Shown: piece by piece, positions 1-64,000 of the stretch | How positions within the stretch are numbered: the stretch's first letter is position 1 | How the letters are laid out: each line of letters opens with the position of its first letter | Assembly: GCF_027925305.1 (NCBI RefSeq) | Contig: NZ_BSDR01000001.1 | Location: 2,755,001 to 2,819,000 of the forward strand | Reading direction: 5' to 3' | DNA length: 64,000 nucleotides | Source of the DNA: Desulforhabdus amnigena | Lineage (GTDB): Bacteria; Desulfobacterota; Syntrophobacteria; Syntrophobacterales; Syntrophobacteraceae | Position numbers and translations under genes: made by a program | The notes under the pieces: model-generated | What the model saw: the letters and a program-made list of their open reading frames with translations, nothing else | Databases searched by the model: none | What the model was told of the DNA's origin: nothing

Positions 1-289
1 CCTATTAGTCCCGGCTGGGAAATTGGCTGTTTTGAGTTTGTGAAGCCTTTGCAGAACATTTCAATTCGAATTATGTCATTTGAGAGTGTATACTCGAGGA
101 TGCTGGCAAACAGGATCTAAAAACGAAATTTTTTATAGGTACCCTCCTGTTCCAGTGGCCGCATTTCCTGATGGCCATCGGGTCAGGTTCTCGCGCCTTT
201 TTGATATGGGAAGATAAAAGAATTTTTCCGAGTGGAGCAAGCAATATGCCTTTATCTCCCCCAATTCCGGAGCAGAGGGCAGACATCCC
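1..289. other. Upstream region without a recognisable gene
   Basis: The first 289 bases hold no frame that resembles a protein I know. Short frames on the minus strand are open, but they lack ribosome binding sites and overlap the start of mqnB. The region presumably contains the end of an upstream transcript and the mqnB promoter. No clear -35/-10 pair was found. Confidence 0.4.
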
Positions 290-1192
290 ATGAATTCCTC
301 TGATACGATCGGTCTTGCCATACTGGGTGCCGTTCACATGGAGATGGAACCCTTTTTCCAGCTTTTCGGTTCATATCGAACGCATCGATTGTGCGGAGAA
401 TCTTTTCGGCTGGGCGAATGGGCGGGCCGCTTCCTCATAATGGGAACAACGGGAATCGGAAAGGTGAATGCGGCCGTCACAACCGCTGCACTTCTGGAAC
501 GTTTTGCCGTAAATACCGTCGTCAATGTTGGATGCGCGGGAGCCTACTCTGAAGGGCCGTTGCGGGTGGGAGACGTCCTGGTGACGCAGAATGCCCTCTG
601 CGGAGATGAGGGCATTCTCACTACAGACGGCATTCATTCCTCGAGGGAGATGGGATTTCCCCTGTTGCTCCAGGGGGAAGAAACATTCTACGATGCCTTT
701 CCTATGGATCGTGCCCCCTTGTTTCATAGAGTTCACGAGGAGATGCCTGAAGGGCTGTATCGAATGAACGGTCAGCCTCTTCCCGGACGTGATTCAATAA
801 AAGATCAGGGACATGGCGGTAGATGCCTCCATGAGAGTTGTTCCGGGGTATCGGATTCCTGCCTGCCTGCCGCTTCTTGCTTGGAGCCGTCGTCCTCTAA
901 GGAAGGCCGGAAAGAAAAATGCTTCCGCCTTGTATACGGCCCCAGCCTCACGGTGGGAATGGTGAGCGGCGATGCAGAGGTTGCGCATGCCCGCTTTTCA
1001 CGGTATGAAGCATTTGCCGAAAATATGGAAGGCAGTGCCGTGGCGCAGACCTGTTTCCGATTCGATGTACCCGTTATGGAGTGCCGTGGAATCAGCAACA
1101 TGGCGGGAGACCGGGACAAGAAAAACTGGGAACTGGGAAAAGCCATGTTTCACTGCCGCAGCATCGTTTTGAACTGGCTGCGGATCATTTAA
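290..1192 (+). CDS. mqnB: Futalosine hydrolase (MqnB), with an internal insertion
   Basis: Probable futalosine hydrolase, a nucleosidase of the purine/uridine phosphorylase fold that cleaves futalosine to dehypoxanthine futalosine in the futalosine menaquinone pathway. The C-terminal signature ENMEGSAVAQ followed by RGISNMAGDRD (about residues 240-275) is typical of MqnB and MTA/SAH nucleosidases, and the N-terminal GTTGIGKVNAA and NVGCAGAY segments fit the same fold. The protein is 300 residues, longer than the usual 220-240. The excess is a Cys/Ser/Gly-rich, low-complexity stretch at about residues 155-212 that looks like an insertion between core strands. The ribosome binding site before ATG 290 is weak (GAGGG-like, about 10 bases upstream). 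mqnD lies 250 bases downstream on the same strand, which supports the assignment. Confidence 0.85.
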   Translation: MNSSDTIGLAILGAVHMEMEPFFQLFGSYRTHRLCGESFRLGEWAGRFLIMGTTGIGKVNAAVTTAALLERFAVNTVVNVGCAGAYSEGPLRVGDVLVTQNALCGDEGILTTDGIHSSREMGFPLLLQGEETFYDAFPMDRAPLFHRVHEEMPEGLYRMNGQPLPGRDSIKDQGHGGRCLHESCSGVSDSCLPAASCLEPSSSKEGRKEKCFRLVYGPSLTVGMVSGDAEVAHARFSRYEAFAENMEGSAVAQTCFRFDVPVMECRGISNMAGDRDKKNWELGKAMFHCRSIVLNWLRII

Positions 1193-1447
1193 TGAAGGAT
1201 TTCGATGTATGCTTCTACCTCAAAAATGCCGGATACTTTTCGCCGCCATGGAAGGCGGCGCTCCCTTTCCGGAGGATGTGGGTCTCGAGGAATACATGAT
1301 TCTTCGTTTGCTCCCCACACAAAACGTCATTCCATCCCGTTCTTGGAGTGTGCGCCAATGCGGCTTAGCGGAGGCGACGCAGAGGAGCTCCAGAAAAGAT
1401 TGGACCGGATATTTGTCGGGATCTGTAATAAGATGAGGGATAAATGA
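1192..1447 (+). pseudogene. Possible frameshifted small gene between mqnB and mqnD
   Basis: This gap looks like the remains of a coupled gene. An ATG at 1192 overlaps the mqnB stop (TAATG) and opens a 35-residue frame ending at 1299. A different frame that ends at 1447 overlaps the mqnD start as ATGA, and its last 30 residues (about MRLSGGDAEELQKRLDRI and following) look like a genuine protein C-terminus. A third frame gives protein-like sequence in the middle (FPEDVGLEEYMILRLLP). No single frame spans the gap. Either one short real frame (1205-1447, 80 residues) exists, or a gene of about 85 codons has two frameshifts. No function is recognised. Confidence 0.3.
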
Positions 1448-2286
1448 AACGGTCTCTAAACCTTGGATATTCACCCTGCCCCAATGACACCTACATTTTC
1501 TACGCACTGGCCGAAGGCCGGATCGATCTCGCCCCCTGCCGTTTCGAGATCCTGCTGGCCGACGTGGAGGAGCTCAACCGCCGGGCACGACAGAAGGCAT
1601 TGGACATCACCAAGGTATCCATCCATGCCATCTTGCGTCTCCTGGAGGATTACTGGCTGCTGAGGGCCGGGGGAGCCATGGGACGGGGCTGCGGTCCCCT
1701 GGTGGTGGCGAAGCGGCCCACAACGATGGAGGAGCTCAGGAACAAAACCATCGCCATTCCAGGAAAGCTCACCACGGCGAATCTGCTCCTTCAACTGCAG
1801 GGAACGCACCGCGGACCCTGTGTAGAAATGCTTTTCAACGATATCATGCCTGCTGTGGCCGCGGGGCGGGTGGACGCGGGGGTCATCATTCACGAAGGCC
1901 GGTTCACCTATTCGGGCCTGGGGCTGCACCTGGTGCTGGACCTTGGAAGCTGGTGGGAAAAGGAGACGGGGCTTCCGCTTCCTCTGGGGGGAATCGTCAT
2001 GAAACGAGACCTGGGGCATGACGCCGCCCGCTTCGTGGAAACAAAAATTCGTGAAAGCCTGCTTTACACCAGAACCAACCTCCAGGAAGCCTGGCCCTAT
2101 ATAAAAAGCCATGCTCAGGAGATGGAACCGGAAATCATTCGCAGGCACATCGATATGTTCGTCAACGATTTCAGCGTCGATGTGGGAGCGGAGGGGGAGC
2201 AGGCCACACGGTTCCTGTTGGAAGCGGCCGCCAGGCAGGAGAATCTGCCCATGCCCACCAAAGGAATTTTTTGGGATCAAAGCTGA
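1444..2286 (+). CDS. mqnD: 1,4-dihydroxy-6-naphthoate synthase (MqnD)
   Basis: MqnD converts cyclic dehypoxanthine futalosine to 1,4-dihydroxy-6-naphthoate, the last committed step making the menaquinone ring in the futalosine route. The 280-residue protein has the family N-terminus LGYSPCPNDTYIFYAL, then KVSIHAILRLL, a GRGCGPLVVAK strand and IIHEGRFTYSGLGLH, whose histidine (about residue 147) corresponds to the catalytic residue known in the family. Length and order match the periplasmic-binding-protein-like fold of MqnA/MqnD. The start codon overlaps the stop of the upstream short frame (ATGA). mqnB lies upstream; mqnA, mqnC and mqnE are not in the window. Confidence 0.92.
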   Translation: MKRSLNLGYSPCPNDTYIFYALAEGRIDLAPCRFEILLADVEELNRRARQKALDITKVSIHAILRLLEDYWLLRAGGAMGRGCGPLVVAKRPTTMEELRNKTIAIPGKLTTANLLLQLQGTHRGPCVEMLFNDIMPAVAAGRVDAGVIIHEGRFTYSGLGLHLVLDLGSWWEKETGLPLPLGGIVMKRDLGHDAARFVETKIRESLLYTRTNLQEAWPYIKSHAQEMEPEIIRRHIDMFVNDFSVDVGAEGEQATRFLLEAAARQENLPMPTKGIFWDQS

Positions 2287-2487
2287 GGCAGGAGCACATT
2301 TTGTGGATTTAGAACCTGTCCCTCCCCTTTGCCCGGCCCTGCTCTCACCCCCTCGCTCCATCCAGGTGGAAAGATCGACTGCATAAGATGTGGAACATAT
2401 TACAATTTAAAATTATACGTCTCGCATGAGAGTGAACTCAACTCTCTTTGCGCGTTCAAATTCAACCGTAACGAGAAAGAAAAAAGA

Positions 2488-3585
2488 ATGAGATCAAACA
2501 CTCTGCGCTATTTTTTGTTTCCCTGCATGCTCCTGTCCGAAGGTGGATTTCGAAACCTTTCCGTGCTTTCCCCCCCCATGTCATTCCTCCAGGTGCTGCG
2601 CCCGCCTCTCATCCCACCCTGGGCGGAAGCACATTTTTCAGGCTGCCCCACCATCGAAGAGTCCGAAACACTGGAGAGGATCGGCCACCATTTGAAAGGT
2701 TATCAGGATCTTACAGGGCTTCGCGGCGGAGACAGCATCATGGCGTCCATGGCCCATGATTGGATCGCCACAGGTTCCGAAGAAAGCCGCCTCGAAATCC
2801 AGAGCAAGCTGAAAGGCAAGGGTTTTGAAAGCCTGCAGAGCGAAAGGGAGCGCCTCGTAGAAGCGGCAGTCTTCATGGAAATGGCCCGAGACCTGGAAGA
2901 AAGAGACCTGGAACTTTCAAAAAGCTACGCTCAGGTGGAACACCTGGAAAAGGAATTCCTAGATATCCTGGGAATCGAGAGCGGTGATGAAGGGGAGGAC
3001 ACCCTTGGAACATTGACACCACCTCTTGTTTCCGAGAGAAGCGCCTCCAATTTTATGCTCCCGCAGCGAATCACCTGCTGGTTCCGTTTGTTTTTCAAGA
3101 GAAACCCGGCAGAGCACCCCATCTTTGTGGCCAGTAACCGGGAAGTGCTTGAAGATCTTCTGGAAACGGTTGAAAGCGCATTCAAGCGTTCCGGAAACAC
3201 GCTCACAACACTTCAGGTTCCGTTATTCAGCTTCCCCAAACTGGATTGCCTGCCTACGGACACATACCGGAAGTTACTGGAAGAAGTGGAAAAATCCAAG
3301 GATACAGAATCCTGTTTCCAAAGCCTCGAAGATCTGCTGAACGCCCCGCGGGATACAACTCTTCGTGAAAAATTTGCAGCGTCAGCCGAAAATTTGCGTC
3401 AAAGGGTGACGAACTTTTTGAGCAAAGCCGGATCGGCACAACTTGGAGAGACCGCGTTGACCCTCACTGCCCTCGAAAATTGCACTCATGACGAACTGTG
3501 GAAAAGCCTGGATAAGAAGGGTTACAGTGCCGGGCAAGGTGCAAATCTGCCGAAATCTTTGCCGGTATTTCTCTGCCTGGGCTGA
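2488..3585 (+). CDS. Hypothetical protein, coiled-coil/alpha-helical
   Basis: This gene was not recognised. The frame is open from 2329, but ATG 2488 (protein MRSNTLRYF...) is preferred because a purine-rich stretch (GAGAAAGAAAAAAG) precedes it and the upstream extension has no protein character. The 365-residue product is soluble and strongly helical. Residues about 60-160 contain long charged heptad-like runs, and a Pro/Trp-containing segment (PLIPPWAEAHF) lies at about residue 40. It carries no signal peptide, membrane segment or catalytic motif. It lies downstream of mqnD, separated by about 200 bases with a small GAGAGT/ACTCTC hairpin near 2429-2447, and convergent with the aarF-like gene. 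It is probably an orphan conserved in close relatives. Confidence 0.6.
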   Translation: MRSNTLRYFLFPCMLLSEGGFRNLSVLSPPMSFLQVLRPPLIPPWAEAHFSGCPTIEESETLERIGHHLKGYQDLTGLRGGDSIMASMAHDWIATGSEESRLEIQSKLKGKGFESLQSERERLVEAAVFMEMARDLEERDLELSKSYAQVEHLEKEFLDILGIESGDEGEDTLGTLTPPLVSERSASNFMLPQRITCWFRLFFKRNPAEHPIFVASNREVLEDLLETVESAFKRSGNTLTTLQVPLFSFPKLDCLPTDTYRKLLEEVEKSKDTESCFQSLEDLLNAPRDTTLREKFAASAENLRQRVTNFLSKAGSAQLGETALTLTALENCTHDELWKSLDKKGYSAGQGANLPKSLPVFLCLG

Positions 3586-3614
3586 TGGAAACAACTTGCC
3601 CCTTCATTTTTGGA

Positions 3615-5336
3615 TCACAATTTCCCGGAACGAAAAATGGAGAGGACGAGCCAGAGCCCCAGGACCGTAGCGACCATGTAACCCAGGACTCCCAGTAGGG
3701 CGGTGAGGGGAAGGGTCTGAAGTCCCATGAAATCTATGGTGAGATCGAGAATTTTCTGGCCGGAATTGAGAACCATGGCCCCCGCGATGATGGATGCGGC
3801 AATGATCATGCCGACGGTCAGCCGGTTCACCCCTTTTTCCAGCTGCCCACCCAGGTCTTCAAATCCCGTGTGCTGCATTTCCACCCGCTGCTTCCCTTTG
3901 GCGGTCTGCCTCAGGATGTCATGGACGAACTTGGGCACCGATTTCATGTAATTGCCCGTAATACGGGCGTCTCTACCCATGTTCTTCAGCATGCTTCTGG
4001 CATCGATCCCCCGCTGGAGCAATTCCCTGGCATAGGGTTTGGTGACTTCCAGAATGCTGGCATCGCTGCCGAGAATTTTTCCCAGGGCCTCCGTCTGGAT
4101 GAAGGTCTTGAGAAGGAGCATGAGATTTCTCGGAAGATGAACATGGTACTTGAGCACCAGCCCCATCACCTGGTCATAGACATCCCGCACGGAAATGTTC
4201 TGGAGGGAGCGCCCGTAGAAGGCTTCACTCACGTCCTTGAGATCGATCCGGAAAGCGGCCAGATCCATGGTTTCTTCATTGATGAGTCCCGCTTCCTGAA
4301 GGGCATCCATGATCATGTCGTAGTCGTGTTCGGCATAACCCAGGAAGAGGTTGGCGATCTGGCGCATGGTTTCGTCGTCCAGGTAGCCGGTGATTCCGAA
4401 GTCAACCAGGCTCACGCGGCCGTCGTACATGACGATGGTGTTTCCGGGATGCGGGTCCGCGTGGAAAAATCCAAACTTCATGAGCTGCCGCGAAAAGGAC
4501 CGCAGACCGATGAGGGCCACTTCTTTGGGATCGATGCCATGGGCTCGAATGGTTTCCACATCGTCCATCTTGATACCATCGATGTGTTCCATGACCAGAA
4601 CGGATTTTGTGGTCTGATCCCAGTAGACCTTAGGGATGTAAATCTCGTCTATTTCTTTGAAATTGCCGGCAAATTTCTCGATGCTTCCAGCCTCGATGAG
4701 CATGTCCAACTCCCGGAAGATGATCCGTTCGAACTCCTTCACGAGATTGACCGCTCCAATGATTCTTCCGACTTCAAAGGAGCCTTCGACTTTTTCCGCC
4801 AGGTTGTACATGAGCTGGATGTCTTCCCGGATCTTTTTATCGATTCCAGGCCGAATGATCTTCACCGCAACCTTTTCCCCCGTAAAGAGCCTGGCGATGT
4901 GCACCTGCCCCACGGAAGCCGCCGCGATGGACTGAGGATCGAACTCGGCAAAGAGCTCGTCCAGGGGGCGTTTCAGTTCCCTTTCGATCACACCCTTCAC
5001 ATCGTCGAAGGGGATTGGAGGAACATGGTCCTGAAGTTTTTTGAATTCCTCAATGTAGTCGGGCGGGAAAAGATCGGCCCGCGTGCTCATGAGCTGCCCC
5101 AGTTTGACAAAGCTCGGCCCCAGCTCTTCCAGTACCAGACGAATGCGCCTGGGGGAAGGGAATCCGGATTTTAAAAGGATGTCTCCATCTTCCGAGCCGC
5201 GCGTTTTCCTCTCTTTCACACTGAAAAGGCGTTCCACCGCGTCACCCATTCCGTGTTTCAGGAGCACTCGGGTAATGGTTCCGAATCTTCTGATTCCCCT
5301 TATACTGGATAATCTTCTGGAAAATTTCATACCCAT
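3615..5336 (-). CDS. AarF/UbiB (ABC1/ADCK) family protein kinase-like protein
   Basis: A 573-residue member of the UbiB/ADCK family of atypical kinases/ATPases, associated with quinone synthesis and lipid-soluble cofactor handling. The family KxGQ motif (K78-Q81 in FVKLGQLMSTRADL), the Ala-rich loop AAASVGQVHIA (about 138-148), the lysine of VAVKIIRP (about 159), HADPHPGN (292-299) and VDFGITGYL (311-319) are all present. Two hydrophobic segments at the C-terminus (about residues 510-570) anchor it to the membrane, as in UbiB. AAGGA precedes ATG 5336; an ATG two codons later is also possible. The organism appears to make menaquinone through mqn genes, so a role in menaquinone metabolism is plausible but inferred. 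Confidence 0.9.
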   Translation of the reverse strand: MGMKFSRRLSSIRGIRRFGTITRVLLKHGMGDAVERLFSVKERKTRGSEDGDILLKSGFPSPRRIRLVLEELGPSFVKLGQLMSTRADLFPPDYIEEFKKLQDHVPPIPFDDVKGVIERELKRPLDELFAEFDPQSIAAASVGQVHIARLFTGEKVAVKIIRPGIDKKIREDIQLMYNLAEKVEGSFEVGRIIGAVNLVKEFERIIFRELDMLIEAGSIEKFAGNFKEIDEIYIPKVYWDQTTKSVLVMEHIDGIKMDDVETIRAHGIDPKEVALIGLRSFSRQLMKFGFFHADPHPGNTIVMYDGRVSLVDFGITGYLDDETMRQIANLFLGYAEHDYDMIMDALQEAGLINEETMDLAAFRIDLKDVSEAFYGRSLQNISVRDVYDQVMGLVLKYHVHLPRNLMLLLKTFIQTEALGKILGSDASILEVTKPYARELLQRGIDARSMLKNMGRDARITGNYMKSVPKFVHDILRQTAKGKQRVEMQHTGFEDLGGQLEKGVNRLTVGMIIAASIIAGAMVLNSGQKILDLTIDFMGLQTLPLTALLGVLGYMVATVLGLWLVLSIFRSGKL

Positions 5337-5353
5337 TTTTCCTTCGCGGATCG

Positions 5354-5386
5354 TAGTTCATGGCTCATGGCTGAGGGTTCATGTCT
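5354..5386. repeat. CATGGCTCATGG-type dispersed repeat, left copy
   Basis: A run of near-identical CATGGCTCATGGCTGAGGG/TTCATG units. It is the inverted counterpart of the unit at 5682-5728, so the two flank the gene-free interval between the aarF-like gene and the SNF2 gene. Such ATGAGCCATGAGC-like runs are a known class of dispersed bacterial repeat. Confidence 0.6.
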
Positions 5387-5388
5387 TG

Positions 5389-5512
5389 TAAGTTGACATT
5401 GTCAGATTTCATCTGAACCACGGAGACACGGAGAACACGGAGATTTCATTTAAAGGTCTTTCTCTGTGTCCTTCGTGTCTCCGTAGTCCATGTGACAATG
5501 TCACAGTAAGCA
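5389..5512 (-). repeat. Family A palindromic repeat, copy 1
   Basis: An approximately 120-bp imperfect palindrome. Arms of the type CCACGGAGACACGGAGAACA (5418 onward) pair with TGTGTCCTTCGTGTCTCCGT (5465 onward). The outer ends are TGACATTGTCA (5394-5404) and TGACAATGTCA (5493-5503), which are inverted copies of each other and themselves near-palindromic. Further copies lie at 45447-45560 (same orientation) and 57230-57330 (opposite). All three are intergenic. Confidence 0.85.
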
Positions 5513-5544
5513 CTCAAAAACATATATTTTTTTAATATCTTATC

Positions 5545-5615
5545 CGTCATTCCTGCGGAAGCAGGAATCCAGAAAGATGGCTCTAAAACCGGATGCCCGC
5601 CTTTGCGAGCATGAC
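5545..5615. repeat. CGTCATTCCTGCGGAAGCAGG-type dispersed palindrome
   Basis: CGTCATTCCTGCGGAAGCAG opens the unit and GATGCCCGCCTTTGCGAGCATGAC closes it. Each half is a hairpin, and together they match the widespread 'GTCATTCCCGCGAAAGCGGG' repeat class. It sits between family A copy 1 and the 3' end of the SNF2 gene. Confidence 0.7.
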
Positions 5616-5681
5616 ACGTGTGAGCATGAAATGTGAAGGAACTCTTGCGCAGCTGCTTGGCTCATGTTTTCTCCATCTACA

Positions 5682-5728
5682 AGCCATGAGCCATCAGCTA
5701 TGAACTATGAGCCATGAACCATCAGTCT
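5682..5728. repeat. ATGAGCCATGAACC-type dispersed repeat, right copy
   Basis: Four tandem-like ATGAGCCAT/ATGAACTAT units, inverted relative to 5354-5386. The run reaches the stop codon of the SNF2 gene (5722-5724), so the coding sequence ends exactly where the repeat begins. Confidence 0.6.
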
Positions 5729-8700
5729 TCCCGGATCAGTTTGAGGAGCTCCTCCGCAGAAATCTTGCCGCTGATATCGCTTCCGTCCAGAAGGCTGCTG
5801 GCCAGATCCCTTTTGTCCTGGTGCAATTTGACGATCTTCTCTTCGATGGTGTTCTGGGTCACCAGCCGGTAGACCGTGACGGGATTGAGTTGCCCGATGC
5901 GATGGGCACGGTCGGAGGCCTGGTCTTCCACTGCGGGGTTCCACCAGGGGTCCATGTGGATCACGTAGTCCGCCGCGGTGAGATTCAGCCCCAATCCGCC
6001 CGCCTTGAGACTGATGAGAAAGAGATCCCCCTTTCCGGCCTGGAAGGCATCCACCTGCTTTTTCCTTTCCTTGGGGGGAGTACTCCCGTCCAGGTAGCGG
6101 TAATCGATGCTCCGTTCGTCGAGATATTCCCGGATGAGCGACAGGTGCCCCACAAACTGGCTGAAGACGAGAGCCTTGTGCCCGCTTTCCAGGATTTCGG
6201 AGACCACATCTCCGAAGAGTTGCAGTTTGGAACTGGAAATATTGCTTTCGGGCAAGACCAGTTTGGGATTGCAGCAGGCCTGCCGCAGTTTCATGATCTC
6301 GGCCAAAATTTTGAGGTGCTTCTGGCCCGGGGGACCCTGATCCATTTCCAGCTTTTCAAGGGCCTGACGTCTCAAGGCCTCGTAAAAAGCCATCTCCTCA
6401 ACACCCATTTCCACCCGCAGAATCACCTCGGTACGCGGTGGCAGTTCTTCCAGAACCTGCGATTTGATGCGCCTCAAAATGAAGGGCCGGATCAGTTTCT
6501 TTAGACGCTTTCCGGCATCCTTATCCTTGTATTTTTCAATGGGAATAGCAAACCGCGCGTTGAAACGATCCTGTGATCCCAGAAGGCCGGGATTGATGAA
6601 ATCGAAGAGGGTGTAGAACTCCCCCAGGTGGTTTTCTATGGGAGTGCCTGTCGTGATGAGCTTGAATTCACCCTTGAGCCCCATGGCCGCCTGAGAACGC
6701 TTGGTGGCGATATTTTTGATGGCCTGAGCCTCGTCTAAAACGATGGTGCGCCATTCCACGGAGGAGAGCAACTCCGCCTCCTGGTGCAGGAGGCCGTAGC
6801 TCGTGACAAGCACATCCATTTCCTTCAGATCGTTGACGATGCTCTCCCTGTTGCCGCCGCTGAAGGAAATGAGATTCAGAGTGGGAGCGAAACGGTTGGC
6901 TTCGGAAATCCAGTTCATACAGACGGAGGTAGGGGCCACCACGAGGGTGGGCCCCTGCGGGGCGCGGTCCAGAATGATGGCAAGAGCCTGCAATGTTTTG
7001 CCAAGGCCCATGTCGTCGGCCAGGCAAGCTCCGACCCCCAGGTGAGCCAGGCGGGCAAGCCAGTTGAAGCCTTCCACCTGGTAATCCCGAAGCTGGGCTT
7101 TCAACGTGGAAGGGACCACAGGGACGAAATTCTGAGCGTCTTTGATGCGTTTGAGGCGAAACTTCCATGCGTCGTCCGCATCCAGATGGGTGAGACGATC
7201 CGTAAAATCTTCGATGGCCAGCGCGGCAAGGGGGTGAACACGAAGGGCCTTCCCACGCCTCTCGGAATAGCTGTTCAGTTCTTCGAGTCTTTTGCGGAAT
7301 TCGCGGGTCAGAGCCAGGAATTGTCCGTCGCCTAAAGGAATGAAGCGGCTCCTGCCGCTCTGCAGGAGTTCCAAAAGCTGCTTCATATCGAGAACCAGGT
7401 TATCATCCACCTTCAGGTCGCCGCTCAGTTCAAACCAGTCGCTCCTGCCACGGATTTTCATGCGGAGATGGTCCCAGGCCACTTCCCGCGTGACCCTCAG
7501 CTTCTCACCTTCCGGCCAATCCACGATGAGGGAGCCCTTTTCCTGCATCTCCTTGAGGTCCAGCAGCACCTGGAGACAATCCTCCGGATCTTCCAGGAAC
7601 CAGAGCCGATCGGGTTCGGGAAGTTTTGAAAGAATGGAGCACCCCCCCTCCACGGTCTCCGCTAGGCTCTCTTCCAGGACCAAATCCCTGTGAGCCTGCA
7701 TCCTCTTGCCGTCTATTTCGGCAATCACGTTTGCCGTTCCGACTCCGGGCTTGAGATGCGGTCCGGCATCTTTGAATGGCTTTACGAACATCTCCAGTCT
7801 GAAGCCCGTGCCGGCGGGCAGGAGATGGAGATGGGGCGTCGGGTCCGCCTCCGCTTCCACAATGTCTTTTGATTTTCCGCCGATATCCGAATGCACCGTG
7901 ACCAGGGACGAAATGCTCCCGATGGCGTTCAACACCTCTTCTTTAGCCGTTTCCGGTACGCTCAACCCCCTCTCCCCGAGAATCTTTGCAATACGCTTGT
8001 GTTCTTCGGAAAGTTCGATGACCTTGAACCTCGTGGGAGTCTCCCGAACGAGCTCCACATTCCCACCCGTCAGGGGCGTGGAAAACTTGACCCTGATCCT
8101 CGATCCGGCTTGTTCCACAAGGATTTCGGGCTCCCCTTTCACAAACTCCACATTTATGGAAGGAGACTTTTCCAGGAAGATCAATGGATGTCCCACGAGA
8201 GCGGGCAGGGCTTTTTCCATGTCGAACTCATAGCCGGAGTCGTAATAGTAATCGTATTCCTTGTGGAGTGTGGCTCGAATGAGGTGATCCTGGCGCGTGA
8301 TGTAGTCCAGGTTGGTACCGCTTTGCAGCCGGCTGAGCGAAACGGCGCGGCCCTTGCTCCAGGTCCCTTTCGCGGTGAGCTTCTGTTCGAGGGGCCTCAG
8401 GGTGAGATTGCCTCCATCGTAATCTACAAGCCAGACCAGCCGGGCTTGAGCCGATTTCGCACTGTCCGAGCGGTCGAGGGAAGAAATGTGAACGAGAGCA
8501 TTCAGACCCTTTTTCCATGCTTCTTCTACTTTGAGGGTCGATACGAAAGAGGGCATTCCCGTCTCTTCCCGGATCTTCTGGATATAATTGGAACGGATGG
8601 GGGTGGACTGCTCGGCACGGGACAGCAGTTCCGCACACTCCATGGCAACCCACTTCATGTCCCTGTCGCGGGCCTTTATGAATATTTTACTGATTAAATC

Positions 8701-9909
8701 GATCTTTTCCTGACTCAATTCACCTTCCAGCCAATAAGAAGCGATGGCGGAAAAAAGCGTGGAAAGGCCTTCCCCGTATTCTTTATTCCTGGCCAGGAAC
8801 AGGCGCGCTACGTCCACTTCATAGCGCTGCAAGAGGGACATAACCTTCAAGGCATTATAAACCGAAGAAAGAAAGGGATTTTCCCCTTCGTTGTTAAGAG
8901 CGGTATCGATATACCCATCGATTTTCCTTTCATGCGAGGTATCCTGCGTCTTCAGCAATGCCAGGATGAAGATCGGGCCGAAAAAACCTCTAAAATACTC
9001 CTTTCTTCTTCCCGACCATTTGCGAAGCCGTTTCAAATCCGATTCAAAAGATTCAATGGCTTCTTCGTTTCTGCCCTGCATAAAATGGATCCCGCCCTGT
9101 ACTCCAAGATTGTAAAGAGAGTCCCCCATCTCCGAAAGTATGTGCTGCGCTTCCTCCGGGCGCCCTCCCATGAGGAGCCGGAAAGACAGGATATAATCCA
9201 ATACGGGTTTCTTCTCCTCGGGGATGATACTTCGGTTGCTCGCATCCATTGCGTATGAAAGCGCATCTTCATCCGGAACCATCTGAGTCAGCGCCATAAA
9301 GAATATCTGAACCAGGGCCTCGTGCTGCAGTTCGGGGGGGAGCGTGCGAAACCATTCGCCGTCAAAAGGATTGTTGCATACTCGAACCAGAGGATGCACT
9401 TCTGTAAAAGTTTTGGAACACTGTGAATAAATTTGGTTCAACCGTTCCGAATACAGCTTGAAGTCATGAGTATAGATCCCGATACGAAGATCGCGCATCA
9501 CAACCCAGCAATACTGCCCCTGACTGCCGTAGGAGTAGTAACTTTTGAGGGGTTTTACTCCTTGAACGGCATTCACCATGAGTCCGTAATGCCCGAAAGC
9601 GGAAGGACCATCCGCCGCCGTAGCGAGCGCTTTTCTCGTGGCCACTTCCACAAAAGCGTCGTGGCACTGATAAGACTTGTTCAAGAGCTTGAGGGACCTC
9701 AGGTGGTTCAGATATGGGACAACCGATTTGATTTTCTGCTGTTTGCCTCTCCCCAAAGTGATATCCGTTTTGAGAAGACACTTGAAAATCATCTCCGGGG
9801 TCGTCGGTTCATAGATAACCGAACAGAGCTGAACGATCGTTTTTTCGACGGGTGAAAGTGTTTCGTACGCCTCGAGAAGAGTTTCGCTTATTTCCTTGTT
9901 GTTCAACAA
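5722..9909 (-). CDS. SNF2-family DEAD/DEAH helicase with large uncharacterised N-terminus
   Basis: A 1395-residue SWI2/SNF2 superfamily-2 ATPase, expected to translocate on double-stranded DNA and remodel nucleoprotein. The C-terminal 480 residues hold the motor: DDMGLGKT (Walker A, about residue 963), VVAPTSVCMNW (Ia), VLDEAQAIKN (motif II, DEAQ, about 1060), TGTPIEN (III), then helicase_C with VFSQFVGHL, YRYLDGSTP, ISLKAGGLGLNL (V) and DQASDRAHRIGQ (VI). The first 900 residues are not a known domain to me. They include helical, repeat-like sequence with a winged-helix-like start (MLNNKEISETLLEAYETL) and contain no SWIM zinc motif. The gene stands alone between repeats and an ABC operon, with no nuclease or methylase neighbour. 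A DNA-repair or transcription-recycling role (as in RapA) is only a guess. Confidence 0.9.
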   Translation of the reverse strand: MLNNKEISETLLEAYETLSPVEKTIVQLCSVIYEPTTPEMIFKCLLKTDITLGRGKQQKIKSVVPYLNHLRSLKLLNKSYQCHDAFVEVATRKALATAADGPSAFGHYGLMVNAVQGVKPLKSYYSYGSQGQYCWVVMRDLRIGIYTHDFKLYSERLNQIYSQCSKTFTEVHPLVRVCNNPFDGEWFRTLPPELQHEALVQIFFMALTQMVPDEDALSYAMDASNRSIIPEEKKPVLDYILSFRLLMGGRPEEAQHILSEMGDSLYNLGVQGGIHFMQGRNEEAIESFESDLKRLRKWSGRRKEYFRGFFGPIFILALLKTQDTSHERKIDGYIDTALNNEGENPFLSSVYNALKVMSLLQRYEVDVARLFLARNKEYGEGLSTLFSAIASYWLEGELSQEKIDLISKIFIKARDRDMKWVAMECAELLSRAEQSTPIRSNYIQKIREETGMPSFVSTLKVEEAWKKGLNALVHISSLDRSDSAKSAQARLVWLVDYDGGNLTLRPLEQKLTAKGTWSKGRAVSLSRLQSGTNLDYITRQDHLIRATLHKEYDYYYDSGYEFDMEKALPALVGHPLIFLEKSPSINVEFVKGEPEILVEQAGSRIRVKFSTPLTGGNVELVRETPTRFKVIELSEEHKRIAKILGERGLSVPETAKEEVLNAIGSISSLVTVHSDIGGKSKDIVEAEADPTPHLHLLPAGTGFRLEMFVKPFKDAGPHLKPGVGTANVIAEIDGKRMQAHRDLVLEESLAETVEGGCSILSKLPEPDRLWFLEDPEDCLQVLLDLKEMQEKGSLIVDWPEGEKLRVTREVAWDHLRMKIRGRSDWFELSGDLKVDDNLVLDMKQLLELLQSGRSRFIPLGDGQFLALTREFRKRLEELNSYSERRGKALRVHPLAALAIEDFTDRLTHLDADDAWKFRLKRIKDAQNFVPVVPSTLKAQLRDYQVEGFNWLARLAHLGVGACLADDMGLGKTLQALAIILDRAPQGPTLVVAPTSVCMNWISEANRFAPTLNLISFSGGNRESIVNDLKEMDVLVTSYGLLHQEAELLSSVEWRTIVLDEAQAIKNIATKRSQAAMGLKGEFKLITTGTPIENHLGEFYTLFDFINPGLLGSQDRFNARFAIPIEKYKDKDAGKRLKKLIRPFILRRIKSQVLEELPPRTEVILRVEMGVEEMAFYEALRRQALEKLEMDQGPPGQKHLKILAEIMKLRQACCNPKLVLPESNISSSKLQLFGDVVSEILESGHKALVFSQFVGHLSLIREYLDERSIDYRYLDGSTPPKERKKQVDAFQAGKGDLFLISLKAGGLGLNLTAADYVIHMDPWWNPAVEDQASDRAHRIGQLNPVTVYRLVTQNTIEEKIVKLHQDKRDLASSLLDGSDISGKISAEELLKLIRED

Positions 9910-9991
9910 ATCGAGTCCTTCTTGATTTCACTCATTTTAAAGACAATTCGGAACCTCAACCCACTCGGCAACGAGATCGGCCCGGCAAGGC

Positions 9992-10028
9992 AGCCTTTTC
10001 CCCCGCGCGGAACACGTGGGAAAAGGCT
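9992..10028. other. Perfect 11-bp inverted repeat (hairpin)
   Basis: AGCCTTTTCCC (9992-10002) pairs with GGGAAAAGGCT (10018-10028) around a 15-base GC-rich loop. It lies between the 3' end of the ABC permease gene and the start of the SNF2 gene, both on the minus strand. It lacks a T-tract on either side, so it may be a factor-dependent terminator or an operator for the SNF2 gene. An AT-rich stretch at 10040-10080 lies beside it. Confidence 0.4.
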
Positions 10029-10178
10029 GGATTGAAATTCCAAATTAAAAATATATCAAATAATTCTTTTAGTTTAAACTCTCGAAAATATCTTTTGGAT
10101 CGCGGCACGGCTTTCCTCGGAAGCCTTTTCTGCACACTTTGTAAAATAAGACAGCCTTTCTGCGAAGCCCTTCCGGGG

Positions 10179-10913
10179 TTATTCCTTGGCCTTGTTGACG
10201 CAATAGAAAGCCAGAACAAAGAGAATGGATCCCGTAATGGCAAGAAGCAGGTAAGAAAAGGATTCGGGAGGCAGGCCAAAGGCCGCGCTTCGAATGGCAT
10301 GGGCGGCATGGGTGAGCGGCAGGAAATGGAGAATTTTCTGGGCCCATGGAGGCATGCGGTCCACGGGGAAAAAAGTCCCCCCCAGGAAGGCCATGGGAGT
10401 GATGAAAAAATTGGTGAGCAATGCCTGGTCCGCATGGGATTTGACGAGCATCGCCATGCAGACCGCCAGGGATGCGAACAGAAAGCTGTTGAGGACGACG
10501 GCGAGCCAAAAAAAGATGTTGTAGGAAAGGAAAACCCCGGCACAGAGACCAATGAGAAGAATGATTCCGATGGAAAGGAGTGCGCGGGTGATGCCCGCCA
10601 GCACCTCTCCCGTCACATAGGCAATGTTTCGAATGGGGGCCGCCTGAAATTCTTCAAAAATGCGCCAGTAAAACCTGGCTATATTGATTTCGCTGGCAAT
10701 GGCAAAGGCCTGAATCATGCTGCTCATGGCCACAAGCCCGGGAATCAGAAACTCCATATAAGAATGCCCCTGCACCTCCACGCCTTTCCCCATTCCAAGA
10801 CCAAAAGCGATGAGGTAAAGGAGGGGCCCAACGGACATGGACGCCACCTGCCTGAAAAATTTTTTTCTGAGAATCAGGAGTTCCCGCTCGTAGATAGCCA
10901 GGCAGCCTCTCAT
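10179..10913 (-). CDS. ABC-2 type transporter permease
   Basis: The 244-residue membrane subunit of an ABC-2 exporter. Six hydrophobic segments can be seen, with the family signature PMAFLGGTFFPVDRMPPWAQ near residue 165-185, typical of NodJ/DrrB-like permeases. The start ATG overlaps the stop of the ATPase gene by four bases (10910-10913), so the two are translationally coupled and form one transporter. The substrate cannot be read from sequence; drugs, lipids or polysaccharide are the usual options for this family. Confidence 0.88.
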   Translation of the reverse strand: MRGCLAIYERELLILRKKFFRQVASMSVGPLLYLIAFGLGMGKGVEVQGHSYMEFLIPGLVAMSSMIQAFAIASEINIARFYWRIFEEFQAAPIRNIAYVTGEVLAGITRALLSIGIILLIGLCAGVFLSYNIFFWLAVVLNSFLFASLAVCMAMLVKSHADQALLTNFFITPMAFLGGTFFPVDRMPPWAQKILHFLPLTHAAHAIRSAAFGLPPESFSYLLLAITGSILFVLAFYCVNKAKE

Positions 10914-11749
10914 GATTGCACCTTTTTCCCTGTAACGGAAATGAAGACGTCCTCCAGGTTCACCCTTCTCAAAGCAAAGCTTCCTTCCTGCTGCGCGACG
11001 TGCCTGTTGGCTTCTTCTCTCTCCTTGAAGTAGGCGGTTTCCATTTCGCCATCCACGATGCGGTCTAAAGCCCAGGTTCCCAGTCGAGCCATCATGTTTT
11101 GAGGTGCGTCGATATCCACGATGCGCCCCTCTTCCAGAAAAGCCACGCGATCCGCCAGGAATTCGGCCTCTTCTATGTAATGGGTCGTCAAAAAAATAGT
11201 CGCCCCGTTCTGTTGAATTTTCTTGATGAGAGACCAGATCTTCCTCCGAATGGTGGGATCCAGCCCGACGGTCGGCTCATCCAGGAACAAAATCCTGGGG
11301 GAATGCATGAGGGCGCGGGCTACCATCACCCTTCGCTTCATTCCTCCTGAAAGCTGTTTGACCGGACTGTTCTTGCGATCTTTGATGTCCACGTATTCGA
11401 GCAGTTCATCGATCCTGGACATCCGTTTTCTGCGGGGCATATGGAACAGCTTGCCGTGAATGTTCAGATTTTCATAAACCGTGAGTTCATGATCCAGATT
11501 GATGGTTTGAGGTGCCAGTCCGCACTGCCGCTTGGCGTCCAGAGTCTCCCGCAGAATATGAAACCCATGCAGATAGGCATCCCCCGAGGTCGGCTTGGCG
11601 AGGCCCGTCAGGATCTTGATGGTAGTGGTCTTCCCGGAACCGTTGGGGCCCAGATACGCAAACAATTCACCTTCCTTGACATGGAGATGGATTCCTTTGA
11701 GCGCCTGGATGCTCTTGTAATTCTTCTTCAGGTTTTCTATTCGGATCAT
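10910..11749 (-). CDS. ABC-2 type transporter ATP-binding protein
   Basis: A 279-residue nucleotide-binding subunit. Walker A is GPNGSGKTTT (about residues 34-43), the signature is QLSGGMKRRV, Walker B is RILFLDEPTVGLDP, and TTHYIEEAEFLADRV carries the switch histidine. The frame continues upstream to 11869, but that extension is Pro/Gly-rich and not conserved-looking. ATG 11749 gives the canonical start MIRIENLKKNYKS. The C-terminal 60 residues resemble the extension seen in DrrA/NodI-type ATPases. It pairs with the permease gene that overlaps its stop codon. Confidence 0.9.
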   Translation of the reverse strand: MIRIENLKKNYKSIQALKGIHLHVKEGELFAYLGPNGSGKTTTIKILTGLAKPTSGDAYLHGFHILRETLDAKRQCGLAPQTINLDHELTVYENLNIHGKLFHMPRRKRMSRIDELLEYVDIKDRKNSPVKQLSGGMKRRVMVARALMHSPRILFLDEPTVGLDPTIRRKIWSLIKKIQQNGATIFLTTHYIEEAEFLADRVAFLEEGRIVDIDAPQNMMARLGTWALDRIVDGEMETAYFKEREEANRHVAQQEGSFALRRVNLEDVFISVTGKKVQS

Positions 11750-12391
11750 ATTTCGAATATCTCGTTTCCATTCCCGGCCTCTGGTTGTCGCCCCGCTACC
11801 CGCCCGGGCGGGGAATGCATGTTGACAAAATGTACCGGCAGGCTCTGAAAACCCCACAGGAACCGGCAAATTCTTATCCGCCCGAACGGCAATTCCGTTG
11901 ACAAGCCCGCTCTTTTCGCATATCCCCTCAAACAGTCATTCACTTTGGCCAAACCTGAATCGGCGGTCCATAAGCTTTCTATTGATGGGAGCATAAAAAA
12001 CGGGAGCCTTCACCGGCCGGTGCCTTCGCTTTTTGTACCCGGAGCAATTTCTCGTCATGGTGCATTCATGTCAAGAGAGTTTTATCTGGAAACGCTGTAT
12101 GAGTCTGGAATCTTTGAAAACTTAATTTTCAATACAGGATTGAACGATTATCATAAAAATTTTATATTACGGTTGTTTTGTGCCTGTGATCTCCATTGGA
12201 GTTTCATTTGGCGACAGGATTGAATAGTGGAAGCAGGTTTACGCCCGGTTGAAACACCTCTTAAGAAACTTCCGCTCACCCTCTACACAAATGGTCGCGA
12301 ATTTATGGCGATCAGTACTTAGCAAGTTTTGAGATAAACCGAATAACGCGCCGCGCCGGCGGGCGGGAGTGGAAAACAAAGGAATGTACGA
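11750..12391. other. Divergent intergenic region of 640 bases
   Basis: This region separates the minus-strand ABC operon from the plus-strand activase gene. It contains a 12-bp palindrome CACCGGCCGGTG (near 12012-12023) and an AT-rich stretch with a good promoter candidate at 12140-12168. A 92-codon frame at 11945-12223 has no ribosome binding site or recognisable sequence, and I do not call it. Confidence 0.4.
12140..12168 (+). promoter_or_regulatory. Candidate sigma-70 promoter for the activase gene
   Basis: TTGAAC (12140-12145), a 17-base spacer and TATATT (12163-12168) in an AT-rich context. It would give a leader of about 215 bases before the activase start at 12392. It is recognised by eye only. 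Confidence 0.5.
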
Positions 12392-15300
12392 ATGGCATAT
12401 GATGTAGGAATTGATGTTGGATCCGTGAGCATCAACTGCATGGTGATTGACGAACACCGGCAGGTGGTCCTGGAAACTCCCTACCTCCGTCATTTCGGCC
12501 TCATCAATGAAGAAACCCTTGGAATCCTCCAGGCTATTTTCCAGGCCCCTTTCCTGAAAGGTATGGACGACATTCGGTCTGTTTCCTTCACAGGCGTCCA
12601 TGGACAAATGCTTGCCGAAATCCTTGAAGCCCCCTACGAAGTCGAATCCATTGCCCAAGTAGCGGGAGTCACTCAGATCCTTCCAGGCGTACGCACCATC
12701 ATCAGTATCGGCGGTCAGGATGCCGCTCTTTTTCAACTGTCTTATGAAGGGGACCTGTGGCGCATCGAAGCTTTCAATATGAACGGCCCATGCGCTTCCG
12801 GAACAGGTTCATTCATCGACCAGCAGGCGGAAAGACTGGCCATGTCGATGTATGGAGCCGACTTCGAGATGAACCAGGAAAAACTGCAGGGCACTCTGGA
12901 CGACTTCATCGCCCTGGGGATGAAGAGCACCTATCCCGCTCCCGTCGCCTGCCGCTGTACCGTTTTCACCAAATCCGACATGATCCATCTGCAGAACAAG
13001 GGTGAAACACTTCCCAACATCATCGCGGGATTGCACTACGGCAATGCGGCCAATTACCTGAGCACCATTGTGGGCAACCGCAAGTTGGCGGAACCCATTG
13101 TCTTTATCGGCGGTATGGCATCGAACCGGCTTCAAGTCCGGGCCTTTCAGCACTATTTTCCCCATCTTCAAGTCCCTCCCTATCATGCTTCCCTGGGAGC
13201 ATTGGGAACCGCTTTACAGACTCAACGGGAAGGCAGGCAGAACCGTGTGGATCTCTCTCGCCTGGAACGCAAGGACAAGTCGGCGAACCTCCTTTTCCCC
13301 CATGCCGACCGGTTGGAGCTGAAAAAGACGCGATTCAATACCGACAACAGCCTTTCCCCCTGGCCATCCCAGGAAAATGGCCCCATTCCCGCATACCTGG
13401 GAGTGGATATCGGTTCCACCTCCACCAAGTATGCGTTGATCGACGATGCCGGAAATATTCTTCACAAATGTTATGTTCCCACGCGAGGAAAACCCATTGA
13501 AGTCACCCAGAGCCTCATTCGAACACTCCTTCAGGAGGTGGGACAAAAGGTCCACGTGATGGCTGTCGCCACCACGGGATCGGGGCGCAATGTAGTGGGA
13601 GATTTTCTCAGCGCGGATCTTATCATAGACGAAATCACCGCCCACGCACGGGGCGCCGTTGCCGTAGACCCGAAAATCGATACGATCTTTGAAATCGGGG
13701 GCCAGGATTCCAAGTACATCAGCATCGAGGATACACATCCCCTCGACTTCGATATGAACAAGGTCTGCGCCGCGGGGACAGGCAGTTTCCTTCACGAACT
13801 GGCCAATAAGATGAAGATCAATATCGTGCAGGAATTTCAGGAAATCGCCCTTTCCTCTTCCCATCCCGTTCATTTGGCGGAACGCTGCACGGTCTTCATG
13901 GAATCCGATCTGGCGGGGTATGCTCAGAAGGGAGCCCGGAGGGAAGACCTCATCGCAGGCCTCTGCTATGCCATCGTCTACAACTACCTCAACCGGGTGG
14001 TGGAAAAGCGGGCTATCGGCGAACGTGTGATGTTTCTCGGCGGACCATCGCTCAACCAGGGAATTGTAGCCGCTTTCGAAAATGTTCTGAACCGTCCGAT
14101 TCTGGTGCCAAAGCACCGCGAAGTCATGGGAGCCTATGGAGCAGCCCTGGAGGTACGTGAAATCTTTCGACAGGGAAAAATCACTCATGCCGCCCACACG
14201 ATGGAAGAACTGGCACACATTCAAGTGGAATTTTCTGAAACCATCTGTCGGGCGGACAAAAAATGCCACAATGAATGCAAGCTGAAGGTTTATAATTTCG
14301 GAGGCCATAAAAGCATTTGGGGGGGGGAATGCGGGCGCTACGAAGTGAGTCGCTACGATGGGCTTCCCGAAAAGAATTTCTTCCTGGATCGGCAGCAGCT
14401 CTTTCAGGAGACATTGGAAAAGAAGACGCTGTTTCCATCGGAAACAGCCAAGAGCCAGACTTCTTCTTCCAGCCCAACAGTTGGGATCCCGCTGGCTTTG
14501 CACGCTCTGGAATGGGGAATTTTCTGGTCGCATCTTTTTGCCGGACTCGGGTGCCGGGTCGTTTTCAGTCCGCGGACCGACACAAAACTGGCATTGAGCG
14601 GCGTTGAAAGCATGACGGCGGAAACCTGTTTTCCCGTGAAGGTATTCCACGGGCACGTGCGTTATCTGATGGAACGGACCGACTACCTTTTTCTGCCCAA
14701 CGTCATCACCATGCCGGCGCCCGAACCCCATGAGAGCGGTTTTTTCTGTCCTCTGGTGGAGAGCTCGCAGTACATGGTAAAGGCTGCCCTGACGATCCCC
14801 GACCACCGTTTGATTCGGCCGACGCTCTACTTGAAAGACGGCCCGCGAAACCTCGTAGAGCCCTTTCTGAAGAGCTTGCCGAAACAGCTCAGCCCCAATC
14901 CATCACATTTGGAACAGATCATAGCCGCGGCGTGGAAGGCTCAAGATGACTTCCGTAAAGAACTGCTTCGCCGTGGCCGGGCATTTATCGAACAGATCCC
15001 GCCGGACGAACCCCTTTGGATCATTACGGGCCGGCCTTACAACCTGCACGATGAAAGATTGAACCTCCAGCTGGGGAGGCATCTCGCCAAGCTAGGGATC
15101 AAAGCCCTGCCCCAGGATTACCTGGATCTGGATTCCGAAGATCTGAAGGATTTTCCCAAAATGTATTGGGGCCTCGGCGCAAAGATCCTGCGGGCGGCCA
15201 AGAAAATCGCCCGTACCCCCAACTGGTATGGCGTACACCTCACCAATTTCAGTTGTGGAGCGGATTCTTTCATCGAACACTTTTATCGGCACATTTTAAA

Positions 15301-15484
15301 GGAAAAACCCGCTCTTATCCTGGAACTGGACGAACACAGCGCGGTAGCGGGAATCCTGACCCGGGTGGAAGCTTACCGGAATGTCGTAAAAAATCTTCAG
15401 GAGCGGTCGAGCACACGCAGCTGCCGTGCGGAAGAAAACCTTTGCGTCCCCAAAACAGGAGGAGATGCGGTATGGAATCTGTAA
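12392..15484 (+). CDS. Two-domain BcrA/BadF-type CoA-dehydratase activase with DUF2229 region
   Basis: A 1030-residue ASKHA-fold ATPase related to activators of 2-hydroxyglutaryl-CoA/lactyl-CoA dehydratases and benzoyl-CoA reductases, which drive low-potential electron transfer through a 4Fe-4S cluster held at a dimer interface. Two activase domains follow one another: VGIDVGSVSINC with CASGTGSFI and CRCTVFTKSDM (about 1-290), then LGVDIGSTSTKYALID with CAAGTGSFLHEL and AERCTVFMESDL (about 330-600). Both keep the cluster cysteines. After a Cys-rich linker (CRADKKCHNECKL, about 620) comes a DUF2229-like domain (SGVESMTAETCFPVKVFHGH). The C-terminal part often fused in homologues is the next gene, whose start overlaps this stop by 13 bases. 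No dehydratase alpha/beta subunits lie nearby, so the protein it activates is unknown. Confidence 0.88.
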   Translation: MAYDVGIDVGSVSINCMVIDEHRQVVLETPYLRHFGLINEETLGILQAIFQAPFLKGMDDIRSVSFTGVHGQMLAEILEAPYEVESIAQVAGVTQILPGVRTIISIGGQDAALFQLSYEGDLWRIEAFNMNGPCASGTGSFIDQQAERLAMSMYGADFEMNQEKLQGTLDDFIALGMKSTYPAPVACRCTVFTKSDMIHLQNKGETLPNIIAGLHYGNAANYLSTIVGNRKLAEPIVFIGGMASNRLQVRAFQHYFPHLQVPPYHASLGALGTALQTQREGRQNRVDLSRLERKDKSANLLFPHADRLELKKTRFNTDNSLSPWPSQENGPIPAYLGVDIGSTSTKYALIDDAGNILHKCYVPTRGKPIEVTQSLIRTLLQEVGQKVHVMAVATTGSGRNVVGDFLSADLIIDEITAHARGAVAVDPKIDTIFEIGGQDSKYISIEDTHPLDFDMNKVCAAGTGSFLHELANKMKINIVQEFQEIALSSSHPVHLAERCTVFMESDLAGYAQKGARREDLIAGLCYAIVYNYLNRVVEKRAIGERVMFLGGPSLNQGIVAAFENVLNRPILVPKHREVMGAYGAALEVREIFRQGKITHAAHTMEELAHIQVEFSETICRADKKCHNECKLKVYNFGGHKSIWGGECGRYEVSRYDGLPEKNFFLDRQQLFQETLEKKTLFPSETAKSQTSSSSPTVGIPLALHALEWGIFWSHLFAGLGCRVVFSPRTDTKLALSGVESMTAETCFPVKVFHGHVRYLMERTDYLFLPNVITMPAPEPHESGFFCPLVESSQYMVKAALTIPDHRLIRPTLYLKDGPRNLVEPFLKSLPKQLSPNPSHLEQIIAAAWKAQDDFRKELLRRGRAFIEQIPPDEPLWIITGRPYNLHDERLNLQLGRHLAKLGIKALPQDYLDLDSEDLKDFPKMYWGLGAKILRAAKKIARTPNWYGVHLTNFSCGADSFIEHFYRHILKEKPALILELDEHSAVAGILTRVEAYRNVVKNLQERSSTRSCRAEENLCVPKTGGDAVWNL

Positions 15485-16851
15485 CCCTCTCACCTGCTCC
15501 CCCATCGTCTTTCCATCGTCTGGATGTCGGAGTAAAACCTTCCGACGTTTCAGGGAAAACCCTCCTGATCCCGGAAATGGCTCCTTTTGGATCGCATTTG
15601 ATCGCGGCATGTTTCCGCGCTATGGGCACAGATGCGGTCGTAATGGAAACCTACAAGGGGGTGAATCTGGGAAGAGAATTCACATCGGGCAAGGAATGTT
15701 TTCCCTGCCAGGTCACTTTGGGCGATATTCTACACCATCTTCGCAAGGAGAAGGAACGCCTCGGGCCCGCCTTCTCCCCAGAACAATATGTTTATTTTCT
15801 CCCCGAAGCCGACGGACCGTGCCGCTTCGGAATGTACAACAAACTGCAGCGTTTGATTCTGGATCGCTTTGAAGAATTCAAGGAGGTCCCCATTGTCTAT
15901 CTGTCTACGGAGGATGCTTATTCCACGGGGAGCATTATGCCGCCCGAACGGGCTTCAGCATTCCGGAGACTCAGTTATGTGGCTATTATCATTGCCGATG
16001 TATTGGACCGGACCGTCTGGAGAGTCCGTCCCTACGAGTGGCGTCCGGGGATGACCGACGAATTCATGAAAAAAGCCCTGGAAGCCATGGTTTCAATGAT
16101 TGAAACGGTGGGAGCTGACCTCAACTTCAAGAAGATGTACCGGATGCTGGAAGATATTGTCGCCACAGCGGCTTCCTTCATCGATCCACATCAACCGAGA
16201 CGCCCCCGCATCGGCATTGTCGGAGAAATTTACCTGCGCAGCCATCCGGATTCCAACCAAAATATCGTGCGACAACTGGAACGCTTCGGTGCGGAAGTGG
16301 TGGACGCATCCATTGGAGAATGGATCAACTTCATTACTTTCGTTCAGGCCAGAAAGCTCCAACGCCAATGGAAACTGGCCCAAAAGATCCGCGACCACAA
16401 AGCGATGCGGCAGATTTCACGCCAATGGCTGGCCAACAGAATAGAGATCCTATACCAGAGCCGACGTCAGAACCAGGTCTATCGGTGTGCTCTGAAACAT
16501 CTGGACATCGAAGCCGACCACACCATTCGCAGTATCGAGCGCCGTCTGGACCGCAACCGCCTCTACAGCTTCGATATCGGAACCGAGGCGGCCCTCAGCA
16601 TCGGGGGGGCTCTGGAATATGTGCATCACGGATTCGATGGGATCGTAAATGTCTTTCCCTTCACCTGTATGCCCAGCACCATTTGTACCGCCGTCTTGAA
16701 ACCCCTGCTGCACAAGATGAAGGTTCCATACATCGATGCGCCTTACGACGGAGGCATTCAGCCCAATCGGGAGGTGGCCCTGCGCACTTTCGCTTATCAA
16801 GCCAGACAGCATCTGGCATCCCGCAAAACGGGACAAACTTTAAGGCATTGA
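15472..16851 (+). CDS. CoA-dehydratase-related protein, partner of the activase (HGD-D-like)
   Basis: A 459-residue protein resembling the C-terminal region of long activase fusions, related to the 2-hydroxyacyl-CoA dehydratase component-D fold. Conserved-looking elements are LLIPEMAPFGSHLIAACFRA, TSGKECFPCQVTLGDIL (Cys pair at about 73 and 76, possible iron-sulfur ligands), FLPEADGPCRFGMYNK, and near the end FTCMPSTICTAVL with further cysteines. AGGAGG at 15457-15462 supports ATG 15472 inside the end of the activase gene (13-base overlap), so the two are translationally coupled. The frame is open upstream to 15166, but that part is the shadow of the activase gene. Its job is presumably to act with the activase on an unidentified CoA substrate or as an electron-transfer ATPase system. 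Confidence 0.8.
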   Translation: MESVTLSPAPPSSFHRLDVGVKPSDVSGKTLLIPEMAPFGSHLIAACFRAMGTDAVVMETYKGVNLGREFTSGKECFPCQVTLGDILHHLRKEKERLGPAFSPEQYVYFLPEADGPCRFGMYNKLQRLILDRFEEFKEVPIVYLSTEDAYSTGSIMPPERASAFRRLSYVAIIIADVLDRTVWRVRPYEWRPGMTDEFMKKALEAMVSMIETVGADLNFKKMYRMLEDIVATAASFIDPHQPRRPRIGIVGEIYLRSHPDSNQNIVRQLERFGAEVVDASIGEWINFITFVQARKLQRQWKLAQKIRDHKAMRQISRQWLANRIEILYQSRRQNQVYRCALKHLDIEADHTIRSIERRLDRNRLYSFDIGTEAALSIGGALEYVHHGFDGIVNVFPFTCMPSTICTAVLKPLLHKMKVPYIDAPYDGGIQPNREVALRTFAYQARQHLASRKTGQTLRH

Positions 16852-16852
16852 A

Positions 16853-18340
16853 ATGAGCCAACAGACCATGATCATCAACGCCGTTCACCCGGAAGAATTC
16901 CGGGTCGCCCTCGTCGAAGGGCAGACCCTGGAAAGTTTCTTCATTGAAACGGCAACCCGCGGCAAAGTCGTGGGGAATATCTATAAAGGAATCATCACAC
17001 ACGTACAACCCAGCTTGCAGGCGGCTTTCGTAAATTACGGAAGAGAACGGAACGGTTTCCTCCCTTTTCCGGAAATTCATCCGGAATATTATGTCAAGGA
17101 ACCCGTGGAACCCGTTCGCATTCAAAACGTCATTCAGCCGGGCCAGGAAGTGCTCGTCCAGGTAGTCAAAGAAGAAATCGGCAACAAGGGGGCGCTGCTC
17201 ACCACTTATATTTCCCTTGCGGGCAGAGATGTGGTGCTGATGCCCGGACAGGCCCAGAGGGGGGTTTCCCGGAAGATCGAAAATGAAACGCAGAGGGACC
17301 GCCTCAAGGAACTGGCCCGTGATCTCAGGATTCCCGAGGAGATGGGAATCATCATTCGCACGGCCGCGGAAAACCGAACCAAACGCGAAGTGGCCAAGGA
17401 CCTCAATCATCTTCTGAGGATCTGGGAGGAAATCAAGAAAATCGTCCAGGAAACCCCTGCCCCCGCGATCATCTATAAAGAACAGGATCTGGCCATACGG
17501 GTCATTCGAGACTACTTCACCCCCAATATCAAATCGATCCTGGTGGATGACCGGGAAGTCTTTCGTCAGGTAAAGGATTTCTTGCGTATCATCAGCCCCA
17601 AGCATCAGCGCCTAGCAAAATTCTACAAGGAAGAAGCTCCCATTTGCAGCAAGTACAACCTGGAAGACCAGATCGAACAGATCTTTCGCAAGAAGGTACC
17701 CCTGAAATCCGGAGGCCATTTGCTCATCGACCCCACCGAGGCTCTTGTGGCCATAGATGTCAACTCGGGTAGAACAAGCAGCGACGGTGCTCTGGAAGAA
17801 ATGGTCTTCAAGGTGAACATGGAGGCGGCCACGGAAATTCCCCGTCAACTGCGCCTGCGGGATCTGGGGGGGTTGATCGTGATCGATTTCATCGACATGC
17901 GCGAAAACCGGCATATGCGCGATGTGGAGCGGCGGCTCAAGGAAGAGATCAAAAAAGACAAGGCCAAAATCACGGTAGGGCGCATTTCGCGCTTTGGACT
18001 ACTGGAACTCTCGCGCCAGCACCTGGGCCTGAACATCCTTCGAGGGTCCTACAGAGAATGCCCTACATGCCAGGGCTCCGGCTTGATACGCTCCCCCGAA
18101 GCAACGGCCCTTTGCTACTTCCGCAAGATCTGGCTGGCCCTCGTGCAGAAAAAGCCGACATCCATCAAAGGGACGTTTGCCATCGACGTGGCCAACTATC
18201 TGCTCAACCAAAAGCGACAGGATCTCATCCATCTGGAAGATCGCTACAAAGCTACCATTACCATTGAAGGATCTTCCTCTCTCTTGCCGCATGAAGGGCA
18301 TCTGGAATTTGTTCTCAAGGAAGCTCCCCCAAGCGCCTGA
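16853..18340 (+). CDS. rng: Ribonuclease E/G family endoribonuclease
   Basis: A 495-residue single-strand endoribonuclease of the RNase G type, acting in rRNA maturation and mRNA decay. The order is an S1-like N-terminal domain (VVGNIYKGIITHVQPSLQAAFVNYG, about 35-60), then the catalytic DNase-I-like part with AIDVNSGRTS and GGLIVIDFIDMRE, which carry the two metal-binding aspartates, and the zinc-link CPTCQGSG (about 402-409). It lacks the long C-terminal degradosome scaffold of RNase E, hence RNase G. ATG 16853 follows the previous stop by one base, suggesting co-transcription with the activase pair. A GGGGAGA/TCTCCCC hairpin at about 18376-18397 follows without a T-tract. Confidence 0.93.
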   Translation: MSQQTMIINAVHPEEFRVALVEGQTLESFFIETATRGKVVGNIYKGIITHVQPSLQAAFVNYGRERNGFLPFPEIHPEYYVKEPVEPVRIQNVIQPGQEVLVQVVKEEIGNKGALLTTYISLAGRDVVLMPGQAQRGVSRKIENETQRDRLKELARDLRIPEEMGIIIRTAAENRTKREVAKDLNHLLRIWEEIKKIVQETPAPAIIYKEQDLAIRVIRDYFTPNIKSILVDDREVFRQVKDFLRIISPKHQRLAKFYKEEAPICSKYNLEDQIEQIFRKKVPLKSGGHLLIDPTEALVAIDVNSGRTSSDGALEEMVFKVNMEAATEIPRQLRLRDLGGLIVIDFIDMRENRHMRDVERRLKEEIKKDKAKITVGRISRFGLLELSRQHLGLNILRGSYRECPTCQGSGLIRSPEATALCYFRKIWLALVQKKPTSIKGTFAIDVANYLLNQKRQDLIHLEDRYKATITIEGSSSLLPHEGHLEFVLKEAPPSA

Positions 18341-18543
18341 TGGGACGAAAATTTTTCGAAGTAAGGATAAGAACAAGGGGAGATCTTTGATTCTCCCCTC
18401 TACCTATTGCCCTCCCTCATGACCCTGTGGGTTACAACGAACCACGAAAACCGGTGGGGCGGTAAATAAGTCAGCCTATTCACCGACTCACCCTTTCACC
18501 GATTTTTCATATCGAATGGATTTCATGGAAACCCTCTACCACC

Positions 18544-19197
18544 CTAAACGATCACATATCGCCTGATGGTGTGGACCACTTCGTCGGGATCATCGAGGAC
18601 CGTGAGAAGGTCCAGATCTTCGGGAGATATGTACCCATTCTTGATCAGATTGCTTCGCACCCAATCCAGCAGCCCTCCCCAGTAATCGCTTCCCACCAGT
18701 ATGACTGGAAACGGCTTGATGCGCTTGGTTTGTATGAGGGTCAACGCCTCGAAGACCTCATCCATGGTGCCGAATCCCCCGGGCATGCCGACATAGGCCT
18801 GAGCATACTTGACGAACATTACCTTGCGAACGAAAAAATACTGGAAGTCTATCTTGAGGTTCGAGTAGGGATTGGGTTTCTGCTCCAGGGGAAGCACGAT
18901 ATTGAGCCCTACCGACTTGGCCCCCCCTTCGGCTGCGCCCCTGTTGCCGGCTTCCATGATCCCGGGCCCTCCGCCCGTGATGATGTGATAACCGTTTTGA
19001 GCCAGTTTTCTAGCAATGAGGACGGTCTTTTCGTAGTTTTCGTCGCCTGGTTTCACACGGGCTGAACCAAAAATAGATACGGCAGGGTACAGGTCCGAGA
19101 GGGTTTCAAACCCATCTACCAATTCAGCCAGGATCTTAAAAAGCCTCCATGAATCACTCACCGTCATGGCATCGATGAGATACTGTTTTTCAGACAT
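18544..19197 (-). CDS. LOG-family (TIGR00730-like) Rossmann-fold protein
   Basis: A 217-residue protein of the lysine-decarboxylase-like/LOG superfamily. Motifs are GGGPGIMEAGNRGA and PGGFGTMDEVFE, which in plant and bacterial LOG enzymes bind nucleoside monophosphate and catalyse cytokinin-nucleotide phosphoribohydrolase chemistry. Related bacterial proteins cleave nucleotide monophosphates (PpnN-type). The frame is open upstream to 19389, but AGAGGA lies about 8 bases before ATG 19197 (MSEKQYLID), which matches the usual family start. It converges on the RNase gene and stands alone. Confidence 0.88.
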   Translation of the reverse strand: MSEKQYLIDAMTVSDSWRLFKILAELVDGFETLSDLYPAVSIFGSARVKPGDENYEKTVLIARKLAQNGYHIITGGGPGIMEAGNRGAAEGGAKSVGLNIVLPLEQKPNPYSNLKIDFQYFFVRKVMFVKYAQAYVGMPGGFGTMDEVFEALTLIQTKRIKPFPVILVGSDYWGGLLDWVRSNLIKNGYISPEDLDLLTVLDDPDEVVHTIRRYVIV

Positions 19198-19516
19198 TTG
19201 CGAATTCCTCTTCTGCATATTCGACCTCACACATTGGACAAAATGCCCCTGAAAAATGTTGCTCCGGATCTTTATCAAGTATAACTTGTCCCCCTTACTT
19301 TGGCCTGGAAACGAAGATTCGGACGAAAGCTCCACTTTGCCGTCCATTCTCAGGGGAACGGCATTGAAAGACCCTTGCAGGGACTGCATTATGGTATCGT
19401 GATAAAAGAGGTCATATTAAGAAGAGAGTCCTGGAAAAGCAAGAAGCTAAATGCATTGCCCCCTCTCAAGGGATTTTTAGGATAAGAGAGAGAATTGCTC
19501 TTGAAATCCCCCATCT

Positions 19517-19625
19517 ACCATGGAGACACAAAGATCACAGAGGAATTCCATAAAAATTCCAAAATCTTCTCTGTGCCCTCCATGTCTCCGTGGTGAATAA
19601 CTGGATATTGGAATCCGCCAACTCC
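19517..19625 (+). repeat. Family B palindromic repeat, copy 1
   Basis: A CCATGGAGACACAAAGATCA arm pairs with CTCCATGTCTCCGTGG. The unit ends in GAATAACTGGATATTGGAATCCGCCAACTCC. Related copies lie at 40924-41008 and 53288-53371 and share the TCTCTGTGCCCTCC and TATTGGAATCCG blocks. The unit is similar to family A in its inner arms but has different ends. Confidence 0.75.
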
Positions 19626-19660
19626 CTAAAGTCCCCCTTTTGAAAGGGTATTGGGAGATG
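19622..19660. repeat. CCCTAAAGTCCCCCTTTT-type dispersed hairpin, copy 1
   Basis: AGTCCCCCTTTTGAAAGGGT folds back on itself. A similar unit occurs at 45600-45640 (CCCTTTAGTCCCCTTCGAGG). It belongs to a widespread class of short dispersed bacterial repeats. Confidence 0.45.
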
Positions 19661-19895
19661 TCGGAAACGACAAGATCATGGGAGACACCCAAAATGGGAA
19701 TTGCTGATGCTTTGCAAGGAGTTTGAAAAGAGAGGAATCCGGGAAATAGGGGGATAAATAGATTGAATCACCTTGGGAAATAAGCTATGAAGCCTAGGAT
19801 ATAATCGTCGACCCCATGGGATTTGGATTCTTTTTCCCGGTATTTCAATGGAAAAGAGGGGTTGAGGTGCAAAATCATAATGGAGGCCGTTTGAA

Positions 19896-20165
19896 ATGGA
19901 AATGAAGGATTTTGTGAAAGCAGCTATCAAGAATGTCAGCAAGAAATTGGCTGATGGATCTCTAGATAAGCACGAAGAAGGCTACAACGATTCTGAAGAA
20001 ATGCTCTTGGACTGGATATGGATTGAACTGAAGGAAGAATCTCCGGACAAGGACGCCGTCATCAATATGGATCTCGACGACCTTTACGAGGTCATAGAGG
20101 GTTCGGCGGACATGATTGAAGATTATCACATCATCCTTGAGTCCATCAAAGCTGAAGCCAGTTGA
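19896..20165 (+). CDS. Small acidic hypothetical protein
   Basis: An 89-residue acidic, helical protein with no recognised family (starts MEMKDFVKAAIKNVSKK). GGAGG lies 9 bases before ATG 19896, and a clear intrinsic terminator follows at 20193-20219, so it is a genuine monocistronic gene. No cysteines, signal peptide or membrane segment are present. The N-terminal third is basic/amphipathic and the rest strongly acidic. Confidence 0.7.
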   Translation: MEMKDFVKAAIKNVSKKLADGSLDKHEEGYNDSEEMLLDWIWIELKEESPDKDAVINMDLDDLYEVIEGSADMIEDYHIILESIKAEAS

Positions 20166-20192
20166 TGGAAAAGATTTTCAGCGGCAAACCGG

Positions 20193-20219
20193 AGCGCCCT
20201 CATACGGGCGCTTTTTTTG
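20193..20219 (+). terminator. Intrinsic terminator
   Basis: The stem AGCGCCC/GGGCGCT (20193-20199 and 20206-20212) with a 6-base loop is followed by a run of seven T. It closes the small acidic gene before the methyltransferase gene. Confidence 0.9.
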
Positions 20220-20242
20220 TTAGAAGGGACAAGAAATAGAAA

Positions 20243-21412
20243 ATGAAACCTGTCAAACTCCATCCGGGAAGAGAGAGGCGCATTCTTCAAGGGCACCGTT
20301 GGATCTTCAGCAATGAAATTTCGAACAGCCTTTCGGATTTCGAACCGGGAAGCTGGGTTGAGATCTTTTCACACAAAGGTGTTCCTCTCGGCACGGGATA
20401 CATCAATCCACGTTCTTTGATTGCGGTCCGGCTGGTATGCCCTGCGGGGCAAAAACCTTCACGAGACTACTTTCACAGCCTTCTCCGGAAGGCGATAGCC
20501 CGCCGCGCCGAGTTTTTATATCCCGATTCCCAGTGCTATCGTGCTGTCTATGGGGAATCGGACGGCCTGCCGGGGCTGGTGGTGGACCGATATGGAGACA
20601 TGGTGGTCTACCAGATCACGACATTGGGAATGTCCCTCATGGAACCTTTGGTGCAGGAACTTCTGATGGAGATCATGCAGCCGCGGGTTTTGGTCTTTCG
20701 TCACGATGCTCAAGTGAGAACCCTCGAAGGGCTTCCCCTGGAAAAAGGCATCGCCTTCGGGGAAATTCCTCCGGAACACTGGGTGGATGTGGATGGAATC
20801 GCATTTCAGGTATCCCCGCTGGAAGGGCAAAAAACCGGGCTCTTCCTGGATCAGAGGGATAACCGTCAGGCCCTGCGCCGCTGGGTGAGGGGCAAGAAAG
20901 TCCTGGATCTCTTCTGCTACAATGGGGCGTGGAGTCTCTCCGCAGCCTTGGGCGGAGCGGAAGAAGTGGTGGGAGTGGATCAGTCCGCCGATGCCATCGC
21001 ACAGGCTGCAAACAATGCCCTGCGCAACGGAGTCGAAAGTTCATGCAGGTTTCAAAGGGATGAAGTCTTTCATTTCCTCAAGGGTGCCAACAGGCATGCC
21101 TTCGATGTGGTCATCGTGGATCCGCCCGCATTCGTGAAAACCAGGAGTGCCCTGGCGGAAGCCAAAAAGGGATACACGGACCTCAACCGACGGGCCCTCA
21201 TGGCTCTCAAACCCGGTGGAATCCTGGTCAGTTGCTCCTGTTCTTACCACCTCAATGAAAGCCTCTTCAGGGAAATGCTCCTGCAAGCGGCTCAGGCTGC
21301 CGGCCGGCAGCTGCGGCTCCTGGAAGCGAGAGGCCAGGCCATGGACCATCCGGTTCTGCTCTCCATGCCCGAAACTCACTATCTGAAGTGTTATTTCCTC
21401 GAAGCTTTCTGA
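20243..21412 (+). CDS. rlmI: Class I SAM-dependent rRNA methyltransferase (RlmI-like)
   Basis: A 389-residue 23S rRNA cytosine-5 methyltransferase of the RlmI/COG1092 family. An N-terminal PUA domain (LHPGRERRILQGHRWIFSNEI, about residues 5-25 onward) is followed by an EEHEE-like region and the Rossmann methyltransferase domain with VLDLFCYNGAWSL (SAM loop, about 219-231), VDPPAFVKT (about 290) and CSCSYH near the C-terminus. It starts 24 bases after the terminator of the preceding gene and ends in a strong bidirectional hairpin shared with the convergent leuA-like gene. The exact modified base cannot be read from sequence. Confidence 0.9.
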   Translation: MKPVKLHPGRERRILQGHRWIFSNEISNSLSDFEPGSWVEIFSHKGVPLGTGYINPRSLIAVRLVCPAGQKPSRDYFHSLLRKAIARRAEFLYPDSQCYRAVYGESDGLPGLVVDRYGDMVVYQITTLGMSLMEPLVQELLMEIMQPRVLVFRHDAQVRTLEGLPLEKGIAFGEIPPEHWVDVDGIAFQVSPLEGQKTGLFLDQRDNRQALRRWVRGKKVLDLFCYNGAWSLSAALGGAEEVVGVDQSADAIAQAANNALRNGVESSCRFQRDEVFHFLKGANRHAFDVVIVDPPAFVKTRSALAEAKKGYTDLNRRALMALKPGGILVSCSCSYHLNESLFREMLLQAAQAAGRQLRLLEARGQAMDHPVLLSMPETHYLKCYFLEAF

Positions 21413-21419
21413 CAGGAAT

Positions 21420-21450
21420 AAATCGGGGCGGTAAAAAACCGCCCCGATTT
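21420..21450. terminator. Bidirectional terminator between rlmI and the leuA-like gene
   Basis: A perfect 13-bp stem AAATCGGGGCGGT/ACCGCCCCGATTT (21420-21432 and 21438-21450) around an A5 loop. It lies between convergent genes, with A/T-rich ends on both sides, so it can serve both. Confidence 0.85.
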
Positions 21451-21503
21451 GATGATCCCATATTTTTGCTACGGATGTCTCAATTTTTGGGTTCCGGCGC
21501 ATT

Positions 21504-23066
21504 TTAGAGACGTGGCATAAAACTTTCCTCGTCGGTGAATTCTGAAATGACCGGTTCCACGTGCATGGATTCCAATTTATTCAAACCATCTACCAGCGCT
21601 TTGGCGCTTGCCAGGACAATGTCCGTATCCACGGCGCGCCCGTTGACCAGGCATCCATTTTCCTCCAGGCGGATGGTGACTTCTCCCTGAGCATCCGTGC
21701 CGGAAGTCACTGCATTGACTTCATACCGCACCAGGCGAGGGAACCTTTTGACCATCTTGCAAATGGTTTTGAAAGCGGCATCCACGGGTCCGTGGCCGAA
21801 CCCCGCGTCCTGGACGACCTGACCGTCCACCTCCAGCTGGACCGTGGCATTGGGAACGGAAATGGAACCGGCAGTCACATTGAGATAAAGGAGTCTATAG
21901 CGCACCTGTTCCAGAGCCGCTCTTTCCCCCAGGAGCAGTTCAAGGTCTGCATCGTAAACGAGTTCCTTCTTGGCAGCCAAGTCCAGGAAAGCTTCATAGC
22001 ATTCTTCGAGCTTTGGCTCTTCCATTTCATAGCCGAGCTCTGCAGCCCGGGTCTTGAAGACCGCAAGGCTGGTTTCCGAGTTCAGAAGGTCGCCCACATT
22101 CTGAATGCCCAGATCTTGCGGATTGATGATTTCAAAAGGAGGCTTTTCCGTGGAATCCGCCAGCTGAGGGACAATGGATTCATAAACAAACACATTGGCT
22201 CCAATTACCGGCTTATGAGGCTGGATGGTGATACCGGTCAGGCGCCTCAGCAGGCGGCATGTGGGATAGATCTGGTCCAGTTGAATATTGGTTTGAGCGT
22301 TGAAATGAGCGGAATGCGTACGCAAGGCTACCACTATCTCTTCCAGAGGCGCGTTTCCTGCGCGTTCACCTATTCCATTTACCGTACACTGAACCTGTTT
22401 CGCCCCCTCGGTGACAGCCGTGAGAGAATTGGCTACGGCAAGTCCCAAATCGTTGTGGCAGTGGATGCTGAAAACGACTTCGTTGAAATGCTCCACTTCT
22501 TTGCGCAGGCGTCCGAAAAGATTACTGACACCGGCAGGAACGGCACATCCGATGGTATCGGCCAGATTGATCGTAGTGGCACCGGCTTCAATGGCGGCCT
22601 TTACCAACCGCACTACCTCGTCGGGATTCGCCCGAAAAGCGTCCACCAGCGAGAATTCCACATCGGATGTAAATCCTTTGGCTTTCTCGACAGCGGCAAC
22701 AGCCAGTTCAAGGGCCTGTTCCGCGCTTTTTTTCAGGAAGTGTTCCCGGTATTCCCGCGATGCGGGCACAAAGGTATGAATCCTCGCGCGCGGAGCATCT
22801 TTGACGGCACTCCAGGCAATATCGAAATCTCTCGAATTGGTGGCCCGGGCCAGCACCGTCAGCACCGGTCCCTCTATCTCCTTGGCTATCCGTTCCGCAA
22901 CCGTGTACTGTTCTTCCGAAGCTGCGGGAAATCCGATATCGAGAACATCCACCTGCAGACGCGCAAGCTGCTTGGCAATTCGAAGCTTTTCTTCGACCGT
23001 TAAAATGGTCCCCGGTGATTTTATGCCGTCGCGCAGTGTGGTATCATAAATAAGAACCTGCCCCAT
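21504..23066 (-). CDS. LeuA-like DRE-TIM metallolyase with altered catalytic residues
   Basis: A 520-residue protein with the complete layout of 2-isopropylmalate synthase: a TIM barrel, a linker and a C-terminal LeuA_dimer allosteric domain (GHGPVDAAFKTI). The metal ligands are present (R12-D13, H202 and H204 in IHCHNDLG, N238 in NGIGERAGN). Three normally invariant spots differ: DGEQ is DGIK (residues 13-16), the SxED of the FSxEDAxR segment is SLVD (V141 in place of the catalytic Glu), and the GIHxDG histidine aligns with P300 (FVYESIVPQL). It is therefore likely not a normal isopropylmalate synthase; a changed substrate or reaction is inferred. AGGAGG precedes ATG 23066 by 5 bases. Alternatives are citramalate or Re-citrate synthase relatives, but those normally keep these residues. 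Confidence 0.75.
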   Translation of the reverse strand: MGQVLIYDTTLRDGIKSPGTILTVEEKLRIAKQLARLQVDVLDIGFPAASEEQYTVAERIAKEIEGPVLTVLARATNSRDFDIAWSAVKDAPRARIHTFVPASREYREHFLKKSAEQALELAVAAVEKAKGFTSDVEFSLVDAFRANPDEVVRLVKAAIEAGATTINLADTIGCAVPAGVSNLFGRLRKEVEHFNEVVFSIHCHNDLGLAVANSLTAVTEGAKQVQCTVNGIGERAGNAPLEEIVVALRTHSAHFNAQTNIQLDQIYPTCRLLRRLTGITIQPHKPVIGANVFVYESIVPQLADSTEKPPFEIINPQDLGIQNVGDLLNSETSLAVFKTRAAELGYEMEEPKLEECYEAFLDLAAKKELVYDADLELLLGERAALEQVRYRLLYLNVTAGSISVPNATVQLEVDGQVVQDAGFGHGPVDAAFKTICKMVKRFPRLVRYEVNAVTSGTDAQGEVTIRLEENGCLVNGRAVDTDIVLASAKALVDGLNKLESMHVEPVISEFTDEESFMPRL

Positions 23067-23135
23067 TGGCTCCTCCTCATCTCTTAGGAACAATCAGCTT
23101 TCCGGCCTGGATTTTCTGACGCCTTTTCTTTCGTG

Positions 23136-23164
23136 ATAGTTGCAGGCAAAAAGGGTCTTGTCAA
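23136..23164 (-). promoter_or_regulatory. Candidate promoter of the leuA-like gene
   Basis: On the minus strand TTGACA (23164-23159), a 17-base spacer and AACTAT (23141-23136) lie about 70 bases upstream of ATG 23066. The -35 is perfect and the -10 is weak at its first base. No attenuator or T-box is visible in the short leader. Confidence 0.5.
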
Positions 23165-23217
23165 CTTTTTTCAAAAAAAAAGCATAAGGTTAAAGGAGTC
23201 AAGGAGTCAACGTTGCA

Positions 23218-24090
23218 TCACTGCATTTCTCCACGGATCCATGTCAGGTCCTCCGGATCGAAGACATAGTGCTCTCGGCAGAACTCACAGGTAACTTCGA
23301 TCTTCTGCCGATCGGCAAGCAGGGATTCGACCCCCTTCTTCCCCAGGGAAAAAAGCGCCCTTTCGACCCTCTCCCTGCTGCAGGAGCATCGGAAGGCAAT
23401 AGCGCGCTTTTCCAGCGTATGGTAGGGGATGCCCTCGAAAAGAAGCGCGAGCAAATCCTCAGGGGTCTTCCCGCTCCGCAGAAGTTCGGTGATGGATGGC
23501 AGCTTGCCGATCTGTTTGATCAGCTTATCCACAATCTCTTCATTCGAAGGGGGAAGGGATTGAATCAGAAAACCGCCCGCAGCAGAGACTCTTCCATCCG
23601 GTTCCAGGTAGACCCCCAACCCCACCGCCGATGGAATCTGTTCCGATTCGATGAAGTAAAACGCAAGGTCTTCGGCGATTTCGCTCGTGTAAAGCTGCAC
23701 CGTTCCTTTATAAGGTTCTTTCATCCTCAGATCTTTGGTCACCGTGAGAAAGCCTGACCGTCCGAGGCCGTTTGCCACATCGAGTTTCCCATCCTTTAAA
23801 GGAAGATCGGCTTTGGGTTCCCCTACATAGCCACGGACCACCCCGTTGCTTTCAGCTTCGACGATGATTTTTTTGAGAGGGCCGTTCCCTTCGAATTTGA
23901 GGGCCACCGTCTGCCCCGTCTTCAGGAGAGCCCCCATCAGGGCCCCGCCTCCCAGGGCGCGCCCCAGAGCGACAGTGGCCAGAGGATACGTGTCGTGGCG
24001 CAGGCAGACTTCATTCACCAGATTGGTCGTGACACAGGCCAGAGCCCTTACATTTGCTTCCTCGGAAATGACCCTCACCAGGTAATCCAT
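23218..24090 (-). CDS. hslO: Redox-regulated chaperone Hsp33
   Basis: A 290-residue Hsp33, a cytosolic holdase switched on by oxidation of its C-terminal zinc cluster. The N-terminal domain has [18 protein letters not shown] and the conserved [17 protein letters not shown]. The C-terminal zinc motif is CSC (about residues 237-239) and CEFC (about 270-273), the CxC...CxxC that forms disulfides. GAGGATGAGGAGA precedes two possible starts, ATG 24099 and ATG 24090; the latter gives the family-typical MDY start. It lies between the leuA-like gene and the fmdB-like gene with no obvious operon partner. Confidence 0.92.
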
Positions 24091-24315
24091 TTGAGACATT
24101 CTCCTCATCCTCAATGATTGGTTTTCGATGCGCCCTGCTTCAACGCAGTCCCACACACCTTCCCGCTTCAGTCGGAGGTGTGAGCTTTTCAGCATGAGAA
24201 TTGCCGAACGTTTTGCTTGTCTCCATAACCTTATCGGGATAATAAAATATAAAATCAAGATCTGGAAAAGGATTCGAACGATTGGATGCGTTGCAGGAAC
24301 AAGGAGTCAGGATTT

Positions 24316-24687
24316 ATGCCCATCTACGAATACCGTTGCAAGCACTGCGGGAAGAAAAATGAATTCATCACCTTTCGCGTCTCCGAACCCGTTCAGGAAG
24401 TCTGTAAGTTCTGCGGCAGTGAGGGCATCCACCGAATTCCATCCCGGGTGAGAGTACGCATGTCCGAAGAAACCCGGCTGGAGCGTCTGGCGGATCCCTC
24501 CCGGCTGGGAAGCCTGGATGAAAACGATCCCAAAAGCATGGCCAAATGGATGAAGGCCATGGGGCGGGAAATGGGAGACGACCTGGGCGAAGATATGGAC
24601 GTAGACGCCATGGTCGAAGAAGCCATGGAAGAAGAATCCAAAGGCGGCATCGATGCAGGAGGAAGCGCAGCCGATGACAATTTCTGA
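24316..24687 (+). CDS. FmdB-family zinc-ribbon protein
   Basis: A 123-residue protein starting MPIYEYRCKHCGKKNEF, the hallmark of the FmdB putative regulatory protein family, with a zinc ribbon formed by CKHC (about 8-11) and CKFC (about 32-35). The C-terminal 60 residues are acidic and Met-rich (GREMGDDLGEDMDVD). AGGAGT precedes ATG 24316. The rluA-type gene starts inside its 3' end (14-base overlap), so they are likely co-transcribed. The precise function of this family is unknown. Confidence 0.85.
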   Translation: MPIYEYRCKHCGKKNEFITFRVSEPVQEVCKFCGSEGIHRIPSRVRVRMSEETRLERLADPSRLGSLDENDPKSMAKWMKAMGREMGDDLGEDMDVDAMVEEAMEEESKGGIDAGGSAADDNF

Positions 24688-25624
24688 TGGCGGAAAAAGG
24701 CCCGCCCCTCCCTCCGCAGGCCTTCCCCATTTCACTCACTGGCATGTGGACATGGCATGCCGCAATGTTCCTCTGGTGGATCACCTGGCGGGGGAAGCCC
24801 TCATATCCAATGAAGAAGCCCTGGACCTCATCGACTTCGGGTCGGTCCAGGTCGACGGTCGACAGGAAAGAAATCCCACACGGCGACTCAAGGGAAACGA
24901 GGAAATCCGCCTCTATTGGCCGTGGAACGGGGTGCACCGCTTTTATGAAATCGATCCTGGCCGCATCCTGTATCGGGATCGCTATCTTCTGGCCTACGAC
25001 AAGGAACCGGGAGTCCCCAGCCAGCAGACTCCGGCCGACGGCTACAACAACCTCTTCGCCGCGCTCTTCCGCCATTTCGAAAGGAAAGATGCCTTGAGCC
25101 CCTATGTCGCTCTCCACCATCGCCTCGATCAGGAAACGAGCGGCGTCATGGTCTTCGCCCTGGACCGGTCGGCCAACCGCAGCTTGGGAGAAGCCTTTGA
25201 ACATCGCAAGGTGGAGAAGGACTATCTGGCGTGGGTAAAAGGAAAGCCTTCAGAAGCCCGCTGGATTTCAAACGAGGATATCGGACGGAAGGGGGGGCGA
25301 TACTGCGTCTTCCCCAGGGGACACGGAAAACATGCCGAAACCGCTTTTCAAGTCATCCACGCGGAGGCGGATCACACGCTTCTTCGCGCCCGCCCTCTCA
25401 CGGGCCGCACTCATCAAATACGGCTCCATCTGGCAGCTGCAGGCCATCCCATTCTGGGGGACCGTCTCTACGGAGGCCCTCCGTCCAAAAGGCTTTATCT
25501 CCACGCTTACCGGCTGACTCTCCCTCACCCCATCACGAAATCGGAACTGGTTCTGACGGCTCCCGTGCCTTCGGACTGGCCTCCCCCTCACTCGATAACC
25601 ATTCCAGCTGAACCAGGCACCTGA
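24674..25624 (+). CDS. RluA-family pseudouridine synthase
   Basis: A 316-residue RNA pseudouridine synthase. An S4-like RNA-binding region (LVDHLAGEALISNEEALDLI, about 25-45) precedes the catalytic domain with HHRLDQETSGVMVF, where the aspartate is the catalytic nucleophile, then GRTHQIRLHL and GHPILGDRLYGG. AGGAGG at 24657-24662 precedes ATG 24674 by 11 bases; an earlier ATG at 24653 is less likely. The 3' end overlaps the convergent GTPase gene by 92 bases, an unusually long tail-to-tail overlap. The target base is undetermined (RluD/RluC/TruC types possible). Confidence 0.87.
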   Translation: MTISDGGKRPAPPSAGLPHFTHWHVDMACRNVPLVDHLAGEALISNEEALDLIDFGSVQVDGRQERNPTRRLKGNEEIRLYWPWNGVHRFYEIDPGRILYRDRYLLAYDKEPGVPSQQTPADGYNNLFAALFRHFERKDALSPYVALHHRLDQETSGVMVFALDRSANRSLGEAFEHRKVEKDYLAWVKGKPSEARWISNEDIGRKGGRYCVFPRGHGKHAETAFQVIHAEADHTLLRARPLTGRTHQIRLHLAAAGHPILGDRLYGGPPSKRLYLHAYRLTLPHPITKSELVLTAPVPSDWPPPHSITIPAEPGT

Positions 25625-27839
25625 GTTCATCCAGTTCCGCCGCCATGCCCTCGGTCAGCTCGACCGTCCGGATCAGAAGGTCCCGCATGGCGGCCCGTCC
25701 TTTTCCCTCCACTTCGCTTTGCTTGAGAATACCGACAAAATCCAGTTCCGTCATTTCCGCCCGCAATCGAAATTCTTCCAGCAGAAAGCGGGTCATCTCA
25801 TCCAGAAGCCGGTGGAGATATCGAAATTTGAAGCTCTTGTGGTACTCTTGAAACGCATGCAGGAGTTCCGATTTGGTTTCCGACTTCACCAGGCTGACGG
25901 CTTCCTGAATGGTTTCACTTTCCTGAGGCCTCCATTGGAGAAGGTCTCTTTGCTTTCCCATGCGTGACTTGATGCCCGTGAGGAAGCGGGTGAAGCACCC
26001 CAGTCCGAACTTCATGAGGAGCACACCGGGCCCGAGGGCTTCCTGATCCATGAAGGGACTGAAGGTGGGAGGGATGATCATTTCCATGGAAGGCCATTGA
26101 CAGTGGCGAAGGTCCCCCGGAGCCCGCAGATCGATCTGGAACTGAGCCATTTCACGCCGGTAGTCTTCCAGAGCGCTCCCGAACAAAGCCCAGAAGGATT
26201 GGGAAGACTCGGAAAGCCTGTCATGGAGGAAGGCTTCCTGCTCCTTAGCAAATTCAATCACCCGTACATTCACCTTTTCCACCAAATACCGTGAAATGGA
26301 CTGCCTGAATTCGCGATAAAAGTGATAAAGTTTATGCAAAAATTGGCGGTAATCGGTCAGTTCCCGATAATATTTTTCACTGATGGGATAATGTTCCACC
26401 ATATCCAGAGTTTCCCCCACCAGAAGCCCCTCTTTCAGGTGAAAATACCCATCCGCAGCCTGATCCAGTTCCTGCTTGACGGAATCCTGAAGCCCTGCAA
26501 TGGCGTTTTCGAGAGTCCTCAGAGTTCCCTGCAGCGCTTTCTGCTTCGTTTTCAACTGGCCGGTGAACTCTTTGAGGCTGCCCAGATTTTCATCAATGAA
26601 TCGCTTTTGGGCTCGAGCCGTATCCAGTATGCCGGCGGCGACCATGCTGAGGCGGCTCAGACCGCTTCCCAGTAGAATGCGTGTTCTCTGACTGACAATC
26701 CTTCGGCGCATCTCTTCGCGAAAAGCCGCAAAGTCGCCTTCCGTGCAGCGGGCAAGGGCCGCATCCTCCTTCCAGAACTCGAGACGGCGCCCCTCGCGTT
26801 CGGGAAGTTCTTCATGCAGCTGGTCGATCAGGTGATAGAGCCCCGAAAAGGCGAAAAGAGCCGGCCGGGGAACCACCCAGGAGAGCTCGCTTCGGACCCG
26901 ATTCACAAGAGCGTTCAAATCCTCCACATGAGGGTGTGCATCGAGATCCACATTCAAAATGAAAAAGGTCTGAGGAAACATGCGAAGGGTTTTGATGAAA
27001 TCCAGGAGCTTGAAATCGGCTTCCCTGAGCCCCGTGCGGCTGCTGATCACATAAAGAATGAACTGGCTTTTCAAAAGATACCGCTGAAGCAATTCGAAAT
27101 GAAGAGAGTTGGGAGAGTCGCTCCCCTGGCAGTCGGCGATTTCCACCCTCTGCCCCAGCCAGGGTACAGGGTAGTGCAATTCCATGTCCCGAACGTAAAC
27201 GGCCTGCCCTTCCCGCCCGACATAATGCCGGTGCCGTCCTATGGAATCTTCATCCAAAACGAGGCGGCGGACATCCTCGTCCATCTCGTCCCTGAGCTGA
27301 AAGTATCCTTCAAGATATCCCTTCAGCAGGATGAAATGGGGGTCGAGCCGCCCAAGGTTCTGCTGCCACTCTATCTGAGCTCTGTCAAGGAAAGCTTTGA
27401 GCCGCTCGCGGTCCTCGGCGCACCGAATGTCCAGGGCGTCGCTTTCCGACATCTCTTCCTGGTACAGAGGGAACATGCGAAGGCTTGCATTGAGCTCTTT
27501 TTGAATCTGTGCCCATGGTTTGAGCTCCACCCAGCCGCCGACCCGCCCGTTGGTCTGAATGCGGGTAATGAACGCCGTGATGATTCCTGCTCCCCGCATC
27601 AAGAGATCCCTTCCAAGAAGCGTATTGATAAGGGTGCTCTTGCCCGATTTGACAGCCCCTACCACCGCAATGCGCACCAGGGAATCCTGCAGGGAAGTTT
27701 TTACCTGGTCCAAAGACTCCGACCAGCGCGAAAGCACGCCTCTTTTCGCCAACCCCGACAACTCCAATTCGCGGACGGCGCCTTCAAGCATCTCCACTCG
27801 CTGCTGGATTTTTCCTTTGAATTGCAGATATTCGTTCAT
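25533..27839 (-). CDS. Dynamin-like GTPase
   Basis: A 768-residue bacterial dynamin-family protein. The N-terminal GTPase domain has G1 GAVKSGKSTLINTLLG (about residues 61-76), G3 DCQGSDSPNS (about 235), and, at the G4 position, LNVDLDAH (about 288-293), where the usual (T/N)KxD lysine is absent. The rest is a long helical stalk with coiled-coil stretches. A hydrophobic/Gly segment (LGPGVLLMKFGLGCFTRFL, about residue 610) could be a membrane paddle. Family members remodel or tether membranes; here the substrate membrane is unknown. It is convergent with the RluA-type gene and upstream of miaA by 125 bases on the strand order. Confidence 0.85.
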   Translation of the reverse strand: MNEYLQFKGKIQQRVEMLEGAVRELELSGLAKRGVLSRWSESLDQVKTSLQDSLVRIAVVGAVKSGKSTLINTLLGRDLLMRGAGIITAFITRIQTNGRVGGWVELKPWAQIQKELNASLRMFPLYQEEMSESDALDIRCAEDRERLKAFLDRAQIEWQQNLGRLDPHFILLKGYLEGYFQLRDEMDEDVRRLVLDEDSIGRHRHYVGREGQAVYVRDMELHYPVPWLGQRVEIADCQGSDSPNSLHFELLQRYLLKSQFILYVISSRTGLREADFKLLDFIKTLRMFPQTFFILNVDLDAHPHVEDLNALVNRVRSELSWVVPRPALFAFSGLYHLIDQLHEELPEREGRRLEFWKEDAALARCTEGDFAAFREEMRRRIVSQRTRILLGSGLSRLSMVAAGILDTARAQKRFIDENLGSLKEFTGQLKTKQKALQGTLRTLENAIAGLQDSVKQELDQAADGYFHLKEGLLVGETLDMVEHYPISEKYYRELTDYRQFLHKLYHFYREFRQSISRYLVEKVNVRVIEFAKEQEAFLHDRLSESSQSFWALFGSALEDYRREMAQFQIDLRAPGDLRHCQWPSMEMIIPPTFSPFMDQEALGPGVLLMKFGLGCFTRFLTGIKSRMGKQRDLLQWRPQESETIQEAVSLVKSETKSELLHAFQEYHKSFKFRYLHRLLDEMTRFLLEEFRLRAEMTELDFVGILKQSEVEGKGRAAMRDLLIRTVELTEGMAAELDELRCLVQLEWLSSEGEASPKAREPSEPVPIS

Positions 27840-27964
27840 GGCTCTCCGTCGTAGTACGGGCGTGATTATGCGTATTCTTTCCCTAAATCATCAGATTTTT
27901 TCACCTTATCCGGAAACATTCCCAAAAATCAAGGCAAAGCATCCAAAATACATTTTGGCATACT

Positions 27965-28903
27965 TCAGGAGATGCCCGCCACAACGTTTTGAATCCATTC
28001 CATGATCTCTTCCACATCGTGAACATGAAACCAGCGGAACTCCGGATCTCCCCGGAACCAGGTCATCTGCCGTTTGGCGTAACGGCGGGTCTCGCGTTGA
28101 ATCTGTTCGACGGCCTCCTCCAGTGTGCCTTCGCCCAGAAGATGCCGCACCAGTTGTTTGTAGCCGAGCGACTGCATGGGCCTGAGTTCGGGCCCGAAGC
28201 CCATCTCCATGAGATGTCGTACTTCGTCCAGGAATCCCTCTTCCATCATCATGAGGACGCGTTCGTTGATGCGTTTGTAAATCTCATCGCGTTCACGGTA
28301 CAAAAAAACCTTAATGCTCGGATAGATGGTTTCCTGAAACCCATGCTGCTCCTGCCGGCTCGAAAGGGGAATTCCCGTTATGCGATAAACTTCCAGGGCG
28401 CGCAGAACACGCTGACGGTCATGGGGATGAATTTTCCGTCCAAGAACGGGGTCCACTCGAAGCAGCTCCGCATGCATCTCCGCAAGTCCCCGCTCTTTCT
28501 CCTCCCGTTTCAATGCCTCACGTATGTCGGGATTTCCGGGTGTTGCAGGGCAGATACCCCGAGTGAGGATTTTCAGGTAGAGCCCGGTTCCCCCCACAAC
28601 CAGGGGGATTTTGCCGCGGGCATGCAAGCCATCCACAACGGGAGCGGCCAGTTCCAAGTACCGGGCGGCATCGAAAGCCTCATCCGGATCCACGACATCC
28701 AGAAGGTGGTGCGGCACCAATGCCCGCTCCTCCCGGGTCGGTTTGGCCGTTCCTATATTCATATAGCGGTAGATCTGCATGGAATCGGCGTTCACGATTT
28801 CCGTTCCCAGACGCCTGGCAAGTTCCATGGAAAGGAACGTTTTTCCCACAGCCGTAGGACCGGCCAATAAAATGATGGGAAGGGATTCCCTGTGTTGAAT
28901 CAT
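27965..28903 (-). CDS. miaA: tRNA dimethylallyltransferase MiaA
   Basis: A 312-residue enzyme that prenylates A37 of tRNAs reading UNN codons. The P-loop is LAGPTAVGKTFLSMELA (about 13-29), followed by DSMQIYRYMNIGTAKP, VVGGTGLYLK, and RYAKRQMTWFRGDP near the C-terminus. The frame is open upstream to 29269 over mutL, but AGGAA 8 bases before ATG 28903 (MIQHRESLP) marks the start. It sits 34 bases downstream of mutL, an order (mutL-miaA) shared by many bacteria, and is probably in one operon with it. Confidence 0.95.
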   Translation of the reverse strand: MIQHRESLPIILLAGPTAVGKTFLSMELARRLGTEIVNADSMQIYRYMNIGTAKPTREERALVPHHLLDVVDPDEAFDAARYLELAAPVVDGLHARGKIPLVVGGTGLYLKILTRGICPATPGNPDIREALKREEKERGLAEMHAELLRVDPVLGRKIHPHDRQRVLRALEVYRITGIPLSSRQEQHGFQETIYPSIKVFLYRERDEIYKRINERVLMMMEEGFLDEVRHLMEMGFGPELRPMQSLGYKQLVRHLLGEGTLEEAVEQIQRETRRYAKRQMTWFRGDPEFRWFHVHDVEEIMEWIQNVVAGIS

Positions 28904-28937
28904 GTTTTTTTCCTGATTTTCTTTCTGCAACCTACTT

Positions 28938-30761
28938 TCATGTTCGATGGAAAAGCCGGGCAATTTCGTCAAGGGTAAGTTTGAACCAGAGGGGACGACC
29001 GTGGGGACATGTGGCAGAGATACGTGTCCGGTCAAGGGTTTCCAGCAAATGGTGTATCTCTTCCGTCCTGAGTTTCTGGCCGGCGCGTATGGCTCCGTGA
29101 CAGGAGGCCGTTTTGGCCAAACCGGCAAGGAGGTCCCATCGCGGCGCATCTTCATCCTCGTGAGCCGTTTCCAGCAGTTCCCGAATGAGGACATCCGGAG
29201 AATGATTGCTGAGAATGGCGGGAACCGTGTGAATGACGAAACTGTTGCCTCCGAAGGATTCGATTTCAAAACCGATCTCCCTCAAGGAGGGAATCCACCG
29301 TTTCAGCATGAGGGCCTCTTTGGGAAGAAGCTCCAGGACCACGGATTGCATGAGCCGCTGGCCCGCCTCTTGAGGTCCATCCGCACAGAGCCGGTCGTAG
29401 ATCACCCTTTCATGAGCGGCGTGCTGGTCCACCAGGATCAATCCGTCGGAGGATTCCAGGAGGATATAGGAATTGGCCAGTTGTCCGAGAACGGGCAGCC
29501 GGGAAAAAAACATTTCCCCGCCGGAAGCGGATTCTTCGGGGAAAGCATCGGGTTCGGAATCCTCCAATGGCGAAAGCATGTGTGCTGCAGGCGGAGCCAT
29601 ATCCGGAAAGGCCTTCACCTGCACGGGACTGGATGAAGATTCCCGTTCGATTTGCCTGAGCAGAAGATCTTCCAGAGAGACTTGAGTTTCCCTGAGGCAA
29701 TAGCTCCTTTGGGGCAACGGCTGCTCATGGGAACTCAAAGGGCGTTGCGGAGCGTCAAGGCTACCTCGGCGTCCGGAATCCAGCAGCCCTTTCAGAAGAG
29801 CGTTGCGTACGGTTTCCAGAATCTCACCGGGGTTTCGAAAGCGCACTTCCCTCTTGGTGGGATGGACATTGACATCCACAAGATCCGGCTGAATCTCCAT
29901 GAAAAGAACCACCATGGGAAACTTGCCCTTGGGGAGCATGGAATCATAAGCCCCCAGGATGGCCCGGTTGACCGTGCGATCCCAAACGGGCCTTCCATTC
30001 ACGTAGACAAACAGGGAATGACCGCTGGCCCGCTGAACATCCGGAGGGCTCACAAGCCCTTCGAGGCGAATGGATGGGGTTTGCACCGAGAAGGGTTTCA
30101 GCTTTTTGATCTTATCGAACCCTAGGACCTGTCCGGCTCTCTGGATCAAATCCCCGGCCCTAGGAAAATCGTATTGAAGCCGCTCCTGGTGAGTGAGCTG
30201 AAAATGGATCTCCGGGTGAGCCATGGCGAGGCGGAGGAACTGGTCCCCGATATGAGCCATTTCCGTCTCCACGGATCTCAGGAATTTGCGGCGGGCGGGA
30301 ATATTGTAGAAGAGGTCTCTCACCGTGATCATCGTTCCGGGTGGGCACCCCGTCTCGCGAATATCCCTCAAAATGCCGCTTTCCACTCGAATGAGCCTCC
30401 CGGACAGGGCGTCGGCTTCCCGTGTGGTGAGTTCAAAGCGGCTGACCGCAGCGATGCTGGGGAGGGCTTCTCCGCGAAACCCCAGTGAATGGATGGCCTG
30501 CAAATCATCCAGTGTCTTGATTTTGCTGGTAGCGTGGCGTTCCAGGGCCAGCAGAGCATCGTCGGGGTCCATCCCCACGCCGTTGTCCACCACCCGGATC
30601 TCCTTTCGCCCTCCCTGAAGGAGGTTCAAAGATATCTTCCGGCTTCCGGCATCGATACTGTTTTCCACCAGTTCCTTGACGACGGCGGCGGGTCTTTCCA
30701 CCACTTCCCCCGCAGCAATCTGATTGCAGAGGGTATCCGGCAAGATCGTTATTCTACTCAT
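28938..30761 (-). CDS. mutL: DNA mismatch repair endonuclease MutL
   Basis: A 607-residue MutL, the GHKL ATPase that links mismatch recognition to strand incision. The N-terminal ATPase motifs are IAAGEVVERPAAVVKELVEN, DNGVGM, KIKTLDDL and GFRGEAL. The C-terminal domain carries the endonuclease metal motif as DQHAAHERVIYD (last residue D instead of the canonical E), SCHGAIRAGQKL and TCPHGRP, so this is the endonuclease type rather than the MutH-dependent E. coli type. No mutH is in the window. It is followed by miaA. Confidence 0.95.
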   Translation of the reverse strand: MSRITILPDTLCNQIAAGEVVERPAAVVKELVENSIDAGSRKISLNLLQGGRKEIRVVDNGVGMDPDDALLALERHATSKIKTLDDLQAIHSLGFRGEALPSIAAVSRFELTTREADALSGRLIRVESGILRDIRETGCPPGTMITVRDLFYNIPARRKFLRSVETEMAHIGDQFLRLAMAHPEIHFQLTHQERLQYDFPRAGDLIQRAGQVLGFDKIKKLKPFSVQTPSIRLEGLVSPPDVQRASGHSLFVYVNGRPVWDRTVNRAILGAYDSMLPKGKFPMVVLFMEIQPDLVDVNVHPTKREVRFRNPGEILETVRNALLKGLLDSGRRGSLDAPQRPLSSHEQPLPQRSYCLRETQVSLEDLLLRQIERESSSSPVQVKAFPDMAPPAAHMLSPLEDSEPDAFPEESASGGEMFFSRLPVLGQLANSYILLESSDGLILVDQHAAHERVIYDRLCADGPQEAGQRLMQSVVLELLPKEALMLKRWIPSLREIGFEIESFGGNSFVIHTVPAILSNHSPDVLIRELLETAHEDEDAPRWDLLAGLAKTASCHGAIRAGQKLRTEEIHHLLETLDRTRISATCPHGRPLWFKLTLDEIARLFHRT

Positions 30762-30796
30762 TGAGTTCTCACTTTACTTTTCATTCTTCTAATCTG

Positions 30797-30825
30797 TTGA
30801 CAGATTTAGATGGTTCCAGTATGCA
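30797..30825 (+). promoter_or_regulatory. Candidate sigma-70 promoter for the GAF protein
   Basis: TTGACA (30797-30802), 17 bases and TATGCA (30820-30825), about 90 bases before ATG 30915. A good -35 and a moderate -10 in the divergent mutL/GAF interval. Confidence 0.5.
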
Positions 30826-30914
30826 ATTTCATTGAATCGTTAGAAGGGGTCAATCCCCAAACATCTCCCATGTCTTACAGCATCAAGATAGGATAGTTAA
30901 AAGGGCGAGTCCAT

Positions 30915-32363
30915 ATGCGTTTCAGTCCTTACCAGTCTCTTGTCAGTCTTCTCAGCAACATTTTAGAGGCCTACACTACCGCTTTTTTTGTCGTCGATCC
31001 TCAAAAACGTCTCCTCAACCTGGTAGCCGTCGAAACTCTGAGCAGGTATCTTTCTCCGGGCCTTAGCCTTCCCCTGGATCAAAGCGGCATCATTTCCCAA
31101 GTGCAGAAGGCGAACCAGAGAATTCGTATCGATAAACTGCAGGAGTCAACACAGTCCATCTCTACGACATTGCCCTTTTATCGTGAGGGAGAGGGACACA
31201 TCAAGGGGCTCCTCGCCGTCCCCGTGGGTGATGGTGCGGGAGTGCTCTACGTGGACACCAAATACGGGTGGGGCTTCAACGATAAGCAGCAGAAATGGAT
31301 TCTGGAATTTGCTGCCGTTCTTCAGGAGTTGCTGGTTCAGCAGGAAAGAGTCGCACAGCAGATAGAATATTCGCGCATTGCCGAATTCTGGCAGCGTATG
31401 GATCAGGCGGCATTCAAGGGAGCAGCCTTTGAAGACTATTGCCAGATGGTCATCAATGAATGCTCGCAGCTTCTCGGGACCGAATACGGCTTTCTGGCGC
31501 TGCAGGAACGGGGAGAAGATCGATACCACTTATTCGCTGTCACATCCAATGTCCCGCGCAATTTCATCCATCAGCATTTTCTGCTGAAGCAAGGACTGAT
31601 CGGACACATATTCCAGACACGGAAACCTCTCCTGATTTCCCGGTTGAACCCTCATGCCCCGGAGCATTTTCTCTTTTCCTCAGGAGAAGGTCTTCCCCAC
31701 CATGGAACCCTATGGGGACTTCCCGCCCCCATGTCTCTGGGACAGACCGTCGTACTGGCATTTCTCTCCAGAGAAACCATAGAGTGGAGCGCAGATTGCC
31801 GGAAGGCTATAACACATATGCTGCATTTCTTTCAATTGCTGCTGGAGCAATATTATTTCAAAGAAGAATGCAGACAGCTCCAAACTTACGACCTTTCCAC
31901 GGGCGTCTTGAATGTCCTGGCTTTCGAAACCAGACTGGATTCCGCGGTCACCAGTTCCATGCAAAAAAGCAATCCGTTTACTCTGGCTCTCTTTCAGTTC
32001 GAACCCTGGCAAAACCTTTTCACGACATTTCCACCCAAACAGGTGCGTCAGTGGCAGATGGAACTGGCCGTAGGGCTTTGCGGTGAACTCGCACCCAACA
32101 TTCTCGTGGGGCAAATCGCGGAAAATCGATTCGCTTTTCTCTTTCCGGAAATGACGGTCCAGGAAGCCAAGCGTCCTATTTCCCGCTTGATGGATTTCGG
32201 ACAGCAGTTTTTTTCGGGGAAGCTCCGAGGAACCCGCATACGCCCCCATATCGCCTGGGTGGGCTTTCCCCAGGATGGCTCCAACAGTGAACAATTATGG
32301 TCCCTGATTTATCAACGTCTTCTTGCAAGCTTGAATCCCGGTATTGAAAACATCTCCTCATAA
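30915..32363 (+). CDS. GAF-domain protein with degenerate GGDEF-like C-terminus
   Basis: A 482-residue soluble protein with two GAF-like halves. The first (about 1-150) contains LLAVPVGDGAGVLYVD; the second (about 165-310) contains LLGTEYGFLALQERGED. It is followed by about 140 residues resembling a diguanylate cyclase domain: TYDLSTGVLNVLAFETRLDS stands where D-x-LTGLxNR normally lies, and AENRFAFLFPEM stands where GGDEF normally lies. The catalytic GGDEF is lost, so it should not make c-di-GMP; it may bind nucleotide or signal by contact. AAAGGG precedes ATG 30915. The next gene is mreB 88 bases on. Confidence 0.75.
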   Translation: MRFSPYQSLVSLLSNILEAYTTAFFVVDPQKRLLNLVAVETLSRYLSPGLSLPLDQSGIISQVQKANQRIRIDKLQESTQSISTTLPFYREGEGHIKGLLAVPVGDGAGVLYVDTKYGWGFNDKQQKWILEFAAVLQELLVQQERVAQQIEYSRIAEFWQRMDQAAFKGAAFEDYCQMVINECSQLLGTEYGFLALQERGEDRYHLFAVTSNVPRNFIHQHFLLKQGLIGHIFQTRKPLLISRLNPHAPEHFLFSSGEGLPHHGTLWGLPAPMSLGQTVVLAFLSRETIEWSADCRKAITHMLHFFQLLLEQYYFKEECRQLQTYDLSTGVLNVLAFETRLDSAVTSSMQKSNPFTLALFQFEPWQNLFTTFPPKQVRQWQMELAVGLCGELAPNILVGQIAENRFAFLFPEMTVQEAKRPISRLMDFGQQFFSGKLRGTRIRPHIAWVGFPQDGSNSEQLWSLIYQRLLASLNPGIENISS

Positions 32364-32371
32364 TAAAATAT

Positions 32372-32398
32372 TTGACCGGATGACACATTGCCTATAGA
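32372..32398 (+). promoter_or_regulatory. Weak promoter candidate before mreB
   Basis: TTGACC (32372-32377), a short 15-base spacer and TATAGA (32393-32398). The spacing is suboptimal. It is listed because mreB otherwise has no visible promoter and could also be read from the preceding gene. Confidence 0.3.
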
Positions 32399-32451
32399 CT
32401 TTGCGGTCATAAGGCAACTCGTGAATGGAACGGCAGAAAAAAGGGTCACAC

Positions 32452-33474
32452 ATGTTTAATCGACTACTTGCATATTTTTCCAAAGATCTCGCGATGGATC
32501 TCGGTACTGCCAACACTCTGATTTACTTGCGCGGGAAAGGTGTGGTTCTCAATGAACCCTCCGTAGTGGCCATCAATCAAGATACTCACCAGGTCATCGC
32601 CGTCGGGCACGATGCGCGCAATATCATCGGTCGTCATGGACAGCGCATCGTAACCATCCGTCCTCTCAAAGACGGGGTCATCGCGGATTTTGAAGTCACC
32701 AGTGTGATGATCAAGTACTTTCTCTCCAAAGTCCTGAACCGAAGACAGTTCATTCGCCCAAGGCTGGTAGTAGCCGTTCCAACGGGGATCACTTCTGTGG
32801 AAAAGCGCGCCGTCATTGAGGCGGCGGAACAGGCGGGCGCCCGCCACATTCATCTCGTCGAAGAACCCATGGCGGCGGCCATCGGCGCTGGACTGCCCAT
32901 TGATCAACCCTTCGGCAATATGATCGTGGATATCGGTGGAGGAACAACCGAAGTGGCGGTCATTTCCATGTTTGCAGTGGCGTACAGCGAGTCGGTGCGG
33001 GTGGCCGGAGATGAAGCCAACGAAGCCATATTGCGATATATTCAGCGGGAACGCCAGATGGTGATCAGTGAAGTTCTGGCGGAAAATATAAAGATGAAAA
33101 TCGGCACGGCCGCCCCTCTACCTCAACCCGAAACCATGGATATAACGGGTAAAGAAATTCTCACAGGCATCCCCAAGACCTTCACCATAACCGATGAAGA
33201 AATCCGCGAAGCCATCAAAGAACCCATCATGACCATAGTGGAAGCCGTAAAGAGGGCCCTGGAGAAAACACCTCCCGATCTGGCCGGGGATATTCATGAA
33301 AGAGGGTTCTGGCTGGCCGGTGGTGGAGCCCTCATCCGGGGACTCGATCAGCTGCTGCACGAAAGCACCAGCCTCAAAGTCAACATTTCCGATGACCCTC
33401 TCACCGCCGTAGCCCGTGGAGCAGGCAGCGTCATCGAACACGTCGACTTCTTTCGGCAGGTCTTCATCAACTGA
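32452..33474 (+). CDS. mreB: Rod shape-determining actin homologue MreB
   Basis: A 340-residue MreB, the filament-forming actin homologue that directs lateral cell wall synthesis at the inner membrane. Actin-fold motifs are AMDLGTANTLIYL (phosphate 1), IVDIGGGTTEVAVIS (phosphate 2) and WLAGGGALIRGLD (adenosine loop). The amphipathic N-terminus MFNRLLAYFSKD is typical of Gram-negative MreB. ATG 32452 follows AAGGG; the frame is open back to 32425 without support. mreC, mreD, pbp2 and rodA do not follow, which is unusual; a second mreB elsewhere in the genome is likely. Confidence 0.95.
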   Translation: MFNRLLAYFSKDLAMDLGTANTLIYLRGKGVVLNEPSVVAINQDTHQVIAVGHDARNIIGRHGQRIVTIRPLKDGVIADFEVTSVMIKYFLSKVLNRRQFIRPRLVVAVPTGITSVEKRAVIEAAEQAGARHIHLVEEPMAAAIGAGLPIDQPFGNMIVDIGGGTTEVAVISMFAVAYSESVRVAGDEANEAILRYIQRERQMVISEVLAENIKMKIGTAAPLPQPETMDITGKEILTGIPKTFTITDEEIREAIKEPIMTIVEAVKRALEKTPPDLAGDIHERGFWLAGGGALIRGLDQLLHESTSLKVNISDDPLTAVARGAGSVIEHVDFFRQVFIN

Positions 33475-33579
33475 CCCCTCAGGGACTCCAATGGACCCGC
33501 TGCAAAACATGTAAGGCCATCCCTGCGGGCGGAAGATGCCTCCATCCCCTGCAAGCCATCATCCTGGACAGCAGCAACC

Positions 33580-33695
33580 ATTCACCGCCCTCAGCATTGC
33601 GCAGATATCGCAGAAAGGGAAAAAAAGCACCCGGTTCCTGAGCTTTCCTTATCCTCTGCGCTCTTTGGGTCCTCTGTAGTGAACGGTTACGAAAA
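33580..33695. repeat. GCGCAGAG/GAACGGTTAC-type dispersed repeat
   Basis: The block contains GCGCAGATATCGCAGAAAGG and CTCTGCGCTCTTTGGGTCCT, which pair imperfectly, then GTAGTGAACGGTTAC. This is a third, related class of inverted dispersed repeat. It lies in the gap between mreB and the convergent small gene. Only one copy is seen in the window. Confidence 0.5.
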
Positions 33696-33715
33696 GCAGA
33701 AGGACGATCCACCCT

Positions 33716-34132
33716 CTAAGACTCGGAGGGGTCGTCCTTTCGTCCACCCTTGATCACTCGAATCCGATGCCGCCTCTGTTGATGGAACCACTCTTTCAGC
33801 CTGTTCTGGCCGGCTTTCTTTTCTTCTTCCAGCGCTTCCAGGTACCGCTTGCGCTTCTCTTCCTGAAGGGCGTCCTGGGCCTTGATTTCTTCGCGGGCCC
33901 GTTTGAGCCGTTGATAAGCGAGAAACGAAGACCAGAACTTCCGGTTCAGGGGGGTTCCATAGATTTCCTCCAGCTCAACCTTCACATCCTCCGCATTTTC
34001 ATCGACCAGGAATCCTTCCAAATCAAACAGTTCGTCATCCTGGAGATAGTAGGGCGAATTTTCCCATTCTTCGATGGCCCTGGAAAGCTTGGTAAAAAGT
34101 TGCTGACGTCCGGTTCCTTCGTGCTCGGCCAC
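33716..34132 (-). CDS. Hypothetical charged coiled-coil protein
   Basis: A 138-residue protein of unknown function. The N-terminal half is acidic (YYLQDDELFDLEGFLVDENAE is a long acidic patch). The C-terminal half is a basic coiled coil (EEIKAQDALQEEKRKRYLEA and on) ending in a basic tail. No membrane segment or known motif is present. It is transcribed divergently from the CBS-ACT gene; the distance of 113 bases leaves room for both promoters. Confidence 0.65.
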   Translation of the reverse strand: MAEHEGTGRQQLFTKLSRAIEEWENSPYYLQDDELFDLEGFLVDENAEDVKVELEEIYGTPLNRKFWSSFLAYQRLKRAREEIKAQDALQEEKRKRYLEALEEEKKAGQNRLKEWFHQQRRHRIRVIKGGRKDDPSES

Positions 34133-34170
34133 CTTTTCGCTCCTTTTCGCCGGGGCAAATCACTTTGACA

Positions 34171-34200
34171 TTGACACTTCAATCTTTGTTTCCATATTCT
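34171..34200 (+). promoter_or_regulatory. Candidate sigma-70 promoter for the CBS-ACT gene
   Basis: TTGACA (34171-34176), an 18-base spacer and TATTCT (34195-34200). It lies about 45 bases before ATG 34246, which has a strong GAGGAGG site, giving a short leader. Confidence 0.65.
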
Positions 34201-34245
34201 ATATACGCGCAATTATGATTGAAACAAAAAAATGAGGAGGGGACA

Positions 34246-34917
34246 ATGTATGTTGGCTGGAGCATGAAAACGAACCTGATCACCATATCGCCCGACACAT
34301 CCATATTCAAAGCACGAGAGATGATGACCACGCACAGGATTTCTCATCTTCCAGTCACGGATGGAAAGGCGCACCTTCTGGGAATCGTGACGGACCGGGA
34401 CTTGAAACAGGCATGGGCCTCACCGGCTACGACCCTGAGTGTTCATGAACTCACTTACGTGCTGCAAAAACTCACTGCAGCAAATGTCATGACCAAAGAT
34501 GTCATCACGGGAACACCCGACATGACCATCGAGCGTGCTGCGCGCATCATGTTCGACAACAAAATCGGTGCCCTGCCCATCGTAAAGGATGACAGGCTCG
34601 TCGGACTCATCACCACAAGCGATCTGACGGAAATCCTCCTGACTGCCCTGGGCATGAGCGATGACAGCAAAAGACTCTCCCTGCTGGTCAAAGACCGCAT
34701 CGGCGTTCTGGCCGAAGTCGGCAAGCATATGGCGGAAGCGCACATCAATATCCGCAGCGTGTTGTTTGTTCCCCTGCGCGGTCATGCGGACTACTGGCAG
34801 CTGATTTTGCGCGTCAATCAGACCAACTTTCAAAGTGCCGTACAAGTCCTCAAGGAGGCGGGCTTCAAGGTGGTCGTGGATTATGTCGAAGACCCTACCC
34901 CTTACCTGGAAACCTGA
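34246..34917 (+). CDS. CBS-pair and ACT-domain protein (AcuB-like)
   Basis: A 223-residue regulatory protein. Two CBS motifs (MKTNLITISPDTSIFKARE...GIVTDRD, about 6-65, and VMTKDVITGTPDMTIERAAR...LITTSDL, about 80-130) form a Bateman module that binds adenine nucleotides. An ACT-like domain follows (KDRIGVLAEVGKHMAEAHIN, about 150-215), usually an amino-acid sensor. This arrangement matches AcuB-type proteins. GAGGAGG precedes ATG 34246 by 5 bases; the alternative upstream start at 34219 is unlikely. What it regulates cannot be seen. Confidence 0.87.
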   Translation: MYVGWSMKTNLITISPDTSIFKAREMMTTHRISHLPVTDGKAHLLGIVTDRDLKQAWASPATTLSVHELTYVLQKLTAANVMTKDVITGTPDMTIERAARIMFDNKIGALPIVKDDRLVGLITTSDLTEILLTALGMSDDSKRLSLLVKDRIGVLAEVGKHMAEAHINIRSVLFVPLRGHADYWQLILRVNQTNFQSAVQVLKEAGFKVVVDYVEDPTPYLET

Positions 34918-35067
34918 TTCCGCTCTTTAAGATTTTTATAACATTCTTAAACACTTAACTTAGATTATTTCGAGAATGCTCGTTCATCTGATTTCGTGGG
35001 GTAAGGCCTGATATGTATCTTCCAGGCTCCCCACTTTTTTTCGCTCAACTTTTCCATACGACGGAAT

Positions 35068-35697
35068 ATGGCCATGGGTGAAGTCATCGATCTGACTCGT
35101 AAAGCTCCCAAAGAGGGTAATCTCATCACCGCCCGCCCACTGGAATTTCGCCGCGGAGACTGGCACGGTGGGTACGCCTTGATGTGTACACGGGCGGAAT
35201 CAACCCGATATGAAGCCCACAGGCTGGAAGCTTTCCGCGCCCATGGACACAGGCATATCGCATTCGTTCCGAATCACTTTACATTGGATGGAGGCTACCA
35301 CTACACGGTTCTGGGCCTCTTTCGCTACCGAGACGATGAAGTGATGATGCGCCGCGTCTATCGCCTGGCGGGCATGATGGAGTGCGTGACGGGCGCCTCA
35401 TCTCCCATCCTCCGCACGGACCTTCTGAGGCGTTTCTACAAAACCATCCTGGAAGAACGTGAAGCGCTCAACGTTGTGTGGCGAGGAAATGTGGTGCACT
35501 TTCTCCTCCCCCTGCATACGGAACTGCACAACCCTAATCTCCTTCGCCATAAAATCGCCAATGCGGAATCCCTCAAAGCTCTCTACAACGAGATCGAATC
35601 GGAAACAGATGCACAATTCGACATTCTCTCCCAATCCTATGTCTTTTACCTGCCGGAAAGTTTTCTGCCGCCAAACCTCAAATCTCAGGGGAACTGA
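35068..35697 (+). CDS. Hypothetical protein
   Basis: A 209-residue soluble protein of unknown function (MAMGEVIDLTRKAPKEGNL...). It has no membrane segment, signal or metal motif. Conserved-looking aromatic-rich parts are HIAFVPNHFTLDGGYHYTVL and VVWRGNVVHFLLPLH. The start at 35068 or 35074 has only a weak GGAAT site. It lies between the CBS-ACT gene and a ROK kinase, all on the plus strand, separated by 150 and 107 bases. Confidence 0.65.
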   Translation: MAMGEVIDLTRKAPKEGNLITARPLEFRRGDWHGGYALMCTRAESTRYEAHRLEAFRAHGHRHIAFVPNHFTLDGGYHYTVLGLFRYRDDEVMMRRVYRLAGMMECVTGASSPILRTDLLRRFYKTILEEREALNVVWRGNVVHFLLPLHTELHNPNLLRHKIANAESLKALYNEIESETDAQFDILSQSYVFYLPESFLPPNLKSQGN

Positions 35698-35804
35698 ACC
35701 TTCGCGGGATCGAAGAGGGTGAGAATCCATACGCCGCCTCAAAAGAGCCGCACCCAAAGTCTTTCAACATTGTTTTGTAACATCATATGAGGAGGGGAGT
35801 CTCC

Positions 35805-36776
35805 ATGAAAAAAAGGATGTTCATCGGCATAGATATAGGCGGCACCAATATGCGGGCGGCCTTGATAGACAAGCAGGGCAAAATCCTGCAATTGAACAAG
35901 ATCCCTACCGATAATGCAGCGGGAGCCGAAAATGCCAGCAAACGACTCGTGGAGACATGCCGGTCGCTGGTGCAAAAATCCCCGGAATGGGGAGGAAATG
36001 TTGTGGGTATCGGCATGGGCGTAGCCGGTAAAATCAATGCTAAGGAAGGCCTGGTCGTTTTCTCTCCCAATATTCCCTGTATGCGGAACTATCCTCTGGG
36101 GATCGAACTGGAAGAGGGGCTGAGTATTCCCGTAGTCATGGAAAACGATGCCAACGTTTTCGGCATCGGAGAAAACTGGATCGGTGCGGGGCACGCTCTC
36201 GACAACTGGGTCGGTCTCACGCTGGGGACAGGGGTGGGAGGATGCCTGATTCTGGAAGGCCGCCTGTGGGAGGGGGATCACCTGGGATTTGCAGCAGAAC
36301 TCGGCCATATCATCGTACAGCCCGGGGGGCCGCTCTGTAACTGCGGATTGCGAGGCTGCCTGGAAGCCCACGCATCCGGCAGGGCCCTCATGCAGGGAGT
36401 CGAAGAAGCCGTAGAACAGGGGGCATTGAGCAACGGCCCACTCTTCGAAAAATGGCAACGGAATGCGCTGAATCCAAAAGTCATTTACGAGTGTGCACTA
36501 CAGGAAGACCCCACCGCCCTGAAACTCTTCAACCGCATGGGATGGGCTTTGGGGCTGGCTATTGCCAATCTTTTCACTGCCCTGGGGATCCGTCACGCCA
36601 TCATAGGAGGAGGGGTCAGCGCATCATGGGACCTTTTCGTCGGTCCCCTGCGCGAAAGCCTTGCAAATCACTCCAGCTTCCTCTCGCCCGAAGAAATGGT
36701 GATTCTCAGGAGCTCATTGCAGGATGATGCGGCCCTGGTGGGTGCGGCAAAACTCGCTATGGACCTGACGGTTTGA
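35805..36776 (+). CDS. ROK-family sugar kinase (glucokinase-like)
   Basis: A 323-residue ROK kinase, probably phosphorylating glucose or a related hexose. Motifs are IGIDIGGTNMRAALID (phosphate 1), ENDANVFGIGE, LGTGVGG, the ROK zinc site ELGHIIV...CNCGLRGCLEAHASG (about 165-195), and AIIGGGVSA. A strong GAGGAGGGG lies 8 bases before ATG 35805. A glucokinase would feed glycolysis or, with the treYZ/glgX module elsewhere in the window, glycogen metabolism; that link is inference. Fructokinase or N-acetylmannosamine kinase are other possibilities in the family. Confidence 0.85.
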   Translation: MKKRMFIGIDIGGTNMRAALIDKQGKILQLNKIPTDNAAGAENASKRLVETCRSLVQKSPEWGGNVVGIGMGVAGKINAKEGLVVFSPNIPCMRNYPLGIELEEGLSIPVVMENDANVFGIGENWIGAGHALDNWVGLTLGTGVGGCLILEGRLWEGDHLGFAAELGHIIVQPGGPLCNCGLRGCLEAHASGRALMQGVEEAVEQGALSNGPLFEKWQRNALNPKVIYECALQEDPTALKLFNRMGWALGLAIANLFTALGIRHAIIGGGVSASWDLFVGPLRESLANHSSFLSPEEMVILRSSLQDDAALVGAAKLAMDLTV

Positions 36777-36810
36777 TCGTTGCCGGGCAGAGGGGCTTTC
36801 TCCCTATTTT

Positions 36811-37797
36811 CTATCCGCCTATGGAGAACATGGGACGGCTGATGCATTTGCGGAGGACATCTCCGAGAGCGTGCCTTTCAGGCTTTCGAGCAATAGCCTG
36901 ACGCATGTGCTGGATGATGTCCTCGTCCAACGCCCCCTGGCGGAGAAGAGAGAGCAGGTCCGTTTCCTCGGATGCGAAGAGGCAGGTACGGAGCTTTCCG
37001 TCGGACGTCACCCGCAGCCGATTGCAGCTGGAGCAAAAATGATGGCTGATGGGGCTGATGATTCCCACTTTCCCCAGTGCTCCCGGAAACCGGTAATGCA
37101 AGGCCGGGCCGTTGCTGTTGATGCTTTGAGCGGGAAGAAGGGGAGCGACCTTCGACAGGCGGTCGAGAATTTCGTCCGATGAAAGAAACTTCCGGCACTG
37201 TTCATCGGGGCGAAAGGGCATGAACTCTATGAATCGCACGTGAAAAGGATAGCGGAAAGTCAAACGGGCCAAGTCTTCGATTTCATCGTCATTCACTCCC
37301 CGCATCACTACCGTGTTCAGTTTGATAGGAGCAAATCCAGCCTTTTGGGCCGCTTCGATGCCCTCCCAGACCTCGTGAAAAAGGTTCCGCCGCGTGATCA
37401 TTTCAAACTTGGCGGGATTCAACGTATCCAGGCTGATATTGATGCGTTTGATGCCCACCCGGAAAAGGCTGTCGGCAAATTGCGAAAGCAGCACACCGTT
37501 GGTGGTGAGGCTCAGGCTCTTCAGCCCGGGTATCTTCGCGACATTCTCACAAAGATAGAGGACGTCTTTTCGTACCAGGGGCTCGCCCCCCGTGATGCGG
37601 ATCTTTGAAATTCCCATGTGCACGGCGATGCGCGCGATGCGCATGATTTCTTCGTACCTCAGAATTCCATCGTGATCCAGCTTCGGGATCCCTCCCGCGG
37701 GCATGCAGTAGAGACAACGCAGGTTGCAGCGGTCCGTGATGGAAAGCCTGAGGTAATCTATCCTGCGATGGTAGGAATCAGTGGGAGGCTGGAACAT
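36811..37797 (-). CDS. moaA: GTP 3',8-cyclase MoaA
   Basis: A 328-residue radical SAM enzyme that cyclises GTP in the first step of molybdopterin synthesis. The N-terminal cluster motif is CNLRCLYC (about 23-30), followed by ITGGEPLVRKD. The C-terminal cluster cysteines are in FCSSCNRLRVTSDGKLRTC, and the protein ends in the required Gly-Gly (MFSIGG). AAAGGA lies 7 bases before ATG 37797; the longer frame to 37857 lacks this. A molybdopterin or tungsten cofactor fits an anaerobe with formate dehydrogenases. No other moa gene is adjacent. Confidence 0.95.
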   Translation of the reverse strand: MFQPPTDSYHRRIDYLRLSITDRCNLRCLYCMPAGGIPKLDHDGILRYEEIMRIARIAVHMGISKIRITGGEPLVRKDVLYLCENVAKIPGLKSLSLTTNGVLLSQFADSLFRVGIKRINISLDTLNPAKFEMITRRNLFHEVWEGIEAAQKAGFAPIKLNTVVMRGVNDDEIEDLARLTFRYPFHVRFIEFMPFRPDEQCRKFLSSDEILDRLSKVAPLLPAQSINSNGPALHYRFPGALGKVGIISPISHHFCSSCNRLRVTSDGKLRTCLFASEETDLLSLLRQGALDEDIIQHMRQAIARKPERHALGDVLRKCISRPMFSIGG

Positions 37798-37944
37798 GGA
37801 TCGATCCTTTTCATGGTGGGACATTCCAATGATTGTCAGACAGAGGCCTGTCGGCAAGTTACTTTTTAAAACCGAACCAAACGGCTTTGTTTGGCATAAC
37901 GAACAACATTACCTATCCACCAGGATTAATCAAGTGGCAAGGGC

Positions 37945-40194
37945 TCAAATCTTGGCTGTTTCGTCCGAACCCGAGTCCGAGGCACAGGCCGGCGGCCCAT
38001 TCGATGTAAGAGATCCGCCCCCCATGATCCGTTCCCTGAGGAGGGTGTAGCGCTGCTGCATCTTGTTGTTGCGAACCGCGATTGCCAGAGCTTTCTTGCT
38101 CCCGACAATGACAACGAGTTTCCTGGCCCGCGTGATGGCGGTATAGAGCAAGTTGCGCTGCAGCATGAGATAATGCTGTGTCAGGAGGGGAAAGACCACT
38201 GCGGGATATTCGCTTCCCTGAGCCTTGTGGACGCTCACGGCGTAGGCCAGCACCAGTTCGTCCAGTTCCGAGAAGTCGTAGGGAACGGACCGTCCGTCGA
38301 TTTCCACCTGCACTTCCTGGTTTTCCATGTCGATTTTCTGAATCCGTCCCAGGTCGCCATTGAAGACATCCTTGTCGTAGTTATTGCGAATCTGCATCAC
38401 CTTGTCGTGGAGGCGAAAGATCCTCCCCCCCCTCTCGATGGAAATCTTCTGGGGATTCAACGCCTCCTGCAAGACAGTGTTCAAACGCTGCGCTCCGATG
38501 ATTCCCTTGTGCATGGGGCTCAGCACCTGGACACTCTCGACGGGGTCCAGACCGAAACGGGCGGGAATACGCTCCTTACACAACTTCAAAATAATCCTGG
38601 AGACTTCTTCGGGATCTTCCTTTTCGATGAAATAGAAATCCTGGAGGTCCTCCGAATCCCTTTGAAGTCGCGGAAACTTCCCCTGCTGTATGAGGTGGGC
38701 ATTCGTCACGATGCTGCTCTTTTGAGCCTGCCGAAAGATTTCCGTGAGTCTCACGACGGGAAATCTTTCGGAGGCGATGATGTCCCGGAGAACATTCCCG
38801 GGGCCCACAGAGGGAAGCTGATCCACATCGCCCACCAGAACGAGGGTGGCATCGCTTGGAACCGCCTTGAGCAGGTAATGCATGAGAAGCGTATCCAACA
38901 TGGAGCTCTCATCCACGATGATCAGGTCGGCGGAAAGGGGCTTCTGTTCGTTTCGCTGAAAACCTCCCAGCTGAGGACTGAATTCAAGAAGCCTGTGCAG
39001 CGTGCCGGCTGGATAGCGGGTGGACTCGTTCAGCCTCTTGGCCGCCCGCCCCGTAGGAGCTGCAAGGCAAACGTGCCCGCCAAGTTTCCGGTAAATGGCC
39101 AGGATAGCCTGAATGAGCGTGGTTTTTCCCGTTCCGGGTCCCCCAGTGATCACTACGACTTTTTCCGTCAGAGCTTTCTTTACGGCTTCTTCCTGCAACG
39201 GCGCCAGTTTGAAGGGCAGCTTATCACGCAGCCAGTCAATGGCGGCCTCGGGGTCGACTTTGCGCTGCAAAGGCTTAAAAGCCTGAAGGTAGAGAAGGCG
39301 CTGAGCGATCTGGCATTCAGCGATGTGGTATCCACGAAGGTAAATGGCTGCATCGGATTCAAAAGACGGGCTGAGTCCCCGTGGGATATTTTCTTTCACC
39401 AACCGGCCTTCGGACACAAGACGGAGGACGGCTTCTTCCAGAACGGGGGAAGGAATTTCCAGAAGTTCTCGGGATTTTTCCATAAGCCACAATGACGGGA
39501 CACACACATGTCCCTCATCAGTCGCCTCCTGAAGCACATAGAGAATGCCTGCTTCCGCCCGCAGGGGGGAATCCACGGAAAAACCCAGGTTCCGAGCGAC
39601 CTTATCGGCCGTTATGAATCCTATTCCGGATACATCCATGGCCAGGCGATAGGGATTTTCCTGAACTTTTTCCAGGGACGATTTGCCGTAGTGCTTGAAG
39701 ATCCGCGCGGCAAAAGCCGCACTGACTCCGTGACTGCGCAGGAAAACCATGAGGTCCCGAATGTCTTTTTGATCCTCCCACGCCTTTCGTATCTGCTCCA
39801 GGCGGTAGGAGCCTATCCCTTCCACCTCTGCCAGTTTTTGCGGCTCCGCATCGATCACCTCCAGCGTCCGGTCCCCAAAACGGTTTACTATTCGTTTGGC
39901 CATGACAGGCCCGATACCCTTGATCAAGCCGGACCCAAGATATTTACGGATGCCTTCCACTGTGGCCGGAGCGGCGGTTTCGTAGCGTTCCACCTTGAAC
40001 TGTTCACCAAACCGGGCATGGAAGCTCCAATCCCCTTCCATTCGCAGCACTTCACCGGGATTGACCGAAACGAAGTTTCCCACCACCGACACCAGATCCT
40101 TGCGCATCGGCATCCGGACTTTGATCACGGAATACCCGTTCTCTTCATTGCAGTAGGTGACCCGCTCAACCGTTCCCTGTATGATTTCAGTCAT
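37945..40194 (-). CDS. recD2: RecD2-type ATP-dependent 5'-3' DNA helicase
   Basis: A 749-residue SF1B helicase of the RecD2 type, acting alone in DNA repair rather than in RecBCD. The N-terminal extension contains an OB-like start (TEIIQGTVERVTYCNEENGY) and helix-hairpin-helix sequence (LIKGIGPVMAKRIV and LAEVEGIGSYRLEQI). The motor has GGPGTGKTTL (Walker A, about 355), VDESSMLD (Walker B), GDVDQLPSVGPGNVL and, near the C-terminus, VHKAQGSEYPAVV. GGAAGGA precedes ATG 40194; the frame continues upstream to 40284 without support. No recB or recC is visible. Confidence 0.93.
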   Translation of the reverse strand: MTEIIQGTVERVTYCNEENGYSVIKVRMPMRKDLVSVVGNFVSVNPGEVLRMEGDWSFHARFGEQFKVERYETAAPATVEGIRKYLGSGLIKGIGPVMAKRIVNRFGDRTLEVIDAEPQKLAEVEGIGSYRLEQIRKAWEDQKDIRDLMVFLRSHGVSAAFAARIFKHYGKSSLEKVQENPYRLAMDVSGIGFITADKVARNLGFSVDSPLRAEAGILYVLQEATDEGHVCVPSLWLMEKSRELLEIPSPVLEEAVLRLVSEGRLVKENIPRGLSPSFESDAAIYLRGYHIAECQIAQRLLYLQAFKPLQRKVDPEAAIDWLRDKLPFKLAPLQEEAVKKALTEKVVVITGGPGTGKTTLIQAILAIYRKLGGHVCLAAPTGRAAKRLNESTRYPAGTLHRLLEFSPQLGGFQRNEQKPLSADLIIVDESSMLDTLLMHYLLKAVPSDATLVLVGDVDQLPSVGPGNVLRDIIASERFPVVRLTEIFRQAQKSSIVTNAHLIQQGKFPRLQRDSEDLQDFYFIEKEDPEEVSRIILKLCKERIPARFGLDPVESVQVLSPMHKGIIGAQRLNTVLQEALNPQKISIERGGRIFRLHDKVMQIRNNYDKDVFNGDLGRIQKIDMENQEVQVEIDGRSVPYDFSELDELVLAYAVSVHKAQGSEYPAVVFPLLTQHYLMLQRNLLYTAITRARKLVVIVGSKKALAIAVRNNKMQQRYTLLRERIMGGGSLTSNGPPACASDSGSDETAKI

Positions 40195-40589
40195 CTTTCC
40201 TTCCAAATATGTGTGTATCCGCCAACCTTTCATCATCGCGCAGGCTGCCGGACTTCTGCCGAAATACAACAAACATTTTAGCATCTTCAGCCAGCGACGC
40301 GCACTCTATTATATTTTGACAATCCCAAAGCGCGTGTTAATATCTATTTAAAGCTTATCCAAAAGCTTCCTCCGTTCGTACTTCGATACTCAGCACGAGC
40401 GGGGTTGAGGCCAGTGTTTTAGGGGATAGGCTCTGAATGTGACAATGTCGAATTGAGGCCATGAAACGGGTTTTTTAGTCGGCATGAGTGCGCTCTGCGG
40501 CATAAACCTCCCCTTGAATAAACCGGTTCGGGTTTGTGAAAGGCGCTTGAAGTTCTCAACCTCCATCTTGAGCAGAGAAAGGCAGCCCG
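40195..40589. other. Intergenic region with a solo family A end
   Basis: There is no gene in these 395 bases. They include GTGACAATGTCGA at 40439-40451, matching the end motif of family A repeats, next to GGATAGGCTCTGA (40426-40438), which also borders family A copy 2. It looks like a leftover end of an otherwise lost copy. Confidence 0.4.
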
Positions 40590-40823
40590 ATGTCTCTTTA
40601 TATAAAGACTGAAGATTATCAAGAGTATGGCATCAGCAAATATTCTGACCTTGAAGTGATAAGAGCCGTGGTGCAAAAGGAGCTCAACATGGAGAAGGTC
40701 TTCGTATCTTTCGTCAATAAACACGAATACATACGAGTGGATTTCCTGAAACCCCGGCCAACGCGTCGATCCAAGAAACGTCGATATTTCAAGAAAGCCT
40801 CAGAAAACAGCCAGCAGGCCTGA
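40590..40823 (+). CDS. Small basic hypothetical protein
   Basis: A 77-residue protein starting MSLYIKTEDYQEYGISKYSD and ending in a very basic tail (RPTRRSKKRRYFKKASENSQ), which suggests nucleic-acid binding. AAAGG lies about 8 bases before ATG 40590. No family was recognised. An imperfect stem-loop GAAAGAGG/CCTCTTTC follows the stop at 40826-40854. Confidence 0.55.
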   Translation: MSLYIKTEDYQEYGISKYSDLEVIRAVVQKELNMEKVFVSFVNKHEYIRVDFLKPRPTRRSKKRRYFKKASENSQQA

Positions 40824-40825
40824 AA

Positions 40826-40854
40826 GAGGGCGCGTCCGAAGTGTCCTCTTTCAT
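40826..40854 (+). terminator. Weak hairpin after the small basic gene
   Basis: The GAAAGAGG and CCTCTTTC arms pair around a GC-rich inner part. No T-tract follows, so rho-independent termination is uncertain. Confidence 0.35.
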
Positions 40855-40923
40855 TGAGTACCCCTTCAAGCCATCCCCTCATCCCGATTCAATTTCTGCA
40901 CTCTTTTCCCTCCCCTTTTCAGG

Positions 40924-41008
40924 AGGAATTCCATAGGAATTCCAAAATATTCTCCGTGCCCTCCGTGTCTCTGTGGTGAATAACGGGATATCGGAATCCG
41001 CCAATCCC
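40924..41008 (+). repeat. Family B palindromic repeat, copy 2
   Basis: Shares GGAATTCCATAGGAATTCCA, CTCCGTGCCCTCCGTGTCTC and ATATCGGAATCCGCCAATCC with copies 1 and 3. It lacks the upstream CCATGGAGACAC arm of copy 1. It is intergenic, between two small orphan genes, in a 484-base gap that otherwise contains AT-rich sequence. Confidence 0.7.
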
Positions 41009-41197
41009 TTCAGCATTATTCCCGGATCCTCTTGTGCAGAATGGATAAATTTTATCCAGGACCTCTAAATAAATGCACCATCTGAGTAATTTTTATCCAT
41101 CTACAGGGATCAAGAAAGCAAAATTCAACAAAAAACGGAAGCCAAAGAAACAAATATTATTATTAATCATAATAAGTTACAACCAGCAAGCTTCTCA

Positions 41198-41214
41198 CTG
41201 GCATGCTTTCTGCC
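41198..41214 (+). promoter_or_regulatory. Candidate sigma-54 (-24/-12) promoter
   Basis: CTGGCATGCTTTCTGCC has GG (41200-41201) and GC (41212-41213) separated by 10 bases, as in TGGCAY-N5-TTGC elements. It lies about 95 bases before the small secreted protein gene at 41308. It is a pattern match by eye only. Confidence 0.4.
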
Positions 41215-41307
41215 TAAGTATACCTACAAGCGGGAATACAAAGCAAAAAACCGTGGAAGTTTACTCGATAATTCAATCGATGACACATCAGACAAAGGAG
41301 AAAAATC

Positions 41308-41577
41308 ATGAAGAAGAAATTGTTTTACCTGCTAGGAGTACTTGCATTGACGGCATCTTTGAGCCTGCCCATGGTTTGTTCTGCACAACAGAATACTCCG
41401 GCTCCCTCTCAGCAACAGGGTACCTGGGTCTGTCCCCGTACGGGCCAGGTGATGCAGGCGGGTCAAGGAAACCGCTGCGGCCAAAGGGCCAGGAAGCATT
41501 ACAGAAACGCACAGAATTGCCCGTGGCAGACGACAACTTCCCCGACAAGCACGGATACCCCCGCAGCAAAGCAATGA
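41308..41577 (+). CDS. Small secreted Cys-containing protein
   Basis: An 89-residue protein with a classical signal peptide (MKKKLFYLLGVLALTASLSL, then PMVCSAQ with likely cleavage after the Ala at about 26). The mature part is Gln/Pro/Thr-rich with three cysteines in TWVCPRTGQVMQAGQGNRCG and QNCPW. AAGGAG lies 7 bases before ATG 41308. No family was recognised. A perfect 11-bp hairpin follows the stop. It may be a periplasmic metal-binding or structural peptide, but that is a guess. Confidence 0.7.
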   Translation: MKKKLFYLLGVLALTASLSLPMVCSAQQNTPAPSQQQGTWVCPRTGQVMQAGQGNRCGQRARKHYRNAQNCPWQTTTSPTSTDTPAAKQ

Positions 41578-41583
41578 TTTAAC

Positions 41584-41626
41584 CGGATCCGGAAGAGCAG
41601 ATGTAAGATCTTCTTTTCCGGATCCG
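41584..41626 (+). terminator. Hairpin after the small secreted protein gene
   Basis: A perfect 11-bp stem CGGATCCGGAA (41584-41594)/TTCCGGATCCG (41616-41626) begins 7 bases after the stop codon. It has no T-tract, so it may be a factor-dependent terminator or an mRNA-stabilising end. Confidence 0.45.
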
Positions 41627-41745
41627 AATGCAGCCCGATTGACACTCCGATTCGTCTCTGTTACGCTGGCAACCGATGATGGATCAAACGACAAGAGAAT
41701 CGAGGAAGGCGCATAAGAATTTCCATATCATGAAAGGTCAAAAGG

Positions 41746-41991
41746 ATGGACCGAGCTATTTTCGATTTGAAGGCCAGTGTTGAAGCAACGTCTCTTTATA
41801 TCCTCCTCAGCGCCCTTTCCGACCGGGGTCAGTCCCTCAGCCTGAAGGTCGCAAGGCCCCTCTGGAATGGCGCCGAGGAGGATCTAGCCAAGGGTGCGAA
41901 AGAGCTCATCCAGAGGGGAGTTCTCAAAGCGACACTCCCTCTCACGGAAGAAACCACCCTTTACATCAACGCCAAAAGTGACTGGCAGTGA
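41746..41991 (+). CDS. Small hypothetical protein
   Basis: An 81-residue protein (MDRAIFDLKASVEATSLYIL...) of unknown function. It looks like a compact winged-helix or three-helix domain (ALSDRGQSLSLKVARPLW, LIQRGVLKATLPLTEET), but no known motif is seen. AAAAGG precedes ATG 41746. It ends 2 bases before the convergent carbonic-anhydrase-like gene. Confidence 0.6.
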   Translation: MDRAIFDLKASVEATSLYILLSALSDRGQSLSLKVARPLWNGAEEDLAKGAKELIQRGVLKATLPLTEETTLYINAKSDWQ

Positions 41992-41993
41992 TT

Positions 41994-42563
41994 CTACCCG
42001 AGAAACCCTTTGATTCTTGTATGTTCATCGGGATTCTTGGGGTTGAGGTAATCCTGAGTCAGTTCCAGGTAGTGTAAAACGCTTCCCCTGTGGAGTTCCC
42101 GCTGAGCCTCGGACACCTTCTTTTTCACCTGGGCCGGAGACCCCATGATGATGGATTCGGGGGGCGCCACGAAGCCGGGGGGAAGTACGGAACCGGCGGC
42201 TATGATGCATCCCTTTCCTATTTTACAGCCATCCAGAATAATGGCCCCCATACCGATCAGACAATCGTCGTCCACGACACTTCCGTGCAGGATCACTCCA
42301 TGCCCCACGGTGACGCGATTCCCCACTTCCAGGGGGAATTTCCCTCCAGTGACATGAAGGGTGCAATTATCCTGAATATTGGTTTCCGAGCCAAGACGGA
42401 TATAATGGACGTCCCCCCGCACGACCGTATTGAACCAGATGCTGCTGCGCTCACCGATCACCACGTCACCGATCACCCATGCGCCGGGAGCGATAAACAC
42501 CCCCTCTCCTATCGTCGGAAGAATTCCTTTGTAAGGTAGAACACTCGTCATCCTGATTTTCAT
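41994..42563 (-). CDS. Gamma carbonic anhydrase family (left-handed beta-helix) protein
   Basis: A 189-residue hexapeptide-repeat protein of the gamma-carbonic anhydrase/YrdA family. The repeats form a left-handed beta helix. Three histidines in CTLHVTGG, TVGHGVILHG correspond to the family zinc ligands. It may be a carbonic anhydrase or a related enzyme/structural protein; this cannot be decided from sequence. AGGG lies 5 bases before ATG 42563 (other in-frame ATGs exist nearby). It is adjacent to thrC, 54 bases downstream of it on the minus strand. Confidence 0.85.
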   Translation of the reverse strand: MKIRMTSVLPYKGILPTIGEGVFIAPGAWVIGDVVIGERSSIWFNTVVRGDVHYIRLGSETNIQDNCTLHVTGGKFPLEVGNRVTVGHGVILHGSVVDDDCLIGMGAIILDGCKIGKGCIIAAGSVLPPGFVAPPESIIMGSPAQVKKKVSEAQRELHRGSVLHYLELTQDYLNPKNPDEHTRIKGFLG

Positions 42564-42617
42564 CCTTTCCCTGAGACATGCCAAAGACGGGCTTCCTCTC
42601 AGCAGGCGATCCTTCTG

Positions 42618-44120
42618 CTAGCGGATTTTCAACCCCAGGAGATCCGCCACGGATTTGGCCGTATATTCCACAAAAGTTTTGAATTCCTCTGGATCCAGGG
42701 GTTTTCCCTGCCCTGGACTCGGTACGCTCTCGGGAGGAGAGACCAGCACCGGGGCATTTTGCAGTTCTTTTTTGGGAACCACCTCAAATTCCGGCTCGAA
42801 ACGGTCTGAAAAATATTTTTCCTGGAATACTGCAAATTTGAGAGCATGCGCCGTAGCATCCAGGACGGCGATACGATCATCCGAAATGATCTTTCCCTGA
42901 ACCGCTTTACGAATTCCCGCCAGGCATTCCCCTCCCTGAGTACAGGAGATATGGCCATTGCGGTTGGCCATGAGCATGGCATCCATGATTTCCTGTTCGC
43001 TCACTTCCAATACCTGGACTGCATCCTCCCCGGCCAGCTCCCGGTACTGCTCCACGAGCTTCACCACCCGCGGCATGGATACGGGATTTCCTATCATGGC
43101 GGCCTGGGCCACACTGGGGCGGACCGTCACCGGACGGAATTGCCGCTTTTGGGGCTGCGCCTCGAGATAATAGAGGTAGACGGGATTGGCGTGTTCCGAT
43201 TGAACCCCAATGATGGTTGGGAGCGAAGCAATGATTCCCAGGTCAAAGAGCTTCAGAAACCCTTGTAAAACAGCCGTTATGTTGCCGGCATTCCCAATGG
43301 GAACCACCACGACCAGGTTGCCCACTTCGTAATCGAACGCCTGGGCGATTTCGTAGCTGTAGGATTCCTGCCCCAGAATGCGCCAGGCATTCTTGGAATT
43401 CATGAGAGCAACGGAAAAATTTTCAGAGAGGTATTCGACAATCTTCATGCAGTCGTCAAAAACACCCGGAATTTCTATGACCTTCGCTCCACTTCCCAGA
43501 GGTTGCCCCAATTGCTGGGGGGTCACCTTTCCATGAGGCAAAAGCACCGCAGACTTCACTCCATCTACAAGATAGGAGGCATAAAGAGCGGCGGCGGCGG
43601 AGGTATCCCCCGTCGAGGCGCAGATGGCCAGGACATCCGACATGCCGCGATTTCGAATCAGATAATTGAGATAACTGAAGGCGCTTGCCATTCCCCTGTC
43701 TTTAAAAGAGGCGCTGGGGTTTTGTCCGTCGTTTTTATAATGAAAAGGAATCCCCACCCATTGCACCAGGCGTTGGTTGGCGGCCACAACGGGAGTATGT
43801 CCTTCGCCGAGGCAAATGATGGAATCGAGGGGCATCATGGAACCGATCAGTTCATGGTAGCGATAGATACCTCGAAGTGCGGGAAGGGTCGACATGCTTC
43901 GATAGTCGAAAATCTTTCTCCACATGGAACCGGGGATGGCCTTGAGGCGTTCCCATTCCCTGTCTTTTATCATTAGAACACTTTTACATTCGGGACACGT
44001 ATAGAGAAGCTTCTCGATTCCATATTCTCCTTTACACCCGGAACACTCGTAGATGTATTTTCCACTGGGTGTCGGCACCAGATAAGGCTGCATCTCCAAT
44101 GGAAACTGCTCTGTTTTCAT
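42618..44120 (-). CDS. thrC: Threonine synthase
   Basis: A 500-residue PLP enzyme converting O-phosphohomoserine to threonine. An N-terminal zinc ribbon (CSGC and CPEC, about 26-52) typical of the archaeal/delta type leads into GEGHTPVV, NPSASFKDRGMA with the PLP lysine (about residue 141), ASTGDTSAAAALYAS and GNAGNITAVLQGF. After about residue 440 a Pro-rich extension (LVSPPESVPSPGQGKPLDPE) leads to a final helix, unlike the shortest family members. Start ATG 44120. Divergent from lpxC. Confidence 0.9.
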   Translation of the reverse strand: MKTEQFPLEMQPYLVPTPSGKYIYECSGCKGEYGIEKLLYTCPECKSVLMIKDREWERLKAIPGSMWRKIFDYRSMSTLPALRGIYRYHELIGSMMPLDSIICLGEGHTPVVAANQRLVQWVGIPFHYKNDGQNPSASFKDRGMASAFSYLNYLIRNRGMSDVLAICASTGDTSAAAALYASYLVDGVKSAVLLPHGKVTPQQLGQPLGSGAKVIEIPGVFDDCMKIVEYLSENFSVALMNSKNAWRILGQESYSYEIAQAFDYEVGNLVVVVPIGNAGNITAVLQGFLKLFDLGIIASLPTIIGVQSEHANPVYLYYLEAQPQKRQFRPVTVRPSVAQAAMIGNPVSMPRVVKLVEQYRELAGEDAVQVLEVSEQEIMDAMLMANRNGHISCTQGGECLAGIRKAVQGKIISDDRIAVLDATAHALKFAVFQEKYFSDRFEPEFEVVPKKELQNAPVLVSPPESVPSPGQGKPLDPEEFKTFVEYTAKSVADLLGLKIR

Positions 44121-44497
44121 GGGTTATAACTCCCGTTGCTCTTGCAATTTTCATCAAGTGGTACTGAATCCCACATTCCATTTTCACTTTCATCGTCTGT
44201 TTACGGAGTACATCGGTCCAATATTCCATATCAGGCACTCAAGATCAATGTCGCAATCCCCGTCATCAAAATTTTCGTCCGGATTGTTGCAAAAAAAATA
44301 CACATCCCGATTTTTTGTTTCTTTTATACAACACTTACCGGAGCATTTCATACCATCTGCGGCTTGACCTTCCAATGAAATTTCTGTAAAAGAGCTTTGA
44401 AAAACAGCTGCTTCCGGCAAAAAGAAAAAGAGTTTCTAAAAACACAGCTGTTGGCACAATCAGTGCTTCACCTGCCTGACCGAGGAGGAAAAGGGGC
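44121..44497. other. Divergent thrC/lpxC intergenic region
   Basis: 377 bases. It contains a sigma-54-like site before lpxC (44451-44467). On the minus strand a 53-codon frame at 44190-44351 encodes a Cys-rich peptide starting MKCSGKCCIKET. That frame has no convincing ribosome binding site and is reported only as a possibility. Confidence 0.35.
44451..44467 (+). promoter_or_regulatory. Candidate sigma-54 (-24/-12) promoter of lpxC
   Basis: TTGGCACAATCAGTGCT has GG (44453-44454) and GC (44465-44466) 10 bases apart, close to TTGGCACG-N4-TTGCT. The predicted start of transcription would give a leader of about 20 bases to GTG 44498, enough for the GAGGAGG site. Confidence 0.5.
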
Positions 44498-45445
44498 GTG
44501 AATTATAAATTTTGCAGACAACGCACTACCGAACGCGAGGTGCGGTGTAAGGGGATAGGTTTGCATTCCGGCGCAAAGGTTTCCATGAAATTGAAACCTG
44601 CGCCTGCAAACTACGGGGTCAGATTTCGCAGAGTGGACATGTCCGGTTCCCCGACCATCATCGCACACTATCACCATGTAGTGGATACCATGCTGGCTAC
44701 CCGCATCGGGTTCAACGGCGTCACGGTTTCCACTGTTGAACATCTGATGGCCGCATTGCTGGGAAGTGGCGTAGATAATGTGCTGGTTGAGCTGGACGGA
44801 CCGGAAGTTCCCATATTCGACGGCAGTGCCGCTCATTATCTTGACCTCGTCCAGGAAGCCGGAACGAGGGAGCAGGGGGTTCCCTGCCAGTATCTCAAAA
44901 TCGAGAGGCCGTTTTACGTGCAGGAAGGGGATTCCTATATAAAGGCAGTCCCTTCGGAGCATCTCCGTGTCCGCTACACCATCGATTTCCCTCATCGCCT
45001 GGTGGGCCGCCAGGAGTATTCCTGGGACTTCGATACCGACACCTTCCGCAAGGACATCGCCAGGGCCAGAACTTTCGGCTTCCTCAAGGACGTCCAAAAG
45101 CTTCAAAGCATGGGGCTGGCTCAAGGGGGTTCTCTTGACAATGCCGTCGTTTTCGACGACTACAGGATTCTGAATCGGGACGGCTTCCGCTATTCCAACG
45201 AATGTGTTCGGCACAAGATCCTGGATTTTGTGGGCGATCTGGCTCTGACGGGAATGCGCATGGTCGGCAATTTTGAGGTGCATAAGGCGGGGCATGCCCT
45301 GCACAATCGCTTTCTGAAGCAGCTCATGACCAAGCCCGGATATTTCACAGTCCTGACCCCCGCAGCCATTCCCACTTGTTTTTTTCCATCCGCTGCAATT
45401 CCGACCTTCCTGGATCCCTTGCAGCAGGTGGTCAAACCTCTCTAA
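44498..45445 (+). CDS. lpxC: UDP-3-O-acyl-N-acetylglucosamine deacetylase LpxC
   Basis: A 315-residue zinc deacetylase that commits acyl-UDP-GlcNAc to lipid A synthesis; it shows the cell has an LPS outer membrane. All catalytic features are visible: STVEHLMAALLG (Glu and zinc His), RHKILDFVGDL (zinc His and Asp), KAGHALHNRFL (catalytic His) and the GIGLHSG N-terminus. The start is GTG 44498, behind GAGGAGG; no ATG start is available nearby. It precedes the DUF4390-ntrYX cluster by 380 bases that contain repeats. Confidence 0.95.
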   Translation: MNYKFCRQRTTEREVRCKGIGLHSGAKVSMKLKPAPANYGVRFRRVDMSGSPTIIAHYHHVVDTMLATRIGFNGVTVSTVEHLMAALLGSGVDNVLVELDGPEVPIFDGSAAHYLDLVQEAGTREQGVPCQYLKIERPFYVQEGDSYIKAVPSEHLRVRYTIDFPHRLVGRQEYSWDFDTDTFRKDIARARTFGFLKDVQKLQSMGLAQGGSLDNAVVFDDYRILNRDGFRYSNECVRHKILDFVGDLALTGMRMVGNFEVHKAGHALHNRFLKQLMTKPGYFTVLTPAAIPTCFFPSAAIPTFLDPLQQVVKPL

Positions 45446-45446
45446 C

Positions 45447-45560
45447 TTGACATTGTCGGATTTCATCTGAACCACGGAGACACGGAGAACACAGAGATTT
45501 CATTGGGAAGGTTTTTCTCTGTGCCCTCTGTATCTCTGTGGTTGATGTGACAAATGTCGC
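45447..45560 (-). repeat. Family A palindromic repeat, copy 2
   Basis: Starts 2 bases after the lpxC stop. Ends are TTGACATTGTCGG and TGTGACAAATGTCGC (one extra A in the second), with CCACGGAGACACGGAGAACA and CTGTGCCCTCTGTATCTCTG as inner arms. Same orientation as copy 1. The adjoining GAACCTATCC matches sequence beside the solo end at 40426-40451. Confidence 0.85.
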
Positions 45561-45599
45561 GCTCAGAACCTATCCGGAAATCTCTTGTGGACTTTGGAA

Positions 45600-45640
45600 C
45601 ACCCCCTTTAGTCCCCTTCGAGGAGGGAAGTGAAGGGGTG
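45600..45640. repeat. CCCTTTAGTCCCCTTCG-type dispersed hairpin, copy 2
   Basis: The ACACCCCCTTTAGTCCCCTT arm and the GAAGGGGTG arm pair. Related to the unit at 19622-19660. It lies in the 380-base gap between lpxC and DUF4390, which holds no gene. Confidence 0.45.
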
Positions 45641-45664
45641 TGTTCGCTGCCGCGGAAGGATTTA

Positions 45665-45689
45665 TCTGGTCTGCGTAATCTGCGGATCC
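45665..45689. repeat. CTGCGTAATCTGCGGAT-type dispersed repeat, copy 1
   Basis: TCTGGTCTGCGTAATCTGCG belongs to the known 'CGCAGATTACGCAGAT' class. A second copy, in inverted orientation, lies at 57165-57195. Confidence 0.4.
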
Positions 45690-45827
45690 AGCCCGATTTT
45701 CATCAAACCAGCCGCTTCCCCTCCGTTTGGAAAGAGCGGGATCAGAAACTCCTTGTCATCCGTTCCTCCATTGGCTAGAATTCTCCCCACGCCGAATTCA
45801 AATCCCATAATGCAAGCTTTTTAAATC

Positions 45828-46403
45828 ATGGCAAAAAAAACGCCCTTATCCCTTTCATGCTGTCTGTGCGCCCTTTATATCGGCTTTCTAGCGGGACCCG
45901 CCATGGCCAAGAATAAAGCCGATATCGTGGACATTGCCGTCACTATGCAGAGAAAGAATCTGGAAGTGAGCTTCAAAATTGAAAACTGTTTCACTCCCAA
46001 AATGGAAGAAGCCATCGGTAACGGCGTTCCCACCACTTTTCGCATACGCTTGATTCTGGAAAAGCCTGGAATTCCCTTCCTGCGATCACAGTATTTGAAC
46101 ATCGTTCTCGAGCGAACGATCAAGTATGACCGGCTCGAGAATGAATACCGCGTCGAACTCCAGGAACATCCAGATCGTTTGCGCACCACAAAAGACCTTG
46201 AAGAAGCCAAAGAATGGATGAGCTCCGTGGAAGATCTTCCCCTGATCCCCCTGTGGCGATTGCAGGAAGGTCAAACCTACCAGCTCCGGATGAAGGCCGA
46301 GCTCTCGAAAGTTCACCTTCCCCTCTTTTTCCGCTATATTTTTTTCTTTGTCTCGCTGTGGGACTTTGAAACCGATTGGCAAAAAATCACTTTTTCACCT
46401 TAA
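45828..46403 (+). CDS. DUF4390 secreted protein of the ntrYX cluster
   Basis: A 191-residue protein with an N-terminal signal sequence (LSCCLCALYIGFLAGPAMA, cleavage at about residue 27) and a beta-rich mature part that fits DUF4390. It is 9 bases upstream of the NtrY-like kinase gene, and the linkage is conserved in related bacteria as I recall it. A role as the periplasmic partner or sensor for the kinase is inferred from position. A second hydrophobic stretch near the C-terminus (LPLFFRYIFFFVSLW) could touch the membrane. Confidence 0.82.
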   Translation: MAKKTPLSLSCCLCALYIGFLAGPAMAKNKADIVDIAVTMQRKNLEVSFKIENCFTPKMEEAIGNGVPTTFRIRLILEKPGIPFLRSQYLNIVLERTIKYDRLENEYRVELQEHPDRLRTTKDLEEAKEWMSSVEDLPLIPLWRLQEGQTYQLRMKAELSKVHLPLFFRYIFFFVSLWDFETDWQKITFSP

Positions 46404-46412
46404 GTCAAAGCC

Positions 46413-48623
46413 ATGACCTCATCCCCCACATCGTCCAAAATCAAACGCCGCAAGCAAGAGCGATTTTGGGTGACTTTCGTTTTTATTCTCATCATCTTTT
46501 TCGGATTCCTGGAAGGGTGGTTCTTTCAGCTTCAGCCCGAACTCCCCCTCTTCGGCAATATCTTCCTCTTTGGACTCATCAACCTGAATGTCATCCTGTT
46601 GCTCCTTCTCGCCTACCTGGTGCTGCGCAACATCGTCAAACTGATCTTCGAACGAAAGCGCAACATTCTCGGCCACAAACTGCGAACGCGCCTCGTTATC
46701 GCCTTCGTGGGACTCACCTTCATTCCCACACTGCCTCTCTTCTGGCTGGCCACACAATTCATTTTCTCCAGCCTGGACTACTGGTTCAGCCATCAGGTGG
46801 AGCAATCCCTGGAGCAGTCGGTGGCCCTGGCCAAAGATTACCTGGAACAGGAAAAAAAAGACCTTATCTTCGACAGCCTGACACTTCGAGAGGAATGGCT
46901 CAAATCTCCCCTTTCGCCGGATATCGAAGAAGAAAAACCAGCGGCAGCGCTTCTCGGCCGATACCACCTGGATGGAATTTTTCTAGCGGATTCCCAGGGG
47001 AAAATGCTCCGGCAGGTCCAAAGCGGGCCATTGTCGCGGAACAATCCTGAGCTGTTGAATCATTCCATTTCAAGAAGAATCACCGCTCCTTCGGAAGTGG
47101 AAACCATCACTCTGGAGGACGGGGCCGAAGGGTTGGTCACTCGGATTGAACTTCCCCCGGGGGACCTTTCCGGGCTCGAGGCCGGGGGCAGTCTGATCCT
47201 GCTTCGCACTCTGCCTCCCAGCATTACGGAAAAATTGGGCGCCATCACCAAGGGCTATGAAGACTATCTCCAACTCAAAATGCTTCACATTCCTCTCAAG
47301 CAAACCCACTTCATTACCTTTTCCATCGTCACGCTCCTGGTCATTTTCGCAGCCATCTGGTTTGGATTTTCGCTGGCCAAGAACATCACGACGCCCATCC
47401 AGGCCCTCGTCTCCGCCACTCAACACATTGCCGAGGGTGAATTCAACATCCGGCTCATACCGGAACGGCAGGACGAAATCGGAATGTTGATGACTTCCTT
47501 CAATAAGATGGTGGGCGACCTGCGCGAAAGCCGGGAACAGTTGGCCAATGCCTGTAAGGCGCTACAGCAAAGCAACCTGGAACTGGAAGACCGCCGGCGC
47601 TACATGGAGATCGTGCTCAAAGACATTGCCGCTGGCGTGGTCAGCGTGGATGCAGAGGGAAGGATCATGACCATGAACAAATCCGCCGAATCGACTTTCG
47701 GGCTCCAGGCGGACCAAACCCGAGGACGCCTCTATTCGGAATTTCTCCAGCCGGCGCACATGGAGATCGTTCATTCTTTCCTCGACCAATACCGCAAGAA
47801 TCGGCAGATCAATTTTCAGCAGCAAGTTCAGGTGATGATGGGCAGCCGGCCCATGGTCCTGCTCATCAAGGTGTCTGTTTTGCGAGACGAACGGGATCGG
47901 TACATGGGGGTTGTAGTGGTCCTCGACGACCTGACAGACCTGGAAAAAGCACAGCGCATGGCCGCATGGCGAGAAGTCGCCCGCCGGATCGCTCATGAAA
48001 TCAAGAACCCTCTGACCCCTATTCGCCTGTGCGCACAACGGCTTCGAAGACGCTACCTGGAACAGATTCATGAGCAAGCTCCGGTCTTCGATGAATGCAC
48101 GGCAACGATCATTGAGCAGGTTGACCGCATGAAGCAGCTCGTGGACGAATTTTCCAAATTCGCCAGGCTTCCCCGCGTTCAGCCGGTCCCTTGCAATTTA
48201 TCGGAAATCGTTGAAGAGGGTATCGCCCTCTACAGGCATACCCATCCGAATGTTTCCTTCCTACTGGAAGAAAAGAACAGGATCCCTCCGGTCAATCTCG
48301 ACCGCAATCAGTTCAAACAAGTGATGATCAATCTTCTGGAAAACGCTCTGCACGCCCTGGATGGACAGAATGGCTCCATAACCCTGCGGCTCTTTTTTGA
48401 CCCGGCCCTGAAAATCGTGCGTCTCGAATGCGCCGATACGGGGCACGGCCTCTCCCCGGAAGACAAACTTCGAATGTTTGAACCGTATTATTCCACCAAG
48501 GAAAAGGGAACCGGACTGGGACTGGCCATTGTGTCGAGCATCGTGTCCGACCACAATGGCTTTGTGAGAGTGCGTGACAATACCCCTCAAGGAACGGTCA
48601 TCATCATTGAATTACCTGGGTGA
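46413..48623 (+). CDS. NtrY-like sensor histidine kinase
   Basis: A 736-residue membrane histidine kinase. Transmembrane helices lie at about residues 18-36, 47-70 and 95-115; a large extracytoplasmic loop of about 170 residues ends at a fourth helix (about 293-318). It continues with HAMP (about 318-370), PAS (about 390-490), a HisKA with AHEIKNPLTPIRL (about 527-539) and an HATPase with GTGLGLAIV. The order and length match NtrY. It is 9 bases after DUF4390, and the NtrX-like regulator gene follows by 117 bases. The loop is the likely sensing site; the ligand is unknown. Confidence 0.92.
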   Translation: MTSSPTSSKIKRRKQERFWVTFVFILIIFFGFLEGWFFQLQPELPLFGNIFLFGLINLNVILLLLLAYLVLRNIVKLIFERKRNILGHKLRTRLVIAFVGLTFIPTLPLFWLATQFIFSSLDYWFSHQVEQSLEQSVALAKDYLEQEKKDLIFDSLTLREEWLKSPLSPDIEEEKPAAALLGRYHLDGIFLADSQGKMLRQVQSGPLSRNNPELLNHSISRRITAPSEVETITLEDGAEGLVTRIELPPGDLSGLEAGGSLILLRTLPPSITEKLGAITKGYEDYLQLKMLHIPLKQTHFITFSIVTLLVIFAAIWFGFSLAKNITTPIQALVSATQHIAEGEFNIRLIPERQDEIGMLMTSFNKMVGDLRESREQLANACKALQQSNLELEDRRRYMEIVLKDIAAGVVSVDAEGRIMTMNKSAESTFGLQADQTRGRLYSEFLQPAHMEIVHSFLDQYRKNRQINFQQQVQVMMGSRPMVLLIKVSVLRDERDRYMGVVVVLDDLTDLEKAQRMAAWREVARRIAHEIKNPLTPIRLCAQRLRRRYLEQIHEQAPVFDECTATIIEQVDRMKQLVDEFSKFARLPRVQPVPCNLSEIVEEGIALYRHTHPNVSFLLEEKNRIPPVNLDRNQFKQVMINLLENALHALDGQNGSITLRLFFDPALKIVRLECADTGHGLSPEDKLRMFEPYYSTKEKGTGLGLAIVSSIVSDHNGFVRVRDNTPQGTVIIIELPG

Positions 48624-48740
48624 CAGAATTCGATGGACCTCGATGCGCCGTTTTAAGACAGCGGCTTTCAGGAGAAGCATTTTTCCAATATGAATTCCCC
48701 CCTGTGTCAGCCTCGGAAGGGGGCCTTGCGAAAGGAAAAA

Positions 48741-50135
48741 ATGAGAAATGCCATGAAATCGAAGATCCTGATAGTGGATGATGAAATCAGTATTCTGCAA
48801 TCCCTCCGGGGGATTCTCGAAGACGAAGGCTACAGGGTAAGTGTGGCAACTTCCGGGGAGGAATCCCTGGAAACTGTCCGAAAAGACTTTCCCGATCTTG
48901 TGTTGCTGGACGTCTGGATGCCAGGCATGGACGGACTCACGGTTCTGCAGGAGCTGAAGCATTCCTTTCCTCAGCTTCCCGTCATCATCATTTCAGGGCA
49001 CGGAAATATCGAAACGGCCGTCAAGGCGACCCGCATGGGGGCATTCGATTTTGTCGAGAAACCGCTCTCCCTGGAACGGATGCTGGTTTCCATTCAAAAC
49101 GCTCTCGAATTCGAGAGGCTGGCCGAAGAAAATCGCATTTGGCGACAAAAGGCCACCGGGCGCAACCATATCACGGGAAAGAGTCCCGCCATAGAAAAGC
49201 TGCGGGCGGAAATTCTTAAGGCTGCCCCCACCAACGCTACGGTGCTCATCACGGGAGAAAACGGGACGGGCAAGGAACTGGTGGCCCGAATGATTCATGC
49301 CCGGAGCCTGCGTAACCATCGCCCCATGACGGAGGTCAACTGCGCGGCAATCCCTGAAGAACTCATCGAAAGCGAACTCTTCGGCCACGAAAGAGGAGCC
49401 TTCACGGGGGCCCATGAACGGAGGCGTGGTAAATTTGACACAGCCAATGGGGGCACTCTGTTTTTGGACGAGATCGGAGACATGAGCCTCCGGACCCAGG
49501 CAAAAATCCTCAGAATCATTCAGGAACAAGTCTTTGAACGCATAGGTGGAACCAGACCCGTCAAGGTGGATGTCCGACTGGTCGCAGCCACCAACAAGGA
49601 TCTGCGCAAAGAGATAGAGGCGGGGCGCTTCCGCCAGGACCTCTACTATCGCCTCAATGTCATTCCCATCCATGCGCCACCTCTGCGTGAAAGGCTTGAA
49701 GACATCTCATTGCTGGTGGAAGACTTTGTCGATGAAATGGCCAACGAGAGCGCCATGGGGCGCAAACAAATCGCTTCGGAGGTCATCACACTGCTGCAGC
49801 AATATTCCTGGCCGGGAAATGTGAGGGAATTGAGAAACTTCATAGAACGTCTGATCATTATGACGCCGGGGCAGGTGATCCGGCCGAAGGATATGCCGCA
49901 GGACTTTCTGGCGCAGCTTTCAAAACCGCTTCGTCAGCACGACCATTTCCAGTATTCCACCCTCAAAGAAGCCCGATGTTCCTTTGAAAAGGAATACCTT
50001 CTTCGAAAGCTGGAAGAGCACGCCTGGAATATTTCTTCGACGGCCGTCCAGATAGGGATAGAGCGCAGCCATTTGTACCGCAAAATGAAGGCCCTGGGCA
50101 TCCGTGAAAACAATGCGGCTCGCCCCATGCGCTGA
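48741..50135 (+). CDS. NtrC-family sigma-54 response regulator (NtrX-like)
   Basis: A 464-residue regulator with a receiver domain (phospho-acceptor in LVLLDVWMPGMDG, about residue 55), a sigma-54 AAA+ domain (GENGTGKELV Walker A, GAFTGA sigma-54 contact loop, GTLFLDEIGDMS Walker B, about 140-375) and a C-terminal Fis-type helix-turn-helix (WNISSTAVQIGIERSHLYRK). AAAGGA lies 6 bases before ATG 48741; an ATG at 48753 is also possible. It forms a two-component pair with the kinase upstream. Its targets are sigma-54 promoters, of which two candidates are visible in this window. Confidence 0.93.
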   Translation: MRNAMKSKILIVDDEISILQSLRGILEDEGYRVSVATSGEESLETVRKDFPDLVLLDVWMPGMDGLTVLQELKHSFPQLPVIIISGHGNIETAVKATRMGAFDFVEKPLSLERMLVSIQNALEFERLAEENRIWRQKATGRNHITGKSPAIEKLRAEILKAAPTNATVLITGENGTGKELVARMIHARSLRNHRPMTEVNCAAIPEELIESELFGHERGAFTGAHERRRGKFDTANGGTLFLDEIGDMSLRTQAKILRIIQEQVFERIGGTRPVKVDVRLVAATNKDLRKEIEAGRFRQDLYYRLNVIPIHAPPLRERLEDISLLVEDFVDEMANESAMGRKQIASEVITLLQQYSWPGNVRELRNFIERLIIMTPGQVIRPKDMPQDFLAQLSKPLRQHDHFQYSTLKEARCSFEKEYLLRKLEEHAWNISSTAVQIGIERSHLYRKMKALGIRENNAARPMR

Positions 50136-50231
50136 ACCCGGGCGCTGCCTTTTCCGCCGTCGAATCCCTCAACAGGGAGAAATGAAAGGATATGCATTTT
50201 TCAAAATAAAGATTGCCGAAAAGAATGCATC

Positions 50232-50260
50232 TTGACAGTTTTCCAGATAGGTGCTAGTTA
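50232..50260 (+). promoter_or_regulatory. Promoter of the tRNA-Pro gene
   Basis: TTGACA (50232-50237), a 17-base spacer and TAGTTA (50255-50260) lie just before the tRNA start. Confidence 0.65.
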
Positions 50261-50274
50261 TGCATCCACGTTGT

Positions 50275-50352
50275 CGGGACGTGGCGCAGACTGGTTAGCG
50301 CGCTTGCTTGGGGTGCAAGAGGGCGGAGGTTCAAATCCTCTCGTCCCGACCA
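50275..50352 (+). tRNA. tRNA-Pro (anticodon GGG)
   Basis: A complete cloverleaf. The acceptor stem CGGGACG pairs with CGTCCCG, and the discriminator A and an encoded CCA follow. The D arm is GCGC/GCGC. The anticodon stem CTTGC/GCAAG has loop TTGGGGT, giving anticodon GGG (reads CCC and CCU). The T arm is GGAGG TTCAAAT CCTCT, with a G-T closing pair as in E. coli tRNA-Pro. The gene has its own promoter and terminator. Confidence 0.97.
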
Positions 50353-50379
50353 TGAAAACGAACAAAACACCCCAGAAAT

Positions 50380-50414
50380 AAAAAAGGGTCTCTCTATTAG
50401 AGAGGCCCTTTTTT
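50380..50414 (+). terminator. Intrinsic terminator after tRNA-Pro
   Basis: AAAAAGGGTCTCTC pairs with GAGAGGCCCTTTTT (one T-G pair) around a TATTA loop, followed by a T-rich run. Confidence 0.9.
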
Positions 50415-50566
50415 ATTCTATATTGCGTTATTATTTATTATTCGTCCTGAAATGGATCACTCCCCTGCATGTAAAGGGGAACCATCTATGAGACCGGCTT
50501 TTCAATCACGGTCTCGAATAGTTTTCGTGAAACAGAACCGATTGAAGGTCATGAACGAGGGAAAAA

Positions 50567-51508
50567 ATGAAACGTAAGTCATTGAGCAAGAGCCACAAGA
50601 TACTATTCCTTGCCGCATTGCTTGTTCTGGCAGGGGTTTTCTCATGGATGGGGAATTCCTTTGCAGATGAATCCGCACCGGCCGCAAATGTGCACGAAAT
50701 TGAGACCACCTTGATCCATGTCGACCAGTATTCGGTCTATGCGCCCAATCTCATTTTTTATTTTGATACACACATGGAAAAACGGAAAAAAGAATCCCTC
50801 ATGAAGACAGCCGACCGGTTGCTCAACAAAAAGGCGGTCATCACATACTCTTCCAAGGGAGACCTCAGCCAGGACAAACACCCTTTGCTCGTTGGAATTG
50901 TCCCCGCAGATGAAAAACCTATTGCGTCCAGTCCCAAAGAACCACGGCGTGTATCGCCAGAATTCGCCGGTGGTGCTCCGGAAAAACCGGTAAAGAACCC
51001 GTCCGGGGAGCAAACAGCCCCGAAAGTCGCTGAACCCGCTGCACCGCAGGCATCTTCAAAACAAACCGTTTTCCAAGAAAAAAAGGAACCCCGAATGCCG
51101 GAACAGTCCCAGACAATCAGCCGGGACGAAGTCACCGCATTCGTACGCCGCCTCTTGGAATTGAATGAAAAGAAAGACCTGTCTGCGGTAATGCCCTTCT
51201 ACGCCGACAAGGTGGATTACTATGACCGGGGTGTTGTCGACAGGGATTACATCAGGCGGGACCTGGGGTATTACTTCAAAAACTGGGACAAGATAAGCAC
51301 CTCTCTCGATGGAGACGTGGTAATGATCGTTCTGGATCAGCCCGACATCAGGGTCGCGAAATTCACCACCGCTTTTTCCGTCCAAAACGACAAGAAATCA
51401 TCCATGGGAAAGACGGAGAATATTTGGAAGCTTCAACGTGTAAACGGTCAACTGAAACTGATCGATGTGAAGCAAAAGATAATCGAGAGACAGTCCTCTG
51501 CTTTTTAG
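50567..51508 (+). CDS. Secreted hypothetical protein with NTF2-like C-terminus
   Basis: A 313-residue exported protein. The signal peptide is KILFLAALLVLAGVFSWMGN, cleaved at about residue 33. A Pro/Lys/Ala-rich linker lies at about residues 115-185. The C-terminal 120 residues (ISRDEVTAFVRRLLELNEKK and following, with FYADKVDYYDRGVVDRDYI) look like an NTF2/SnoaL-like cone domain. GAGGG lies before ATG 50567. It may be a periplasmic ligand-binding or accessory protein; the linker suggests it spans some distance. No specific function is assigned. Confidence 0.72.
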   Translation: MKRKSLSKSHKILFLAALLVLAGVFSWMGNSFADESAPAANVHEIETTLIHVDQYSVYAPNLIFYFDTHMEKRKKESLMKTADRLLNKKAVITYSSKGDLSQDKHPLLVGIVPADEKPIASSPKEPRRVSPEFAGGAPEKPVKNPSGEQTAPKVAEPAAPQASSKQTVFQEKKEPRMPEQSQTISRDEVTAFVRRLLELNEKKDLSAVMPFYADKVDYYDRGVVDRDYIRRDLGYYFKNWDKISTSLDGDVVMIVLDQPDIRVAKFTTAFSVQNDKKSSMGKTENIWKLQRVNGQLKLIDVKQKIIERQSSAF

Positions 51509-51522
51509 AAAACGGGGTCTTT

Positions 51523-52836
51523 TCAGCAATAGGCCATGACCTTCCTTACGTAGCGCTGCGTCTGCCTGTAAGGAGGAATTCCTTTATGCTTCTCAACCGC
51601 CCTGGGGCCCGCATTGTACGCAGCCACAGCGAGCTCCAGCTTTCCATCGAAACGTTCCAGCAGATCTTTCAAATAACGGCATCCCCCATCGACATTCTGC
51701 CGTATATCGAAACGGTTCTTCACTTCCATCTTTTTTGCGGTATCAGGCATCAACTGCATCAAGCCTCGAGCGCCATCCTTCGAGACGGCACGGGGGTTGA
51801 AATTGGATTCCACTTTAATGAGGGCTGCAACGAGGTTGGCAGGCAAATCATACTTATGGGCTGTGTCATGAATGACTTCCAGGATCTTCGGCGGAATTTC
51901 GAGCCTCATGCTTTCCGCTATTCCCTTTTTGGGTTCGGAAACGGAAGGGCCTTTATCCCCTTCTCCCCCCATGGATAAGACCCCTTTGCCTGCGTTGCTT
52001 GATACGGTGGGGCTGGAGACATTCCGCCCGGATGGTCTCAAAAGATGCTTCTTGGAATCGTGTTTCAAACCAAAGGATAAATCCGCACCCCTATTGTCTG
52101 GAATGGGCAAATTCTGCCGGGTGGCGACACGCTTTGCACCACCTTTCCCAGCCGGGGCTTTCCCGGTTCTCGAATTATCCGCAAAGGCATTTTCAAACGG
52201 GTTTTCCTGTTTTTCAGAATCGTGGCGGCACCGTGAACGGAACCCAAACAGCGTTCCGATGCTTTGAAACAAATGCTCCAGGGATTCAAACGCAGGTTTC
52301 GGAGCGGCCTCCCGGCCCCCGGGTTCCGCTTCCGAAAAAGCAATGGATGCCGTTTCAGGCGACGCAGCGCTCTTCCTTGGGGAAAAAAGCCGGCTGAAAA
52401 AACCTTTCATCCCACTGATTACCCGGGAAAAGCCGGCATCCGGTTCGGATGTGGAGGAAACCTCTGCGGTGGGTTCGTTGACAGTTTTCTCTCCCGCAAG
52501 AGTGGAAGCATTCGCTCCGAAAGGGCTATCCGAAAGCTCTTCCCGGGATACCGAAACGCCGTGTATTCGATTGGACGGGCATGGAAGGGAATTCTCTTGA
52601 TAGGCCGCAAGAACCCGGTTCGAACCCACCCAGTAAGCACGCTCGCTTGGAAAGAAGATCGATGAGGACCCGCCATGAGGCAAGCTCTCGAGAAAAGGCC
52701 CCGGCCCGGTCCTCTCCTCCAACTTCCTTTCCAGAAGGACTCCGAAGTCTTCGCTTCTTTTTCCCGTACGCTCCAGATCCCTCGCAGCTGCATCGTTCAA
52801 GGGAACCGCGTTGGATATTTTTTCAGGTTTCATCAA
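51523..52836 (-). CDS. SLT-type lytic transglycosylase
   Basis: A 437-residue protein whose C-terminal 130 residues are a lysozyme-like SLT domain that cleaves peptidoglycan glycan strands. Motifs are ALIKVESNFNPRAVS (catalytic Glu), GLMQLMPDTA and AVAAYNAGPRAVEKHKGIPP. The first 300 residues are low-complexity, Ser/Pro/Lys-rich and probably disordered; no signal peptide is obvious at the N-terminus (MMKPEKISNAVPLNDAA), which is odd for an envelope enzyme. It is convergent with the NTF2-like protein gene, 14 bases apart. Confidence 0.85.
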   Translation of the reverse strand: MMKPEKISNAVPLNDAAARDLERTGKRSEDFGVLLERKLEERTGPGPFLESLPHGGSSSIFFPSERAYWVGSNRVLAAYQENSLPCPSNRIHGVSVSREELSDSPFGANASTLAGEKTVNEPTAEVSSTSEPDAGFSRVISGMKGFFSRLFSPRKSAASPETASIAFSEAEPGGREAAPKPAFESLEHLFQSIGTLFGFRSRCRHDSEKQENPFENAFADNSRTGKAPAGKGGAKRVATRQNLPIPDNRGADLSFGLKHDSKKHLLRPSGRNVSSPTVSSNAGKGVLSMGGEGDKGPSVSEPKKGIAESMRLEIPPKILEVIHDTAHKYDLPANLVAALIKVESNFNPRAVSKDGARGLMQLMPDTAKKMEVKNRFDIRQNVDGGCRYLKDLLERFDGKLELAVAAYNAGPRAVEKHKGIPPYRQTQRYVRKVMAYC

Positions 52837-52990
52837 TCCACCTATTTTTTGCGCTTTTTTTCTTCGCCTGGGAGTCGGAAAACATCCCCCTTCATCATCC
52901 TCGAAGGGGAAATTTCCTAAAGGAAGATTTTACCGATCACGATCTCAGGCTGAACTGTTGAGCAAAAAACCTGCCATTCATGTGAGAGAC

Positions 52991-53251
52991 CTATTTTTCA
53001 GCCACCTCGACCATGCCCTTGGCCAGCAGATACCCGAAAAAGAGCTTGAAGGACTCTTCCACCGTACTGAAATTGACCACCAGTTCGCGCTCGGTGAAAT
53101 TTACGGCTTCTTCTTCGATGTATTTTTTCACCATGGCTTCCATGGCGTTCCTGCTCGAATCATCCTGAATCCCACCGCACATCAAATGAGTCAAAGAATC
53201 TTTCAATTCCAAGAGCAATCTCATCTTTTCCGTCGATAAACCCTGTCCCAT
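52991..53251 (-). CDS. Small hypothetical protein
   Basis: An 86-residue helical protein (starting MGQGLSTEKMRLLLELKDS), acidic in its middle, with no recognised motif. GGAGAGG lies just before ATG 53251; the frame also opens at 53263. It is separate from the transglycosylase upstream of it in map order. Confidence 0.5.
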   Translation of the reverse strand: MGQGLSTEKMRLLLELKDSLTHLMCGGIQDDSSRNAMEAMVKKYIEEEAVNFTERELVVNFSTVEESFKLFFGYLLAKGMVEVAEK

Positions 53252-53287
53252 CGTCCTCTCCATTAGTAGAGACCAGAGATCGCATAG

Positions 53288-53371
53288 AAATTCAATAAGA
53301 ATTCCAAAACCTTCTCCGTTCCCTCCGTGTCTCAGTGATGAATAACCGAATATTGGAATCCGTCAACTCCC
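53288..53371 (+). repeat. Family B palindromic repeat, copy 3
   Basis: Contains TTCAATAAGAATTCCAAAAC, TCCGTTCCCTCCGTGTCTCA and ATATTGGAATCCGTCAACTC, aligned to copies 1 and 2. It lies between two small minus-strand genes. Confidence 0.7.
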
Positions 53372-53382
53372 GTATCGTCCAT

Positions 53383-53643
53383 TCAATGGACCGTCGGGGG
53401 CCTGCGTTCATCGTCCTCCTGAGGAGGTCTGACAATTCGGAGCTTCGTGTTTCCACGAACCCGCCCTCCCCTTCTTCCGATTCCAAGCAATTCTTTTCCC
53501 CAAATCCAGATATGAAAGAGGGGACGGGCGCTCATGCAAATGCCAATCCCTCCACTCACAAAACCGGCGTATAAATCTTGCACCACCATGAGCACACCAG
53601 CATAAATGAATGTCGCCCCCAAAAAGAGCAAAATAAAATCCAT
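53383..53643 (-). CDS. Small membrane protein
   Basis: An 86-residue protein. A first hydrophobic segment (FILLFLGATFIYAGVLMVV, about residues 3-21) and a second weaker one (FVSGGIGICMSARPLFHIW) precede a basic, Arg-rich cytoplasmic tail (GRRGGRVRGNTKLRIVRPP). GGGGAAGG precedes a cluster of ATGs; ATG 53643 is chosen. No family was recognised. Confidence 0.5.
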   Translation of the reverse strand: MDFILLFLGATFIYAGVLMVVQDLYAGFVSGGIGICMSARPLFHIWIWGKELLGIGRRGGRVRGNTKLRIVRPPQEDDERRPPTVH

Positions 53644-54150
53644 CATATCCTTCCCCATCTGCTGTCAACGCATTAGCAAAATTTCTGTAAAACCTTGTTC
53701 GCAGAATTGCTTCTTCCCGTCCATGGAAACAACTCATCCCGATGATGATAGATACCTTCGCCAGGCCGAAAATTCAACCGAATACCAAGGAATCCACGGA
53801 GGAATGCGGCATCAGGCTCGAAGCAGATGGGGCATTCAAGACAACGGCTCCCATGGCGCGGAAGTTCTCATCCCTTTAAACGATTCAATTCCCCTGGCAA
53901 ACCTGTTTCAGAATGATTAAATAGATGACACTTGAATGACCGACAAATCAAAATGAACGCACCCGACCGGAAGCTATGCCATAGCATGATCGCTCCCGTG
54001 CCGGCCTGCCACTCGCTGTCCAGGCTCAAATCGCTTCAGTATCTACTCGGAATCCACCCCGTTTTCGATGTCCTTCTCAACCGGAACCCCGATGTATCTC
54101 AGAGCAGGCTTTCTTCTTCGGGAACATCACTTCATGAGGAGGAAATCAAA
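53644..54150. other. Gene-free interval of 500 bases
   Basis: There is no ribosome-binding-site-supported gene. A frame open upstream of the diiron gene (from 53932) is Cys/Pro-rich and unlike a protein N-terminus. Nothing else is recognised. Confidence 0.4.
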
Positions 54151-55062
54151 ATGCAAAAATATGATTACGCAAAATGTATCGAAATTTCAAAACGGGTCCG
54201 GTGGGATATCGACAAGGACGTGATCCGGGGAAGACCGTTTGATTTTTCAAAAAAATTCCTGCCCGACGGCATTTCCAAAGTCGATCGATTCGATTTTTTG
54301 AACGAGGAACAAAAGAGGTTTCTCAGCCAAATTCAGGGTCGGACCTATGCCAACATGTTTGGTTTTGTAGAGCGATTCATCACCGCCAAAATCCTGGAGA
54401 TCACCCGAGATCATTGGCTGGACGACCAGGTTGCCCTCGAGGCCCTGGTGCGCTTCTGCGATGAAGAACTGAAACACCAGGAACTGTTTCGGCGCATCGA
54501 ACCCATGATGTCCTCCAGGATGCCGGCCGGGTACCGTTTTCTTCCGGACCCGAATCAAGTGGCTGCCGCGGTTTTGAAAAATTCGACCTGGGCAGTGCTC
54601 GGGTTGATCCTCGAAATTGAACTCTTTACCCAGGAGCATTACAAGCAAACCATCGAACCGGACGAAAACCTTTCAGAGCTTTATAAAGACATATTCCTGT
54701 TTCACTGGAAGGAGGAGACCACTCACGCCATCATGGATGAACTGGAATGGCCCCGGGAAGACAGGAAACTCACAGATGCCGAAAGGGACCGGGCGGTCGA
54801 TGAATTGATCGGAATCGTCGCCGATGTCGACGGCATTCTCCAGCTTCAAAGCGGGTCCGATGTGGATTACTTTCTCAAAGCGGGCGGAGTCTCACTTCGC
54901 CCGGAGGAAATAGAGATCCTCAGATCGGGCGTTCTGAAGGCTTACCGCTGGCAGTACATTTTCTCCGGGGTAGAACACCCCCGATACCAGGCGGCCATAG
55001 GGGCCCTGGTATCGGATGCTCAGGCACAACGCATCCGTCAGGCTCTGGCGCCGCTCTTGTGA
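54151..55062 (+). CDS. Diiron ferritin-like protein of unknown function
   Basis: A 303-residue helical protein with a four-helix diiron pattern. DEELKHQELFRRI (E-x2-H type, about 107-120) and HWKEETTHAIMDELEW (E-E-x2-H, about 190-205) are two ExxH ligand helices, and FVERFITAKILEI and LILEIELFTQEHY supply further Glu ligands. This resembles AurF-type oxygenases and related iron-binding oxidases more than ferritin or rubrerythrin. A strong GAGGAGG lies 8 bases before ATG 54151. It lies upstream of the trehalose genes, but with no clear link to them. Confidence 0.75.
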   Translation: MQKYDYAKCIEISKRVRWDIDKDVIRGRPFDFSKKFLPDGISKVDRFDFLNEEQKRFLSQIQGRTYANMFGFVERFITAKILEITRDHWLDDQVALEALVRFCDEELKHQELFRRIEPMMSSRMPAGYRFLPDPNQVAAAVLKNSTWAVLGLILEIELFTQEHYKQTIEPDENLSELYKDIFLFHWKEETTHAIMDELEWPREDRKLTDAERDRAVDELIGIVADVDGILQLQSGSDVDYFLKAGGVSLRPEEIEILRSGVLKAYRWQYIFSGVEHPRYQAAIGALVSDAQAQRIRQALAPLL

Positions 55063-55127
55063 TCCCCTCGTGTGACATTGAGGACAAATAGCGATTCACC
55101 AGCAACTCCAGCCAGAGGAAGATCTCG

Positions 55128-55262
55128 ATGGAAAAATTCACATTTCCTCCCAGATTTCAGGATATGCTCGGCTTTGGGCTCTTGAAAGCCCTGCTGGGGC
55201 GCAGATTGCGGCGTTTTTTCATCCGATGCGCACCGCAACAATTTGCGTCCATGCGACATTGA
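55128..55262 (+). CDS. Short 44-residue frame with good RBS, possible gene fragment
   Basis: An ATG at 55128 with AGAGGAAG 6 bases upstream opens a 44-codon frame (MEKFTFPPRFQDMLGFGLLK... ending FASMRH) between the diiron gene and treZ. The sequence looks like a real protein N-terminus (FPPRFQDMLGF then a basic GRRLRRFF) that stops abruptly. It may be a remnant of a longer protein or a small peptide gene. It is transcribed in the direction of treZ, whose start is 28 bases further on. Confidence 0.4.
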   Translation: MEKFTFPPRFQDMLGFGLLKALLGRRLRRFFIRCAPQQFASMRH

Positions 55263-55290
55263 TATTTTCCGCCAAGGGGGAGTTAAAATC

Positions 55291-57141
55291 GTGAATGTCG
55301 AAGTCGACATTGGAGCGATCCACGAGGGGGCGGGGCGTTGCCGCTTCCGTCTTTGGGCGCCTTTTGCCGAAAGAGTGGATCTCCATATCCTGTCTCCGCA
55401 TGAACGTCTGATTCCCATGCAAGAGCGGGATTCGGGATATTTCGATCTTCAACTGAAGGGTACCGAACCCGGAAGTCTTTATTGCTTCAGGCTGAATGGA
55501 GAAAGGGAACGTCCGGATCCGGCGTCGCGCTTTCAACCCCTGGGAGTCCACGGCCCCTCCCAGGTCATAGAGCAGCAGTTCGGGTGGGAAGACGAAAGCT
55601 GGAAAGGGATTCCTCTCTCCGACGCCATCTTTTACGAATTGCATGTAGGAACTTTTACGCCCGAGGGGACATTTGACGCCGCCATTTCCCGCCTGAAGGA
55701 GCTCGAGGACTTGGGAGTAAACCACCTGGAAATCATGCCGGTCGGCCAGTTCCCGGGCGAACGCAACTGGGGGTACGACGGCGTCCAGCCTTTCGCCGTT
55801 CAAAACTCCTACGGAGGGCCGGGAGGATTCAAGCGGTTCGTGAATGCCTGCCATCGGCACCGCATTGGGGTGACCCTCGACGTCGTCTACAACCATCTCG
55901 GCCCGGAAGGAAATTACCTTCGTGATTTCGGCCCCTACTTCACACCCAAGTACAGGACGCCCTGGGGCGAAGCCATAAACTTCGACGACGCTCACAGCGA
56001 TGAGGTCCGAAACTACTTTATCCAGAACGCGATCTACTGGTTCCAATACTTTCATATCGATGCATTGCGGCTCGATGCGGTGCATGCCATCACGGACATG
56101 AGCGCCCTGCCCTTCCTGCAGGAACTGGCGGAAAGAGTGGAAGCCTTCTCGGTCCGGAACGGAAGGAAGCGCTACCTCATTGCGGAAAGCGACCTCAACG
56201 ACGCCAAACTGATAAGACCTCGACCAGAATGGGGATACGGGCTGGACGCACAGTGGTCTGATGATTTTCACCACAGCTTGCACACGCTCCTCACTGGCGA
56301 GCGTCGCGGTTATTATGCCGACTTCGGAAAAGTCGAACAGCTGGTTCATTCCATGAGGGAGGGATTCGTCTACAGCGGTCAGTACTCAAGGTTCAGGAAA
56401 AGGCGGCACGGAAATTCCGCGGTGGACCGGCCTGCGGAGCAGTTCATCGTGGCCTCGCAAAATCACGACCAGGTGGGCAACCGGATGCTGGGTGAAAGGC
56501 TTTCGACCCTGATTTCTTTCGAAGCGGAGAAAGTGATCGCAGGAGCCTTGATCCTCGCTCCTGCCGTACCCCTGCTCTTCATGGGGCAGGAGTACGGAGA
56601 GGAAGCTCCGTTTCTCTACTTTGTCGATCATGGCGATGCAGACCTCATGGCCGCCGTTCGAAAGGGTCGCAAAGAGGAATTCAAGGATTTCCTGTGTAAG
56701 GGGGAACCACCCGATCCCGCGGGGGAAGAGACTTTTCTAAGGTCCAGGCTCAACTGGGAAAAGCGAGCGGAAGGGCATCACAAGGTCCTGCTCGAGTTTT
56801 ACAAAACACTCATTCGCCTGAGGCGGGAAATTCCGGCTCTCAAAGCCCTTTCGCGAAGGCGACTGGATGTACATGGCCTTGAAAACGGGAAAATCCTTTA
56901 CGTGCGGCGGTGGTGCGAGGGAAGCGAGGTGGTTTGCCTTTTCAGCTTCAACTCAAAAGAGGTTTCCCTTCAAGCTGCCGAAATTTCTTTTGAAGGGGAA
57001 TGGCAGAAAATCCTGGATTCTTCCCACGAAAAGTGGAGAGGCCCCGGCACATCGCTCCCTGAAAAAATCCGATCTCCCGAAGTTCTTGTCATGAGACCCC
57101 ATGGGTTGGCGGTGTACCGGAAAATCCCCGAGGAATCCTGA
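55291..57141 (+). CDS. treZ: Malto-oligosyltrehalose trehalohydrolase (TreZ)
   Basis: A 616-residue GH13 enzyme that hydrolyses the alpha-1,4 link next to the trehalose end of maltooligosyl-trehalose. The N-terminal CBM48-like domain (FRLWAPFAERVDLHI, about 20-35) is followed by the barrel with VYNHLGPEGNY, IDALRLDAVHAI (nucleophile Asp, about 265), YLIAESDLND (acid/base Glu, about 297) and ASQNHDQVGN. A GGGGGAG site 8 bases before a GTG at 55291 marks the start; the upstream ATG 55243 lacks one. It precedes treY by 280 bases that contain repeats. Confidence 0.93.
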   Translation: MNVEVDIGAIHEGAGRCRFRLWAPFAERVDLHILSPHERLIPMQERDSGYFDLQLKGTEPGSLYCFRLNGERERPDPASRFQPLGVHGPSQVIEQQFGWEDESWKGIPLSDAIFYELHVGTFTPEGTFDAAISRLKELEDLGVNHLEIMPVGQFPGERNWGYDGVQPFAVQNSYGGPGGFKRFVNACHRHRIGVTLDVVYNHLGPEGNYLRDFGPYFTPKYRTPWGEAINFDDAHSDEVRNYFIQNAIYWFQYFHIDALRLDAVHAITDMSALPFLQELAERVEAFSVRNGRKRYLIAESDLNDAKLIRPRPEWGYGLDAQWSDDFHHSLHTLLTGERRGYYADFGKVEQLVHSMREGFVYSGQYSRFRKRRHGNSAVDRPAEQFIVASQNHDQVGNRMLGERLSTLISFEAEKVIAGALILAPAVPLLFMGQEYGEEAPFLYFVDHGDADLMAAVRKGRKEEFKDFLCKGEPPDPAGEETFLRSRLNWEKRAEGHHKVLLEFYKTLIRLRREIPALKALSRRRLDVHGLENGKILYVRRWCEGSEVVCLFSFNSKEVSLQAAEISFEGEWQKILDSSHEKWRGPGTSLPEKIRSPEVLVMRPHGLAVYRKIPEES

Positions 57142-57164
57142 TCGGACCTTTTCATCCTGTTATT

Positions 57165-57195
57165 ATCCGCAGATTGCACAGATTTTCGCAAATGA
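57165..57195. repeat. CTGCGTAATCTGCGGAT-type dispersed repeat, copy 2
   Basis: ATCCGCAGATTGCACAGATT, inverted and partly degenerate relative to 45665-45689. It lies in the treZ-treY gap, just before family A copy 3. Confidence 0.4.
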
Positions 57196-57229
57196 AGAAA
57201 CCTTTCTTTCATCCTGGGCAGGTGGGATT

Positions 57230-57330
57230 CTTACTGCGACATTGTCACATTAACCACAGAGATACGGAGGACACAGCGAAAAACCTTCAAATGAAATCTC
57301 CGTGCTCTCCGTGTCTCCGTGGTTCAGATG
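57230..57330 (+). repeat. Family A palindromic repeat, copy 3 (inverted, end-truncated)
   Basis: Starts with TTACTGCGACATTGTCACAT (compare GTGACAATGTCACAGTAAGC at the end of copy 1), followed by AACCACAGAGATACGGAGGA and CTCCGTGTCTCCGTGGTTCA. It diverges after CAGATG, so the other end motif is missing. Opposite orientation to copies 1 and 2. It lies inside the treZ-treY gap. Confidence 0.8.
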
Positions 57331-57418
57331 TGAGGGTTGATTTTAAGCTGGTTTTCACCACACCCACCATATACCTCCAGCGGAGTGTTTCCTGGGAAAA
57401 CGGGAGGAAGACAAAGAC

Positions 57419-60292
57419 ATGCGGATTCCCATTTCCACATACAGGATTCAGTTCAATCCGGCATTCGGATTTCAGGATGCCGGGAATATCTTGAATTATC
57501 TTGAAGAACTGGGTATTTCCGATCTTTACGCATCCCCTATTTTCAAGGCGCGCAAAGGCAGCATGCACGGCTACGATGTCGTCGATCCCACAAAACTCAA
57601 TCCCGAACTGGGAAACGAAGTGGAGCTGGATCTGCTCCTGACCGCCGTAAAAGATCGCGGAATGGGATGGCTCCAGGATATTGTCCCGAACCACATGGCT
57701 TTTGACAGCGCAAATGAAATGCTCATGGATATTTTCGAAAATGGAAAGAACTCCAGGTTCTTCTCCTGCTTCGATATCGACTGGAACCACACCTACGAGA
57801 GCATGAAGGGAAGGCTTCTGGCGCCGTTTCTCGGAAAACCTTTCGGAGAATGCCTTGAGGCCGGAGAACTCAAGCTAACCTTTGGGAATGAAGGATTTGA
57901 AGTTACCTATTATGACCTGAGGTTTCGCCTCAATATCGGGTCGTACCTAAAAATACTCGGCCGGAACCTCGATCTCCTGGAGCAGACGATGGGGAAGGAG
58001 CACCCGGACTACATCCGGTTCTCCGGAATCCTCTATGTGCTCAAGGTGATTCCGTCTCATGCCCGGTCCGATGAACGGTACAATCAAATCCGGTTCGCCA
58101 AACGCACCCTTTGGGATCTGTACCGGGAGGAACCCCGTATCAGGGAGTTCATAGACGGAAACGTTCAAGAAATAAACGATGAGGGGGGCGAGGGCGGTTT
58201 CAGGGAACTGGAATCCCTTCTCCGCGACCAATTCTTCCGGCTCTCTTATTGGAAAGTTGCCTCCGAGGAAATCAATTACAGGCGTTTTTTCTGTGTCAAT
58301 GAATTGATCGCCATCAGAATGGAAGAGCGGAAGGTCTTCGAAGATTTGCATTCTCTCATCTTCAAACTGATCGGGGAGAAGGCTTTTACCGGACTTCGAA
58401 TCGACCACATCGACGGCCTCTACGACCCGTTGAGATATCTCCGGAGGCTCAAAGCCGGATCGGGCGGAATCTATGTCGTCGTGGAGAAGATCCTGGCATC
58501 GAAGGAAGAACTCCCCCCCGAGTGGCCCGTAGCCGGAACGACCGGCTATGAATTCATGAACCTGGTGAACGGGCTTTTCTGTCAAAGAGAACACGAGAAA
58601 GCCTTCGATAAAATATATGCCGCTTTCATAAGGGATAAAATCCACTTTGAAAAGCTTCTGCTCGAGAAAAAGGGAACCATCATCGAACGGTTCATGCTGG
58701 GGGACGTGGACAACCTGGCGCATCTCATGAAGCGAATCTCAAGCAGGGACCGCGCCGGTTGCGATATCACGCTGTACGGGTTGAAGCGCGCACTCTATGA
58801 AATGCTGCGCAATTTCCCGGTCTACCGAACCTACATCGGCGCCGATTCCTTTTCTGAACCGGACCGCCGTTCCATTCAGGAAGCCTTTGACAAGGCCAAA
58901 AAACAACATCCCGATCTTTTCCACGAACTGAACTATGTCTACAAGTTCCTGATGCTGCAATACGAAGACTATATGGAAAAGGAGGAAAAAAACGCCTGGC
59001 TTCATTTCGTCATGCGTTTTCAGCAGTTTTCGGGTCCCCTTATGGCCAAGGGATTCGAAGACACCGCCCTCTATGTGTACAACCGGCTCATTTCCCTGAA
59101 CGAAGTCGGAGGCGAACCGCAAGTTTTCGGGATCCCCCTGGAGGAATTCCACGATTTCAATGTCCATCGCATGAAACGCTGGCCTCATGCCCTGAGCGCG
59201 ACATCCACTCATGACACGAAGCGAGGGGAAGACGTTCGCGCCCGGATCAACGTGCTCTCCGAAATCCCCGGGGAATGGGCGGCACGCGTAAATGCGTGGA
59301 GGAGGTTGAATCGTGGTCATAAGAAGAGGCTCAAAGGCAAGAGGGCTCCCACGCGCAATGACGAGTATTTTCTGTATCAGACCCTCGTGGGCGCTTTTCC
59401 GTTCGATGAAGCGGAACTCCCCGGCTTTGTGACAAGACTCAAGGACTACATCGTAAAAGCGGTACGGGAGGCCAAAGAACACACAGGGTGGATCAAGACG
59501 GATGTAGACTATGAAAATGCCTGCCTTGCCTTCATCGACAGGCTCATGACCCCCTCCGGGGATAACCCGTTTCTCCAGGATTTCCTGCCGTTTCAGAAAA
59601 AAATAGCCCACTTCGGCATCATCAACTCCCTTTCCCAGACCCTCGTCAAGATCACTGCTCCGGGAGTACCGGATTTCTACCAGGGAACAGAACTCTGGGA
59701 ACTGAGCCTGGTGGACCCGGACAATCGACGGCCCGTGGATTATGCCCGCCGCAGGGGATACCTGGCGGAAATCAAACAAAATGAAGGCCGGCCCGGTTAT
59801 GTCGCAGAACTTCTTTCCCATCCGTCGGATGGAAAGGTGAAACTTTTCCTTGTCTATAAGGCCCTGAGGGAGCGGAAGAGAAACCGGAGGCTCTATGAAC
59901 GCGGAGATTATATTGCTCTCGAGTCAAGGGGGAAGTACAGGGAACATGTGATCGCGTATGCCCGCCAGAAGGGCAATTGCCGGGCGCTGACCGTGGTGCC
60001 GCGGTTCTCTTCGCACCTGGTGGAGGAAGGGCGATATCCAACGGGGGAGGAGCTTTGGGACGACACGACCGTCATTTTGCCGGGAGACTTTCCCTTCCCT
60101 TGGGAAAATGTTCTGACAGGTGAAATGGTCGAGGGAAGGGCTTCCCTGCCGGTTGGCCTCCTCCTCGAAAGCTTTCCGGCAGGGTTTTTTGTAAATGCAG
60201 GAAGGCAAAGAACGAAAAAAACACTTCACTCTTCATCAAACACCGCTTCACAAAAACGGAACAGGGCAGTACACCGGGATTCCATTTCATAG
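57419..60292 (+). CDS. treY: Malto-oligosyltrehalose synthase (TreY)
   Basis: A 957-residue GH13 enzyme that isomerises the reducing-end glucose of maltodextrins to make maltooligosyl-trehalose. Family features are TYRIQFNPAFGFQDAGNIL and GYDVVDPTKLNPELG at the N-terminus, TGLRIDHIDGLYDP (catalytic Asp, about 325), VVVEKILASKEELP (Glu) and TSTHDTKRGEDVRARI (about 600). The length matches the family, including its large inserts. GGAGGAAG precedes ATG 57419. Its 3' end overlaps convergent glgX by 67 bases. With treZ it makes trehalose from glycogen-type chains. Confidence 0.95.
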   Translation: MRIPISTYRIQFNPAFGFQDAGNILNYLEELGISDLYASPIFKARKGSMHGYDVVDPTKLNPELGNEVELDLLLTAVKDRGMGWLQDIVPNHMAFDSANEMLMDIFENGKNSRFFSCFDIDWNHTYESMKGRLLAPFLGKPFGECLEAGELKLTFGNEGFEVTYYDLRFRLNIGSYLKILGRNLDLLEQTMGKEHPDYIRFSGILYVLKVIPSHARSDERYNQIRFAKRTLWDLYREEPRIREFIDGNVQEINDEGGEGGFRELESLLRDQFFRLSYWKVASEEINYRRFFCVNELIAIRMEERKVFEDLHSLIFKLIGEKAFTGLRIDHIDGLYDPLRYLRRLKAGSGGIYVVVEKILASKEELPPEWPVAGTTGYEFMNLVNGLFCQREHEKAFDKIYAAFIRDKIHFEKLLLEKKGTIIERFMLGDVDNLAHLMKRISSRDRAGCDITLYGLKRALYEMLRNFPVYRTYIGADSFSEPDRRSIQEAFDKAKKQHPDLFHELNYVYKFLMLQYEDYMEKEEKNAWLHFVMRFQQFSGPLMAKGFEDTALYVYNRLISLNEVGGEPQVFGIPLEEFHDFNVHRMKRWPHALSATSTHDTKRGEDVRARINVLSEIPGEWAARVNAWRRLNRGHKKRLKGKRAPTRNDEYFLYQTLVGAFPFDEAELPGFVTRLKDYIVKAVREAKEHTGWIKTDVDYENACLAFIDRLMTPSGDNPFLQDFLPFQKKIAHFGIINSLSQTLVKITAPGVPDFYQGTELWELSLVDPDNRRPVDYARRRGYLAEIKQNEGRPGYVAELLSHPSDGKVKLFLVYKALRERKRNRRLYERGDYIALESRGKYREHVIAYARQKGNCRALTVVPRFSSHLVEEGRYPTGEELWDDTTVILPGDFPFPWENVLTGEMVEGRASLPVGLLLESFPAGFFVNAGRQRTKKTLHSSSNTASQKRNRAVHRDSIS

Positions 60293-62373
60293 GATTCTCC
60301 CGGTTCAAGGAGGGGATACCTTCTCCTTCTTCCGGTTGTGGTCCGCGTATCGAGCACCAATTCCCACTGTCCCGTGCGTTCGGCTACCGGGGGAAGGACG
60401 AAGGCCATGGGCTCGTAGTGAGCATTGAGAAGCAAAAGCAGGGTCTCGTCAACGATGGGATTGCCGCGCTCGTCCGGTTCATCGATGGCATCCCCTGTGA
60501 GAAGAACGCCGAGACAACGGGCATAAACGTTGTACCAATCCTGTTCCTTCATTTCCCTGCCGTCCGGGCGAATCCAGGTAACGTCCCTGAGACTGGAATT
60601 GACCATGGCTCTTCCCCGGAAAAAGTTCCTTCTGCGAAAAACCGGGTGTTCCCGCCGGATTCGAATGATCCTTTTCGTAAATTCAAGCAGGGCCTTTTCC
60701 GAAGGGGCGAGGTCCCACCTGAGCCATGTGAGCTCATTGTCCTGGCAGTAGGTATTGTTGTTTCCCTGCTTGGTGTGCCCCCGTTCATCTCCCGCAAAGA
60801 TCATGGGGACCCCCTGGGAAAAGAGCAAAGTGGAAAGGAAATTCCTCTGCTGCCGGGCTCTCAGCTTGATTATGGTAAGGTCGTCGGTCGGTCCTTCCAC
60901 TCCACAGTTCCAACTCAGATTGTTGTCGCTGCCGTCACGGTTTTCCTCTCCGTTGGCTTCGTTGTGCTTTTCATTGTAGCTCACCAGGTCGCGCAGAGTG
61001 AACCCGTCGTGGCAGGTGATGAAATTGATGCTGGCATAGGGTCTTCGGCCTGTCCGTTCGTACAGGTCACTGCTCCCGGTCAGCCGGTAAGCGAGCGGGC
61101 CCAGCTGTCTCTCGTCTCCCTTCCAGTAACGGCGAACCGTGTCCCGGTACTCTCCATTCCATTCCGTCCAGAGAACGGGGAAATTGCCCACCTGGTACCC
61201 CCCTTCGCCGAGGTCCCAGGGTTCGGCGATGAGTTTCACCTGAGAGATGACAGGGTCTTGATGGATGATGTCGAAAAAAGCGCCGAGGCGGTCCACCGCG
61301 TGGAGTTCCCTTGCCAGGGTGGATGCCAGGTCGAAGCGGAAACCATCCACATGCATCTCGGTGACCCAGTAGCGCAGGCTGTCCATGATGAGCTGAAGCG
61401 TGCGGGGGTGGCGCATATTGAGGGAATTGCCCGTCCCCGTATAATCGACGTAATAACGGGGGTTATCCTGAGCCAGCCGGTAGTAGGCGGCATTGTCTAT
61501 GCCTCGAAAACTCAGGGAGGGGCCCAGGTGGTTTCCCTCCCCCGTGTGGTTGTAGACCACATCCAGGATCACTTCGATCCCCTCCCGGTGAAATGTCTTC
61601 ACCATGGTTTTGAATTCGGCCACCTGTTGACCACGGTCGCCGTGGAATGTGTAACCCGCGTGGGGCGAGAAAAAATTGATGGTGTTGTAACCCCAGTAGT
61701 TGGTGAGACCCCGCTCCACCAGGTGCCGGTCGTGAATGAACTGGTGCACGGGCAGGAGTTCCACGGCTGTGATGCCAAGCGAGAGGAGGTAGTCCATCAC
61801 TTCCGCGCCGGCAAGGGCTTCGTATGAGCCCCTCAGGGCCTCGTCGACCTTGGGATGAAGACGGGTGAAGCCTTTGACGTGCATTTCGTAAATAATGGTC
61901 CGGTCCCACGGGGTACGTGGAGGAACGTCGTTTCCCCAACTGAACGCCTGGTCCACCACCACGCACTTGGGCATATAGGGGGCATTGTCCCTCTGATCCA
62001 TGGAAAGGTCTTCATCGGGATGTCCTATTTCATAGCTGAAATGGGAATCGTTCCACTCGATGATCCCGCTGATGGCCTTGGCATAGGGGTCCAGGAGCAG
62101 TTTGAAAGGATTGAAGCGTTGTCCCTGCTCAGGGACATAAGGGCCATGCACCCGATAGCCGTACAACAAGCCGGGGCGCGCCTCGGGAAGGTAAACATGC
62201 CATACCTGGTCGGTCTGCTCGGTCATGAGGATTCGCGTTTCGGTGAGGCCTTGCCCGCCTTCGAAAATGCAAAGTTCCACTTTTGTGGCATTTTCGGAAA
62301 AAAGGGCAAAATTCACACCCGACCCATCCCAAGTGGCTCCCAGGGGGTAAGGTTGTCCAGGCCAGATTTTCAT
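60226..62373 (-). CDS. glgX: Glycogen debranching enzyme GlgX
   Basis: A 715-residue isoamylase-type GH13 debranching enzyme. The N-terminal CBM48 (GSGVNFALFSENATKVELCI, about 18-37) leads to the barrel with VVYNHTGEGNHLGPSLSFRG, VDGFRFDLASTLAR (nucleophile), KLIAEPWDLGEGGYQVGNFP (acid/base) and FITCHDGFTLRDLVSYNEKH. It removes alpha-1,6 branches and supplies linear chains to TreY. ATG 62373 is its start. It converges on treY, tails overlapping. Confidence 0.94.
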   Translation of the reverse strand: MKIWPGQPYPLGATWDGSGVNFALFSENATKVELCIFEGGQGLTETRILMTEQTDQVWHVYLPEARPGLLYGYRVHGPYVPEQGQRFNPFKLLLDPYAKAISGIIEWNDSHFSYEIGHPDEDLSMDQRDNAPYMPKCVVVDQAFSWGNDVPPRTPWDRTIIYEMHVKGFTRLHPKVDEALRGSYEALAGAEVMDYLLSLGITAVELLPVHQFIHDRHLVERGLTNYWGYNTINFFSPHAGYTFHGDRGQQVAEFKTMVKTFHREGIEVILDVVYNHTGEGNHLGPSLSFRGIDNAAYYRLAQDNPRYYVDYTGTGNSLNMRHPRTLQLIMDSLRYWVTEMHVDGFRFDLASTLARELHAVDRLGAFFDIIHQDPVISQVKLIAEPWDLGEGGYQVGNFPVLWTEWNGEYRDTVRRYWKGDERQLGPLAYRLTGSSDLYERTGRRPYASINFITCHDGFTLRDLVSYNEKHNEANGEENRDGSDNNLSWNCGVEGPTDDLTIIKLRARQQRNFLSTLLFSQGVPMIFAGDERGHTKQGNNNTYCQDNELTWLRWDLAPSEKALLEFTKRIIRIRREHPVFRRRNFFRGRAMVNSSLRDVTWIRPDGREMKEQDWYNVYARCLGVLLTGDAIDEPDERGNPIVDETLLLLLNAHYEPMAFVLPPVAERTGQWELVLDTRTTTGRRRRYPLLEPGESYEMESRCTALFRFCEAVFDEE

Positions 62374-62438
62374 ATTGATCCTCCCTATGTCCGGTCATAC
62401 TGTTCCATGCGGGAATATCCAGGGCAAGAGACGGAATT

Positions 62439-64000
62439 TTAATGCGGCGGAAGAGGTTCCAACGCCTCGCGCACCTTGGCGGCAAGCTCCTCTATGGAAA
62501 ACGGCTTTTGAATGAAACGCACCTCCTCGTCCAGAACACCGTGGTGGGCAATCACATTGGCTGTGTAACCGGACATGAAAAGGATCTTGATATCTGGATA
62601 GAGGGTGTGCATCTGATCAGCCAAATCGCGACCATTCATTTCGGGCATAATGACGTCCGTGATGAGCAGGTGAATCTCGCCGGAATGTTCCTCGGCCAAT
62701 CGCATGGCTTCGTTCACCGTACTTGCCGTCAGCAATGTATAGCCCAGCCTTTCGAGCATGGCCCTGCTCAGATTGAGAATCGCCACCTCGTCCTCTACGA
62801 TCAGGATGGTCTCGCCATGCCCCATCGCGATTTCGGCCAAACTCTCCTCCTGAGGATCAACAACATTGTCTACGTGGCGCGGCAGGTAGATTTTGAATGT
62901 CGTGCCTTTGCCCGGTTCGCTGTATACGTTGACAAACCCCTTGTTCTGCTTGACGATGCCGTGGACCGTGGCCAGCCCAAGTCCCGTGCCCTGCCTCTCT
63001 GCCTTGGTGGTGAAAAAAGGCTCGAAAAGCTTGTCCTGTATCTCCTTGTTCATACCGCAACCGTTATCACTGACAGCCAGCACGACGAAATCCCCCGGGG
63101 CAAATTCCATGTGGTCGTCGTAGTAAGCCTTGTCAAGGGTCACCATTTGCGTCTCGATAGTGATCTTGCCCACGTCCGCGATGGCATCCCGAGCGTTTAC
63201 ACACAGATTGACCAGAAGCTGATCAATCTGCGACGGGTCCATCTTGACCGGCCAAAGATCCGTTTTTGGCAGCCAGGCCAGGTCGATATCCTCGCCAATG
63301 AGACGCCGCAGCATTTTGAGCATCCCCTCAACGGTCTCGTTCAAATCGATCACCTTGGGCGAAATGGTCTGCTTACGGGCAAAGGCCAGCAACTGCCGGG
63401 TAACCTTCGTAGAACGCTCGGCCGCCTTGAGGATTTCCTGGATATAGTTGTATAGCGGCTCGGATGGTTTCAGCAGGGCCAGAGCCAGCTCCGCATAACC
63501 TAGAATCACGCTGAGCATGTTGTTGTAGTCATGAGCTACCCCGCCGGCCAGCCGTCCTACCGATTCCATTTTCTGGGCGTGGTGGAATTGATCTTCCAAC
63601 CTGCGTTGCACGGTGATGTCCGTTGCGAAGCCGTTGATAATGAAAGAGCCGTCCCCGTTTCGTTTGGCGATTCGGGCATTCATGCTCAGCCAAACGGTCT
63701 TGCCGTCGGCTCTACGCGCCTCGTATTCAAAGTTTTCCACATAGTCTTTTTCCTGCAGCAATTGCAGGAAACGATCTCGCCAGCCGGGATTGACATAAAG
63801 CTGTGACCGCAGATCGGGATAGCGTTCTATAGCCTCCTGGGGTGAACGATACCCCAGTATCCGGGCCATAGCGGTATTGACCGACAAAGCCTGCCCCCGC
63901 GAGGTGGTAGAGAAAATCCCGATGGGTGCATTTTCAAAAAGATCCCGGTATTTGGCCTCCCTCTCCTGCAGCATCCTTTCAACCCGTTTCCGTTCGGTGA
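62439..64000 (-). CDS. PAS hybrid histidine kinase with C-terminal receiver (partial)
   Basis: A C-terminal fragment; the gene runs off the right edge. Upstream of the ATG at 63974 the frame remains open with TERKRVER, the usual end of a PAS-linked coiled coil, so more N-terminal sequence lies outside. Visible order: PAS (LFENAPIGIFSTTSRGQALS, about the first 120 residues), HisKA with GGVAHDYNNMLSVI, HATPase with GCGMNKEIQDKLFEPFFTTK and GTGLGLATV, and a receiver domain with ILIVEDE and LLITDVIMPEMNGRD. It lacks an output domain, so it should phosphorylate a partner. It is 65 bases from glgX. Confidence 0.9.
   Translation of the reverse strand, partial: TERKRVERMLQEREAKYRDLFENAPIGIFSTTSRGQALSVNTAMARILGYRSPQEAIERYPDLRSQLYVNPGWRDRFLQLLQEKDYVENFEYEARRADGKTVWLSMNARIAKRNGDGSFIINGFATDITVQRRLEDQFHHAQKMESVGRLAGGVAHDYNNMLSVILGYAELALALLKPSEPLYNYIQEILKAAERSTKVTRQLLAFARKQTISPKVIDLNETVEGMLKMLRRLIGEDIDLAWLPKTDLWPVKMDPSQIDQLLVNLCVNARDAIADVGKITIETQMVTLDKAYYDDHMEFAPGDFVVLAVSDNGCGMNKEIQDKLFEPFFTTKAERQGTGLGLATVHGIVKQNKGFVNVYSEPGKGTTFKIYLPRHVDNVVDPQEESLAEIAMGHGETILIVEDEVAILNLSRAMLERLGYTLLTASTVNEAMRLAEEHSGEIHLLITDVIMPEMNGRDLADQMHTLYPDIKILFMSGYTANVIAHHGVLDEEVRFIQKPFSIEELAAKVREALEPLPPH

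Follow-up and report, generated by a model that had tools for sequence, protein, structure and literature searches.

A modular family of palindromic mobile elements and the association of its hairpin arms with genes for the predicted nuclease GxxExxY

Bacterial MITEs, among them the Correia elements and the TIMEs (PMC4133298), are non-autonomous and derive from DDE insertion sequences. The repeat described here, designated family A, was encountered in a 64-kb stretch of DNA (the window; bases 2755001-2819000 of a 4,536,740-base contig) and shares much of its construction with bacterial MITEs: a length of about 115 bp, the lack of a gene, terminal inverted repeats, a short target duplication, a palindromic sequence and many dispersed copies, most of which are intergenic. 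It departs from them in that both of its ends are near palindromes in their own right, its interior consists of a hairpin module common to other families and phyla, the arms of that hairpin cause loop inversion and end swapping, and no parent insertion sequence was found in the approximately 0.63 Mb of genome scanned. Insertion sequences of the IS5 group use YTAR targets, which the 4-bp NTAR duplication of family A resembles. This resemblance serves as a lead only; unlike the IS5 group, family A is not restricted to a pyrimidine at N (A and G occur), and it has no transposase linked to it. We know of no terminal inverted repeat that resembles that of family A.

The REP superfamilies are defined by a palindrome of 20-40 bp with an adjacent GTAG or CGTC tag, together with RAYT enzymes (PMC3733652), a definition under which they do not fit the repeats described here. 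Like REP and REPIN sequences, these hairpins are extragenic palindromes that occur in high copy number and in many phyla and, just as the RAYT gene is flanked by the repeats that it is hypothesized to move, arms flank GxxExxY genes. Unlike REP and REPIN sequences, the arms are built of three 8-9-bp words with no GTAG or CGTC tag noticed, the flanked gene encodes a predicted PD-(D/E)XK nuclease instead of a Y1 transposase, and family A has a target duplication. Family A, in turn, possesses the arms of the GxxExxY palindromic unit proposed below but not its gene.

Considered alone, family A is a further bacterial MITE, unusual in its nested construction. The presence of a cross-phylum, non-coding 25-bp arm beside genes of one nuclease family provides a lead to the role of GxxExxY, while the link between the two offers an explanation for a class of repeat common in environmental genomes. 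If it is true that GxxExxY moves the hairpins, these would be mobile elements driven by a type of enzyme that, to our knowledge, has not been described in such a role. The idea is directly testable, the gene being small and the unit 450 bp.

Family A copies and their target-site duplications

Inspection of the sequence bore out the three copies of family A at the positions claimed by the initial annotation, as well as its descriptions of the copy 1 ends (TGACATTGTCA and TGACAATGTCA) as perfect inverted copies of one another, of one copy as inverted and truncated (copy 3, 57235-57330, in which the left end proved to be missing), and of a solo end near 40441 (Table 1). The location of copy 1 likewise stands, while its boundaries, formerly 5389-5512, are corrected to 5392-5505 as set by the target duplication. 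The hairpin of this copy folds at -28.6 kcal/mol (z = -5.9). Copy 2 starts immediately 3' of the TAA stop codon of the upstream ORF, and this TAA belongs to the left CTAA duplication.

Table 1. Positions of family A and family B features in the window
Feature	Positions	Strand	Basis
Copy 1, left target-site duplication GTAA	5388..5391	+	Sequence, flank register test
Family A copy 1, outer ends GTTGACATTGTC / GACAATGTCACA enclosing the hairpin	5392..5505	+	Sequence, genome BLAST, 40-copy alignment, flank test
Copy 1, left hairpin arm CCACGGAGACACGGAGAACACGGAG (the cross-phylum arm)	5418..5442	+	Arm searches
Copy 1, right hairpin arm CTCTGTGTCCTTCGTGTCTCCGTAG	5462..5486	-	Arm search, folding
Copy 1, right target-site duplication GTAA	5506..5509	+	Sequence, flank register tests
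Family B copy, same arms, other outer ends and loop (boundaries approximate)	19485..19630	-	
Solo family A end remnant TGAATGTGACAATGTCGAATTGAG	40426..40455	not assigned (.)	
Partial family B copy, left end and arm (boundaries approximate)	40916..41010	-	
Copy 2, left duplication CTAA, holding the TAA stop of ORF 44498-45445	45442..45445	+	
Family A copy 2, missing from the syntenic interval of the same-genus genome G001	45446..45561	+	
Copy 2, right duplication, decayed to CTCA	45562..45565	+	Sequence
Partial family B copy, missing in G001 synteny (boundaries approximate)	53278..53383	-	
Copy 3, right-end duplication TTAC (GTAA on the - strand)	57231-57234		
Family A copy 3, inverted, without left end	57235..57330	-	Sequence, 40-copy alignment, arm search

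Beyond the window, copies of family A are dispersed through the genome in both orientations and have no coding capacity. At least 48 two-ended copies are present in the sampled part of the 4.54-Mb genome, and a whole-genome BLAST search gave at least 54 matches to copy 1 at E<=1e-3, with 40 of 183 candidates scored. This abundance is far above chance: YGACATTGTCR occurs 97 times in the genome versus 4 times for the reversed control, and the arm motif 271 times versus 27 for its control, the arms outnumbering the ends. The copies had been described as lying only between genes, which holds for most of them but not for 4 of 44, which lie inside stop-free frames of at least 120 codons (putative genes).

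Terminal inverted repeats of about 12 bp (CTYGACATTGTC / TGYGACATTGTC) bound both ends of 40-48 copies, and the consensus order in 40 aligned copies is NTAR-CTYGACATTGTCRGATTTCATCTGAA-CCACGGAGACACGGAGAACACAGAG-ATTTCATTTGAAGGTCTTT-CTCCGTGCCCTCTGTGTCTCCGTGG-TTAATGTGACAATGTCRCA-NTAR. The right end and the inner TTAA together make up a palindrome of approximately 23 bases, TTAATGYGACAWTGTCRCATTAA. The arm, approximately 25 bp long, consists of three copies of an 8-9-bp word (CACRGAGR), and the left arm is flanked on both sides by a 13-base word, GATTTCATYTGAA, as a direct repeat (for example at 5403-5417 and 5443-5456). This direct repeat looks as if a lone 24-bp arm had been inserted or copied.

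A target-site duplication, which the initial annotation had proposed to look for, was found in the form of a 4-bp NTAR repeat. Among 48 copies, the flanking bases at left -7 and right 0 match in 34 (17 expected, z 5.9) and those at left -4 and right 3 in 37 (23.3 expected, z 5.4). These are the best signals among 192 offset pairs, and both fall in one 4-bp register, with T and A nearly invariant between the two co-varying positions. In 40 copies, N matches between left and right in 29, versus 13.6 in shuffled flanks, and R in 31, versus 20.6; not one of 2000 shuffles reached the observed match for either position. Examples include GTAA/GTAA at copy 1, ATAG/ATAG at 1587663, ATAA/ATAA at 3012699 and TTAA/TTAA at 2997174. 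A 4-bp NTAR duplication is the signature of a staggered cut and family A is, therefore, a real transposed element. Its initial description as MITE-like is upheld by the duplication, the occurrence in both orientations, the dispersal and the absence from a syntenic same-genus genome, but was incomplete in that the element comprises two modules.

No match to family A was found in G001, the single same-genus genome. The syntenic segment of G001, approximately 75% identical, contains neither copy 2 nor the family B copy at 53323; its interval lacks the family A element, at an identity too diverged to show a single NTAR base by base. One decayed family A-like copy is present in another genus of the same family (L284:2653), and matches to the consensus elsewhere in the order and class span mainly the arms. 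The outer shell, consisting of the target duplication and the CTYGACATTGTC/TGYGACATTGTC ends, is nearly restricted to this genome.

Exchange of modules between families A and B

In this genome the inner hairpin, with its CCACGGAGACACGGAG.. arms, is also found inside a second family, B. The ends of family B differ from those of family A (AGGGAGTTGGCGGATTCCAATATCCCGTTATTCA ... TAAATGGGGATTTCAAGAGCGACTCACTCCCT; also AGGGAGTTGGCGG.../...GACTCACTCCCT in the window copies and in L289-L293), as does its loop, the arms being common to both. In two A/B chimeras, at L094:4884 and L098:4963, one side has the end and loop of family B, the opposite side has the end of family A, and the two meet at an arm. 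At least 10 of 44 family A copies have a loop whose orientation is reversed with respect to the ends, and one copy (L074:5001) has lost its hairpin. Given the chimeras, the inverted loops and the loss of the hairpin, the arms act as recombination sites, mediating both loop inversion and the exchange of ends between families A and B. The initial annotation had named a lack of the end motifs in most copies as evidence against a mobile family, and for the hairpin this was found in part: the majority of copies with arms are members of family B or are without the ends. Ends and hairpin are thereby shown to be modules separate from each other.

The interior of the family B copies in L286, L287 and L291 also has GC-rich inner hairpins like those beside GxxExxY genes. 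Inner hairpins of the form CCGxxCGGGAGxCGGxxxCGG adjoin arms in several genomes (L065, L066, L168, L172, L182, L227 and L228); their GGGAGNC loop is kept and their stem is variable.

The arm in other phyla and beside GxxExxY genes

The 25-bp arm pattern CCACRGAGACACRGAGRRCACRGAG occurs in at least 118 stretches from dozens of phyla. Among the matches listed are Planctomycetota, Acidobacteriota, Chloroflexota, Cyanobacteria, Verrucomicrobiota, Armatimonadota, Elusimicrobiota, Chlamydiota, Bacteroidota, Myxococcota, several proteobacterial classes and candidate phyla, and the loops and flanks of these hairpins are unrelated to one another. In the 118 stretches listed, 80 pairs of arms form short hairpins, 6 pairs stand 300-2500 bases apart and 96 arms are alone; two of the six wide pairs (L135 and L195) enclose a GxxExxY gene. 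Within an incomplete coverage of the full-text literature, arm 16-mers were absent and shorter strings appeared only in papers that, by title, are unrelated.

GxxExxY (PF13366, PDDEXK_3; TIGR04256) is a predicted PD-(D/E)XK nuclease that has been little studied, and the gene between inverted arms belongs to it unambiguously (E 1e-45 to 1e-48). Its conserved residues, D, ExK and QxxxY, form a pattern typical of RecB/Cas4-like nucleases. Read in frame, the arm gives HRDTEDTE, which we take to be what the amino ends of GxxExxY proteins carry; the protein at L135 contains HHGDTEDTEK. A comparison of GxxExxY with PDB sequences gave zero matches, and an AlphaFold model of the protein, built from a two-row alignment, had a mean pLDDT of 52, too poor for use. 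In the literature, the coverage of which was incomplete, no paper was found on the function of GxxExxY or on a link to repeats, and the only relevant mention concerned a GxxExxY domain at a place that a different tool annotates as cas4 (PMC8934634).

In this genome, arms are present at each of the two GxxExxY loci, and one of the two frames is interrupted by an arm-bounded insert (L228:1360-1900; genome 3724809-3725350). In the class and phylum, the arm consensus is found upstream, and its reverse complement downstream, at 12 of 56 GxxExxY loci. When the arm was not assumed, an iterated 6-mer common to both flanks and inverted between them was detected at 43 of 62 loci, the controls being 5.3% for random genome places, 20% for random arm-locus places and 19% for cross-paired flanks; about a third of GxxExxY loci are without any such common word. 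The words include CACAGAG, CGCAGAG, CACGGAG, CACGAA(G), CACAAA(G), CACTAAG, GCAGAC and CAGGATT, and the clearest loci have three words per arm.

The same layout of arm, gene and arm is found in Bernardetia, Bacteroides, Gemmatirosa and Sphingomonas records (Bacteroidota, Gemmatimonadota and Alphaproteobacteria) and in one viral contig, Bacteroides finegoldii providing the example TTCACCACAGAGGACGCAGAGGACACGGAGGAG-gene-CTCTGTGACCTCTGTGTCCTCTGTGGTGAA; the Treponema and Prevotella GxxExxY records examined showed no such layout. On a Sphingomonas parapaucimobilis plasmid (L326), the operon genes fabD and fabG stand on either side of a GxxExxY gene and its arm-like repeats, a placement that hints at mobility of the gene-bearing unit and is only suggestive. 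GxxExxY is rare in IMG/VR and PLSDB (2 loci, 8 records); neither viruses nor plasmids, therefore, seem to be its chief vehicle.

Among the 395 genomes of the phylum, 61 (27 families) are arm-rich, with at least 5 exact arm hits. As raw genome counts that ignore phylogeny and genome size, PF13366 is present in 52 of the 61 versus 89 of the other 334 (OR 15.9, p 4e-18), and Y1_Tnp in 55 of the 61 versus 233 of 334 (OR 4.0). Nine of the arm-rich genomes are without PF13366.

A two-layer explanation and its rivals

The shell bears the signature of transposition, the build is modular, and the arms are associated with GxxExxY both physically and genomically. The explanation that we favour, and consider probable as a whole, joins a two-layer family A to a parent unit of the form arm-GxxExxY-arm. 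The shell, delimited by its terminal inverted repeats, inserts into NTAR and duplicates 4 bp, as a staggered cut by a putative DDE-type transposase acting in trans would bring about. The arm-GxxExxY-arm units would be the parent mobile elements, moving autonomously or with the aid of host repair, and the short arm-loop-arm hairpins their non-autonomous, gene-less derivatives. One such hairpin may have been captured by a DDE-type MITE shell, which would then have been amplified in this lineage. Following insertion, the arms function as recombination sites at which loops invert and ends are swapped between families A and B. More tentatively, and with somewhat less than an even chance in our estimation, GxxExxY and its inverted iterated arms could constitute a new and very widespread class of mobile element run by a RecB/Cas4-like PD-(D/E)XK nuclease. 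The short hairpins of dozens of phyla, the family A core among them, would then be its non-autonomous offspring, and the word would change along with the protein. Provisionally, such a family of mobile elements is apparently undescribed so far.

In approximately 0.63 Mb of genome scanned, no transposase gene with family A ends was found, and all candidates for paired ends around a gene proved to be ends of separate copies or chance matches. The 23S rRNA intervening-sequence protein (PF05635) was rejected as a candidate, since neither of its two genes in this genome has arms.

The most serious rival, though an unlikely one, holds that GxxExxY is not the mobilizer: the hairpins would spread by errors of replication or recombination and by horizontal transfer of short pieces of DNA, with the nuclease settling inside them or processing them as a guard or homing passenger would. 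The predominance of gene-less hairpins (80 short versus 6 wide pairs, among the matches listed) and the inversion and end exchange mediated by the arms agree with this account, and RecB/Cas4-like residues could act on a hairpin or on replication intermediates. It accords poorly with the way in which the class of arm word tracks protein similarity, nearest-neighbour GxxExxY proteins having the same word class in 25 of 30 cases versus 15.6 expected and proteins of one word class being more alike (mean identity test, p 0.005). This tracking, together with the recurrence of the same compact gene and inverted arms in unrelated phyla, argues against a mere passenger or guard, as both are expected of a transmitted unit.

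It is very improbable that the hairpins are REP/REPIN-like palindromes moved by an IS200/RAYT-type HUH tyrosine transposase (Y1_Tnp). The genome does hold Y1_Tnp genes, four of them with identical scores, and one is close to a family A copy at 1594018, at a distance of approximately 0.2-0.3 kb; the arms are extragenic hairpins, and Y1_Tnp is somewhat commoner in arm-rich genomes. That association (OR 4.0), however, is much weaker than the one with GxxExxY (OR 15.9), and an arm was seen at only one of the Y1_Tnp loci examined (L050), where it belongs to the neighbouring full copy of family A, the other loci being without a flanking arm. HUH transposition produces no target duplication, whereas family A duplicates 4 bp of its target and is bounded by terminal inverted repeats. 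Visual inspection of the 40 aligned copies revealed neither a GTAG nor a CGTC tag at the hairpin base.

Least probable of all is the reading as fixed regulatory or terminator hairpins, or TGACAxTGTCA protein-binding sites, spread by ordinary descent: the ends are near-perfect palindromes and the copies mostly intergenic, copy 2 beginning at a stop codon, but the NTAR flanks co-vary from left to right, which fixed regulatory sites would lack, so that this reading is not the equal one that the initial annotation had allowed, and the copies occur in both orientations, the family is missing from the same-genus genome, loops are inverted and ends are swapped. A regulatory origin is disfavoured; the hairpins could be co-opted for a secondary use.

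Other repeats are found close to family A. Family C is a palindromic repeat, AGAGCCTATCCGGAAACC...GGATAGGCTCT, present in the window at 45563-45650 and in L018, L020, L039, L050, L074, L088 and L103; it often begins exactly where a family A copy has its right-end duplication (TTAAGAGCCTATCC). An IS200-type insertion (L050; genome 1594018-1594677) is located approximately 0.2-0.3 kb from a complete family A copy. Family D is a repeat rich in GCTCATGGTTCATAGCTCATGG, found at L084:5000-5290, in L087, L104 and L108, and in the window at 5360-5385 and 5665-5700; in L084 it is nested within the loop of a family A copy.

Follow-up and report, generated by a model that had tools for sequence, protein, structure and literature searches.

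Activases are ASKHA dimers with a shared [4Fe-4S] cluster that deliver ATP-driven electrons to the iron-sulfur clusters of two alpha/beta subunits. Within a 64,000-nucleotide stretch of the Desulforhabdus amnigena genome (contig NZ_BSDR01000001.1, positions 2,755,001 to 2,819,000; here, the window), a first-pass annotation described a long activase that is divided between two overlapping genes and has no dehydratase nearby. The locus raises two questions: is the division real, and does the activase stand at this locus without a partner?

Anatomy of the two genes

Two open reading frames on the plus strand, at 12392-15484 and 15472-16851, overlap by 13 bases. Two stretches of the first protein match Pfam BcrAD_BadFG (223.9 bits), and it also matches TIGR00241 (268.4 bits) and DUF2229 (PF09989) at residues 696-910 (168.4 bits; cut-off, 29.4); no Pfam family matches the second protein above its cut-off. 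The genome, a single contig of 4.54 Mb, holds one DUF2229 place and one match to the second protein. The features are as follows.

12392..15484, + strand: first gene, a 1030-aa open reading frame starting with ATG and encoding ASKHA-1, ASKHA-2, a four-Cys knuckle, and the DUF2229 module (open reading frame, Pfam, alignment)
12392..13321, + strand: ASKHA-1, about residues 1-310, with Cys134 and Cys189 and with Ala112 in the GGQDxK loop (Pfam, alignment)
13394..14155, + strand: ASKHA-2, about residues 335-588, with Cys459 and Cys499 and the GGQDSK loop kept (Pfam, TIGR00241, structure-chain match)
14228..14347, + strand: four-Cys knuckle, residues about 613-652, with Cys619, 625, 629, and 647 (invariant in 81/81 rows)
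14474..15400, + strand: DUF2229 module, here half A, about residues 695-1003, with invariant Cys746, 786, and 955 (Pfam, predicted structure, profiles)
15401..15484, + strand: unconserved tail or linker of the first gene, including the stop, where the split lies (alignment)
15457..15462, + strand: AGGAGG, a likely ribosome-binding site for translation from the second gene's ATG at 15472, which it precedes by 9 bases (sequence)
15472..16851, + strand: second gene, here half B, 459 aa, with invariant Cys76, 117, and 399 (open reading frame, predicted structure, profiles)
16853..18340, + strand: RNase E/G-family gene, which begins one base beyond the second gene (PF10150, PF20833)

The frames and Pfam matches bear out the first-pass view of two overlapping genes, of which the first holds two ASKHA domains with their cysteines plus DUF2229; the ribosome-binding site and the 13-base overlap that it had pointed to are likewise in place. 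Its description of the second gene as holding a Cys-rich domain is too simple: the product is a 459-aa alpha/beta protein in which three cysteines are invariant. An alignment of 63 split pairs (the window, 61 relatives, and a Fusobacterium pair, L117) with 18 fused proteins contains 14 cysteines that are invariant in 81/81 rows: two per ASKHA domain (C134/C189 and C459/C499), four in the knuckle, and three each in the DUF2229 module and the second protein. This invariance across split and fused forms argues that the anatomy goes beyond chance. With an ASKHA fold and two cysteines in each half, the first protein has the features of an HgdC-type activase.

The same alignment locates the cut. The junction corresponds to an unconserved linker of the fused homologs; it follows the block, around residue 1005, with which conservation in the first protein ends, and it precedes the first strand that is conserved in the second. 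The two cysteines in the tail of the first gene are not conserved (2/63 and 9/63 split rows). A comparison of the junction with the domain boundary in fused homologs, as the first-pass annotation had proposed, thus finds that the two coincide. Taken with the predicted folds given below, this position suggests that the chain is most likely cut between two reductase-like halves, A and B.

The two ASKHA domains differ in one respect. In the GGQDxK loop of ASKHA-1, lysine is absent from all 62 window-type rows (L117 left out) and is kept in 16 of the 18 fused proteins and in L117; the corresponding lysine of ASKHA-2, Lys441 in the window, is kept in 81/81 rows. The loss of the ASKHA-1 loop lysine within the window clade is a new detail, and the ATP sites of the two domains probably differ in this clade.

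Distribution and age of the split

Relatives were found by scanning genome contigs with the second protein, and the best 80 of 174 were kept. Both halves were found in 75 of these 80 nearest relatives, although contig ends truncate some of them, and every one of the 75 is split, which settles whether the relatives share the split, as the first-pass annotation had asked. The remaining five loci, which have no first gene upstream of the second, were left out of this count; at two other loci (L049 and L053), the first gene is itself in pieces. Across the relatives, each of the three possible relative frames occurs, and the spacing of the halves ranges from overlap to about 800 bases. One of the five loci without an upstream first gene, L054, belongs to a metagenome-assembled genome (G325) that has a single close match to the second gene on one contig and a first gene (L210, G325:C193) on another contig of 21 kb, on which no second-gene match was found. 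The halves can be encoded apart, as they are in G325, barring misbinning or misassembly.

DUF2229 is present in 230 of the 297 genomes of the phylum that were surveyed, and many of the best-scoring matches among those listed are encoded in open frames about 1400 aa long, as long as the fused form. In the family, order, and class of the window, 10 further genomes carry intact DUF2229 frames of 1025-1083 aa, which are first-gene lengths and fit the split form. A genome of the same genus, G296, carries a split copy (1035 aa) and, in addition, a fused paralog of 1504 aa from a distant clade (L122, G296:C30). Homologs of the first protein also occur in short, unannotated records labeled as phage (Listeria, Enterococcus, and human faecal; H30-H40), which are possibly host DNA.

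Two quick trees with long branches were built, one of 62 rows and one of 59 rows; in the latter, L197 was entered as a true split pair in place of a wrong-frame ORF labeled as fused, and the long-branch fused rows L128, L133, and L134 were left out. On both, the 33 window-type split rows (the window and 32 sampled relatives) form one clade. Splits occur elsewhere on the tree too, in the Fusobacterium pair and in a pair from G226 and G021. Either tree needs at least three changes between fused and split forms, of which the starred branches force three on the 62-row tree and two on the 59-row tree. The Fusobacterium animalis pair, on plasmid pSB029A, has the same two-gene plan as the window; however, it lies inside the fused clade, its genes are one base apart, and it keeps the ASKHA-1 lysine. 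Its place inside the fused clade argues that it represents a separate split. Very long open reading frames at L169 (7278-11411) and L197 either start far upstream of the second gene or are frame-shifted, and they mislead longest-ORF calling.

By these comparisons of sequence, the split is genuine, old, and conserved, and it is no sequencing frameshift. The existence of so many fused-length frames among the best homologs listed in the phylum survey could suggest that a gene which is normally fused has here been broken by a frameshift from sequencing or assembly, or is decaying as a pseudogene. Nevertheless, neither is to be expected when every relative with both halves is split, in any of three frames and at variable spacing, when the sampled split relatives form one clade with the window, when the halves lie on different contigs in G325, and when the cysteines of both halves are invariant, and we regard this explanation as next to impossible. 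The first-pass claim of a real split, made from the window alone, is therefore upheld by the unanimity of the relatives and the monophyly of those sampled.

The closest known counterparts are fused orphan proteins of about 1400 aa that are annotated as acyl-CoA dehydratase activase or activase-related and contain DUF2229. They have the same domain order and the same 14 invariant cysteines, whereas the window form consists of two genes that part at the linker joining the reductase halves, and the ASKHA-1 lysine that all window-type rows lack is absent from only 2/18 fused rows. In having PF09989 above its cut-off together with BcrAD_BadFG, the first protein belongs to the DUF2229/activase-related family. 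The single chain of about 1400 aa that is common, albeit not universal, in that family is replaced here by two genes, as in the 75 relatives.

Predicted folds and the proposed enzyme

Structure prediction provides insight into the two halves. The model of the second protein, built from a 58-row alignment, has a pLDDT of 88.8 and a pTM of 0.89. In a Foldseek search of the PDB, all 16 matches with an E value of 0.001 or less were chains of HadBC, BzdNO, MbdON, or DCCP. VIA, a realignment of Foldseek's own candidates, gave a Z score of 14.2 to 3o3n_B over 285 residues (rmsd 4.3), and the best row outside the dehydratase, benzoyl-CoA reductase (BCR), and DCCP enzymes scored 7.1. The model of half A (residues 605-1030 of the first protein; 54 rows, pLDDT 83.4, pTM 0.81) also placed a dehydratase chain, 3o3o_A, first in Foldseek, but it was the sole dehydratase-type enzyme in 40 rows at the same threshold, and the other 39 were mostly periplasmic metal-binding proteins and other Rossmann-like folds. 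In VIA, which alone separates the dehydratase enzymes from other folds for this half, the top nine rows were dehydratase, BCR, or DCCP enzymes, with Z scores from 13.5 to 10.7, and the next row scored 8.2. Because Foldseek returned a single dehydratase-type row, the case for the fold of half A leans on VIA and on profile comparisons. Foldseek TM-scores were modest (0.36-0.45 by query length).

When wide alignments that included fused and twin relatives were used, the profiles of A and B matched each other with a probability of 97.6 and a pairwise E value of 3.4e-12, with the three cysteines in register. Against HGD-D, A reached 83.7 and B reached 87.6, over the C-terminal part only, with the last cysteine in register. 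Narrow alignments gave no useful profile match among A, B, and HGD-D. Scanned singly, 32 of 58 members of half B matched DUF2229 at an E value of 0.1 or less (best, 3e-5), and weak matches to HGD-D came from 1/58 B members and 2/54 A members; Pfam HGD-D (PF06050) has no match to either window protein. Three cysteines are invariant in each half (83/83 rows in A and 83/83 in B), and a fourth in half B, C79, is kept in 64/83 rows. This profile evidence shows that A and B are homologous to each other and, more weakly, to HGD-D over its C-terminal part. By prediction, both have the dehydratase/reductase-subunit fold of 2-hydroxyacyl-CoA dehydratases, class I benzoyl-CoA reductases, and the double-cubane protein. 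Of the features of the dehydratase/class I BCR superfamily, the pair has this predicted subunit fold and three cysteines per half, and it falls short of the HGD-D cut-off.

Comparison with characterized systems refines this picture. By prediction, both halves share the fold of HadBC, the 2-hydroxyisocaproyl-CoA dehydratase; they also share its three cysteines per half, and ASKHA-2 matches the HadBC activator (4eht_A; E value, 1.7e-34). In contrast to HadBC, the window activase is tandem, is fused to one reductase half, and carries the extra four-Cys knuckle; moreover, the window halves are only 7-12% identical to dehydratase subunits. DCCP with its ATP-driven partner DCCP-R (7yyl, 6eno) is alike in predicted fold and in having such a partner, but it uses six cysteines for a double cubane, whereas three are conserved per window half. 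The class I benzoyl-CoA reductases BzdNOPQ and MbdONPQ have N and O subunits whose fold is that predicted for the window halves, and they have two ASKHA subunits (9gai_C and D), although in these enzymes all four subunits are separate. As described in PMC11971306, BzdO holds a [4Fe-4S] cluster on three cysteines, and BzdN holds a double cubane on six. By analogy, the three cysteines of each window half are putative ligands of one [4Fe-4S]-type cluster, and their number favors single clusters as in BzdO over the double cubane of BzdN. The same source describes a histidine in BzdO three residues after the second ligand cysteine (His131); chain 2 has no counterpart, with Gly120 at the like position, and so the chemistry may differ from that of BzdO.

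Elsewhere, the parts are arranged in another way. Two genomes, G135 and G302, encode A-B proteins of 755 and 733 aa, free of ASKHA domains, that face a separate, stand-alone activase on the opposite strand (L166 2184-5642 and L167 1008-4303). In the L166 protein (P0003; about 755 aa, from G135, of the window's class), A and B are fused without an ASKHA domain, and it matches both DUF2229 (178.9 bits) and HGD-D (47.1 bits; cut-off, 28.4). The L166 activase ends in a similar four-Cys segment, as read by eye, and G135 carries this twin form, given as 757 aa among the DUF2229 frames, besides its split-length DUF2229 frame. The rearrangement shows the modules to be activase, half A, and half B.

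The statement that no dehydratase lies nearby consequently holds for Pfam HGD-D and fails for predicted fold, by which A and B are dehydratase-like. The idea of an activase without a dehydratase partner is not supported, since the DUF2229 part and the second protein both have predicted dehydratase/reductase-subunit folds, and an activase and its reductase-like partner would thus both be encoded at the locus. One could suppose instead that the first protein activates the HGD-D protein encoded at the one such place found in the genome, about 1 Mb away, and that the second protein is unrelated. That HGD-D protein is of the DCCP type (E value of 1e-144 to 7yyl_C), and its gene adjoins its own single-domain activase; moreover, the second gene follows the first in 75/80 relatives, so we consider such a pairing very unlikely. 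The distant HGD-D and activase genes (L168 4666-6781, C1 at about 3.74 Mb) adjoin putative genes for a [NiFe] hydrogenase and a maturation protease, as judged by eye.

We propose, with good though not full confidence, that the pair encodes a single two-chain enzyme of the "activase plus dehydratase/reductase" kind, one that is oxygen-sensitive and transfers electrons at the expense of ATP. Chain 1 would comprise, in order, the ASKHA pair, the four-Cys knuckle, and reductase half A, and chain 2 would be half B. The tandem ASKHA domains would mimic an activase homodimer, each domain contributing two cysteines to one [4Fe-4S] cluster; in related enzymes, PMC11971306 describes an ASKHA dimer whose shared [4Fe-4S] cluster feeds ATP-driven electrons to the Fe-S clusters of the alpha/beta subunits. 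We infer that A and B pair as HadB/HadC or BzdN/BzdO do, each with one [4Fe-4S]-type cluster on its three cysteines, that ATP hydrolysis on the ASKHA pair would drive low-potential electrons to these clusters, and that a substrate would there be reduced or dehydrated through a radical. The loss of the ASKHA-1 loop lysine in the window clade counts against this proposal, as do the absence of a Pfam HGD-D match, the modest TM-scores, the Foldseek result for half A, and the missing counterpart of the BzdO histidine.

The main rival casts the pair as a reductive activator powered by ATP, or as a machine for handling sulfur or clusters, that acts on another protein or cofactor instead of being an enzyme with its own substrate; A and B would then serve for docking or for sulfur transfer (TudS-like, [4Fe-5S]). 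The count of three conserved cysteines in each half suits single clusters rather than double cubanes, a 4-thiouridine-5'-monophosphate desulfidase is described in PMC11971306 as a relative turned to sulfur transfer, and no catabolic neighbors are constant, the commonest families reaching 4/23 of the mostly fused loci. Against this, the full set of parts for a self-contained electron pump and reductase is present and conserved together. We judge the sulfur-handling alternative unlikely but worth keeping in mind, and we prefer the two-chain electron-transfer enzyme.

The RNase E/G neighbor and the meaning of the pair

The gene that follows the pair in the window is found beside it in most relatives as well, a second new detail. 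By open reading frames, an RNase E/G gene lies downstream on the same strand at 50 of 76 loci (75 relatives and the window), 22 lack it, and four have too little sequence to judge; because these loci are relatives, this is not a count of independent events. With tblastn, one of the 22 (L019) proved to have the gene downstream as well (51/76), and at three loci (L062, L066, and L082) it sits in divergent orientation some 0.5-0.8 kb upstream of the first gene. Over all 80 loci, RNase E/G is found somewhere at 57. The next commonest neighbor family occurs at 15. Among 27 further, mostly fused loci, RNase E/G occurs at two (L170, which is the split copy of G296, and L195, which is fused), and no neighbor of the fused forms is constant, with the most shared families in 4/23 loci. 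Since orientation changed while adjacency was kept, the gene order speaks for some selection on the linkage to RNase E/G, as linkage and nothing further.

As a hint of RNA binding, chain 2 was checked for a helical insert of strongly basic character; none was found, the median net charge being +3 in the 63 split rows and +1 in the 18 fused rows. At its most speculative, the split pair may work together with the RNase E/G gene as an iron-sulfur reductase or desulfidase that is powered by ATP and targets RNA or an RNA-released nucleotide; the ASKHA halves would be specialized (one sensing ATP and one hydrolyzing it), and a free chain 2 could exchange partners. We give this scenario little credence.

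A literature search, with most subscription journals outside its reach, found no functional study of the DUF2229/activase-related family; a table in PMC6952196 has an entry for SMU_0438c. Public annotation of the second gene of the Fusobacterium pair as a 2-hydroxyacyl-CoA dehydratase already hints at the dehydratase fold of the second half. Also, PANTHER names the family a bifunctional dehydratase-plus-activator, which makes the module reading less new.

The locus is a split variant of a widespread uncharacterized family, ordinary as a gene split and useful as a functional reading. No assigned chemistry was found for DUF2229 proteins, yet they occur in 230/297 surveyed genomes of the phylum, and the linkage to RNase E/G is the only widespread genomic clue to the function of the pair found in this analysis. 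Reading the pair as a self-contained electron pump with a two-subunit reductase would tell which chains to copurify and what number of clusters to look for; the split form may offer a ready-made means of separating the two reductase halves.
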